Part shown: one piece after another, positions 1-42,520 of the stretch
Position numbering within the stretch: the stretch's first letter is position 1
Layout of the letters: each line of letters starts with the position of its first letter
NCBI GenBank assembly: GCA_012032555.1
Contig: JAAUSR010000043.1
Location: forward strand, 1-42,520
DNA from: Thioploca sp.
GTDB lineage: Bacteria > Pseudomonadota > Gammaproteobacteria > Beggiatoales > Beggiatoaceae
DNA: 42,520 nt
Direction of reading: 5' to 3'
Program-made: the position numbers and the translations under genes
The notes under the pieces: generated by a model
Databases searched by the model: none
What the model was told of the DNA's origin: nothing
The model's input: the letters and a program-made list of their open reading frames with translations, nothing else

Positions 1-96
1 CTTGGAGGAAGGAAGGGGCCGGGGTGGTTAAAAAAGTTGATTTTATTCAATTCCTTAGTCACCACCCCCTAACCCCTCTTGGTAAGGAGGGGGGAA
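1..96. repeat. Dispersed G/C-rich repeat, two inverted partial copies
   Basis: Bases 1-46 hold a G-rich block followed by a gggtggttaaaaaagtt core and an AT tail ending in ttattcaa. Bases 58-96 hold a C-rich partner in the opposite orientation, with cacccc-ctaacccctc and ttggtaaggagggg. The first block is clearly related to 38374-38433 (gggtggtaaagaaagttt, then ttattcaa), so this is one dispersed repeat family. It has no coding capacity that I can see. A related palindromic motif also sits inside the 5-oxoprolinase gene. Confidence 0.6.
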
Positions 97-150
97 TTCG
101 GCTTAACTTAATGGCATTGACCCTACGCTTGCTAAATTGACTAATTCAGT

Positions 151-187
151 AGGTAGGGTGGGCAAAAGCGAAGCGTTGCCCACCCTT
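151..187. repeat. REP-like hairpin, GGTGGGCAA family
   Basis: An imperfect palindrome: ggtagggtgggcaa, a short loop rich in gcgaagcg, then ttgcccacccttA. The same hairpin recurs at 23231-23263, 39852-39882, 39973-40005, 41569-41600 and 41695-41729. The last four copies lie beside RAYT transposase sequence, which fits REP elements mobilised by that transposase family. Confidence 0.75.
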
Positions 188-189
188 AT

Positions 190-402
190 TCACTGACAAA
201 AAGCACCGGACTGAGAAGGTGTTTCTTTTTCATCTATACATTTTTGTGTGATACTCATAATGGCCTCTCTTTTGGCGTCTGTACATCCTTGGTGTTTGTC
301 TTGAGCGCATATCGTTTTACTTGCTGTAAAAAGAACGTTTCCCCCCTTTTGCATACAGCCTTCCTCGTTATAAACTTTTTTACGGATGCAATTACTCCAC
401 AT
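190..402 (-). CDS. Small cysteine-containing hypothetical protein
   Basis: An open frame of 70 codons; an internal Met at codon 17 is an equally good start. I do not recognise the family. Five cysteines, and the patterned C-terminal half (CTDAKREAIMS, then KCIDEK), look more like a real small extracytoplasmic protein or a gene remnant than like random sequence. There is no clear signal peptide and no strong ribosome binding site. It lies directly beside a REP hairpin, so it may be the end of a truncated gene. Confidence 0.3.
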   Translation of the reverse strand: MWSNCIRKKVYNEEGCMQKGGNVLFTASKTICAQDKHQGCTDAKREAIMSITQKCIDEKETPSQSGAFCQ

Positions 403-798
403 ATCACTTTCGATATTAATAAGAATTGTCCACGGTGAAGAAACTGAACACCTTGTGGTTTCTTATATTTCTGGTTTGGAAGTCGCTTGGCTCGCTAAAC
501 ATCAACGCATTTATTTAGAATCCCGCTTGAACAATGGATTGCACCCGTGGCAAATTGAATTGACCTTTTACCCAAGGTAAAGTAGCAAGTAGGTTGGACA
601 AAGCAAAACGTGTCCGATTTTAGGTTTCTATGTGGGTTCAACTTCAAGTTGCGTGTCGGGCACGCTGCGCTTAGTCCGACCTACATTTAAAATTGATAGA
701 TGGTAAGCCGCTCAGCAAATTACCCGCCAGCTAATCCTATTTTTAGTTATAATATTAACTATTCATTTTATTAGATAAGGAATGAGAAATAAACCGCT
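403..798. other. Intergenic region upstream of accD, with two REP hairpins
   Basis: No convincing gene. A plus-strand frame up to base 580 ends in a plausible-looking peptide (WLAKHQRIYLESRLNNG), but it has no start signal and no family that I recognise; it may be a gene remnant. Two related hairpins follow at about 589-616 (gtaggttggac, gtccga) and 656-685 (tcgggcac, gtccgacc). A TATAAT sequence at 748-753 could be the -10 element of an accD promoter, but no good -35 element is visible. Confidence 0.4.
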
Positions 799-1731
799 AT
801 GACGACACTGAGTTGGTTTGAAAGATTATTACCTTCACGTATTCGCACCGATGGTAAAAAAAGTAAACATACCGTACCAGAGGGGGTATGGAGCAAATGT
901 CCACTTTGTCAAGTGGTACTATACAGTCCTGAATTGGAACGCCATTTGAATGTGTGTCCCAAATGTGGCCATCACTTGCGCATTGAGGCTCGTAAGCGTC
1001 TAGAACATTTTCTTGATCCTCAACCCCGTGAAGAAATTGGGGTTGAACTGTTACCGATCGATCGTCTCAAATTTCGTGATAGTAAAAAATATAAAGATCG
1101 ATTGGTGCAAGCTCAAAAAAGCACCGGGGAAAAAGACGCCTTAGTGGTCATTAAAGGTCAAGTTCACAACTTGCCTTTAGTCGCTTGTGCCTTTGAATTT
1201 AAGTTTATGGGTGGCTCAATGGGAAGTGTGGTTGGCGAACGCTTTGTACGAGCGGCTAATGCCGCCATTGAGGCGCATATTCCCCTCGTTTGCTTTGCAG
1301 CCAGTGGAGGTGCTCGTATGCAAGAAGGTCTATTTTCATTGATGCAAATGGGTAAAACCAGTGCTGTTCTTAATCGTCTTAATCAAACCGGACTTCCCTT
1401 TATTTCAGTTTTAACTGATCCAACGATGGGTGGTGTTTCGGCTAGCTTGGCCATGTTAGGTGATATTCATATTGCTGAACCGAATGCGCTAATTGGTTTT
1501 GCCGGACCACGAGTCATTGAACAAACCGTTCGTGAAACTTTACCGGAAGGATTTCAACGCAGTGAATTTTTACTCCAACACGGCGCTATTGATATGATAG
1601 TTGATCGTCGTGAGATGCGCCAACGGATTGCCTCATTATTGGCTATATTAACTCATCGTCCTCCACTGGTTATAAAATCGCTCGCCACGACACCTATTCA
1701 ATCTTTACCCAATAATTCCGAATCCACCTAA
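799..1731 (+). CDS. accD: Acetyl-CoA carboxylase carboxyltransferase subunit beta
   Basis: AccD is the beta half of the cytoplasmic carboxyltransferase. With AccA it moves the carboxyl group from carboxybiotin to acetyl-CoA, giving malonyl-CoA for fatty-acid synthesis. The 310 residues match the family length (about 300). The N-terminal zinc ribbon is visible as C34-x2-C37 and C53-x2-C56. The crotonase-like core follows, with [34 protein letters not shown] and [12 protein letters not shown], all highly conserved. The start is supported by its alignment with the short basic N-terminus of other AccD proteins (a SWFERL-like start). The gene is alone: nrdA begins 419 bases downstream. Identification is secure. 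Confidence 0.97.
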
Positions 1732-2109
1732 TCTATTGAGTGTTGCCTTTAGTTATCTTAATTTTCCCCAAATAAACTTGTTTAAAAGGATTACCTACCT
1801 GGTTCTCCTTTGAAACCGGAATTTTTTATTCAACTATTAAATTTATTTATTTTAACTAGAGTTAACAATAAGATATTTATTTGATTCATTACCGGTAACA
1901 GAGGAAGAACTCGTTTGTTCTAGTAGCAACCCTATAAATAATTATCTGAAATTCTCTTAATAGCGGCTAGTTAATCACCTATTTATTATAGGTTATAAAA
2001 AATACTAACAGGAACAGTTAGTAGTAATTTTTTGTTTTAATTCAAATAATTAAAAACTTTCAGTTTAATGATTGGTAAGGTATCATTTTAATTAAAATTA
2101 AGAATAAAC

Positions 2110-2125
2110 TGTCATAATTATGACA
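2110..2125. promoter_or_regulatory. Perfect 16-bp palindrome upstream of nrdA, candidate operator
   Basis: TGTCATAATTATGACA is a perfect inverted repeat that ends 25 bases before the nrdA start codon and 14 bases before its Shine-Dalgarno sequence. Its symmetry and position suit a repressor operator. It does not resemble the published NrdR box (acacwatatattgtgt type), so the cognate regulator is unknown. Confidence 0.4.
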
Positions 2126-2139
2126 ATTACCTTATTTTC

Positions 2140-2145
2140 AAGGAG
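2140..2145 (+). promoter_or_regulatory. Shine-Dalgarno site of nrdA
   Basis: AAGGAG, five bases before the ATG at 2151. It is a strong site and fixes the nrdA start. Confidence 0.8.
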
Positions 2146-2150
2146 AATTT

Positions 2151-4976
2151 ATGCACTCTGAAATAGTTACAGAGTCAGAATCAGCAGAGACTATTGCCAT
2201 TTTAACAGAACCTACCTTGATAGAAGGGGATAATATTTCACTGCTCCAATACCGTGTTATTCGACGTAATGGTGAATTAACTCAATTTGATGCTGATAAA
2301 ATTGCAGCAGCGATGACTAAGGCGTTTTTAGCGGTGGAAGGCCATACTGCAACGACTTCCAATCGAATTCATAATACTGTACGCCAATTAACTCAACAAG
2401 TTATAAAAGGTATCCGCCGACGCTTACTGACCAGTGGTACCGTGCATATCGAAGAGATACAAGATCAAGTTGAATTAGCGCTTATGCGGGCCGGTGAACA
2501 TAAAGTAGCCCGAGCTTATGTCATTTACCGTGAGGAACATGCCCATCAACGTGCCATGAGGAAAGAAAAAACTGTGATTCATGTTACCAATAAACAGGGG
2601 CAACGTTACCCGCTTGATGAAGAGCGATTACACACGGTAGTAGTAGAAGCTTGTGCTCACTTAGAAAATGTTCATGCGGAAATTATTCTGGAAGAAAGTT
2701 TAAGAAATTTGTTTGATGGTATTTCAGAAGTTGATGTTAATCGTGCTCTGGTGATGAGTGCGCGTAGCCTGATTGAGAAAGAACCGAATTATACCTATGT
2801 TGCTGCTCGCTTATTACTTGATCACCTGCGTAGTGAAGCATTCAGCTTTGTTCAATTGAGTCAAACTCAACAAAATACAGTACAACTAATTGATTATTAT
2901 ACTGAATATTTTAGAAGCTATTTAAAATGCGGCATTCAGTATGAATTGCTCGATCCAAGGTTAGCCGAATTTGATTTGGAGCAACTGGGTAATGCTTTGG
3001 TTGCTGAGCGTGATGAGAAATTTACTTACTTGGGCTTACAAACACTCTATGATCGTTATTTCTTACATTGGCAAGAAACACGATTTGAATTACCTCAAGC
3101 TTTCTTTATGCGAGTCGCGATGGGGTTAGCTTTGAATGAAACTGAGCGCGAAGTACGAGCTATTGAATTTTATAATTTATTGTCGCGTTTTGATTTGATG
3201 ACCAGTACCCCGACGTTATTTAATTCGGGTACTTTGCGTCCACAATTATCAAGTTGTTTCTTAAGTACGATTCCAGATAGTGCGGAAGGAATTATGGGCG
3301 CAATAACTGACAATGCCTTACTCTCTAAACATGCTGGGGGGATTGGTAATGATTGGACGCCAGTTAGGGGCATGGGCGCGCATATTAAAGGTACGAACGG
3401 CAAATCTGGTGGTGTTGTGCCTTTTATGAAAATTGCTAATGATGGTTTAGTGGCCTTTAACCAATCCGGGAAACGCCGGGGTTCTGGCTGCGCTTACTTA
3501 GAAACCTGGCATATTGATATTGAAGAGTTCTTAGAACTTCGCAAAAATACGGGTGATGAACGGCGGCGCACCCATGATATGAATACCGCCAACTGGATTC
3601 CAGATTTATTTTTAGAACGGGTGCATGAGAATCAGCTATGGACTTTATTCTCACCAGACGAAGTGCCTCATTTGCATGATTTGTATGGCACTGCATTTAA
3701 GACTGCTTATGAAAAATATGAAGAAGCCGCTCGCCAAGGTCAAATTAAAATTTGGAAGCAAGTGAGTGCTATCGAATTGTGGCGCAAAATGTTAACGATG
3801 CTGTATGAAACTGGTCATCCTTGGTTGTGCTTTAAAGAACCTTGCAATTTACGCAATCCGCAACAACATGTTGGGGTAGTACATTCTAGTAATCTCTGCA
3901 CTGAAATTACTCTCAATACAGATTCTGAAGAAATTGCAGTTTGTAATTTAGCAAGTATTAATCTGGCGGCTCATATTCGAGAAGGTCAATTAGATATCGA
4001 TAAGTTACAACGGAGTATTCGAATTGGGATGCGGATGCTCGATAATGTTATTGACATTAATTACTACTCAGTTCCCCAAGCAAAAATAGCTAATCTACGT
4101 CACCGTCCAGTGGGATTGGGAATAATGGGATTCCAAGATGCTTTATATCAACTGCGGATTCCTTATGCCAGTGACCCAGCTATAGAATTTGCTGATTATA
4201 CCCAAGAAGTTATCAGCTACTACGCTATTCTCACTTCTACTGAGTTAGCACAGGAACGAGGTCACTATTCTACTTTTAAGGGTTCACTCTGGAGCCAAGG
4301 TATTTTACCCATTGATAGCATTAACCTGCTTGCTCAAGTGCGTGGTCATTATTTAAACATGTCAACCACTATGACCCTGGATTGGAATAGTTTACGTGAA
4401 CAAGTTAAAACGGTTGGTATGCGTAATTCTAATTGTATGGCAATAGCCCCCACAGCCACAATATCACTGATATGTGGTGTATCACAATCGATTGAACCTA
4501 TTTACCAAAACTTGTTTGTTAAGTCTAATTTATCTGGTGAGTTTACTGTTATTAATCCTTACTTAGTAAGTGACCTCAAAGCACGGGGGTTATGGGACGA
4601 AGTTATGATTAATGATTTGAAATATGGTGATGGCAGTATTCGTGAAATTAAGCGAATTCCCTCAGATCTACAAACACTGTATGCGACTGCCTTTGAGATT
4701 GATCCCAGTTGGTTAATAGAAGCCGCTTCACGACGGCAAAAATGGCTTGATCAAAGTCAATCACTTAATCTTTATATGTTAGAACCGTCTGGTAGGAAAC
4801 TTGACCAATTGTATCGGTTAGCTTGGTTACGTGGCCTTAAAACTACTTATTATTTAAGGAGTTTGGGTGCAACTCGTGTTCAGAAGAGTACGGTTTCTCA
4901 TTATCAATTCCATACAATGCCCAATATCACTCAAGCTTGTGCATTAGAAGATCCAGAATGTGAAGCTTGTCAGTAA
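2151..4976 (+). CDS. nrdA: Ribonucleoside-diphosphate reductase class Ia, alpha subunit
   Basis: NrdA is the catalytic large subunit that reduces ribonucleoside diphosphates to deoxyribonucleotides. It needs the tyrosyl radical of NrdB and is re-reduced by thioredoxin or glutaredoxin. The 941 residues are longer than the E. coli protein because there are two N-terminal ATP-cones (about residues 34-130 and 141-235), as in Pseudomonas-type enzymes. Active-site positions are visible: C369 in SSCFLST, the N581-L-C583-T-E585 motif with the thiyl-radical cysteine and general base, C598 in AVCNLAS, the radical-transfer Tyr pair in TTYYLRSLG, and the C-terminal redox cysteines C937 and C940 in CEACQ. 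nrdB follows after about 300 bases. trxA, encoding a likely electron donor, lies further downstream. Confidence 0.97.
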   Translation: MHSEIVTESESAETIAILTEPTLIEGDNISLLQYRVIRRNGELTQFDADKIAAAMTKAFLAVEGHTATTSNRIHNTVRQLTQQVIKGIRRRLLTSGTVHIEEIQDQVELALMRAGEHKVARAYVIYREEHAHQRAMRKEKTVIHVTNKQGQRYPLDEERLHTVVVEACAHLENVHAEIILEESLRNLFDGISEVDVNRALVMSARSLIEKEPNYTYVAARLLLDHLRSEAFSFVQLSQTQQNTVQLIDYYTEYFRSYLKCGIQYELLDPRLAEFDLEQLGNALVAERDEKFTYLGLQTLYDRYFLHWQETRFELPQAFFMRVAMGLALNETEREVRAIEFYNLLSRFDLMTSTPTLFNSGTLRPQLSSCFLSTIPDSAEGIMGAITDNALLSKHAGGIGNDWTPVRGMGAHIKGTNGKSGGVVPFMKIANDGLVAFNQSGKRRGSGCAYLETWHIDIEEFLELRKNTGDERRRTHDMNTANWIPDLFLERVHENQLWTLFSPDEVPHLHDLYGTAFKTAYEKYEEAARQGQIKIWKQVSAIELWRKMLTMLYETGHPWLCFKEPCNLRNPQQHVGVVHSSNLCTEITLNTDSEEIAVCNLASINLAAHIREGQLDIDKLQRSIRIGMRMLDNVIDINYYSVPQAKIANLRHRPVGLGIMGFQDALYQLRIPYASDPAIEFADYTQEVISYYAILTSTELAQERGHYSTFKGSLWSQGILPIDSINLLAQVRGHYLNMSTTMTLDWNSLREQVKTVGMRNSNCMAIAPTATISLICGVSQSIEPIYQNLFVKSNLSGEFTVINPYLVSDLKARGLWDEVMINDLKYGDGSIREIKRIPSDLQTLYATAFEIDPSWLIEAASRRQKWLDQSQSLNLYMLEPSGRKLDQLYRLAWLRGLKTTYYLRSLGATRVQKSTVSHYQFHTMPNITQACALEDPECEACQ

Positions 4977-5258
4977 GGCAAATGATCTGCCTAAATCGGT
5001 TGTGCTAGGTGAATTGAAACTTGGCTGATGATTGACTTAAAAAAATAAGTTGCCTCGCCCTGAAGTTAAATCAGGATTAATCGTTGCTTAGTCTATTGTT
5101 AACTTCATAAGTAGGGAATGGCTGATTAGAATCATGTGCCATACTTCTTTAGGGATAAATTAATCCCATCTAACCCTAACAAGAGTATAACTAACTGATG
5201 ATTAGCGACGATATGCGCTATTCTCTCATTATTTACTTTTTATTTTAATGAATTAGAC

Positions 5259-5263
5259 AGGAG
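5259..5263 (+). promoter_or_regulatory. Shine-Dalgarno site pointing to an upstream nrdB start
   Basis: AGGAG, 10 bases before the ATG at 5274. No comparable site precedes the ATG at 5389. This is the main reason to think that nrdB translation begins at 5274. Confidence 0.65.
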
Positions 5264-5273
5264 ATTCACAATT

Positions 5274-5405
5274 ATGTTGGATTTTGACGACTCCGTTGAA
5301 AGTATAACGAATACCACTACAATTAACACTTACCGACGGAGATCTTCCGCTGGTCAAAGCAAAATCTCAGCTAAAGAAAAAAAAAGTAATGACTATAGCG
5401 AGTAG
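5274..5405 (+). CDS. nrdB: Probable N-terminal segment of NrdB, frame-shifted from the main ORF
   Basis: A 43-codon reading frame beginning MLDFDDSVES, with a good ribosome binding site. Class Ia NrdB proteins of gammaproteobacteria commonly start ML-(S/N/D)-(W/F)-DD followed by a variable linker, so this reads as the missing NrdB N-terminus. It runs into an A9 tract at 5377-5385. Removing one A would join it to the main frame just before the MTIASS start. As written, it ends at a TAG at 5403-5405 and overlaps the ATG at 5389. It may be a sequencing error, a mutation, RNA-polymerase slippage on A9, or a leader peptide with coupled re-initiation. Confidence 0.6.
   Translation: MLDFDDSVESITNTTTINTYRRRSSAGQSKISAKEKKSNDYSE
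5377..5385 (+). other. A9 homopolymer at the nrdB frame junction
   Basis: Nine consecutive A residues lie exactly between the MLDFDD frame and the main NrdB frame. A tract of this length is a known substrate for RNA-polymerase slippage and also a common site of sequencing indels. Confidence 0.85.
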
Positions 5406-6453
5406 CCTTGATCCCATTACAATAGGTGCTAAACGACCTCATGCAGATGATATTAAAATTATTGGCGGACGCGGTTATGATTTGCGGCAACCGATTCCAA
5501 TTAAATATCCGGAAGTGAGAGAACGTTTTTTAAATGCACGCAAGAATTTTTGGACACCCAATGACATCCCGATGGGTGAGGATAAATTACAATGGAATAC
5601 CGGGCAATTAACTGAGGCAGAAAAGTGGTTGTTTAAGACCAATATTTCTTATCTCACTGCGAGTGATAACTTAGTACCGGACAATCTGAATAATGCGATT
5701 TTGCAACATATTACTGCCAATGAAATGAGACAATATTTACGTTGGCAAATCAGTGAGGAGAGTAATCATATTGAATCCTACTTATTTATTCTCGAATCGT
5801 TTGGTTTAGATGAAAAAGGGCAAGGTCAAATTTTTAATTTATATCAAGAAATTCCAGCTTTAACTAACAAATTAAATTGGAATATTAACTTTACTAACAA
5901 CGTAGTTCATTGCGATACGTCGGTTGGGTCAATGGAAGCCAATCGTGCTCTATTAGAAGACCTGATTAGTTACTATGTCTTCGAATACTTGTTTTTTCCA
6001 TTAGGATTCTCACAAATTTTCGCGTTAGCCAGAAAAGGTAAACTGCGTAATACTGCTCAACAATATAGTTATATTTGGCGGGATGAGAACTTGCATGCAC
6101 TCAATGACTTGTGGTTAATTCGACAAATTACGCTGGAAAATCCAATACTTTGGGATGCAGCTATGCGAGAACGTTCTCGCGCTATTATTGATGAAGCGGT
6201 TAAATTAGAAATTGAATATGCTAAAGCCTCCATGCCTGATGGTGGTATTCTAGGCATGTCGATTAAAACCTATTTTGAATTTACCCAATTCATGGGCAAT
6301 CAAATTTGCCAAAATTTGGGACTAAAACCCTTATTTGCCATTAAAGAACATCCCATGCCTTGGATTAGTGAATATGAGTTAAATCAGGAAGTTAACTTTT
6401 TTGAAGGCCGGGTACGTGAATATCAAACTGGGAGTCAACTCTCTTGGGATTGA
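5389..6453 (+). CDS. nrdB: Ribonucleoside-diphosphate reductase class Ia, beta subunit
   Basis: NrdB carries the di-iron centre and the stable tyrosyl radical that starts catalysis in NrdA. Counting from this ATG, the ligands fit the E. coli spacing: D93, E124, H127, E199, E233 and H236, with radical tyrosine Y131 in ESNHIESY. The E124-x2-H127-x3-Y131 arrangement and the 34-residue gap from E199 to E233 match E115/H118/Y122 and E204/E238. The C-terminal tail, which docks on NrdA, is present. The 354 codons cover the whole catalytic domain, but the ATG has no clear ribosome binding site. The true start is probably 5274 (see that entry). Confidence 0.95.
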   Translation: MTIASSLDPITIGAKRPHADDIKIIGGRGYDLRQPIPIKYPEVRERFLNARKNFWTPNDIPMGEDKLQWNTGQLTEAEKWLFKTNISYLTASDNLVPDNLNNAILQHITANEMRQYLRWQISEESNHIESYLFILESFGLDEKGQGQIFNLYQEIPALTNKLNWNINFTNNVVHCDTSVGSMEANRALLEDLISYYVFEYLFFPLGFSQIFALARKGKLRNTAQQYSYIWRDENLHALNDLWLIRQITLENPILWDAAMRERSRAIIDEAVKLEIEYAKASMPDGGILGMSIKTYFEFTQFMGNQICQNLGLKPLFAIKEHPMPWISEYELNQEVNFFEGRVREYQTGSQLSWD

Positions 6454-7199
6454 ATGGGCACCCTATATTAGTTATCAGTATGGTCGTCCCAATCTGATTA
6501 TAGACAAAGCCGGTAATCTAGTACAATGAATTGTGACTCTTTCTTGATAAGCATTAACCGATATGGATTTAAAAATCGGGCATTACTCTATAGAATGACT
6601 AAGAAGAAAATTGTGCTAATTGGCCTTTAAAATAAGCAAACTGAAAATAAATACAGCCAATTCAGTTGTATGGTGTGCACGTTCCACAGAAAGAGTTCTA
6701 TCTTTTTTAGAAGAGGATTCTTTCTGGAGGTGACCGGTTATTAACCTTAGTTTGATAACGATTTGGCTTCTAGCTCGGCTATTGGGTTTCATTGGTATTT
6801 CACCATCTTAATGAATAAGAGAGAAAACGATAAAAAAACATACGGCAAAATGGATTGAATATCACTTTGTCACCGTTCTATGGTTATCACCGAATTAATA
6901 AAACCCTAAACTTGTATAAAGTATTGATTAATACAGAAAAATGTTTAATTAAACAGGACTAACCAAAAAATAGTGAAATCCTTATCTTGCTAATTATTTG
7001 CTAGATGCTAAAATAATTCGACGATCAAGTTAATTAAATTAAAGTTACAATATAAAATCGTGAACTGCTTCTATAAAAAGAATTGGGATAGAAGTTCTTC
7101 TTAAATTAAAAAAATAAGTCTAAGTCTAATCAAAATTTATTTGAATCAAAATCGTTAATAATTAGTGTTTAATTTCATCAGTGTCGGAGAACTGTCATT
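6454..7199. other. 746-base AT-rich gap between nrdB and trxA
   Basis: No protein gene seen. The only clear structure is a nested hairpin at 6687-6726. The rest is low-complexity AT-rich sequence that probably carries the trxA promoter. A small RNA cannot be excluded from sequence alone. Confidence 0.4.
6687..6726. other. Nested hairpin of unknown role
   Basis: The outer stem is CAGAAAGA (6687-6694) with TCTTTCTG (6719-6726). The inner stem is TTCTA (6696-6700) with TAGAA (6708-6712), around a T-rich loop. There is no U-tract after it, so it is not a standard terminator. It could be an RNA processing or stability element. Confidence 0.35.
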
Positions 7200-7526
7200 A
7201 TGAGCGAACATATCGTCTATGTTACAGACGACTCTTTTGCAGACGAAGTATTGAAATCAACTATTCCGGTGTTAGTGGACTATTGGGCAGAATGGTGTGG
7301 ACCTTGCAAAATGATCGCCCCGATTTTAAATGAAATTGCACGAGAGTATGTGGGGAAGTTAAAAGTGGCTAAATTAGACATTGATAAAAATCAAGCAACA
7401 CCGCAAAAGTATGGTATTCGAGGTATCCCTACTCTCATGCTATTTAAAGCCGGTCAAGTTGAGGCCACCAAGGTGGGGGCACTTTCTAAATCTCAACTAA
7501 TAGCCCTGTTAGATAGCAATTTGTAA
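7200..7526 (+). CDS. trxA: Thioredoxin
   Basis: A cytoplasmic thiol-disulfide reductant that keeps ribonucleotide reductase and other enzymes reduced. The 108 residues are typical. The redox motif W32-C-G-P-C36 and the cis-proline motif [11 protein letters not shown] are present. CGGAGAAC lies upstream at a usable spacing and supports the ATG. trxA followed by rho is the arrangement of E. coli and many gammaproteobacteria. The position downstream of nrdAB is also functionally sensible, although a 746-base gap argues for a separate promoter. Confidence 0.97.
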
Positions 7527-8085
7527 TCTAGATTTTTTTGTTGTTAAGTTAATATTTCTAGCCTTTCCCTCTAGACGAGGGGTAGGTTACGTGCTAATCT
7601 TACCCATAGTTAAGTTTCGTGCGGATATCGCTTCCCTACATTAGCCGTCATGTCACAATACTTTCTTACCCAATCAGGTGAAATGTAAAAGTTGCCGTCA
7701 TTCATCAAAGAAGTTAGAATTTAAAAATATTAACCACTGACTGTCTTTGTGATAGCTCAGTAATGAAGATAAAAATCACCATGAGTTGCTTGCCAAAATC
7801 TCTCTGTCTAATAGAAGAAAGATTCTGTCTTATTAACATCCACATAATAGGTATCCGATTCACCACTACACCCTTTTATTCCAAGAAAGGTTTTATGAGT
7901 GAACCAATAGAGTTAGTTAATTTTAAAGCCAATCGTAGTATATATCCAACCCATTGAAATTAAAACGAATCAATAATAGAAAATTATCCAATTTTGCTCT
8001 AGATTACCAATAGTGATTGAAGATAAATATGGAAGAAAGGAGTAGGTTAAATGATGTTAACCTTGTAGACAGTTCTTAAAGTCAG

Positions 8086-8138
8086 GATGAGAAGTCTGTC
8101 TACCAAATTAAATTCAGTTGGTACAGACGAGTCTCATC
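8086..8138 (+). promoter_or_regulatory. Long hairpin in the rho leader
   Basis: The arms are GATGAGA-a-GTCTG-tc-TACCAA (8086-8106) and TTGGTA-CAGAC-gag-TCTCATC (8118-8138). This gives an imperfect stem of about 18 pairs around an AT-rich loop of about 11 bases. It lies 190 bases before the rho start. It is probably a folded leader element, since no U-tract follows. Confidence 0.45.
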
Positions 8139-8214
8139 TACGACAGCCAGTTACTGGAACTTGTCTAAGTTATTGGTTACTTACAATCTAACCAAAATTA
8201 AAATGTGGAATCCT

Positions 8215-8229
8215 AGTCAGGATCTGACT
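8215..8229 (+). promoter_or_regulatory. Short hairpin in the rho leader
   Basis: AGTCAG-gat-CTGACT is a perfect six-pair stem with a three-base loop, about 100 bases before the rho start. Its role is unknown; it may act with the 8086-8138 hairpin. Confidence 0.35.
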
Positions 8230-8328
8230 GGTCGTTTCTGTCATTTCTCTTAGTAGTCAAAACCGTGTGTTATAGACTGCACCTTATCCCTGTGTAATAA
8301 ACAGGCATTTTGTTAACTCTACATGACC

Positions 8329-9585
8329 ATGAATTTAACAGCACTTAAAAAACAAACAGCCACTGATCTGATCCAAATTGCTCAAGATCTCAATTTAGAA
8401 GGAACTGCTCGTTCACGTAAACAAGACGTGATTTTTGCCCTACTGAAAGCGCATGCGAAAAAAGGGGAGGACATTTACGGTGATGGTGTTTTAGAAATTC
8501 TTCAGGATGGTTTTGGGTTCCTACGTTCTGCTGATAGTTCTTACCTCGCTGGTCCGGATGATATTTATGTTTCTCCTAGTCAAATTCGCCGATTTAATTT
8601 ACGAACCGGCGATACCGTTGCCGGAAAAATTCGGCCCCCTAAAGAAGGAGAACGTTATTTTGCTTTATTAAAAGTCAATGAAATTAATTTTGAGTTACCC
8701 GAACAAGCTAAAAATAAAGTTTTATTTGAAAATTTAACCCCACTATTTGCTAATGAACGCCTGAATTTAGAATTAGGAAATGGGAGCACGGAAGATTTAA
8801 CGCCTCGTATCATTGATTTAATTGCGCCAATTGGGAAAGGACAACGCAGCTTAATCGTCTCGCCACCTAAATCCGGTAAGACGATGATGTTACAAAATAT
8901 TGCCCACTCCATTGCCACCAATCATCCGGAATGTTATCTGATGGTTTTACTCATTGATGAGCGACCAGAAGAAGTTACTGAAATGATGAGATCGGTACGT
9001 GGTGAGGTGATTTCGAGTACTTTTGATGAACCAGCAACTCGCCATGTTCAAGTAGCTGAAATGGTGATTGAAAAAGCTAAGCGGTTGGTTGAACACAAAC
9101 TCGATGTAGTCGTTTTATTGGATTCGATTACCCGGTTAGCCCGAGCTTATAACACCGTCGTACCCTCGTCGGGTAAAGTATTGACTGGTGGTGTTGATGC
9201 CAATGCACTCCATCGACCTAAACGCTTTTTCGGAGCGGCACGTAATATTGAGGAGGGTGGTAGTTTAACGATTATAGCCACGGCTTTAATCGATACGGGT
9301 TCACGCATGGATGATGTGATTTACGAAGAATTTAAAGGTACGGGCAACAACGAAATTCATTTAGATCGTAAAATTGCTGAAAAGCGTATTTATCCGGCGA
9401 TTAATATCAATCGGTCGGGAACACGTCGGGAAGAATTACTGGCTTCCCAAGAAGAACTACAAAAAGTTTGGATTTTGCGAAAATTATTACACCCAATGGA
9501 AGAAATTGCCGCTATGGAATTTTTATTGGATCGCCTCAAAGTAACCAAAACTAATAGTGAATTTTTTGAATCAATGAAACGGTAA
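8329..9585 (+). CDS. rho: Transcription termination factor Rho
   Basis: Rho is the hexameric RNA helicase that ends transcription at unstructured C-rich RNA. I chose the ATG at 8329 over the one at 8323 because the protein then starts MNLTALKK, like E. coli MNLTELKN, and has 418 residues (E. coli 419). The N-terminal helical domain is followed by the cold-shock RNA-binding fold ([17 protein letters not shown]). The ATPase core has the P-loop PPKSGKT (about residue 180), Walker [16 protein letters not shown], the Q-loop region, and the R-loop FKGTGN. It is complete and unremarkable. Confidence 0.97.
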
Positions 9586-9663
9586 ACTCGGTTGTCAGTT
9601 ATTAGTTATCCGTTATCAGTTATCAATTACTTACACTCAGCGGTTGAAAACTGAAATCAGTTC
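9586..9663. repeat. Short heptamer repeats (TTATCAG type)
   Basis: Several imperfect head-to-tail copies of a gttatcA-type heptamer fill the gap between rho and the next gene. The same heptamer in reverse orientation lies just before sucC (34125-34143). Such simple repeats are common in filamentous sulfur bacteria and cyanobacteria; here I see no function. Confidence 0.5.
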
Positions 9664-10566
9664 ATGGCTATTAAACCTGATATTGCTGTTATCATTGTTA
9701 ATTTTAATGGTGGTGAATTACTGACACAATGTGTATGCGCTGTTTTAGCTTCAACCGTTTCGGTTGTCGTCTATATTGTTGATAATGCTTCCCAAGATAA
9801 TAGTTTACCGCTTCTACAACAAACCGTTGCCGATGATGAACGTGTACAAGTGATTAGAAATACCCATAACCTGGGATTTGCACGAGCTGCTAATCTCGCT
9901 TTACCTTATACGACTGGAGACTATTTACTGTTTCTTAACCCAGATTGTCTTATCTATCCGGATACGCTAGCACGTTTTATTAAAATGATGAATAATTATC
10001 CTCAAGCTGGTATGGCGGGTTGTTTAGTTCGTAATCTAGATGGTTCGGAACAGGCGGGGTGTCGGCGTAGTGTTCCAACCCCTTGGCGATCCGTGGTACG
10101 GATACTCCATTTAGATAAATTATTTCCTTTCTGTTACCGTTTTAATAGCTTTGTACTAACCAACCAACCATTACCCAATGAGCCAATAATTATTGAAGGA
10201 ATTTCAGGAGCCTGTATGTTTGTTCGGCGCCAAGCTTTAATAGCGGTTGGACCAATGGATGAAAACTATTTTTTACATTGCGAAGATCTAGACTGGTTTA
10301 TGCGGTTTAGGGCAAACCACTGGGATATTTTATTTATTCCCGAGATTGAAGTCGTCCACGTTAAAGGTTTTTGTAGTCACCAACAGCCAATTCGGGTGTT
10401 ATGGTATAAACATAGTGGTATGATTCGATTTTATCGAAAATTTTTTCGGCACCAGTACCCACTCTGGTTGTGGTGGTGCGTTATACTAACCGTATGGATA
10501 CGTTTTACTTTGCTAGCAATCGTCACGTGGATAAGCCATAAAAAATTAATTAAGAGCCAGTCATGA
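9664..10566 (+). CDS. Family 2 glycosyltransferase, rhamnosyltransferase-like
   Basis: A GT-A fold glycosyltransferase that probably adds a sugar to a cell-surface polysaccharide or lipid-linked glycan. Seen in the sequence: the nucleotide-binding strand VIIVNFNGGELL, the IVDNASQDNS loop, NLGFARAAN, the metal-binding FLNPDC motif (residues 91-95), and an acceptor-side motif with HCEDLDWFMRF. These are the marks of the WbbL-like group. The C-terminus carries a hydrophobic membrane segment (about residues 265-292) and a basic tail, so it is membrane-anchored. It overlaps the next gene by four bases (ATGA). The sugar donor and acceptor cannot be told from the sequence. Confidence 0.88.
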   Translation: MAIKPDIAVIIVNFNGGELLTQCVCAVLASTVSVVVYIVDNASQDNSLPLLQQTVADDERVQVIRNTHNLGFARAANLALPYTTGDYLLFLNPDCLIYPDTLARFIKMMNNYPQAGMAGCLVRNLDGSEQAGCRRSVPTPWRSVVRILHLDKLFPFCYRFNSFVLTNQPLPNEPIIIEGISGACMFVRRQALIAVGPMDENYFLHCEDLDWFMRFRANHWDILFIPEIEVVHVKGFCSHQQPIRVLWYKHSGMIRFYRKFFRHQYPLWLWWCVILTVWIRFTLLAIVTWISHKKLIKSQS

Positions 10567-11234
10567 AATTATATTTTAGTGCGCATCCTGGAAGTTGGGA
10601 ACGGCAATTACAAAGACAATATGATAATTCTCTCTTTTCTCATCTCCCCCCCATAACACAATCACGGATTGATGATGCCAAACGTAAGGATGAAGCAGAA
10701 CGGTATACATTTATGCAAGCTTTTCAAAATTTGCTACAACAAGTCGCCGACTTGGACGCTCAAGTTAAAGTAGAAGTCGTATTAAAGTTAAAAGACCAAA
10801 TTGAAGCTTTATATGAACAATGTGCTGCACTTGGCGGTCATTTTAATACAGAAAAACAGGGGTTACGTACACTTTACGAATTGATCATCCAATCTATTTT
10901 GGAAAACGTAACACTCGATCCGAATGCTCAAAACCAATTGAAACAGGAAGTGGCCGAACAAGAAAAACATGTTGCTTTATTGGAATATCCGTTGGTTGCT
11001 CATTTACTTCACCCTAAATCGCCAATACCGCAAGATGAAATTGTGCCAACTTTACTCACCGAAGATGAAGCATCGCTTCGTGCCGCTATGAGCTTATTTG
11101 CTATTCCTCAAAGGCAAATTTTATATCAAGAAGCTAAACAATTATTGACACGCTTGAAAGGTGAAGGTTATTTATTGCCTGTCGGTTGGAAACGTTTGGA
11201 AGTGATTGAGAAATTGTTGAACGAAAAAATTTAA
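10563..11234 (+). CDS. Hypothetical protein, 223 residues, translationally coupled
   Basis: I do not recognise this family. The ATG overlaps the stop of the glycosyltransferase gene (ATGA), and glucokinase follows after 31 bases, so it is probably part of a small operon. The protein looks soluble and largely helical. It has charged heptad-like stretches (QALL-type and QVKVEVVLKLKDQIEAL), no signal peptide and no membrane segment. The first residues (MKLYFSAHPGSWERQLQRQY) contain two aromatic positions that could form a domain entry. Its function is unknown. A role together with the glycosyltransferase is only an inference from coupling. Confidence 0.75.
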   Translation: MKLYFSAHPGSWERQLQRQYDNSLFSHLPPITQSRIDDAKRKDEAERYTFMQAFQNLLQQVADLDAQVKVEVVLKLKDQIEALYEQCAALGGHFNTEKQGLRTLYELIIQSILENVTLDPNAQNQLKQEVAEQEKHVALLEYPLVAHLLHPKSPIPQDEIVPTLLTEDEASLRAAMSLFAIPQRQILYQEAKQLLTRLKGEGYLLPVGWKRLEVIEKLLNEKI

Positions 11235-11265
11235 TTCGTTAATTCCGATAAATTGTATGGAGTAA

Positions 11266-12297
11266 TTGATGATCTTAGTTGGTGATATCGGCGGCACTAA
11301 AACTCATCTTGCCTTATTTAGCTCCAGTAAAACTCAATGGCTAGTTCAATTTGAAGCAATTTATCCCAGTAAAAACTATGCTAGCTTGGCAGAAGTTATA
11401 CAACATTTTTTAGGGCAAGCAAAACCACAACACGCTATTCAAGCCGCTGGTTTTGGGGTAGCCGGTCCAGTCATTCAAGCCCAGTGCCAAATAACTAACT
11501 TACCTTGGATTATTACTGTTGCCCAGTTACAACAGCAATTATCAACGACAAAAATATTTTTAATGAATGATTTGGAATCCATTGGATTGGGTATTCCCTA
11601 CTTACCACCAGACAAATTAATCGCACTGAACCCAACCGCGACGATTCAACCCGGTAATAAAGCACTGATTGCAGCTGGAACCGGTTTAGGGGAAGGTTTG
11701 CTTTATTGGGATGGTAACCAATTCCATGCCGTTGCTTCTGAGGGAGGACAGGTTAATTTTGCACCGCGTGATCAACGGGAAATGGAGCTATTGCATTATT
11801 GGCAACAACAACTGACTCATGTTAGTTATGAACACGTTTTATCTGGACCGGGCTTATTCAATATTTATCAATTTCTTAAACACAGTGGTTATGGAGAAGA
11901 ACCCGCTTGGTTAACCCAACAATTAAATCAACTTGATCCAAGTGCTGTTATTGCCGAAATGGGCTTAAGTCATCACAATCAGTTATGTGTGCAAGCCCTA
12001 GATATGTTGGTATCTATTTATGGCGCCGCCGCTGGTAATTTAGCACTGAAGTTTATGGCATTAGGGGGTGTTTATTTGGGCGGCGGTATTGCGCCTAAGA
12101 TTATTACTCAATTACAGGAAGGAACTTTTATGCGGGCTTTTACTAATAAAGGTCGATTTGCTCAGTTACTGAACACCATACCGGTCTATGTTATCTTAGA
12201 TCCCAAAGCCGGTTTATGGGGAATCGCTAGGTATACGATCCACCAAGCTTATTCTTCAGATGTTGTTTCGCTAGTTATCAACAACTGTCACACCTGA
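11266..12297 (+). CDS. glk: Glucokinase
   Basis: Phosphorylates glucose with ATP to glucose 6-phosphate in the cytoplasm. It belongs to the bacterial glucokinase family rather than the ROK repressor family. Motifs seen: the phosphate-binding GDIGGTKTHLALF near the start, FGVAGPV, FLMNDLESIGLG with the likely catalytic Asp, AAGTGLGEGLLYW, and SEGGQVNFAPRDQRE. The length of 343 is slightly above the E. coli enzyme (321). Either of the first two ATG codons could be used. It may supply glucose 6-phosphate to the nearby glycan genes or work with stored polysaccharide; both are inferences. Confidence 0.93.
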   Translation: MMILVGDIGGTKTHLALFSSSKTQWLVQFEAIYPSKNYASLAEVIQHFLGQAKPQHAIQAAGFGVAGPVIQAQCQITNLPWIITVAQLQQQLSTTKIFLMNDLESIGLGIPYLPPDKLIALNPTATIQPGNKALIAAGTGLGEGLLYWDGNQFHAVASEGGQVNFAPRDQREMELLHYWQQQLTHVSYEHVLSGPGLFNIYQFLKHSGYGEEPAWLTQQLNQLDPSAVIAEMGLSHHNQLCVQALDMLVSIYGAAAGNLALKFMALGGVYLGGGIAPKIITQLQEGTFMRAFTNKGRFAQLLNTIPVYVILDPKAGLWGIARYTIHQAYSSDVVSLVINNCHT

Positions 12298-12460
12298 TAA
12301 CGACCTAAGCCAAATCAATTTGATATTTTAAGCATTTCCCGGTTGCTATACGCTGGGTTACCCGAGAATCACTACTGGATTAGCCATACCCACCGTCACG
12401 ATATTTATAGAAAATTTTATTAATTTTTATTGAGTTACTAAGAATTGATCCAATCAAGCC

Positions 12461-15400
12461 ATGAAAAAAATATTGCATCACTTGATTCACTTCTTTACTC
12501 GGAAACTGACTCCCCAACCGATTGTTATTCCTCCCATTTCCAGTTTTACTCATCTAATTGAAGATAGATTGCCGAGTAGTGCTCTATTAGGTCAAAATCA
12601 GCAACCCATTACCGATAAAACACCTTATGGCAACATACCCGTTACCTTAACATCAGGAACTGTTCTTCGATTTCACTTAATTCCTCAAGAGGAAGTGATA
12701 ATTGGTATCCGACTCCGATTTGGAACTTACTGCCGAGTGAATCATTGTCAAGTAACTATTCGTTTGAATGATTATACTCACGGTGTGAATGCCTGGGAAT
12801 TAGTTGATAATCAATTTGTCGATATTGCCTTACCCCATGCCCAAAAATGTTTGTCCGGACAACCGCTTGGTATTGAACTTTATTCAGAAGATGCTACTGA
12901 AGATAATGTAGTGGCGGTTTGGTGTACAAAAACCTCTCCACCTTTTGTTAAGAGTTTAACTTTACAACCTTTTAGTTTACCTACTGTTTCATCACCACAG
13001 GTTAGTATTGTCATCCCGGTATTTAATAAAGCTTTATATACCTATAATTGCTTATTAACCATCCAAGCTTGTGATCCAGAAATTAATAAGGAAGTTATTG
13101 TGATTGATAATGCTTCCACCGATGAAACTACCGATTTACTACAACAACTACAAGCGGGATTTAAAGTCATTCATAACTCAACTAATCAAGGTTTTGTGCA
13201 AGCTTGTCGACAAGGTGCACAAATCGCTACTGGCGAATGGATTGTATTCTTGAATAATGATACCCAAGTCACGTCAGGATGGTTAGAGAATATGATTAAA
13301 GTGATGAATACGGATCCGCAAGTTGGAATGACTGGTTCTAAGTTAATTTATCCTAATAGTTGGTTACAGGAAGCCGGTGGCATTATTTTTAACGACGCCA
13401 GTGGTTGGAATTACGGGCGTTTCCAAGATCCAACTGATCCACGCTTTAACTACAGTCGAGCAGTTGATTATTGTTCTGGTGCGAGTTTAATGATCCGGAA
13501 AAGTTTGTGGGAACAAATCGGCGGTTTTGATATCCGTTATGCACCGGCTTATTACGAAGATACCGATCTGAGTTTTGCAGTACGTCAATTAGGCTATAAA
13601 GTATGGTATTGTCATGATTCCGAGGTGGTTCACTACGAAGGTATCACTTCCGGTACCAATATCAACCAAGGTTATAAAGCTTATCAATCAATTAATCAGA
13701 AGAAATTTCAAGCCAAATGGTGGTCCGTTTTGGCAACGCATTTCCCGCCACCGCCGCAAACTTCACCTGAATTAGCGGCGTTACGTTTGGTTACCGATAA
13801 ACCGCTCACTTTTCGTATCCCTGACCATAAAATTTTAGCCACTCACCTCCTCGGTCAAGGTTGGGCGGCTAATTTTTGGAGCTACTTAAATCTGTACCAA
13901 CTAGATGAAGAACTTAAATTAATTCAATCAATTGGTTTTAATACGGTCATTATTTTAGTTCCGTGGGTGGGTTTTCAAACTCAGATTAATCCCATTACTT
14001 ACTATGAAGACTATTTTATTTTATTTAAGCAATTGCTCGATAAAGTGCAATTACATGATTTAAAAGTAATTCTACGGTTAGGTTATACCCATGACAATGG
14101 TCCACCTAGTGAACCAGAAGGTTTTTTACGACAAATTGTGATTGGTGCGGATTCAATGATGTTAGCCGCTTGGTGTGATTATTTGGAGCGGTTATGGCGC
14201 ATTGCACAAGCCTATCCTAATTTATTGGGTGGATTTATTTCTTGGGAAGATTTCTTTTTAATGGATTTAACACATATTCCATTAGACAACCGTTTACTTT
14301 TCGCTGAGCGAACCGGGTATCAAAATTACTTAAAACAACATTATACGTTAGAAACACTAGCCATTCATTACCAACAAGCTTTTGCAACTTACACTGAAAT
14401 ACCCATTCCAGCCTTTAAATCGAATGGCATTCAACTATTTAGTGAATTTTGGGATGATTTACTCATTAACAAAATTTTTAAAATTTCTAAACAATACTTT
14501 CCACTCCTAACTATGGAAGTGAGAATTGATTGTGATCCCCAAGCAGAATCTTACATCTGTCACCAAACGACATTTGATATCAGTGTCGATACCTATCTCA
14601 CGATGATTTACTACACTCCGGCTTGGGGAGCATCCAATGATGGTCAATTAGAATCAGCTGACACCCTATTAAAACGGCTACCTCTTTTATTTGAGACAGT
14701 TCGCAACCAAACCAATAATAATGTCATTTTTATTGACCAATTTAATTTCATTGATAATACTCCCGGATTTGAACGGAACACCGGTATTTTACCTCAGCAA
14801 GTTGCACAATTTTTAGTTGAAGTAGCCCCTATTTTACAACAACATACTATTGGCTATGGTTTATGGGCTTGGCGTGACGTGCGTGCCAATGCTTTGAAAA
14901 ATGGGTTATTTGAGAGAAATTACCCCAGTTGGAATCTGAATCAGGGTGAAATTGTTTTTGATGCCGTAGAGCAAAAGAAAGTCGTGTTATTAAAATCCGG
15001 GGGAAGCTTGCAGCAATTGCTAACGACTTGTTTTGGGGTACCTTTAGTAAAAGATAAGCCGTTTCAACTCGATTTTAAAATTAAACCAACCGTCGCTTTT
15101 ACGAGACAAGAACCCAGTTTACTGACTATTTACATCATTTATGATCACCAAGTGTGCTATGAAAACCAAGTCAGTTGGCGTAGCAAAAATTGGCAAACCA
15201 TTCATTTAGAAGGACTTCCTTTTGGTATTGGCTATGAATTAAAGCTAGAAAATCAAGGTACACCCTTGCTACTAGCCGATTTTTACTTATATCAACACTA
15301 TCAAGAAAATGGGATTATTGACGCGAATGGGCAAGAAAAAATATTCTATCAACAATTCATTTCACTTAATCAGCAATTAAGTGTTTCCCAACCACCCTTA

Positions 15401-15814
15401 CCTAAAACCTTTTTCTACTCGGCTGATCTCACTCCCTTAAATTTTAATGGTATTTTTCCCGACAGATGGATGGGTAAAATCCTGACCGGGGTTATCGCTA
15501 AACCTAAAGAACTCGACTATTTTACTTTCATTGTCAGAGCCTATATACCGGAAAATTGGCCGGACTATCACAATTACTTAACGGTTACCTTAAGTAACCA
15601 TGTTTATTGTGTTCATTACCCAATTGGTACGGGTTATAATGAAATTTTCATTGATTCATTAACTAATGCTGAATTTGATCCCATTCTGTTTTTACAATTA
15701 GAGGCAGAAACGGTGTTTTCTCCTAACCATTATGATGCCCATTCTGAAGATAATCGAGAAATCAGTTTATTATTAATTGAATTTGGCTTTGTGGCGCATG
15801 AAGACAATAAGTAA
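12461..15814 (+). CDS. Multidomain glycosyltransferase fused to a TIM-barrel-like domain
   Basis: The 1117-residue protein can be divided by sequence into four parts. Residues 1-170: a beta-rich domain. Residues 180-395: a clear family 2 glycosyltransferase (VSIVIPVFNK, VIDNASTDET, FLNNDTQV metal site, YYEDTDLSFAVRQLGYKVWY). Residues about 455-815: a predicted (beta/alpha)8 barrel with strand motifs such as GFNTVIILVPW, LKVILRLGYTHD, GFISWEDFFLMD, NVIFIDQFNF and GYGLWAWRD, resembling glycoside-hydrolase barrels. Residues 830-1117: two beta-sandwich-like regions. E596 in ISWED is a candidate acid/base; I cannot confirm a nucleophile. There is no signal peptide or obvious membrane span. A combined synthesis and trimming or carbohydrate-binding role is an inference. 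The glycosyltransferase call is firm; the barrel call is moderate. Confidence 0.82.
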   Translation: MKKILHHLIHFFTRKLTPQPIVIPPISSFTHLIEDRLPSSALLGQNQQPITDKTPYGNIPVTLTSGTVLRFHLIPQEEVIIGIRLRFGTYCRVNHCQVTIRLNDYTHGVNAWELVDNQFVDIALPHAQKCLSGQPLGIELYSEDATEDNVVAVWCTKTSPPFVKSLTLQPFSLPTVSSPQVSIVIPVFNKALYTYNCLLTIQACDPEINKEVIVIDNASTDETTDLLQQLQAGFKVIHNSTNQGFVQACRQGAQIATGEWIVFLNNDTQVTSGWLENMIKVMNTDPQVGMTGSKLIYPNSWLQEAGGIIFNDASGWNYGRFQDPTDPRFNYSRAVDYCSGASLMIRKSLWEQIGGFDIRYAPAYYEDTDLSFAVRQLGYKVWYCHDSEVVHYEGITSGTNINQGYKAYQSINQKKFQAKWWSVLATHFPPPPQTSPELAALRLVTDKPLTFRIPDHKILATHLLGQGWAANFWSYLNLYQLDEELKLIQSIGFNTVIILVPWVGFQTQINPITYYEDYFILFKQLLDKVQLHDLKVILRLGYTHDNGPPSEPEGFLRQIVIGADSMMLAAWCDYLERLWRIAQAYPNLLGGFISWEDFFLMDLTHIPLDNRLLFAERTGYQNYLKQHYTLETLAIHYQQAFATYTEIPIPAFKSNGIQLFSEFWDDLLINKIFKISKQYFPLLTMEVRIDCDPQAESYICHQTTFDISVDTYLTMIYYTPAWGASNDGQLESADTLLKRLPLLFETVRNQTNNNVIFIDQFNFIDNTPGFERNTGILPQQVAQFLVEVAPILQQHTIGYGLWAWRDVRANALKNGLFERNYPSWNLNQGEIVFDAVEQKKVVLLKSGGSLQQLLTTCFGVPLVKDKPFQLDFKIKPTVAFTRQEPSLLTIYIIYDHQVCYENQVSWRSKNWQTIHLEGLPFGIGYELKLENQGTPLLLADFYLYQHYQENGIIDANGQEKIFYQQFISLNQQLSVSQPPLPKTFFYSADLTPLNFNGIFPDRWMGKILTGVIAKPKELDYFTFIVRAYIPENWPDYHNYLTVTLSNHVYCVHYPIGTGYNEIFIDSLTNAEFDPILFLQLEAETVFSPNHYDAHSEDNREISLLLIEFGFVAHEDNK

Positions 15815-16332
15815 AATTAAGTAATAATTTCACAAAAAAACCTAATCGGTTCAAAAAATTTATTAGGCTTATCTCACTATCTATCTGGTACTACCGGCAA
15901 ACGAAAACGTGTCAGGTGGGACAATAATTTCTTATTCTCTTTATGGTAACCGCTCTACGCTAAATAAGGTTGCCCGGTGTTAGAGGCTACTATCGCTAGT
16001 AATTTGGCTTAATATAAAACGATTGAATTAGAAAAAATGTCCGAACGATTAATCACTTTAAATACCAATTAAGTGTTTGTATCTTTAACTTATTGAAAAA
16101 TCGGTTAGTTGGGTTTCGCGCAGGAAACCCAACTTACATAATTCACTGATTTTTTTGCTAATATTTTAGTTCTTAATTCGCATTTAAGTTGAAAAATATT
16201 TTTAGGTTTCTATTTGAAAAAAGCATTTTTGGCTACTACTATAAAAAAGGAAGAATGTTAAGACAGCCTAAAATACTAATTTTAAGTATTTTGACTAGGA
16301 TTCTGTTTTTTTAAATATCAATAGGATTCATA
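15815..16332. other. Intergenic region with a possible terminator and a REP hairpin
   Basis: About 500 bases without a gene. A weak hairpin, cctaat/attagg at 15841-15868, sits just after the stop of the glycosyltransferase and may serve as a terminator. A strong hairpin lies at 16108-16133. The remainder is AT-rich and should hold the promoter of the secreted protein downstream. Confidence 0.45.
16108..16133. repeat. REP-like hairpin, GTTGGGTTTC family
   Basis: GTTGGGTTTC-gcgcag-GAAACCCAAC is a perfect 10-pair stem with a six-base loop. It belongs to the same broad class of gene-flanking palindromes as 25172-25195 and 40636-40667. Confidence 0.8.
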
Positions 16333-18738
16333 ATGAAAACTACGACATTATCTGTAATCGTTATCAGCCTTGCTATTTTTAGCAACAATATAATTGTTTA
16401 CGCTCACTCCGGTGGGTTAGTATCGGGTACCCAAACTAATAAAAATCCACTCTATAATCAGGTTCCAGATACACCTAACTCAAACGAGGTCATTACAACA
16501 AATCACCTTAACACAGCTCAAACGCAACCTTGTAAACTTCCCCGCCGTTCGAATAAGAATTTAATAAAATTTGGTATCAATCCTGTTGATATTCAAAGCT
16601 TTAATCCGTTGCAACTGGAGCAACTCACCCCAGAACAAATTAAGGCTTTTGATGCCGAAAATTTGGCTGATTTACTCTTGAATACCGTAATGGGTTTAAC
16701 CGCTAACTTTCTAAGTAACGCTAATAAGCATGCTTTAATGGGATTTCAGGCGGCTCAAGTCGCTAAAATTCCGGCTCAAGCTTTTCAAGGATTTACTCAT
16801 AACAACTTGGGTGGATTAACTCCAGAAGCTATCCAAGCGATTACGCCAAAACAACTCAATGAGGTAGAACCGGCAGAATTTCAAGCACTACCAGAAAAAG
16901 ATGTTTCTAAGCTGTTAGCGAATTTAAATCCAGAACAAGATATTATTGGTAAAGTCCAAAATTGTTTACCAACTGGATGGGAAATTAAGCCTAATAAAGG
17001 GGTAAGCCGTCCCGTAGGTGCACCGATTACATTGCGTCCCTGTTGTCATAACCAATCAGTAGCGGGTCTTGATATGCCGGAAATTCCGGATTTAAGTGCC
17101 GGGTTTGGTTTAGGTGGTAGTATAGATGAAAAGGGTAAAGTGCTAACTGGCATAAATGAAACGATAGCCGCAACTCAATTTATTGCAAAACAAACTGAAG
17201 AAGGGATTGTCAAAGTACAAGATGGAAAGGGTACTGAGTTAGCTTTTTTACCGGATGCTGATAACCTTATTCAAGGTGTTAATAATACCAAACCCACTGT
17301 TGGAACCAACGAGGCAGGGCAATATATCTTAACCTTAACTGGTGGTGAGCAAATCACCGTTAATCCTACGCTCAAAGATCCGCAAGGACTCCTAAAAAAT
17401 TTAGCACCCCAAAGTACTATCCAGATTAACCAAAAAGGACATGCCCGTTTTCACCTCGCCAATGAACAACGTACCATCATGTGCGCCTTTAATCCTTGGG
17501 TTGATAAGGCACCAGTTGGTTCAAAACCCGGTATTAAAGTGACCGGACAGCCAGGTATGGATGAACAAATGGTCGTAGTCTATGAAAATGGACAATCTCA
17601 AGAAGCTCGCCCAGCTATTCAATCTCCAGGAACCTTTAAAAATCTTGCTCTCAATTTCCCTGGTGTTGAAAAAGTTCAACTCTTGGGAGATGGTAGAATC
17701 AATGTTCATTATCATGGTCAACCATTAGTTTTAATTCCCGCTTTTGATATTAAACCGGCGCCAACTCAACCCTGTTCAGAAGAAGAAACCTCTACTGAAG
17801 AAGAACCGATTGAACCTAATGTTGAATTCAATGAAGACGGTTCATTCACGTTTACTAATGAAGTCGGTGATGAGCAACAAGTTTTTGTCACAGAAGCCAG
17901 TGATAATGAAGACATAAATGAAGCGGATAACAGCGATAACACGCTACCTGAAGTAGATAATTCTAGTAGTGAAGTTAAGCCTAATACAACGGAAACTAAC
18001 GCTGTTAATCTTCCTGATAAGATGAACACGCCGGAGATAGATAATTCTAGTAAGCCGAATCCAATGGCAATTACCGCCGTTAACTCTCTTAATACTAGTT
18101 CAAATAGTAACAACAATAACACGCTAATTGAAACGAGTAATTTTAGTAATGAGGATAAACCGAATCCAACGGCAACCAATACCGCCGCTATAAATAGTGA
18201 TAACAGCGATAACAAACCCATTGAAACTAATAATTCTGGTCAGGTTGATACTTCTAGTGGTGGGGTTAAACCGAATACACCGGAAACTACCACAGCCGAT
18301 TTCCCTGGTACAACAGTAACCAATACCACCGCAGCAGAGGAAAACAACGCTGATGATAACACACTACCGGAAACCAATGATTCTCATAGTGAAATTGAAC
18401 CCAATATAGCGGAAACTACCGCTGCTAACGTCCCTAATACCACGGTAACCAATACCACCGCAGCAGTAGAAAAAAGCAACGCTGATGATAACACACTACC
18501 GGAAACCAATGATTCTCATAGTGAAATTGAACCCAATATAGCGGAAACTACCACTGCTGACACCCCTGATACCACGGTAACCGATACCACCGCAGTAGAA
18601 GGAAATGATTCTGGTAACAATACTACGACTACTAGTAACGAGAGCGATAATACCGTTCCCGGAGAAGATAACTTCAATAATCAAATTGGTAATCTAACGG
18701 GAATAACCGCAATTAATTCTCTTAATAAAGCTAAATAA
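16333..18738 (+). CDS. Secreted protein with Asn/Thr-rich repeat tail
   Basis: 801 residues of unknown family. A signal peptide is clear: basic start, hydrophobic core, cleavage likely after VYA near residue 25. Residues about 75-200 hold short leucine/proline repeats of the type QLEQLTPEQIKAF, TPEAIQAITPKQL, spaced by 10-12 residues. A middle region (about 205-480) looks beta-rich, with scattered cysteines. From about residue 480 the sequence is acidic and rich in Asn, Thr, Glu and Ser, including a 44-residue tandem duplication (starts at 18349 and 18481). The tail resembles stalks or linkers of extracellular or matrix proteins. No anchor motif is seen at the C-terminus. Export across at least the inner membrane is well supported; the function is unknown. 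Confidence 0.8.
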   Translation: MKTTTLSVIVISLAIFSNNIIVYAHSGGLVSGTQTNKNPLYNQVPDTPNSNEVITTNHLNTAQTQPCKLPRRSNKNLIKFGINPVDIQSFNPLQLEQLTPEQIKAFDAENLADLLLNTVMGLTANFLSNANKHALMGFQAAQVAKIPAQAFQGFTHNNLGGLTPEAIQAITPKQLNEVEPAEFQALPEKDVSKLLANLNPEQDIIGKVQNCLPTGWEIKPNKGVSRPVGAPITLRPCCHNQSVAGLDMPEIPDLSAGFGLGGSIDEKGKVLTGINETIAATQFIAKQTEEGIVKVQDGKGTELAFLPDADNLIQGVNNTKPTVGTNEAGQYILTLTGGEQITVNPTLKDPQGLLKNLAPQSTIQINQKGHARFHLANEQRTIMCAFNPWVDKAPVGSKPGIKVTGQPGMDEQMVVVYENGQSQEARPAIQSPGTFKNLALNFPGVEKVQLLGDGRINVHYHGQPLVLIPAFDIKPAPTQPCSEEETSTEEEPIEPNVEFNEDGSFTFTNEVGDEQQVFVTEASDNEDINEADNSDNTLPEVDNSSSEVKPNTTETNAVNLPDKMNTPEIDNSSKPNPMAITAVNSLNTSSNSNNNNTLIETSNFSNEDKPNPTATNTAAINSDNSDNKPIETNNSGQVDTSSGGVKPNTPETTTADFPGTTVTNTTAAEENNADDNTLPETNDSHSEIEPNIAETTAANVPNTTVTNTTAAVEKSNADDNTLPETNDSHSEIEPNIAETTTADTPDTTVTDTTAVEGNDSGNNTTTTSNESDNTVPGEDNFNNQIGNLTGITAINSLNKAK
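18349..18612 (+). repeat. 132-bp tandem repeat inside the secreted protein gene
   Basis: The unit starting gctgatgataacacactacc at 18349 recurs at 18481. It is in frame (44 codons) and the first about 70 bases of each copy are essentially identical. Upstream and downstream flanks contain more diverged copies. Recent slippage or unequal recombination is the simplest origin. Confidence 0.8.
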
Positions 18739-19136
18739 ATCAGATGAATTTTCTAAAAACATCATTATTTGCATTATTTTATTAGAATTTTTCTAATTAA
18801 TAAGAAAAGGAGAGGATTTTTTAGTTTTTTGGTAATTACCCAGCCAAAGTAAGTCGGGTTAGCAGTAACGTGACCCGACATTTCTGAATTTTTAGAATGA
18901 GTTGGAGTTTCAATTTTATTCTAACCGTTTAACCAGTATTCCAATACGTTTATCCCACTTTTTTCTGCTGGTCAGTCATCCCCTTTCTATGCGGTATCTA
19001 TCTGACAAATATATAATTCCTTTTCAAGATAAACAGATCGCTCACTTTAAGGTTATTAAAGATTGCATTCTTAAAAATAGCAAGATAAATTACTAACCAA
19101 AGAACTTGATTAGTTAACCGAATAACGGCAAACAAT
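18739..19136. other. Intergenic region with a REP-like hairpin
   Basis: No convincing gene in about 400 bases. A hairpin at 18853-18879 (GTCGGGT with ACCCGAC, 13-base loop) may end transcription or belong to the REP class. A 64-codon frame at 18902-19096 has no ribosome binding site or recognisable composition, and I do not call it a gene. Confidence 0.45.
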
Positions 19137-22100
19137 ATGAATCAAAATCAATGGCAATTTTGGATTGATCGCGGCGGTACGTTTACCGATATCGTTGCTC
19201 AACATCCCAACGGCTCGTTATTAAATCACAAGTTACTTTCTGAAAATCCACAACATTATCCAGATGCAGCTATCCAAGGTATTCGGGATATTCTCGGTTT
19301 GGCACCCGATGAACCTTTACCGGTTGATCAAATTGCCGCAGTCAAAATGGGAACCACCGTAGCAACCAATGCGCTACTGGAACGCAAAGGTGAACGGACA
19401 GTTCTGGTTATTACCCGCGGTTTTAAAGATGCTTTAAGAATCGGTTATCAAAATCGACCGGATCTGTTTGCTCTCCATATCGTTCTACCGGAATTACTTT
19501 ATGAACGAGTAATTGAAGTGGATGAGCGTTATACGGCACAAGGTGAAGAGTTAAAACCAGTTCCCTTAGCTACAGTTCGTCATGAATTACAAGCGGTTCA
19601 TCAGCAAGGCATTTGGAGCATCGCTATCGTTTTCATGCACGGTTATCGTTATCCGCACCACGAACAACAAGTAGCGGCTTTAGCACGCGAGTTAGGCTTT
19701 ACTCAAATTTCGGTTTCTCATGAAATTAGCCCCCTCATTAAACTAGTCAGTCGCGGCGATACCACCGTAGTAGATGCCTATTTATCACCAATCTTGCGCC
19801 GCCACGTTGACAATGTGGCACAAGAATTAGGTCAAGTTAACTTACTGTTTATGCAGTCTAATGGTGGTTTAACCGATGCTAAGTGGTTTCAAGGTAAAGA
19901 CGCCATTTTATCGGGACCGGCTGGTGGCTATGTGGGTGCCGTCAAAACCAGTGCGCTAGCTGGGTTTACTCAAATTATCAATTTTGACATGGGCGGTACG
20001 TCTACTGATGTTTCTCATTATGCTGGCGAATACGAACGCGATTTTGAAACTTTAGTGGCTGGCGTCAGAATGCGAACCCCGATCATGCGAATTCATACCG
20101 TAGCGGCTGGTGGTGGTTCCATCATTCACTTTGATGGTTTGCGTCTTCGCGTTGGACCAGATTCTGCTGGTGCTAAACCTGGTCCCGCTTGTTATCGTCA
20201 AGGTGGTCCACTAACCATTACCGACTGTAATGTTCTTTTAGGTAAATTATCTGGACGGTTTTTTCCGCAAGTATTTGGTGAATCTGGACAGGAACCGTTA
20301 GATGAAACCATTGTTAAAGCCAAATTCACGACCCTAACCACAGAAATTAATCAAGCCACGGGACAACAACTGACCCCTAGTCAAGTCGCTGAAGGGTTCT
20401 TAAAAATTGCGGTTGACAATATGGCGAATGCGATTAAAAAAATTTCAGTACAACGGGGTTATGATATTACTGAATATACCTTATGTTGTTTTGGTGCTGC
20501 CGCTGGACAACATGCGTGTTTAGTTGCCGAGGCGTTGGGAATGAAAACCATTTTGATTCATCCGCAAGCGGGGGTGTTATCGGCACTGGGAATGGGATTA
20601 GCCGATATTCGTACACTACACGAACAAACTATTGCGGCTGAATTGGCTGAACCGCTCATGGAACAATTAACCACCGTTTTAACTCAGTTAGAACAAGGTG
20701 GTCGGGATGAGTTGCTGCAACAAGGCGTTGTTGCAACCGCGATTCAAGTTCGTCATCAAGTTCAATTACGTTATACTGGCACCGATACGCCGTTATTGAT
20801 TGATTTTGCTACTATTGCTGAAATGACAGCCCGCTTTGCTCACCTTCATCAACAACAATTTGGTTTTGTTCGCCAGGATACTGCGCTCATTGTTGAAGCC
20901 GTTATAGTGGAAGTGATTGGCACTGTAGTTAAGTCATTACCTACCCTAACTTTCCCCCACCAAGGGGAGAGAGAACCCAATAGCTATCTCAATGATAATC
21001 AGACAAATTCCCAATCTTTTCCTTTGCAAAAGATAGCGAGAGAGAAGCAAGAAATCCTTCCACCTTGGTGGGGAAAAATAGCTACTTTAGAACTGTTCCC
21101 ACCACATGACGCCGAGAAAGGACAAAACGATCAGCCTAACGATTATCCGCTAGATGATCCTGCACCATTCCCTATCCCCTGGTGGAAAAAATTTGCTACC
21201 CTAGAACCGGCTTACTCTCCGCTCCCTAACCCGGAAAAAGGAATCAACGATAAATCCGATAGTCAGCCGTTAGTATTTTCATTTCCCTGGTGGGGGAAAT
21301 TGGTTACCTTAGAACCCGCTCTCTCCCATGATATAGCCAGAAAATCAAGTAACTACCTTCTTAATGGTCATCCAATCGATACGGTGATTATGACCACGGG
21401 TGATCAAACCTACCTAACCCCGATCTATTCGCGCCAATTGTTACCGATCGGTTATCAACTCATTGGTCCAGCGATTATTATTGAAAAAACGAGTACCACC
21501 GTAGTTGAACCCGGTTGGCAAGCCGAAATCACCGCACGCTATGATATCGTTTTAACTCGGCATCAACCAACTCCTTCACAACTTGCTATTATAAATACCG
21601 CCGTCGATCCAATTCGGTTAGAAATTTTTAATAATCTATTCATGTCCATTGCTGAACAAATGGGCGTTACACTAGCCAATACCGCTTATTCAGTCAATAT
21701 TAAAGAACGCCTAGATTTTTCCTGTGCCATTTTTGATAACACCGGTCAACTGGTTGCCAATGCGCCACATATTCCCATTCATCTTGGTTCCATGAGCGAT
21801 AGTGTCCAAACCGTCATTCAAGTACAAGCGAATACGATGCAACCCGGTGATGTTTTTGTCCTTAATAACCCTTATCATGGTGGCACGCATTTACCCGATA
21901 TTACTGTAATCACGCCGATTTTCTTACCACCCGATGCAACTCCAGCCAATTCTGCACTATTTTATGTGGCTTCCCGTGGACATCATGCTGACATCGGTGG
22001 CATCACGCCTGGTTCTATGCCACCGCAAAGTCGTACCTTACTCGAAGAAGGCGTGGTTATCGATGTTTTTAAATTAGTTGATCAGGGACAATTACGCGAA

Positions 22101-23165
22101 ACTGAAATTCGTCAACACCTCGCCAATCATCCTTATCCGGCGCGCAATATTGAGCAAAATTTAGCTGATTTACGCGCACAAATCGCTGCTAATGCTAAAG
22201 GTGTTCAAGAATTACAGCGGATGGTGCAGCATTTTAGCTTTGAAGTTGTGCAAGCTTATATGCAACATGTTCAAGACCATGCCGAGAAAGCAGTACGACA
22301 ATTATTAACTAAATTAAGCGATGGTAAATTTTATTATGAATTAGATAACGGTGCGGTTATTCAGGTAAAAATCACTGTTGATAAACCACAACAACAGGCT
22401 ATCATCGATTTCAGTGGCACCTCCCCACAATCAGCCACTAACTTCAATGCACCCATTGCGGTATGCAAAGCTGCTGTGCTTTATGTATTTCGTACCTTAG
22501 TGAACGAAGATATTCCCCTCAATGCTGGATGCCTAAAACCGTTACAACTCATTATTCCATCCGGTTGCTTACTCAATCCTATTTATCCAGCCGCTGTTGT
22601 TGCTGGTAATGTCGAAACCTCCCAATACATCACCGATGCTTTATATGGTGCTTTAGGCGTCATGGCGGCTTCGCAAGGGACGATGAACAACCTAACCTTT
22701 GGCAATGAGAAATATCAATATTATGAAACCATTTGTGGGGGTTCTGGTGCTGGTCCACATTTCTCAGGTACCGCTGCCGTGCACACTCATATGACTAATT
22801 CTCGTCTAACTGATCCCGAAATACTAGAATGGCGTTTTCCGGTATTACTAGAATCATTTGGGATTCGTCACCACAGTGGAGGGGCTGGGCGCTATGATGG
22901 TGGTGATGGCGTAATACGCAGAATTCAGTTTCGTGAAGCCATGACCGCCTCGATTTTATCGAGCCATCGTCGCGTACCACCCTACGGTATGGTAGGTGGA
23001 CAACCCGGACAAGTGGGTCGTAACTGGTTAGAACGAGCAAATGGTAAGCACGAACTGTTAGCGGGAACAACCACTGTGGCAATGCAGGTGGGAGATAGCT
23101 TAGTTATTGAAACACCAGGTGGTGGTGGCTATGGGGCGGCTAGTGTTCTGTCAAACTTATTTTAA
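19137..23165 (+). CDS. 5-oxoprolinase (fused HyuA-HyuB type) with an internal insertion
   Basis: An ATP-dependent enzyme of the hydantoinase/oxoprolinase family that opens 5-oxoproline to glutamate. The HyuA half begins with the phosphate-binding [12 protein letters not shown], followed by [16 protein letters not shown] and [15 protein letters not shown]. The HyuB half starts near residue 815 ([20 protein letters not shown]) and ends in the typical TPGGGGYG. The length of 1342 exceeds the usual 1200-1280, because residues about 602-742 are an inserted low-complexity segment with three WW-G-K-(I/L)-ATLE-like repeats. The conserved flanks ([12 protein letters not shown] and [13 protein letters not shown]) are intact on both sides. 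Specificity for 5-oxoproline rather than hydantoins is inferred from the fused architecture. Confidence 0.9.
20940..21365 (+). repeat. In-frame repeat-derived insertion in the 5-oxoprolinase gene
   Basis: Three diverged copies of a ccttggtgggGaaa-type motif start near 21062, 21177 and 21287, each encoding PWWGK-(I/F/L)-(A/V)TLE. An inverse motif, ctttcccccaccaagg, begins the segment near 20952. The motifs resemble the dispersed G-rich/C-rich repeat seen at the window start and at 38374. The segment has kept the reading frame open. Confidence 0.65.
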
Positions 23166-23180
23166 CCGGTTAAGTTGTAG

Positions 23181-23202
23181 GGGCAGACCGATGTGTCTGC
23201 CC
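23181..23202. repeat. Short hairpin after 5-oxoprolinase
   Basis: GGGCAGAC-cgatgt-GTCTGCCC is a perfect eight-pair stem 15 bases after the stop codon. It may be a terminator-like or REP element. Confidence 0.6.
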
Positions 23203-23230
23203 AAAATAGCAGCACCTAGCCAGGTAGCCA

Positions 23231-23263
23231 GGTAGGGTGGGCAAAAGCGAAGCGTTGCCCACC
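23231..23263. repeat. REP-like hairpin, GGTGGGCAA family
   Basis: Almost identical to the hairpin at 151-187: ggtagggtgggcaaaagcga, then agcgttgcccacc. Confidence 0.75.
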
Positions 23264-23363
23264 ATTTACCTGATTAATATATAATTTTAATTGGTTATAA
23301 TTGAATGAGCATAGTTAAATTTAAAATATATTTTTATAGATCAGCAACTTTGGAGACAAACCG

Positions 23364-24857
23364 ATGAAAATGATTCGACTTAATTTTGCGTTAATGATGT
23401 TCTTAATCAGCCTACCACTACTGACCTTAGCGGGTAGTTTAGAACCGCCGGGTCCGCCGGGTAGCATGAGTAGTGCGATGTATCGAGTTGAAGATATCTG
23501 CCAGCGGTTAAAAACGGGAGTGGAACCGGAATTGAAACCGTTTCGTGGGCCGACGAGTGGTCCGGGAGCGAGTAGCGGCTGTACCCTCAATGACGTGATG
23601 GGGGTAGCACCAAAAAAAGATGAGGCGAGCGGCGCACAAGCGTCGGAAGTGCTGATGGGAAAAAGCTATTGGGGTCTGCGAGCTGAGCAATGGGGAAAGC
23701 AAACCGGAACGATGGTGGATCAAGGCGCGCCAACCTATATGCCGAGTACCGAAGATCAAATGATAGCCGCCGGTTATCATAATGGCCAAGGGATAGTGCG
23801 AGGAGATGAAGACTTGAGAAGCGCGAACCTGAAAGAAGGGGTCGAACTGTTTGGCGTGAAAGGCAGTTATAATCCGTTGGTATCGACCGGTGATGTGCAT
23901 GAAGAGTCGGTATTAGCCGGTAAAACGTTTTCGAATGAGCATGGAACGGATTTAGTAGGCACGATGGTCAATCAGGGAGCTAAGAACTATACGCCGAGCG
24001 CCAATGATCAACCAATAGCCGCTGGCTATTACGATGGTTCTGGTGTGGTGAAAGGAGATGCTAATTTAATCTCGAGTAATATCAAAGCAGGGGTAAAAAT
24101 TTTTGGCGTGTCTGGTGATAAGCATGTAGTCGATACGAGTAGCGGCAATGCTAATTCGAGTTACCTGTTAGAAGGCCAAAAGGCTTGGGTAAAAGGCAAG
24201 GAGATCACGGGAAGTTTATCGCTTCAAAATTTAGTGAATACCAGTAGTGGTGATGCCCTAGCGAGTGAAATTATCACGGGTAAGAAAGCATGGGTAGATG
24301 GCGTGGAAGTGACGGGAACGCGTCCATTGGCGCCAGTATCGAAAACGGGGCAAACGACTTCTTATGCAGCGGGAGATGACGGAACTCATCAGCAAGGCGT
24401 AACGATGTCCCCCCGATTTACGGATAATGGTGATGGAACGGTGAAGGATAATCTGACCGGTTTAATTTGGTTGAAAAAAGCGAATTGTATAGGAACAGAT
24501 AATTCGAGTTCTGATGCGGATGGAACGATTGGAGATGGAATGGTTTATTGGCAAACCGCTCTGAATTTTGTAACCAATTTGAATGCTACGCCAGCTAATT
24601 GTGGAGTGACTCAGACGGATTGGCGTTTGCCTAATCTGAAAGAATTGCAAAGCTTAATAGATTATGGTCAAAGTAATCCGGCATTGCCATCAGGTCATCC
24701 GTTTTCAGGTGTTCAGTCGGACCACTATTGGTCGGCTACGACGGTCGCGAGTAGTAGTACGAGTCTCGCGTGGGGCGTGAACCTTGGCTACGGCAGCGTC
24801 GTCACCAACGATAAGACGGGCCCCTACTATGTGTGGCCAGTTAGAGGCGGACAATAG
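23364..24857 (+). CDS. Secreted DUF1566 protein with a DGR-type variable C-terminus
   Basis: 497 residues. The N-terminus is a signal peptide (cleavage likely after LAG, about residue 24). Two 70-residue repeats (about 99-170 and 186-252) share PS-x2-DQ-x-IAAGY and NIKAGVKIFGVSG-like motifs known from phage tail-associated and lectin-like proteins. Two further short repeats end KAWVKGKEITG and KAWVDGVEVTG. Residues about 351-495 form a DUF1566 (Lcl C-terminal) domain: DNGDGTVKDNLTGLIWL, DWRLPNLKELQSL, HYWSATT, and a final VWPVRGGQ. This is the fold class used by many diversity-generating retroelement targets. Residues 471-488 are encoded mainly by NNC codons (see the variable-region entry). 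It is probably an exported binding protein; its ligand is unknown. Confidence 0.85.
   Translation: MKMIRLNFALMMFLISLPLLTLAGSLEPPGPPGSMSSAMYRVEDICQRLKTGVEPELKPFRGPTSGPGASSGCTLNDVMGVAPKKDEASGAQASEVLMGKSYWGLRAEQWGKQTGTMVDQGAPTYMPSTEDQMIAAGYHNGQGIVRGDEDLRSANLKEGVELFGVKGSYNPLVSTGDVHEESVLAGKTFSNEHGTDLVGTMVNQGAKNYTPSANDQPIAAGYYDGSGVVKGDANLISSNIKAGVKIFGVSGDKHVVDTSSGNANSSYLLEGQKAWVKGKEITGSLSLQNLVNTSSGDALASEIITGKKAWVDGVEVTGTRPLAPVSKTGQTTSYAAGDDGTHQQGVTMSPRFTDNGDGTVKDNLTGLIWLKKANCIGTDNSSSDADGTIGDGMVYWQTALNFVTNLNATPANCGVTQTDWRLPNLKELQSLIDYGQSNPALPSGHPFSGVQSDHYWSATTVASSSTSLAWGVNLGYGSVVTNDKTGPYYVWPVRGGQ
24711..24857 (+). other. Candidate DGR variable region (VR)
   Basis: From 24774 to 24827, 13 of 18 codons end in C (GGC, AAC, TAC, AGC, GTC, ACC, CCC), with first and second bases varied. 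In the preceding 40 codons (24600-24719) only one ends in C. AAC codons in a template, randomised at their adenines, would give just this NNC series. The varied sites alternate with fixed residues (W, V, K, then YVWPVRGG), as in DUF1566 targets of known DGRs. The fixed 3' end (about 24828-24857) would be the site where template-directed copying starts. Confidence 0.7.
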
Positions 24858-24885
24858 GTCATTTGATTATTTGGGGGGGGTGCAG

Positions 24886-25160
24886 AAGCGTAGGTCGGCA
24901 ATCCTTTGCCGACATGCATGACTGGCGGGAAAGGATTCCCGCCCTACTACAATCTAGGAAGCGTAGCATGACTGGCGGGAAAGGATTCCCGCCCTACAAT
25001 CTAGGAAGCGTAGGTCGGCAATCCTTTGCCGACATGCATGACTGAATGTTTTGAGCGACGGGTTCATGGGTTCGTGAATGTTAAAACGGGTTCACAGAAG
25101 CGTAGGTCGGCAATCCTTTGCCGACATGCATGACTGGCGGGAAAGGATTCCCGCCCTACT
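24886..25160. repeat. Array of two interleaved palindromic repeats
   Basis: Unit A, GTAGGTCGGCAATCC-TTTGCCGAC-ATGCATGACT, occurs at about 24886-24923, 25007-25043 and 25097-25135. Unit B, GGCGGGAAAGG-ATTCCCGCC-CTAC, occurs at 24924-24947, 24974-24997 and 25136-25159. Both fold into tight hairpins with GC-rich stems. Copies are nearly identical, which points to recent amplification. They start 30 bases after the stop of the DUF1566 gene. Confidence 0.85.
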
Positions 25161-25171
25161 AGCCCGCGTAG

Positions 25172-25256
25172 GTTGGGCTGAGGTACGAAGCCCAACATTC
25201 ATGGATCAATGATGCCTCCAAATAAAGGTTGGGCTGACGTAAGGAGACCCAACCTA
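25172..25256. repeat. Two REP-like hairpins, GTTGGGCT family
   Basis: GTTGGGCT with AGCCCAAC at 25172-25195, and a related gttgggct with acccaacctac at 25228-25256. They extend the repeat cluster between the DUF1566 gene and the toxin gene. Confidence 0.65.
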
Positions 25257-25296
25257 CGGGCTGGAAACTCGTGAATCGGTGTGATATATATTTCTT

Positions 25297-25572
25297 ATGT
25301 ACTTCGAGTGGGATGAATCAAAAGCGGAAAACAACCAACATAAGCATGGGGTAAGTTTTCAGGAAGCCAGTAGTTGTTTTTATGATCCTCATCAAGTCGC
25401 GTTTTATGACCCCGATCATAGTGATGAAGAAGACCGAGAAATTTTAATGGGTCACTCTAATCCAGGTCGGTTATTATTAGTGGTGTATACCCTAAGAGAA
25501 GATACCATCCGCTTGATTTCAGCACGACCCGCTACTAAACGTGAAGCCAATGATTATGCGCAAGGAATATAA
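25297..25572 (+). CDS. brnT: BrnT-type ribonuclease toxin
   Basis: 91 residues that match the BrnT toxin family: MYFEWDESKAENNQHKHGVSF at the start, a central FYDP-x-HSDEEDREI segment, and the C-terminal RLISARPATKREANDY. BrnT is a RelE-like RNase that is neutralised by BrnA, which also represses the operon. The conserved KHG histidine is present, so it looks active. The antitoxin gene overlaps its end by 17 bases. It is probably a plasmid-free chromosomal toxin-antitoxin pair in the accessory island. Confidence 0.88.
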   Translation: MYFEWDESKAENNQHKHGVSFQEASSCFYDPHQVAFYDPDHSDEEDREILMGHSNPGRLLLVVYTLREDTIRLISARPATKREANDYAQGI

Positions 25573-25861
25573 TTTAAAGCAAATGAAAGTGAAACGTCGT
25601 GGTGTTCTACCGCTACTGAATCGGCCAGAAACCCGTCCAGACCAAGTGAGTCTTACTCTCACGCTAGACCAAGACATCGTCGCATATTTTAACAGTGCCG
25701 CTGAACAACCTGGTGCCTTGCCTTATCAAGCTCAAATTAATCAGGTGTTGCGTCAAGTGATGGAAACTGATGGATTGGATGTTCTCGAAATCATAAAAAA
25801 CCAGTTGCTTAATGATCCAGAGTTTATTCGTAAATTAGCTCAGTTAATCAAGGTGGCATAG
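25556..25861 (+). CDS. brnA: BrnA-type antitoxin
   Basis: I chose the ATG at 25556, giving MRKEYNLKQMKVKRRG, because BrnA proteins typically start M-(K/R)-x-EY(D/N). This overlaps brnT by 17 bases. An upstream ATG at 25541 and a downstream one at 25583 are possible. The C-terminal half has the ribbon-helix-helix pattern of the family (VSLTLTLDQDIVAYF, then YQAQINQVLRQVM), which binds DNA and the toxin. At about 100 residues it is slightly long because of a Leu-rich tail (ILEIIKN-like). Coupled expression with brnT and autoregulation are expected for the family. Confidence 0.8.
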   Translation: MRKEYNLKQMKVKRRGVLPLLNRPETRPDQVSLTLTLDQDIVAYFNSAAEQPGALPYQAQINQVLRQVMETDGLDVLEIIKNQLLNDPEFIRKLAQLIKVA

Positions 25862-25897
25862 CCTATTCGTGTCCCATGGACAAAGTGGGCGGATGGG

Positions 25898-25911
25898 GTT
25901 CAGTCGGACCA
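25898..25911 (+). other. Possible remnant of a DGR template repeat
   Basis: gttcagtcggacca is an exact 14-base copy of 24711-24724, the start of the candidate variable region. It lies 17 bases before the reverse-transcriptase-like fragment, the place where template repeats usually sit. The homology stops after these bases. A chance 14-base match within a window of this size is possible, so position is the main support. Confidence 0.35.
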
Positions 25912-25927
25912 TTAAGAGTTATATTCT

Positions 25928-26040
25928 TTGATAAATGCCAATCACCCCTTATTTCGTTTAGAGAATCTTTATCAAGCTTATCGGCAGTGTCGTCGCCGTA
26001 GTAACACGTGTAATGCGTTAGCTTTTGAAATCAATAGAAC
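25928..26040 (+). pseudogene. N-terminal fragment of a reverse transcriptase
   Basis: The reading frame gives NHPLFRLENLYQAYRQCRRR followed by SNTCNALAFEIN. This resembles the conserved start of bacterial reverse transcriptases of the DGR/retron-like class (LENLY-x-AYR-x-CRRRKR-x-T-x-NALAFE-x-N). Only about 37 residues remain; none of the catalytic blocks, including YxDD, is present. A short inverted repeat (TGCATCA/TGATGCA, 26041-26065) marks the point where homology stops and the toxin cassette begins. The assignment rests on family pattern memory, so it is moderate. Confidence 0.55.
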
Positions 26041-26077
26041 TGCATCAATCAGAGAATCTGATGCAACTAAAAAGAAA

Positions 26078-26371
26078 ATGAAATTTGAATGGGATACGAA
26101 AAAAGAACAAACCAACATTAATAAACAGGGTGTTTCTTTTGAGCAGGGATCCTATGTTTTTGCAGATCCATATGCACTTAACCAATATGACGATGATCAT
26201 TCAATCAAAGCGGATCGGTGGTTGATTCTAGGAAAATCAATAAATGAGGTTATACCTGTAGTAGTCCACACCTTCAAAGATCAAGAGGGGATGGAAATGG
26301 TAAGAATTATCAGTGCACGGAAAGCAACGAAACATGAAAGAAACACATATCAAAGCCGGTGTCCAAAATGA
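26078..26371 (+). CDS. Second BrnT-type toxin, with KHG changed to KQG
   Basis: I start at the ATG at 26078, where the protein reads MKFEWDTKKEQTNINKQGVS, because that is the family N-terminus; the open frame extends upstream into the RT fragment but is unrelated. Central VFADPYALNQYDDDHS and C-terminal VRIISARKATKHERNTY fit BrnT. The near-invariant KHG reads KQG here, so activity may be reduced. The stop overlaps the ATG of a damaged antitoxin (ATGA). The gene lies in a unit that ends at a candidate attC site, so it may have arrived as an integron cassette. Confidence 0.8.
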   Translation: MKFEWDTKKEQTNINKQGVSFEQGSYVFADPYALNQYDDDHSIKADRWLILGKSINEVIPVVVHTFKDQEGMEMVRIISARKATKHERNTYQSRCPK

Positions 26372-26500
26372 AAGATGAATATGATTAAGGAATTCTTTAT
26401 CAACCCTTTAAAAAGAAAGGGGGTTGAATTCTCGCTCAATAAGGTCATCAATTCCGTATTGAAGAAAGATATTGAAATATCTGATCAACTCAGTGAATAA
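26368..26500 (+). pseudogene. Degraded BrnA-like antitoxin
   Basis: The ATG at 26368 overlaps the toxin stop and encodes MKDEYD, the expected antitoxin start, but a TAA follows at once (26386-26388). In another frame (ATG at 26381) the C-terminal part is still readable: KGVEFSLNKVINSVLKKDIE, close to the end of BrnA/CopG-like antitoxins, ending with TAA at 26498-26500. About 30-40 central residues are missing. It is therefore a deletion-plus-frameshift remnant unless the short C-terminal product still works. Confidence 0.6.
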
Positions 26501-26501
26501 G

Positions 26502-26582
26502 GCATAACAAGGCCCGCTAAAGCTGACCCATAACCTTATGCGCTGTTTCGCGTTAAGGTCAGCTTAGCGGCGGCGTTAGTCA
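26502..26582 (+). other. Candidate integron attC site
   Basis: The segment starts with GCATAAC (R''-like), directly after the antitoxin stop codon, and ends with GCGTTAGTC (R'-like). Between them, CCGCTAAAGCTGACC (26514-26528) pairs with GGTCAGCTTAGCGG (26557-26570), leaving one unpaired A in the first arm. A bulged base in one arm, AAC/GTT ends and a cassette stop codon abutting the site are the known features of attC. No integron integrase or attI is seen in the window. Confidence 0.6.
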
Positions 26583-26707
26583 ATTTCGTAGTAGGATGGG
26601 TTTCGCTAACGCTCTCACTTAAGTTAAAAGCCAAAGTAGGAGTACAAAACAACGCTATTTTGCACTCCATCCTTTTCTCATTGGGGGTAAAGAGGAAAAG
26701 GAAAAAA
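26583..26707. other. Intergenic remnant between the island and speD
   Basis: Contains half of a REP-like element (ggatgggtttcgctaacgct near 26596) and AT-rich sequence. The convergent speD gene ends at 26708. No gene seen. Confidence 0.4.
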
Positions 26708-27526
26708 TTATATTTTGGGGATATTTTCTGCGTAAAAAATTTCCATCATTTCGCGCCGTAAATCCCGCTCAATTTTTTCTCGCTCATATTGAGATAAATC
26801 AGAAGCTTTGATTTCAAAAAGATAATTATCTAAGTCAAACTGTTTGAGCACCATTTTAGTATGAAAGATATTTTCTTGATAGACATTCACATCTATCATC
26901 TGATAAAGAGATTTAGTATCTTTAGCCAGATAATTTTGAATGGAATTAATTTTGTGATCAATGTAATGTTTGCGCCCAGCTTTATCACGGGTAAAACCGC
27001 GGACACGGTAATCCATAATAACAATATCAGAATCAAAATTGCGTATAAGGTAATTTAATGCCTTTAAAGGTGAAATCCGTCCACACGTCGATACATCGAT
27101 ATCAGCACGAAAACTACTAATCCCATTATGTGGATTGCTTTCGGGATAAGTATGTACGGTAATATGGCTTTTATCTAAATGGGTCACCACGGCATCAGGT
27201 AAAGGTCCCGGCTCTTGATCGTCGGATATTTTTTGATCGAGTGATGTCGAGGCTTCTTCACAAATCAACATAGTCACACTTGCCCCTTGAGGGTCATAGT
27301 CTTGACGCGCAATATTAAGTATATTAGCGTCAATAATATACGCCACATTGGTTAAAATCTGAGTTAGGCGCTCAGCATTATAAACTTCATCAATGTATTC
27401 AATATAGCCTTTACGTTGTTTAGCCGTTTTAGCATAACAAATATCGTAAATATTAAAACTTAACGTCTTGGTTAAATTGTTAAAACCCTGTAGCTTGAAT
27501 TTAATTTTCTTTGCGGTTTTGCTCAC
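26708..27526 (-). CDS. speD: S-adenosylmethionine decarboxylase proenzyme, E. coli type
   Basis: A pyruvoyl-dependent enzyme that decarboxylates S-adenosylmethionine to provide the aminopropyl donor for spermidine synthesis. The 272 residues match the long enterobacterial SpeD class (264 in E. coli) closely over their full length. The self-cleavage site that creates the pyruvoyl group is LDK-S120[10 protein letters not shown]. Other conserved blocks are [52 protein letters not shown] and [15 protein letters not shown]. speE is not adjacent, unlike in E. coli. Confidence 0.97.
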
Positions 27527-27963
27527 CTTTCACCTTACTCAAGAAACACTTATTGTTCAATTCATTCAATACCTAACATAGCCGTGATTATTAACACGGT
27601 GGTTTAACTTAGCGTGAAATGATAACGACTACCCTGATTTTGGAACAGTAGAGACAACCGGTACCCTTGGTACCAAACTGCTACTCAGATAAAAAAAGGT
27701 TTGAGTAAGTGATTCACCTATCAAAATGATGGGATTTTGGTTTTTGAGGCGGTTTACTTGTCCTTCTTGAACAAAACTATTATTGTTCAATATGAGATCA
27801 GGTTTAACTTGACTTTTGGTTTGCCAAATAAGCACACCCACACCAAGTGGTGATCGAATGAATAGATGAGATATCAGGATGTGGTTGATACCACTTATAG
27901 AAGCCGGTCTTTGCATAAGCTAAGCTCCCTAACAGTGGGCTATCAATTACTCAGGATAAAAGA
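27527..27963. other. Region upstream of speD and downstream of tRNA-Met
   Basis: About 440 bases. A minus-strand open frame of 95 codons (27629-27916) exists but has no recognisable family, no clear ribosome binding site and an odd composition, so I do not call it a gene. The speD promoter should lie in the first 100 bases here. Confidence 0.35.
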
Positions 27964-28040
27964 TGGTGGCTATGGGTGGACTCGAACCACCGGCCTCAGC
28001 ATTATGAGTGCTGCGCTCTAACCGTCTAAGCTACATAGCC
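27964..28040 (-). tRNA. tRNA-Met(CAU), elongator type
   Basis: Read on the minus strand the segment folds as a cloverleaf: acceptor GGCTATG/CATAGCC, D-arm GCTTAGACGGTTAGAGC, anticodon stem CAGCA-ctCATaa-TGCTG, and T-arm CCGGTGGTTCGAGTCCACC. The discriminator base A and an encoded CCA (27964-27966) close it. The anticodon is CAU. The GGCTAxG acceptor resembles E. coli elongator tRNA-Met rather than the GGCCCC of tRNA-Ile2, and there is no initiator-type acceptor mismatch. Confidence 0.93.
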
Positions 28041-28238
28041 AATACGAACTACCATAATTTTAGAGATTATGAAGAGTTGTACAAAAAAAGTCAACTCTTG
28101 TTTAACACTTTATTACCGGCTTCTTGAAAAAGCTCAACCGTATCAAGTATAAAAACGGGGTGCATTATGAAGATTTAAAAATACCCTGTCAAGAGTTCAT
28201 CCTAAAAATAATCCTGTCACTGAGTAGAGTTTGAGACA

Positions 28239-28679
28239 TTAATTGGTCATGATTTCATCATTTTCCTCTATTATTTCATAGTCATGAATTATTTTAGCCG
28301 CTTGACCTAACATAGCAGAGACAGAACAATATTTTTCTGCCGATAAGTCAATTGCTTTTTTAACCGGATCTGTTTTTAAATTATACCCGCTTATTTTGAA
28401 GTGAACTCGAATTTCTGTGAAAATTCGCGGATGTTCTTCACGACGCTGACCTTCGATTTCTATAAGACATTGAGTTACATTCTGGCGTTGTTTCTTTAAA
28501 ATACTGAGCACATCCATAGCGGTACAACCACCCAATCCCATTAACATCATTTCCATTGGACGTACGCCTAGGTTGCGTCCACCAATTTCTGGAGCACCAT
28601 CTATAATCATGCCATGACCGCTATCGGCTTCAGCCAGAAGACAAGCATTTTCAATCCATTTAATACGTGCTTTCATCAA
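28239..28679 (-). CDS. OsmC family protein, YhfA-like
   Basis: A cytoplasmic protein of the OsmC/Ohr superfamily, probably a thiol peroxidase acting on organic hydroperoxides. The 146 residues show the two conserved cysteines: C52 in GLGGCTAMDVLSIL and C118 in EKYCSVSAML. The IRVHFKISG and AAKIIHDYEI segments fit the YhfA-like branch rather than Ohr. The first two codons are both ATG; either start is possible. It is a single gene between tRNA-Met and the broken DUF262 gene. Confidence 0.88.
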   Translation of the reverse strand: MMKARIKWIENACLLAEADSGHGMIIDGAPEIGGRNLGVRPMEMMLMGLGGCTAMDVLSILKKQRQNVTQCLIEIEGQRREEHPRIFTEIRVHFKISGYNLKTDPVKKAIDLSAEKYCSVSAMLGQAAKIIHDYEIIEENDEIMTN

Positions 28680-28812
28680 ACTTTCAGTGGATATTCCACC
28701 GCTCCTTGTCGGTATTTAAAGTAGAATTACTCGTGACTGTTTATTTTAACAGATTAAATCTGCTTTAGTACCTTAAAGCTGTTGAGTTATGTCAAATTAA
28801 CACGACTTGATT

Positions 28813-30061
28813 CTAAACAACCGGCTCCCCTTTCTTATTCTGTGGTACAACAACTTCTTCGTGAACAATGGCAATACGATGGTATTCTAAGTACCCTCTC
28901 ACAAATTTTTTGGAGATAAGGTAAATAAAAACCACCGTTGTTTTAATTAAATACCTGAAAATATGTGGATGGGTACTTACCGCCTTTTCGTAACGTGTTA
29001 ATAAACGGCTTATCATTTTAAGTTGTTTAATTTTATCCAAAGATAATTCAATATCGGGGAGTTGCTGTTGGTGAAAAGCCGCTTGACAGGTTACAGTGAA
29101 AATAGCTTCAAATAACGCTATACTGAAACAATTTGTTCTTCTAAAGAAAATATCATCTGGTAATTCTTTGCAAGCCGCTAAAAAAGTTTTAAATAAGTCT
29201 TCCAGATACTGATTTTGTTTTTCAGTATGTGACTGGCATTTTTTGGCAAATTGATTAAGGAATTTTTTCAACGGTGAGGTATAGTTATCACTGGCAATCA
29301 AAAAAGCAAAACTCCGCAGTAGTATTTCCACATCTTCCATATGAAGAGTCGGTTCTGGTTGACGCAATAATCGTCTCCATTCGGGTAAATTATTAATTTT
29401 ACATAACATCTTATAAAATTCAGAATGATAAAGCGTCACTCTAATTTCAGGTTGATTTAAGTTAGTACCCCGGAGTTAAGCCGATTAAAGATTTCATAAA
29501 CCGAAGAGTCATCATCTTTAGGACTATTCTGCTTGATGAAAATATTGCGAAGCGGTCTCAATTCAAATTGAAATTGATAATCACCCAGCGTAGTATAAGT
29601 AAGATCACTAAATTTATTCTTCGGTTGGTTAGGTAAATTTTCTGGCAACTTCAACTTAAATTCAGTGAAGTAATCATCATTGTTTAAGGTTTCCTCCGGT
29701 AGATGTCCATGTTGATCAAAAATTTGTCTTAACTCGACTCGCTGATCTTGTTTAGGAAACCGTTGTTTTATAAAATAATAAATTGAGAGCAGACGTTGTT
29801 GTCCATCAATAACTAAGAGCTTGTTACGACCTTCTTCATAAAGGAAAATCTGTGGAATTGGTAAGCCAAGTATTAATGATTCAATTAATTTTGAAGCTTG
29901 AGTCTGATCCCAAACATAATTTCTTTATAATCAAAAATTGTTTTAACACTAAAATCGTTTGGTGTCGACGTTAGATCGTATTCATCAATTTGGAAATCAT
30001 CACCGTTATCATCATTTTCTTCAAACCACTCCGGCGAGGTATTATTGTTAAGCGTAGTCAT
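28813..30061 (-). pseudogene. DUF262 (GmrSD-like) gene with two frameshifts
   Basis: Reading from the ATG at 30061, the frame starts MTTLNNNTSPEWFEENDD and is lost near 29918-29923. A one-base shift restores YVWDQTQASKLIESLILGLP and the diagnostic VIDGQQRLLSIYYF (the ParB-like nucleotide-binding motif of DUF262). A second shift at the C4 run 29468-29471 restores EIFNRLNSGG-TNLNQPE and then a 208-residue C-terminal part to 28813. Both breaks are repaired by adding one base to a short homopolymer. DUF262 proteins include type IV restriction enzymes such as GmrSD; a defence role here is possible but unproved. It is either a young pseudogene or contains sequencing errors. Confidence 0.75.
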
Positions 30062-30098
30062 AATAGATTGTTTCCTGATTGAAATATAAACTACCCTT

Positions 30099-31244
30099 TC
30101 AATTTGGTTGTAGCACCACTAATCGACCTCGACTATCACAAGCAACTAAACTATCACCAACTACCAGCGGCGGAACCAAAATACGAGAACGACTGAGGCG
30201 ATAACGTGCGGCAAATTTACCACTATCACGTTGTAACCAATGTAAGTAACCTTCTTTATCGCCGACGACGAGATAATCACCGATGCTTACTGGGGCGGTT
30301 AACCCACGTGCTTGCAATTGAGTTTGTTTCCATAATGAGGCACCATTGTTGCGATCCAAAGCCCAAATATGACTTTTAGTGTCAGTAACATAAAGTGCAT
30401 TGGCCTCAATATCTAACCCGACGTAAGAAAAGATATCTCGTTCCCACAATAATTTACCTTGGAGTAAATCAATCGCTACTGTGTGTCCTTGATAGCTACT
30501 CACATAAATGACTTTATTCGCTAACAATGGATCGGCATCAATATCGACCATGCGTTCTAATTCGGTGCGTCCGCTGGGTACCGCGATGGGTGCTTCCCAT
30601 AATACTTTACCGGTATGCAATTCTAATGCGGCTAGCTTGCCATTATCAAAGCCAGCAATAATTAAATCATTGACTACTAGAGGAGTACTGGTACCACGTA
30701 ATGTAAGTAAAGGCACCATGCTACGTTCATAAACCCATAATTGCTTGCCATTTTTACTGGTCAATCCAAAGAGTTTACCGTCTGCTGTACGTACGACCAC
30801 GACACCTTGGCTAATTTGAGGTGGCACGAGTACTTCACTGGAAACTGAGGTACGCCATATTTCTTTACCATCCGTTGCTGATAAAGCGACCACATCGCCT
30901 TTGTGGCTACCTACTAAGATTAAGTTTTCACCAATCCCCGCACTACTTGAAATCGGTATGCCTAGCTTTTGTGTCCAGATGCGGCTACCATCTTTAAAAT
31001 TGAGTGCTTGTACTTGTCCTTGAGGAGAAGTCATCAATAATTGTTCGTTATAAAAAGTGGGACCGATTCGGAGGTAATCTTGGCTAACATTACTTCCTGT
31101 TCGTGCTGTCCACACGGTTTTTAAGGTCAACGTTGGTGAAAACTTGACTAATGGTGCTGGTGGTTCACTGTTATCTTTGCCGCCGAAAATACCACAGCTA
31201 CTTAGCCCAACACCGAGAAAAAACAGCAACAGATATTTGAACAT
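30099..31244 (-). CDS. bamB: Outer-membrane assembly lipoprotein BamB
   Basis: BamB is the beta-propeller lipoprotein of the BAM complex, which inserts beta-barrel proteins into the outer membrane. The 381 residues begin with a lipoprotein signal peptide; the lipobox is LSSC, with the cysteine at residue 17. Repeated PQQ-like motifs follow through the protein (VVALSATDGKEIWR, LFGLTSKNGKQLWVYE, LAALELHTGKVLWE, WALDRNNGASLWKQ), consistent with eight blades. yfgM ends eight bases upstream and hisS precedes it, the same order as hisS-yfgM-bamB in E. coli. The next E. coli gene, der, is absent here; the broken DUF262 gene takes its place. Confidence 0.95.
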   Translation of the reverse strand: MFKYLLLFFLGVGLSSCGIFGGKDNSEPPAPLVKFSPTLTLKTVWTARTGSNVSQDYLRIGPTFYNEQLLMTSPQGQVQALNFKDGSRIWTQKLGIPISSSAGIGENLILVGSHKGDVVALSATDGKEIWRTSVSSEVLVPPQISQGVVVVRTADGKLFGLTSKNGKQLWVYERSMVPLLTLRGTSTPLVVNDLIIAGFDNGKLAALELHTGKVLWEAPIAVPSGRTELERMVDIDADPLLANKVIYVSSYQGHTVAIDLLQGKLLWERDIFSYVGLDIEANALYVTDTKSHIWALDRNNGASLWKQTQLQARGLTAPVSIGDYLVVGDKEGYLHWLQRDSGKFAARYRLSRSRILVPPLVVGDSLVACDSRGRLVVLQPN

Positions 31245-31252
31245 AAATGATG

Positions 31253-32128
31253 TTATGGGGTTGGAGGAGTTTCGGTGGTAACGTCTTCAGTAATGACCTT
31301 CTCGCTTGGAAGTGAACTCGATTGAGAAGGAGAAATTGGCATAGGTGCTACTGGAATAGTTAATTCATTTACTTGAGTGGTATTGGGAGTAGCAACAGTC
31401 TCGGTTGGAACGGTTAGCTGGGTTTCGGTTTCTCCGGTATTAGGTGTCGCCAAAGCGGATAATGGTGTTTGATTTTCAATCTTATCCACTGGGCTTGTTC
31501 CTAGGTCATCTAGTTTCATTTGTAACCAATCACGGTATTTAGGCGCTAAATCTTCACTGGCTAAGGCTTGAGTATAAGCTTGGCGAGCCACTTCGATTTG
31601 CTTCTCTGCTACCGCGATATCTCCCTTTAATTCAGCATAAGCCGCTACAAAATCTGCTTGCGTGTTTACATTCGCCAGTAATTTCTTGGCTTCGGCTATT
31701 TTGTGTTGCGCCAAAAATAATTTAGCTTTACGTAACCGGGCGATATGAGTCAATTCTGGTATACTATGATTTTGTTCTATGATCCATTCTAAGCGGGCAT
31801 GACTCGCTTCTATATCGCCTTGCTTTAAATCTTGACGTGCCAGATTCAACACTGCCAGTACCGCATAAGGACTATTACTATGTTTAGATAGTAACATTTG
31901 TACGGCTTGGCGCGCTTTTTCCGGTTCGCCTTTTTCTAAGGCATACAGTACTTGATCGTAAGTAACAGAAGCTAATTGTGCTTGTTGGGTTGTATGGATT
32001 TGCCACCAACGCCAAGCGATTAACAATCCTAATCCGATCAAGAAACCAGCAACCACTGCGGTGCCATTTTCTTTCCACCATTTTACTATCGCTTCAATTT
32101 GTTCTTGTTCAGATTCGTAAGCAGCCAC
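31253..32128 (-). CDS. yfgM: YfgM family inner-membrane TPR protein
   Basis: An inner-membrane protein with periplasmic tetratricopeptide repeats; in E. coli it works with PpiD at the SecYEG translocon. The start is typical (MAAYESEQEQIEAIVKWWKE), followed by one membrane helix at about residues 22-42 (GTAVVAGFLIGLGLLIAWRW). TPR-like helices run to about residue 212. The last 80 residues are Thr/Pro/Ser-rich and unlike other YfgM proteins (about 206 residues in E. coli), so this copy carries a low-complexity extension. It lies in an operon with bamB. Confidence 0.9.
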   Translation of the reverse strand: MAAYESEQEQIEAIVKWWKENGTAVVAGFLIGLGLLIAWRWWQIHTTQQAQLASVTYDQVLYALEKGEPEKARQAVQMLLSKHSNSPYAVLAVLNLARQDLKQGDIEASHARLEWIIEQNHSIPELTHIARLRKAKLFLAQHKIAEAKKLLANVNTQADFVAAYAELKGDIAVAEKQIEVARQAYTQALASEDLAPKYRDWLQMKLDDLGTSPVDKIENQTPLSALATPNTGETETQLTVPTETVATPNTTQVNELTIPVAPMPISPSQSSSLPSEKVITEDVTTETPPTP

Positions 32129-32217
32129 ACTAATCCCTTTTTAAACGAGGTGAAGAGGTATTATTATATCAGTTCTCATAGGAGAGCAGATGAATATTGG
32201 AACATGATGTTATCATT

Positions 32218-33486
32218 TTAAACTAATGGTTTGAGATAATCAGCTAGTTTGGTTAGCGCTACTGAAATTTGGGGTTGCTCGGTGCGTAAATATTTAATGG
32301 TGATTTGTTGTTGTTCAAGTTCATTCTCGCCTAACACCAATGCGATTTGAGCACCACTTTTATCAGCGCGTTTGAACTGACTTTTAAAACTACCACCACC
32401 ACAATGGATTAATATTCGTAATGAGGGTAGGTTGTCTCGTAAAGATTCTGCTAAACGCAAACCGTGTTGCATCGCTTGCTCACCCATCGTCATCAAATAA
32501 ACCTGTGGGGCTGAGCTTGGTAGCGACAAATCACTTTGAGCGAGTAATAAGACGAGCCGTTCCATCCCCAGCGCAAAGCCGATAGCCGGTGTCGGTTGTC
32601 CACCTAACTGTTCTACCAGTGTATCATAACGCCCACCGGCACAAAGGGTTCCTTGCGCCCCTAATTGTTGGGTAACCCATTCAAATACCGTCTTATTATA
32701 ATAATCTAAACCACGAACTAAACGTGGATTAACTTGATAGCGAATACCGGTTTGGTCTAGTAGTTGTTGCAAAGTAGCAAAATCAGCTTGTGATTCCGCA
32801 TCCAGGTATTCTAGTAATTGTGGTGCGGATGCAATTAACGCTTGCATCTCGGGATTTTTACTATCCAGAATGCGTAATGGATTCGTTGATAACCGTCGCT
32901 GACTGTCAGCATCAAGTTGTTGATAATGCGCTGTAAAATAATTGATGAGTTGTTCCTTATACACGGAGCGAGCGTTAGCTGAACCCAGCGAGTTAATTTG
33001 TAATTCTAAGTCGGATAATCCCAATTGTCGCCAGAATCGAGCGGTCATGATAATCATTTCCGCATCAATATCTGGACCGGATAGCCCATAAACTTCGGCG
33101 CCAATTTGATGAAATTGCCGGTAGCGACCTTTTTGCGGGCGTTCATGGCGAAACATGGACCCGAGGTACCATAACCGTTGAGTTTGATTATAAAATAATC
33201 CTTGTTCAATCCCGGCTCTAACACAGCCAGCAGTTCCTTCCGGACGTAAGGTAAGATTGTCACCGTTCCGATCAGTGAAAGTAAACATTTCTTTTTCAAC
33301 AATATCTGTTACTTCACCAATCGAACGCGCAAATAATTCCGTTGCTTCCAGCAAAGGTAACCGAATTTCTTGATAACCATAAGTTGCCAACAAATGACGG
33401 ATAGTTCCTTCGAGATGTTGCCATAGCGGTGTTTGTGAGGGAAGAATATCATTCATTCCCCGAACGGCTTGAATCTTTTTGGACAA
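32218..33486 (-). CDS. hisS: Histidyl-tRNA synthetase
   Basis: Class II aminoacyl-tRNA synthetase that charges tRNA-His. The 422 residues match E. coli HisS (424). Visible motifs: the N-terminal [11 protein letters not shown], motif 1 region [12 protein letters not shown], motif 2 [13 protein letters not shown] followed by [22 protein letters not shown], the histidine-binding [14 protein letters not shown], and motif 3 [16 protein letters not shown]. The C-terminal anticodon-binding domain is complete. It follows tadA by 22 bases and leads into yfgM, so the four genes likely form one transcription unit. Confidence 0.97.
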
Positions 33487-33508
33487 AATAACTCCTTGGC
33501 TTAGTCTA

Positions 33509-33967
33509 TTAACGACGGCTACTAAAAAAACGGGTTAAACCGGCTCCACATTCGGCTGCCAATATTCCACCGATACAATCTACCTGATGATTGTGACGAA
33601 AATCTCTAAGAATATCAAAGCGGCTACCAGCGGCACCGCCTTTCGGATCATAAGCACCAAATACTACCCGCTTTACTCGTGCCTGAATAATTGCACCGCT
33701 ACACATAATACAAGGTTCTAACGTAACATATAAAGTGGTATTCAGGAGACGATAGTTTTTTAAATACTGAGCGGCTTGACGCAAAGCTATGATTTCAGCA
33801 TGTGCGGTCGGATCATGAACCGTAATGGGTTGATTCCAACCCTCGGCAATACATTGCTCGCCATAGACGACAATGGCACCCACTGGAATTTCGCCTTGAT
33901 TAGCAGCTTGTTCAGCCAAACGTAAAGCATGATACATCCAGTGTTGATCAGAATTTGATGACCTCAA
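33509..33967 (-). CDS. tadA: tRNA-specific adenosine deaminase
   Basis: TadA converts A34 to inosine in the anticodon of tRNA-Arg(ACG). The zinc site is visible as H56-A-E58 in [11 protein letters not shown] and C86-x2-C89 in [11 protein letters not shown], with E58 as the proton shuttle. The 152 residues and the [15 protein letters not shown] start agree with E. coli TadA. It is the first gene of the tadA-hisS-yfgM-bamB run and is divergent from sucC, so the 177-base gap at 33968-34144 should hold both promoters. Confidence 0.96.
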
Positions 33968-34124
33968 AATAATTTCCCATTTTTTAAAATACGCCGATTT
34001 GACCCTAATAAAAAAATAACCGACTCGTTAATGATAGTTTACTATCCTCAATTCTTCCTACCTTTGTTACAATGGGAAATTAATTGCAAATAAACTCGCT
34101 CGACTTCAGCTATTTTAAAAATAA

Positions 34125-34143
34125 ATCAATAACTGATAACTGA
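34125..34143. repeat. Heptamer repeat before sucC
   Basis: caataactgataactgata gives two to three copies of the heptamer also seen, inverted, at 9586-9663. It occupies the position of the sucC ribosome binding site, where no strong Shine-Dalgarno sequence is seen. Confidence 0.5.
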
Positions 34144-34144
34144 T

Positions 34145-35317
34145 ATGAACATACACGAATATCAAGCTAAACAAATATTAAATCAATATAATATTCCAAT
34201 TCCACTGGGATATCACGCTACTAATGCCCAAGAAGCTCAACAACAAGCTCAACAATTAGGCGGTGAAGCTTGGATGATTAAAGCCCAAGTCCATGCTGGT
34301 GGACGTGGAAAAGCTGGTGGCATAAAAAAAGCTAACAATCTCAATGAAGTCATGGAGATAACTAATAACTTCATTGGAACTTCACTAGTAACTCACCAAA
34401 CTGGTGGACGTGGTAAGCCCATAAATGGTGTTCTAGTTGAAAATCCAACCGCGATTAAAAGCGAACTTTACTTAAGCTTAGTGGTGGATCGATCTAAACA
34501 ACGTATTGCGGTAATTGCCTCAGCGGCGGGTGGTATGGATATCGAAACCGTTGCCGCCCAAACACCTGAAAAAATCGTCAGTCAAACGATAGATCCCATC
34601 GTTGGAATTCAAGCTTATCAATGCCGAGACATTGCTTTTGCACTGGGTTTAGCCGCTGAACAACGTCAACAATTGACTCAAATCTTGTTTAATTTATATC
34701 GGTTGTTTTTGGATAACGATCTTAGTTTAGTGGAGATTAATCCGTTAATTATCACCGATCAAGGTCAACTACTCGCTTTGGATGCTAAGATCAACCTTGA
34801 TGATAATGCCCTCTATCGACATAGCGAACTTGCGGCGTTATATGATCCCAGTCAAGAAGATGAAAAAGAACATAAAGCGCGGCAATTTGATCTCAACTAT
34901 GTGGCTTTAGACGGCGATATTGCCTGTATGGTGAATGGTGCTGGTTTAGCGATGGCTACTATGGACGTCATTCAAAGGCAAGGAGGGGAACCAGCGAATT
35001 TCTTAGATGTTGGTGGCGGCACCACTGCTGAGCGAGTAACCGAAGCTTTCAAAATTATTTTATCGGATTCCAAAGTTAAAGCCATTCTCGTCAATATATT
35101 TGGTGGTATCGTTCGCTGTGACCTCATTGCCGAAGGTGTTATCCACGCGATTAAACAAACTCATACTCAATTACCGGTAGTCGTTCGTTTAGAAGGAACC
35201 CATGTAGACAAAGGCAAAGCACTTTTACAAACCAGTGGTTTAGCCGTAATTACCGCTAATGATTTGGATGATGCCGCACAAAAAGTGGTTAACGCCGCTA
35301 AAGGAATGATGCCATGA
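34145..35317 (+). CDS. sucC: Succinyl-CoA synthetase (ADP-forming) subunit beta
   Basis: The beta subunit of the TCA-cycle enzyme that makes ATP (or GTP) from succinyl-CoA. The 390 residues match the family (388 in E. coli). Seen: [15 protein letters not shown] at the start, the ATP-grasp region [37 protein letters not shown], and the C-terminal [13 protein letters not shown] with the [20 protein letters not shown] segment. The stop overlaps the sucD start (ATGA). sucAB are not present on the sides within the window. Confidence 0.97.
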
Positions 35318-36192
35318 GTATTTTAGTCGATGCCAATACGAAAGTCATTTGCCAAGGATTCACCGGTAAACAAGGTACTTTTCATTCAGAACAAAGTTTG
35401 GCTTATGGAACACAATTAGTCGGTGGTGTTACCCCGGGGCGCGGTGGACAAAACCACCTGGGACTTCCGGTATTTGATACCGTCAGTGAAGCTGTGATGG
35501 CAACGGATGCCATCGCGACCATGATTTATGTTCCCGCCGCTTTTGCTGCTGATGCCATTTTGGAAGCCGCCGCTAGTGGCATTAAAATAATCGTTTGTAT
35601 TACTGAAGGTATTCCAGTATTAGATATGCTGAAAGTAAAAGCCAGTTTAACTGCTTATTATCCAGGAGTTCGCTTGATTGGTCCCAACTGTCCTGGCATT
35701 ATTACCCCCGGTGGCTGTAAAATTGGCATTATGCCTGGCTTCATCCATCAACCGGGTCGAATTGGAATTGTTTCTCGTTCTGGAACCTTAACTTATGAAG
35801 CCGTTCATCAAACGACGCTCAATAATTTAGGACAAAGCACCTGTATTGGAATTGGTGGTGATCCCATCCAAGGCATGAACTTTGTAGATTGTTTAGAACT
35901 ATTTCAACAAGATCCTCAAACCGAGGGTATCGTCATGGTCGGTGAAATCGGCGGTACCGCCGAGGAAGAAGCCGCTCAATACATCAAATCCCGTGTGACT
36001 AAACCGGTTGTAGCTTACATTGCGGGGACAACCGCACCCCCCGGAAAGCGCATGGGACATGCTGGTGCCATCATTGCTGGTGGCAAAGGCACAGCAGCTG
36101 AAAAATGGGCAGCACTAGAAGCAGCGAGTGTGATACTTGCTCGTTCGCCAACAGAGATAGGTAGCCGAATGTTAGCTTGTTTGAATGCCTAG
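35314..36192 (+). CDS. sucD: Succinyl-CoA synthetase (ADP-forming) subunit alpha
   Basis: The alpha subunit, which binds CoA and carries the phosphohistidine intermediate. H249 in [13 protein letters not shown] is the phosphorylated residue (H246 in E. coli). The CoA-binding Rossmann part ([17 protein letters not shown]) and [11 protein letters not shown] are present. The 292 residues are complete. It is translationally coupled to sucC by a four-base overlap. Confidence 0.97.
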
Positions 36193-36196
36193 CAAT

Positions 36197-36330
36197 GGTA
36201 GGATGGGTAGAACAAAGCGAAACCCTTTGCTGGGCAATGCTTCGCTTTGCCTACCCTACCCCTGCTAACACCACAGAGTGAAAGCTGGGTTTCGTTCCTC
36301 AACCCAGCCTACTCGGGCTACTCGGGCTTT
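36197..36330. repeat. REP-like hairpins downstream of sucD
   Basis: ggtaggatgggtaga followed by cgaaaccctttgctgggcaa and ttcgctttgcctaccctacc forms an imperfect palindrome (36197-36260). A second shorter one, gctgggttTcg-ttcctc-aacccagc, lies at about 36282-36309. They belong to the repeat class seen across the window. Confidence 0.65.
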
Positions 36331-36424
36331 AGCTTATGCTCATCAACAAACGGATAGCATTAAACGGTTATTAGCTGGCGAAACAGCATTAGAAGAATTG
36401 TTACGGGTGAGTAAAGAAATTTAA
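36318..36424 (+). pseudogene. C-terminal scrap of a gene, possibly a GspE/PilB-type ATPase
   Basis: An open frame with no start gives AYAHQQTDSIKRLLAGETAL then EELLRVSKEI and a stop. The pattern (I-x-x-LL-x-GETALEELLRVS-K) resembles the end of type II secretion or type IV pilus ATPases. Only about 33 residues remain, beside REP hairpins. The assignment is tentative. Confidence 0.35.
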
Positions 36425-36551
36425 TACCTTGAGAAAAAATCAAGCTGAAAAAACCTTCTCTATCCAATAACCTAGTTATGTTAACTGGTTTTTTCCTCCA
36501 ACATATGATTATCAATAACCTGAGCGAATTTTATTTTCAAGTGTGGCATGT

Positions 36552-37091
36552 TTACTGAAGTATAGCAATAACACTGTTAGTCATTTCAACTACTTGATCA
36601 ATACCGATATTCTCGTCACGCCGATAGGGAAGTGAAACAGAAACGGCAGCTGTATTATGAGTTTCAGAACAGGCAACCCGTACAGTAAAACGTCCAAAGT
36701 TAGAGATAAAATTTCCATCGTAGCTCGTTTCTTGCATAGAAAACTTTGGTCCTTTCACTTTTGGAGTCTGAGTGCGATGCCACTGAGTAAGTCGTTCCAG
36801 GCATTCTCGACTGTTAATCTTAAGATTCACAACGCGCAAAACGACCAATGGGGTACTAGCAAGATCCTGTTCATAGTGAGCAATTTTCTCCTTTAATTGT
36901 TTAACTTCTTTATCGCTACTTTCTTGTAATTGTTTAATTACTTCATCTTTTTCTGAAATAGTTGATGTACGATTAAAATAATTAACTCCGATAGTTCCGG
37001 TTATACCGGTAAGGCTTGCAATCACTGCAACTATGATTGCTTGCCAAGCATTAATCCTAGCAATTTTAATTTGATGAGTTGAATTATCCAT
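36552..37091 (-). CDS. Hypothetical membrane-anchored protein with coiled coil
   Basis: I do not recognise the family. Starting at the ATG at 37091 (an ATG at 37103 is also possible), the protein has a short cytoplasmic segment, one hydrophobic helix (INAWQAIIVAVIASLTGITG), then a charged coiled coil (KDEVIKQLQESSDKEVKQLK) and a C-terminal domain of about 100 residues with two cysteines (RECLERL and RVACSETH). The layout suggests an inner-membrane protein with a periplasmic or cytoplasmic globular domain. No partner is adjacent. The function is unknown. Confidence 0.6.
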   Translation of the reverse strand: MDNSTHQIKIARINAWQAIIVAVIASLTGITGTIGVNYFNRTSTISEKDEVIKQLQESSDKEVKQLKEKIAHYEQDLASTPLVVLRVVNLKINSRECLERLTQWHRTQTPKVKGPKFSMQETSYDGNFISNFGRFTVRVACSETHNTAAVSVSLPYRRDENIGIDQVVEMTNSVIAILQ

Positions 37092-37103
37092 AAGTAACAA
37101 CAT

Positions 37104-37401
37104 GAAAATTAAGATTTAGAATTTGAAGTCAATCTATCCATCGTATCTAAGCTAAACTCAACAACTCTAATTATCACTTAGAGAAATAAAGAATGGATTA
37201 GCAAATTTGCTTTGTAACACTTTATTTAGAAGTACGCAAGCCTGAGTAGTAAAGTAAGTAGGGTGCGTTAGCGCAGCGTAACGCACCGTTCCTTTGTTTA
37301 ACCACAAGGAATAAATACTTAATCATGATAGTTAACCTTTCTAAAACACAACTAAAACCGAAAATCGATCATCTAGATGACCAATACGTGCTATTGGCTA
37401 G
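37104..37401. other. Intergenic region with a REP hairpin and a short ORF
   Basis: A hairpin at 37258-37287 (gtagggtgcgtta, gcgcagcg, taacgcacc). A 26-codon plus-strand frame at 37325-37405 starts MIVNLSKTQLKPKIDHLDDQ; it could be the start of a lost antitoxin-like gene but cannot be assigned. Nothing else seen. Confidence 0.35.
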
Positions 37402-37650
37402 TTAGAACGCTATCGTCCCGTGAGACCATATTTCGTATTCACTGATATCAATATCTTCATTCCATATAATGGCACATCCAGAAGAATCTATTTGGAAATT
37501 TTTAAAAAATCCTGGGTGATTAAGCGGAGAAAAAACTTCTTTATTCAATAATTTAGTTATGTCATATCGTCTTTTTTCCTCATTGTTAAATTCAACCATC
37601 AACGTATGATTATCGATGACCTGAGCAGATTTTATTTTCGGGTATGGCAT
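37402..37650 (-). CDS. DUF2442 protein
   Basis: The start at 37650 gives MPYPKIKSAQVIDNHTLMVE, the normal DUF2442 beginning; the frame upstream overlaps the preceding gene and is not needed. The 82 residues contain the typical ETE/EEKRRYDIT strand and the C-terminal SEYEIWSHG. DUF2442 genes commonly sit next to DUF4160 genes, as here (five-base gap). They have been suggested to form toxin-antitoxin-like pairs, but the biochemical role is not established. Confidence 0.85.
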   Translation of the reverse strand: MPYPKIKSAQVIDNHTLMVEFNNEEKRRYDITKLLNKEVFSPLNHPGFFKNFQIDSSGCAIIWNEDIDISEYEIWSHGTIAF

Positions 37651-37655
37651 ACTGA

Positions 37656-37904
37656 TTATTTTAATGGTGGTAATTTGCGAAATTCTTGGGTATTCCACAT
37701 TTCCAGAAGTTCTTGTTGATACCGGGACGCCCATTCCAGAACCATTTGGGTAGCTCGATGGGGTAAATCACCTTCAATCATTTTCAGAATTTCGATATTG
37801 AATATCGCATTATGTTCACCATATATCGCATGAAAGTGTGGTGGTGGATGATCACTAAAAAAAAGTTTAATGATTATTCCGTAAAATCTAGCGATTTCTG
37901 GCAT
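37656..37904 (-). CDS. DUF4160 protein
   Basis: The start at 37904 gives MPEIARFYGIIIKLFFSDHP, the usual family start. The diagnostic HPPPHFHA-x-YGEH motif follows and resembles a small metal- or nucleotide-binding site. 82 residues, directly upstream of DUF2442 on the minus strand, forming a two-gene operon. The function is not established; a toxin-antitoxin-like role is only suggested by its distribution. Confidence 0.87.
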   Translation of the reverse strand: MPEIARFYGIIIKLFFSDHPPPHFHAIYGEHNAIFNIEILKMIEGDLPHRATQMVLEWASRYQQELLEMWNTQEFRKLPPLK

Positions 37905-37987
37905 AGCTTGTTCCTTATTGCTCTCACTACAATTCAATTTGATATTTTTAGTATTATATTACATAGCTATGAATGGTGCTATTCTAG

Positions 37988-38012
37988 TAGGTTAGCGTAG
38001 TGTAACCTAACG
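37988..38012. repeat. REP-like hairpin, GTTAG family
   Basis: taggttagcg-tagtg-taacctaacg forms a short stem just outside the DUF4160 gene. Confidence 0.5.
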
Positions 38013-38095
38013 TTCCTCATGGCATTAGTGTTAGAGCCATCAAGAACTTAACCATTTCAGCGACGGTGACCTTGTAACTAAATTTGGGGAATTAT

Positions 38096-38268
38096 TATGA
38101 AATTAATCGAAATCTGGTTGAAAATATCTTAGAATTGCTGAGCGCAGGTATGAACATAGATGAAATAGTAGCTGATGATGAAGACCTTGAAAAGAAGATA
38201 TCTTAGTCGTATTGGCCTATGCGACTCAACTTACTCAGATCAAGAAGATCCAAATAGTTGCTCCATGA
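38096..38268 (+). pseudogene. Broken DUF433 antitoxin gene
   Basis: One frame gives NRNLVENILELLSAGMNIDE then IVADDEDLEKK, the core of DUF433. After a one-base shift in the A/G run near 38190-38198 it continues DILVVLAYATQLTQIKKIQ and stops at a TGA overlapping the next ATG (38265). The N-terminal part, including the start codon, is missing. DUF433 is the usual antitoxin partner of DUF5615 toxins. Confidence 0.65.
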
Positions 38269-38456
38269 AATTCTTAGTAGATGCTCAGTTACCACGACGT
38301 TTAGTCTATCGTTTGCAAGATATCGGATTCAAAGCCATACATACGCTCACTGCCATTAAGTTAAGAAAAATTTCTCCCCGCCTTGACAAGGTGGGGTTGG
38401 GGGTGGTAAAGAAAGTTTATCTTATTCAAATAGCTAGTAACGCCCCGACCATTTGA
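38265..38456 (+). pseudogene. DUF5615 (PIN-like) toxin gene truncated by a repeat
   Basis: MKFLVDAQLPRRLVYRLQDI followed by GFKAIHTL is the characteristic start of DUF5615 proteins, which have a PIN-like fold; the D in FLVDAQLP is a likely metal ligand. After about 32 residues the frame runs into the dispersed G-rich repeat (38374-38433) and ends at 38456. The rest of the PIN-like domain is absent. It was probably inactivated by repeat insertion. Confidence 0.65.
38374..38433. repeat. Dispersed G-rich repeat inserted in the DUF5615 gene
   Basis: ctccccgccttgacaaggtg, then gggttgggggtggtaaagaa and a tail ending in ttattcaaa. The 3' half aligns with bases 1-47 of the window. The palindromic ccttgacaagg centre is typical of this family. 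Confidence 0.65.
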
Positions 38457-38526
38457 ATAGCAAGAATCGATAGAGAATGTTATTGATTGGTTTAAAGGAA
38501 CCGTTAAATTAATTGGAGAACTATTT

Positions 38527-39291
38527 ATGTTGGAATGGCTTACCAACCCCCAAATCTGGGCAGCTTTAGTCACACTAACCGTTTTAGAGATTGTTTTAGG
38601 AATTGATAACATTATTTTTATTTCCATTTTGGTTGACAAATTGCCATCTGAACAACAACCATCAGCGCGTACCTTGGGATTAGCGCTGGCAATGTTAATC
38701 CGAATTGCTTTGCTGTTCTCACTAACCTGGGTTATGCAATTGACTACTCCCCTATTTCAAATTTTTTATCAAGAAATCTCTGGAAGAGATTTAATTTTAA
38801 TTGGCGGTGGGTTATTTCTACTCGGAAAAAGTACTCTAGAAATCCATGATAAGTTAGAAGGAGAAGAAGGTCATGCTTCAACTCGTGTCAAGGGTTCATT
38901 TCTCAGTATTATTATTCAAATTATATTATTAGATATTGTGTTCTCCTTAGATTCAGTTATCACCGCTATTGGTATGGCTAGCCATTTAGCTATCATGGTC
39001 ACTGCCGTGGTTATCGCGGTGATATTTATGATGTTTTTCGCTGCAGCAATTGGCACTTTTGTCAATCGCCATCCCACCGTTAAAATCCTTGCCCTCAGTT
39101 TTCTCTTATTAATTGGTATGGCACTAGTCGGTGAAGGTTTTGATATGCACCTCCCCAAAGGTTACATTTATTTTGCGATGGCTTTTTCGGTATTGGTAGA
39201 ATTCTTGAATATGAAAGTACGCAAGTCAGCTACTCCTATCCAACTTCGGCAAGCTTATACGGAATCAATCCAAAATAAATCAATTCGCTAA
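38527..39291 (+). CDS. TerC family integral membrane protein
   Basis: 254 residues with about seven membrane helices. The acidic metal-site motifs of the TerC/Alx family are present in two helices: LEIVLGIDNIIFISIL near the start and LLDIVFSLDSVITAIGMA in the middle. Members export manganese or act with secreted metalloproteins; specificity cannot be told here. ATTGGAGAAC lies just before the ATG, a good ribosome binding site. I saw no yybP-ykoY-type riboswitch upstream. It is the only clearly intact conserved gene in the 36.2-42.5 kb decay zone apart from the DUF2442/DUF4160 pair. Confidence 0.93.
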   Translation: MLEWLTNPQIWAALVTLTVLEIVLGIDNIIFISILVDKLPSEQQPSARTLGLALAMLIRIALLFSLTWVMQLTTPLFQIFYQEISGRDLILIGGGLFLLGKSTLEIHDKLEGEEGHASTRVKGSFLSIIIQIILLDIVFSLDSVITAIGMASHLAIMVTAVVIAVIFMMFFAAAIGTFVNRHPTVKILALSFLLLIGMALVGEGFDMHLPKGYIYFAMAFSVLVEFLNMKVRKSATPIQLRQAYTESIQNKSIR

Positions 39292-39297
39292 GTAATA

Positions 39298-39330
39298 GTA
39301 GGATGGGTAGAGCGCAGCGAAACCCATCCA
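39298..39330. repeat. REP-like hairpin after terC
   Basis: gtaggatgggtag-agcgcagcg-aaacccatcc, a member of the same repeat class as 36197-36260. Confidence 0.65.
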
Positions 39331-39355
39331 ATTCAAGAACCAACACCTCAAAAAT

Positions 39356-39801
39356 TTAACCTGATATCATCGCCATTAGTTTGTCATGAATCTCCTCAGC
39401 GAGTTCTGCCAACACCGTTTCAACCTTTTTCTTAGTGAAGTCAGACGATAACAGTTTACCCCGTTGGGGGCAGATTTGCATTCGACTGAGCCATCAACCG
39501 CCTTCCAAGCACAAGGTTTACAGATCACCGCATACATCAATAATGTACCTTGCTGCCGGCGTTCTAAAAAGCGAGGAATCTCACGTTCAGCCACAAATTT
39601 AGAATTTAAAAAATGAAGTGACACTAATAAAAGTACAATTTTAGCTTGGCTAATCGCTTGTTCAATAGCCGAATACCAATCTTCACCTACTTCCAAGGAT
39701 TTTTGATCACTCCACAACTTAACTAATCCTTGGCACTCTAAAAAACCTAAATGGATTCGGAATCGTTCTTTCCACAAGTTGTCTTTTTGACTGTAACTCA
39801 T
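39356..39801 (-). pseudogene. TIR-domain gene with a frameshift
   Basis: From the ATG at 39801, MSYSQKDNLWKERFRIHLGF and AIEQAISQAKIVLLLVSLHF then LNSKFVAEREIPRFLERR match TIR_2 domains, which in bacteria often cleave NAD in defence systems. The frame is lost near 39492-39496: AWKAVDG should read AWKAVDWLSRMQICPQRGK. Adding one base restores a tail that ends at the TAA at 39356 (ETVLAELAEEIHDKLMAMIS). The start Met lies within the first beta strand (normally VFISYS), and a stop lies six codons upstream, so the N-terminus is also minimal. No partner gene is adjacent. Confidence 0.68.
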
Positions 39802-39851
39802 GAAAATATTGGACGGGCTTTAGCCAGAAGTAACATGGTTATTAGCAGCTA

Positions 39852-40029
39852 GGTAGGGTGGGCAATGTATTGTTGCCCACCATTGAAACCGACCAAAATA
39901 TTAAATATTGTTGTTTTATCTATGTTACTATAAATAATGAAATTTATTAAATTACGTCATGATACCCTTGCTGGTGGGCAACGCTTCGCTTTTGCCCACC
40001 CTACCGAAAATGTTAAACTATCGACGGGC
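39852..40029. repeat. BIME-like element, copy 1, next to the RAYT gene
   Basis: Two REP hairpins (39852-39882 and 39973-40005) flank an AT-rich core of about 90 bases and lead into the first codons of the RAYT gene. The whole segment recurs as an inverted copy at 41544-41729, with roughly 85-90 percent identity by eye, including gtcgatagttt and tcatgacgtaatttaat. Confidence 0.85.
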
Positions 40030-40558
40030 TAAAACGGGCGGCAATATTTACTTCTTCATGGTGGTTACCTACCGTCGTCGTTTATTATTTCATGACGAAA
40101 CTGGTCGCTTTTTCTTGAGAAACGCTATCATTAAAACCCAACGAAACTACCCTTTTACAATTAAGGCTTGGGTACTTCTGCCTGACCATCTGCATTGCGT
40201 CTGGACATTACCCTAAAACGACAACGATTTTTCAACTCGTTGGAATCTAATCAAATCGGGATTTTCAAAACCAGCTAAAACGCTCTACAACAACGCGCAA
40301 TGGATAACGACTTCTAAACAAAAACATCGTGAAACAACTCTTTGGCAAAGACGTTTTTGGGAACACCAAATTCGTGATGAATCGGACTATAATAATCATA
40401 TTAATTATGTTCATTATAACCCGGTTAAACACAGGTGGGTAACGAATGTCAAAGATTGGCCTTACTCAACTTTTCATCAATTTGTACAACAAGGGTTCTA
40501 CCCGCAAAATTGGGGAAATAGTATCGATAATTCTATTAATGTTAATTTTGGTGAATAA
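40010..40558 (+). pseudogene. RAYT (REP-associated Y1/HUH transposase) with a premature stop
   Basis: The ATG at 40010 starts MLNYRRAKTGG, the usual RAYT N-terminus. The HUH metal motif is in LLPDHLHCVW. A TAA at 40214-40216 interrupts the frame, but the same frame continues NDNDFSTRWNLIKSG, then FWEHQIRDESDYNNHINYVH with the catalytic-Tyr region and YNPVKHRWV, to a stop at 40556-40558. A single substitution therefore inactivated a complete gene. RAYTs are linked to REP hairpins, and this gene is flanked by them. Confidence 0.85.
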
Positions 40559-40569
40559 AAAGCAAGCCA

Positions 40570-40706
40570 GGTAGGTCAGATTAGCGAAGCATAATCCGAC
40601 TCTTCGAAGGATAATATCAAATACCGTACCTTGATGGTTGGGTTACGCTTCGCTAACCCAACCTACCGGACTACTATTAGATAATTATTTAACAATATCA
40701 AATACT
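40570..40706. repeat. REP-like hairpins and AATATCAAA repeats downstream of RAYT
   Basis: Hairpins at 40570-40601 (gtaggtcagattag, gcgaagc, ataatccgac) and 40636-40667 (ggttgggttacgc, ttcgctaacccaacc). The short motif aatatcaaa-tac/cgc with its neighbours recurs at about 40612, 40695 and 40850, each near a REP hairpin, so the segment arose by repeated duplication of a REP plus flank. Confidence 0.65.
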
Positions 40707-40800
40707 ATGCAATACCATCGCACTTTGATTCCAGGAGGCCGTTATTTTTTACGCCTGTTATCCAGCGAAGACGACGGATCTTTATCGATGACAGGCAAGC
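40707..40800 (+). pseudogene. N-terminal fragment of a second RAYT transposase
   Basis: The ATG at 40707 gives MQYHRTLIPGGRYFLRLL, which fits a different RAYT subgroup (M-x-Y-x-R-x3-PGG-x-YF). It is lost within about 25 codons and then runs into another REP hairpin near 40800-40835. Confidence 0.5.
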
Positions 40801-40888
40801 CGGGTAGATCGGATTAGCGAAGCACAATTCGACTTGTCGATGAATAATATCAAACGCTATACTTTTTAATGAGCTTATTTATAGTATT

Positions 40889-41257
40889 ATGGAACTACTC
40901 AACACAACCCCCATGCTCGCTGGTTACACGATGGGTTACACGATGGGTTTAAAACCCGATGGGCGTGAATTACTCGTCGTGGCGATCAAAGGCACCTTTA
41001 CTATCCCTTCCCGAAGTACCCCACCACCACTGGCTGACCAACAAATCCCCCTGATTGAAGCCGATACCTTCACCGGCGAACCCGGCTTATCTGCCCCGGT
41101 GTATGAAACCGATTATGCCCCCTATAAAGCGCGTTGTGATGTTGTTTTAAACGGCACAGCTTACGCCCCCCAAAATGAACAAGTTGAACAACTCGAAGTG
41201 GGGTTACAAGTTGGTTCTCTTTACAAACGTTTTCAAGTGGTTGGTGGTAGTATTTAG
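40889..41257 (+). pseudogene. Truncated DUF2169 protein, T6SS-associated
   Basis: The first 120 residues of a DUF2169 protein are readable: MELLNTTPMLAGYTMG, LKPDGRELLVVAIKGTF, ADTFTGEPGLSAPVYETDYA and KARCDVVLNGTAYAP. Normal members are over 300 residues and are found with VgrG, PAAR/DUF4150 and type VI effectors, where they act as loading adaptors. The frame ends at 41257, directly against the antisense DUF4150 fragment. YTMG is duplicated (YTMGYTMG) by a 15-base repeat. It is probably a gene remnant. Confidence 0.7.
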
Positions 41258-41520
41258 ATACAATTCTTCTTATTTTGCATCATCGGATCCGAACGTCTAA
41301 ATACATTCTTTCCCTCCACTTTCACATCAAAAGAATAAAGCATTGGATCAGCTTGACCTTTAATTACATTAGACTTTACCCCACCAATCGAACCAGGTTC
41401 ATCTCCAGAACTCATACTAAAATAAGACGTTTTAAGCATAATGGGGTTGCCATCACACTTGACGGTTTTACTTCCTTTAGAAGTTTGAGCAGATAGAGCA
41501 ATATTAGGGTATGGGGTGGG
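41254..41520 (-). pseudogene. Fragment of a DUF4150 (PAAR-like) protein
   Basis: On the minus strand an open frame begins near VPTPYPNIALSAQTSKGSKT at 41520, without a start codon, and continues MLKTSYFSMSSGDEPGS and YSFDVKVEGKNVFRRSDPMM to a stop at 41254. These are the core motifs of DUF4150, a PAAR-like tip domain of type VI secretion. The first about 20 residues are replaced by a REP element. It is oriented against the DUF2169 fragment, although the two genes are normally co-directional, so the pair has been rearranged. Confidence 0.7.
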
Positions 41521-41543
41521 TACTAATCCGACCTACCTGGCTG

Positions 41544-41729
41544 GCTCGTCGATAGTTTGACATTTTCAGTAGGGTGGGCATAAGCAAAGCGTTGCCCACC
41601 AGAAAGTATATCATGACGTAATTTAATGAATTTCATCATTTTATTATAGCAATGTAGATAAAACAACAATATTTAACATTTTGGTCGGTTTCAATGGTGG
41701 GCAACAAAAACACGTTGCCCACCCTACCT
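41544..41729. repeat. BIME-like element, inverted copy 2
   Basis: The inverse of 39852-40029. It includes REP hairpins at 41569-41600 and 41695-41729, the AT-rich core, and on the minus strand the first seven codons of the RAYT gene (ATG at 41563, MSNYRRA), after which homology ends. It is thus a non-autonomous copy that carries only the 5' end of the transposase gene. Confidence 0.85.
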
Positions 41730-41739
41730 GGCTTTTATC

Positions 41740-42176
41740 AAGTTGGGATTACAGTTTGGTATCAGTGAATCCTATGCGAGCAAAATTTATCATAAAATAT
41801 CGACCCTTCTGGTAAAAATCCTTCACGTCAAAAATCGTCAAGTCCTCTTTGGAAAAAAGATTGAAACCCTGGTAGTCGATGTCACTAAACAACCGCTAGA
41901 ACGTCCCCACCAAGGGCAAAAAGCCTATTTTTCGGGTAAAAAAAAAGACACACTCTTAAAGTCCAATTGATAATCTGTTTAGCAACTTTAATGATTCTAA
42001 AGGTTTACTGTGATAAAGGTCGAGTTCATGATTTCAAAATGTTTAAAGACAGCAAGGTGCAGATTCATCCCGCAAAACTTTTATTGGCTGATTGGGGTTA
42101 TCAGGGAATCCGCAAAATTCACCCCAATAGTCAGATACCGATTAAAAGAAAGAAAAAACAACCCTTGGAACTTTAG
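41740..42176 (+). pseudogene. IS5-family transposase fragment with a frameshift
   Basis: The helix-turn-helix part LGLQFGISESYASKIYHKIS is followed by ETLVVDVTKQPLERP with a catalytic Asp (DDE_Tnp_4 type), then GQKAYFSGKKKDTLLKS. After a one-base loss near 41966 the next frame continues LIICLATLMILKVYCDKGRV, HDFKMFKDSK and LLLADWGYQGIRKIH with the second Asp, up to 42173. Both the N-terminus and the C-terminal Glu region are missing. An old IS copy beside the BIME element. Confidence 0.75.
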
Positions 42177-42206
42177 GAAAGATATCTATTATCCAGTTGA
42201 TAATCA

Positions 42207-42520
42207 TTATGAGGGAGTCAGCGCTTCTATTTCAGCAATAGATAAACCCGTCGTTTTAGCAATTAAGGTCAGTTCAACCCCTTCAGCCAACAAATTGCGG
42301 GCAATGTTTTGTTTTTCCGTGAGTTGTCCTTGTTGTAACCCGTCTTCCCATTCCCGGCGTCGCATATTGTTAAAATCCCGTTCATCTAAAATGGCCAATC
42401 GTTCTTGAGGGGTTAACCCATCATCATCAATCAGTCGAGCCGCTTTTTGGATAATCGCTCTTTGCAGATTAATATTCGGGTTGCGAGGATTATTAACACT
42501 TTCGGTGACCAAGATCATCC
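42207..42520 (-). CDS. C-terminal part of an Rpn-family nuclease/transposase-like protein (partial)
   Basis: The frame is open to the window edge, so the start lies outside. The visible 103 residues (AIIQKAARLIDDDGLTPQER and RNLLAEGVELTLIAKTTGLS) resemble the C-terminal tail of Rpn/PD-(D/E)XK proteins: a linker with EGLQQGQ-like repeats, then a helix pair with an IA-x-x-TGLS-x-x-EI motif. The nuclease domain itself would be upstream, beyond 42520. Rpn proteins are DNA endonucleases that promote RecA-independent recombination and often occur in multiple copies. Confidence 0.6.
   Translation of the reverse strand, partial: MILVTESVNNPRNPNINLQRAIIQKAARLIDDDGLTPQERLAILDERDFNNMRRREWEDGLQQGQLTEKQNIARNLLAEGVELTLIAKTTGLSIAEIEALTPS

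What the first reader, a model, noticed from the sequence alone, without database searches (positions are those of the whole stretch)
24711..24857. DGR-type variable region at the end of a secreted DUF1566 gene
Seen directly: in 24774-24827, 13 of 18 codons end in C, while in the 40 codons before (24600-24719) only one does. The NNC codons encode G, N, Y, S, V, T and P and alternate with fixed residues. Known: DGR reverse transcriptases mutate adenines of AAC codons, so target codons become NNC, and DUF1566/C-type-lectin-like domains with a terminal variable region are established targets. Inference: this secreted protein was diversified by a DGR, probably for surface recognition.
Basis: partly seen in the sequence, partly recalled or inferred. 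Interest (0 to 1): 0.85.

Follow-up and report, generated by a model that had tools for sequence, protein, structure and literature searches.

The report
Orphaned targets of a deleted DGR
This bacterium carries five genes for lectin-like proteins whose tips were scrambled by a mutation-making genetic element, but in the assembled genome that element is gone except for a small stump beside one of the genes.

Summary
The codon pattern is real: 13 of 18 codons end in C, against 1 of 40 just before. It is the footprint of a diversity-generating retroelement (DGR). The genome holds four more copies of this variable region (VR). Among the five, 15 of 15 columns with three or more bases fall on adenines of a real template from an unrelated cassette. 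Third-position divergence is 0.39 upstream but 0.11 inside the VR. A paralog without the pattern exists.

No intact template, DGR reverse transcriptase (RT) or Avd was found in the assembly, 99.7% complete. The likely reason lies in this window: 25883-26029 holds, in cassette order, a pre-template motif, a 17-nt template stub and 29 residues of the RT N-terminus, 80% identical to a known cassette. The post-VR hairpin used in homing is cut short after three copies and missing after two. Another genome of the family shows broken RT pieces behind its targets.

Best reading: targets of a DGR whose core was later deleted. Active variants elsewhere in the population are not excluded. Degenerate DGR loci are already described: a new member of a known kind.

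The parts
23364..24857 (+). DGR target gene, 497 aa: apparent signal peptide (by eye), repetitive stalk, C-terminal Lcl_C domain
24435..24845 (+). Lcl_C (lectin-like) domain
   Evidence: 107.6 bits; model of 24414-24854, closest solved structure Legionella Lcl C-terminal domain, Z 9.9
24720..24857 (+). Variable region (VR), about 138 nt, NNC codons where templates have AAC
24858..24885 (+). Post-VR spacer and G-run ending in GTGCAG; the rest of the hairpin present in relatives is missing
   Evidence: intact hairpin pattern absent from this genome
24883..25249 (.). Array of short repeats that follows directly on the truncated hairpin
25297..25861 (+). BrnT/BrnA toxin-antitoxin pair between the target gene and the stump, where intact cassettes have Avd
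   Evidence: Pfam; cassette order
25883..25893 (+). Pre-template motif AAGTGGGCGGA
   Evidence: same 11 bases just before the templates of L171 and L173, one-base variant in L172
25895..25911 (+). Template 5' stub, 17 nt, 16 of 17 as in this gene's VR start
   Evidence: identity as template rests on its position
25943..26029 (+). RT N-terminal stub, 29 residues (weaker similarity to 26050)
   Evidence: 80% over 30 alignment positions to the L173 RT, E 1.4e-9; profile E 1.9e-8
26072..26371 (+). Second BrnT-type gene, which follows the RT stub
   Evidence: Pfam

Best explanation
The gene is one of five VR-bearing copies of a Lcl_C (DUF1566-type) protein family that a DGR used to rewrite. By the known DGR pathway, a template RNA is copied by an error-prone RT that randomises adenines, and the cDNA replaces the 3' end of the target, so AAC template codons become NNC codons in the lectin-like tip. 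Shown here: the A-directed footprint, one shared template behind five loci, and a stump of the core (pre-template motif, template 5' end, RT N-terminus) 1 kb downstream. Inferred: the core was deleted, the homing hairpin was cut short, and diversification has stopped in the assembled strain, leaving a frozen and partly decaying set of variants. What the tips bind is unknown; a surface or secreted recognition role is the likeliest.
For: 15 of 15 columns with three or more bases, and 33 of 48 variable columns (19.0 expected), fall on adenines of the independent L173 template; for L171 it is 14 of 15 and 31 of 48. Third-position divergence 0.388 upstream, 0.112 in the VR. VR of C39: 14 departures from the inferred template, all at A. 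Spectrum at A: G 55, T 21, C 9 here; G 159, T 97, C 40 in 17 real template/VR pairs. Non-A columns differ 7.6% within this genome, 18.7% against other genomes. RT stub E 1.4e-9 and profile E 1.9e-8, nothing in reversed DNA. No intact core found. Hairpin truncated or missing. C21 frameshifted, C45 truncated, C92 a relic. Broken RT of the same clade behind targets in G061.
Against: The C39 VR carries no non-A change, so it was written recently or drift is slow. The stub reads C where a template should read A. The assembly is a draft: a core in a gap or on another replicon cannot be excluded. The Avd profile also missed genomes that do have a DGR RT, such as G007, G017 and G030. Within G018, G061 and G002 the non-A columns differ 27%, 17% and 18%, so one shared recent template is not evident there.
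Confidence: 0.78

Rival explanations
1. The DGR is still active: an intact core sits in an assembly gap, on an unbinned plasmid or phage, or in other strains of the population, and writes these VRs in cis or in trans.
For: 198 contigs; the C21 VR ends 332 nt from its contig end; C39 is pristine at non-A positions. In Thiohalocapsa PB-PSB1, loci that are degenerate in the reference coexist with intact variants, and some targets are best explained by trans activity (PMC10907252, passages). No matching template was found in any of 12 genomes that bear this VR class, which repeated loss alone must explain.
Against: 99.69% completeness; RT searches sensitive enough for this clade found none; the hairpin pattern is absent from the genome; the local core is a stub; three of six loci with VR sequence are damaged.
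Confidence: 0.18
2. Not a DGR: local codon or GC bias, or gene conversion among paralogs, produced the pattern.
For: Codon composition does change abruptly inside the gene.
Against: Variation sits on codon positions 1 and 2 while position 3 is nearly fixed; gene conversion would homogenise all columns alike. The variable columns match adenines of independent templates. The C50 paralog has ordinary codons. Template and RT stubs lie beside the gene.
Confidence: 0.02
3. The DGR wrote the VRs long ago elsewhere and the target genes arrived already diversified by horizontal transfer; the stump next to this gene is an unrelated fragment.
For: In the same-genus genome G001 the two flanks of this locus lie far apart, so the region is accessory.
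Against: Pre-template motif, template start and RT N-terminus lie in cassette order within 150 bases; G001 has a relic VR of its own.
Confidence: 0.05

Closest known systems
DGR cassettes L171 (Verrucomicrobia MAG, JABGOW010000201.1) and L173 (bacterium Bpl_9 MAG, JAAELQ010000248.1)
   Same: Lcl_C-type target ending in VWPVRGG, VR with NNC codons, post-VR hairpin, pre-template motif, RT N-terminus
   Different: They still hold Avd, a template and an RT (in L173 the RT is cut by the end of the stretch fetched); here only stubs are left
Degenerate DGR loci of Thiohalocapsa PB-PSB1 (PMC10907252; abstract and passages)
   Same: Loci with missing or pseudogenised core; repeat arrays in place of core parts
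   Different: There each class keeps one complete locus and the targets are conflict-system proteins; here no complete locus was found and targets are Lcl_C proteins with an apparent signal peptide
Cyanobacterial VR-bearing paralog all3226 without RT (PMC7517822; passages)
   Same: Target with VR-like sequence and no RT nearby; the authors suggest removal of the machinery after use
   Different: No stump reported in the passages seen; here five copies and a readable stump
Bordetella phage BPP-1 DGR (PMC3240598; abstract and passages; record)
   Same: Adenine mutagenesis at the 3' end of a target, hairpin after the VR needed for efficient homing
   Different: Working phage element with Mtd as target
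DUF1566 DGRs in PMC6642488 (passages) and in G016 contig C27 (L099)
   Same: DUF1566-type targets, several VRs per genome
   Different: Core present; in G016 the target ends in HVRLVRDGQ and its template does not match these VRs over their length

Membership tests
Diversity-generating retroelement | VR whose variation falls on adenines of a template | tested here: met
   Against templates of other organisms: 15 of 15 and 14 of 15 strongly variable columns; no template of its own to compare
Diversity-generating retroelement | Intact template repeat in the genome | tested here: not met
   only a 17-nt stub at 25895-25911
Diversity-generating retroelement | DGR-type reverse transcriptase gene | tested here: not met
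   best full-length RT reads QGMVLSP, not the GNLTSQ of DGR RTs in relatives; N-terminal stub at 25943-26029
Diversity-generating retroelement | Avd or other accessory protein | tested here: inconclusive
   No match at E 1e-4 in this genome, but the profile also missed genomes with a DGR RT
Diversity-generating retroelement | Hairpin just after the VR | tested here: not met
   Truncated after C19, C39, C45, absent after C62, C21; exact pattern absent from the genome
Diversity-generating retroelement | VR differs among cells or strains | not testable with these tools
   No reads and no second genome of the species at hand
Lcl_C / DUF1566-type target protein | Pfam Lcl_C domain at the C-terminus | tested here: met
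   104.2 bits against cut-off 34.9
C-type lectin-like fold | Structure like solved C-type lectin domains | tested here: inconclusive
   Model pLDDT 67.7; Lcl of Legionella Z 9.9, mannose receptor CRD Z 8.9; Foldseek best E 3.4e-3

The most novel reading that the evidence does not exclude
The whole class of VRs ending in VWPVRGG in this bacterial family (12 of 42 genomes) is written in trans by a mobile helper DGR on a plasmid or phage that genome assemblies and bins miss, so the bacteria keep only the target genes and borrow the mutator.
Probability: 0.1. Interest if true: 0.8.

Novelty: new member of a known kind. Interest (0 to 1): 0.55.

Why it matters
One window shows the end of a DGR's life: target gene, truncated homing site and a readable stump of template and RT. 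If lineages use a mutator and then discard it while keeping the diversified receptors, one can ask directly whether hypermutated receptors stay under selection once the mutator is gone. It also means that surveys keyed on the RT gene miss such targets; the authors of one survey say that theirs would not detect remote targets (PMC8144416, passage).

Tried and rejected
Codon or GC bias: rejected by the C50 paralog and by third-position conservation. The C197 RT as the writer: its motif is QGMVLSP. The C92 hit as a template: it is the last codons of a target gene whose middle is replaced by a repeat array. RGGSW-type DGRs of relatives as the writer: template/VR pairs of that type were seen in ten family genomes, but with templates of another target type. 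Viral contigs as carrier: two exact template patterns found nothing; a profile of the domain found two loci, of which L202 has a VR of this class and no RT in its 10 kb. The whole protein has no match in phage records at E 1e-5 and only partial matches in eight plasmid records. NCBIfam gave one sub-cut-off match, Lsa25.

Limits. One search missed the VRs of G007 and G035 that one search had found, so its reach in distant genera is imperfect. The sample was 369 genomes of a larger class.

Full report
OBSERVATION. The gene is 23364-24857 and ends in a Pfam Lcl_C domain. NNC codons extend from about 24720 to the end of the gene.

FIVE VARIABLE REGIONS. The genome (5.55 Mb, 198 contigs, 99.69% complete, 1.34% contaminated) holds four more full VRs, on contigs C62, C39, C45 and C21, and a remnant on C92. 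Pfam Lcl_C finds six genes: the five with VRs and one on C50, where only 4 of 23 matching codons end in C.

A-DIRECTED VARIATION. In codon alignments of the five copies, the sequence upstream of the VR differs at codon positions 1, 2 and 3 by 0.258, 0.260 and 0.388; the VR differs by 0.269, 0.240 and 0.112. To get templates that do not depend on this genome, GTDB genomes were scanned for a peptide-level template pattern; six loci came back, of which L171, L172 and L173 end in VWPVRGG like ours. L171 has two targets, Avd, template and RT; L173 has target, Avd, template and the first part of an RT, cut by the end of the stretch fetched. Against the L173 template, 33 of 48 variable columns lie on adenines (19.0 expected, p 4e-8) and 15 of 15 columns with three or more bases do; for L171 it is 31 of 48 and 14 of 15. 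The copies are related and columns not independent, so the p-values are guides. Against a template inferred from the VRs, C39 departs at 14 positions, all A; C62, C21, C19 and C45 have 4, 5, 3 and 7 non-A departures. A was set by hand at the variable positions of that template, so only the non-A counts are independent. Changed adenines read G 55, T 21, C 9; in 17 real template/VR pairs of other genomes, one direction of each pair, they read G 159, T 97, C 40, with 28 non-A mismatches.

SEARCHES WITH THE INFERRED TEMPLATE. It matched 17 plasmid records (14 Vibrio, 2 Shewanella, 1 Yersinia) and 7 phage records. I read one of each: both are template/VR pairs with A-biased mismatches beside an annotated RT. 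In 369 genomes of the class, 6 had matches including this one; of the five others, L160 and L162 are template/VR pairs and L161 is a VR. In 42 family genomes it gave 25 matches. By reading one is a template, that of another DUF1566-type DGR in G016, and the others are VRs or VR remnants. VRs of our class occur in 12 of the 42 genomes (union, read), and none of the 12 gave a matching template, though one search also missed the VRs of G007 and G035. Of 33 VR rows, five were dropped before (G001 relic, G060_C123, G017_C479, G031_C54, G108_C64). There, non-A columns differ 7.6% within this genome (A columns 54%) and 18.7% between it and others; within G035 and G033 4.8% and 7.1%; but within G018, G061 and G002 26.7%, 16.7% and 17.5%.

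NO CORE FOUND. Pfam RVT_1 gives seven matches here, the strongest reading QGMVLSP. The BPP-1 RT, a profile of 11 DGR RTs and a profile of 4 Avd proteins find no DGR RT or Avd. The RT profile scores the L171 RT at E 7e-102, so an intact RT of this clade would have been seen if assembled. The Avd profile is weaker: it also missed G007, G017 and G030, which have DGR RTs.

THE STUMP. At 25943-26029 the + strand encodes 29 residues, 80% identical over 30 alignment positions to the N-terminus of the L173 RT (E 1.4e-9), and 57% over 37 for L171. A profile of six RT N-termini gives this ORF E 1.9e-8 among 2656 ORFs of the window and seven other own-genome loci; the next are the C197 RT at 0.011 and one at 0.57; reversed DNA gives none. 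Upstream, AAGTGGGCGGA (25883-25893) is the motif just before the templates of L171 and L173, with a one-base variant in L172; it occurs once in the window and in none of six other own-genome loci or 23 stretches from relatives. Between them, 25895-25911 agrees in 16 of 17 bases with the start of this gene's VR. One base there reads C where a template should read A, so its identity as template rests on position. A BrnT/BrnA pair lies where Avd sits in intact cassettes and another BrnT gene follows the RT stub.

THE HOMING SITE. After the VRs of L171, L173 and several relatives come a spacer and a GC-rich hairpin, absent after the two templates. In BPP-1 such a hairpin is required for efficient retrohoming (PMC3240598; abstract and passages). 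Here C19 and C45 keep the G-run up to GTGCAG and then run into other sequence, a repeat array in C19; C39 keeps one arm; C62 and C21 show none. The exact hairpin pattern has no match in this genome and 15 sites in 10 of 42 family genomes; the reversed control pattern has 3 sites. Eight of the 15 follow a VR of this class.

DECAY. C21 is read in three frames, C45 matches only from residue 224 on, and C92 has an N-terminal piece and the last codons with repeats between. The same-genus genome G001 has a frameshifted relic VR. In G061 contig C1042 two targets are followed by broken pieces of an RT of the same clade, with no Avd or template recognised. It is the only RT relic found in 23 stretches (262,741 bases) around VRs of relatives and the G001 relic.

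FUNCTION. The domain model is moderate (mean pLDDT 67.7). Its best match is the Lcl C-terminal domain of Legionella (Z 9.9), then C-type lectins (Z 8.9 and less); Foldseek alone gives no match at E 0.001 or better. With an apparent signal peptide and a repetitive stalk, a secreted or surface recognition protein is likely but untested.

LITERATURE. Degenerate DGR loci, with repeat arrays in place of core parts and with intact variants in the population, are described for Thiohalocapsa PB-PSB1 (PMC10907252; abstract and passages). A VR-bearing cyanobacterial paralog without RT is mentioned in PMC7517822 (passages). DUF1566 targets and a DGR with six VRs are in PMC6642488 (passages). Searches pairing the DGR term with Thiotrichales or Thioploca found no paper, with Beggiatoa two, with Thiomargarita three and with words for remnants one; of these six I opened only PMC10907252. 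That the host is Thioploca-like is a guess from the size of G001 and is recalled, not shown.

VERDICT. That a DGR wrote this VR is close to certain. That its core was deleted at this locus is very likely. That it is now inactive is likely but open. The kind is known; this member is unusually readable.

Noticed in passing
L099 (G016:C27:103500-118500), 8930-11870: Complete DUF1566-type DGR in a family member: two targets, Avd, template and RT in 3 kb.
   Followed up: partly
L047, L106, L107, L138, L140, L145, L147, L148, L149, L153, L154 (ten family genomes): Template/VR pairs of RGGSW-like targets are common in this bacterial family; several of the RT genes carry stops.
   Followed up: partly
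L202 (IMGVR_UViG_3300022871_000011), 5001-5411: A contig filed as viral carries a VR of this class followed by a G-run and hairpin, with no RT in the 10 kb held.
   Followed up: partly
L207 (G027:C23), L210 (G061:C71), L217 (G061:C500): Three hairpins with the same spacer follow an ending other than VWPVRGG, possibly a second target type of the same system.
   Followed up: no
window 24883-25249 and L105 (G000:C92) around 7190-7400: Arrays of short palindrome-like repeats sit exactly at the broken DGR parts, as MITE-like arrays do in Thiohalocapsa.
   Followed up: partly
window 25297-25861 and 26072-26371: A BrnT/BrnA pair and a second BrnT gene flank the DGR stump.
   Followed up: partly
L014/L104 (G000:C197:1149-1742): RT with QGMVLSP motif near a contig end; resembles CRISPR-associated RTs by recall, not tested.
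   Followed up: no
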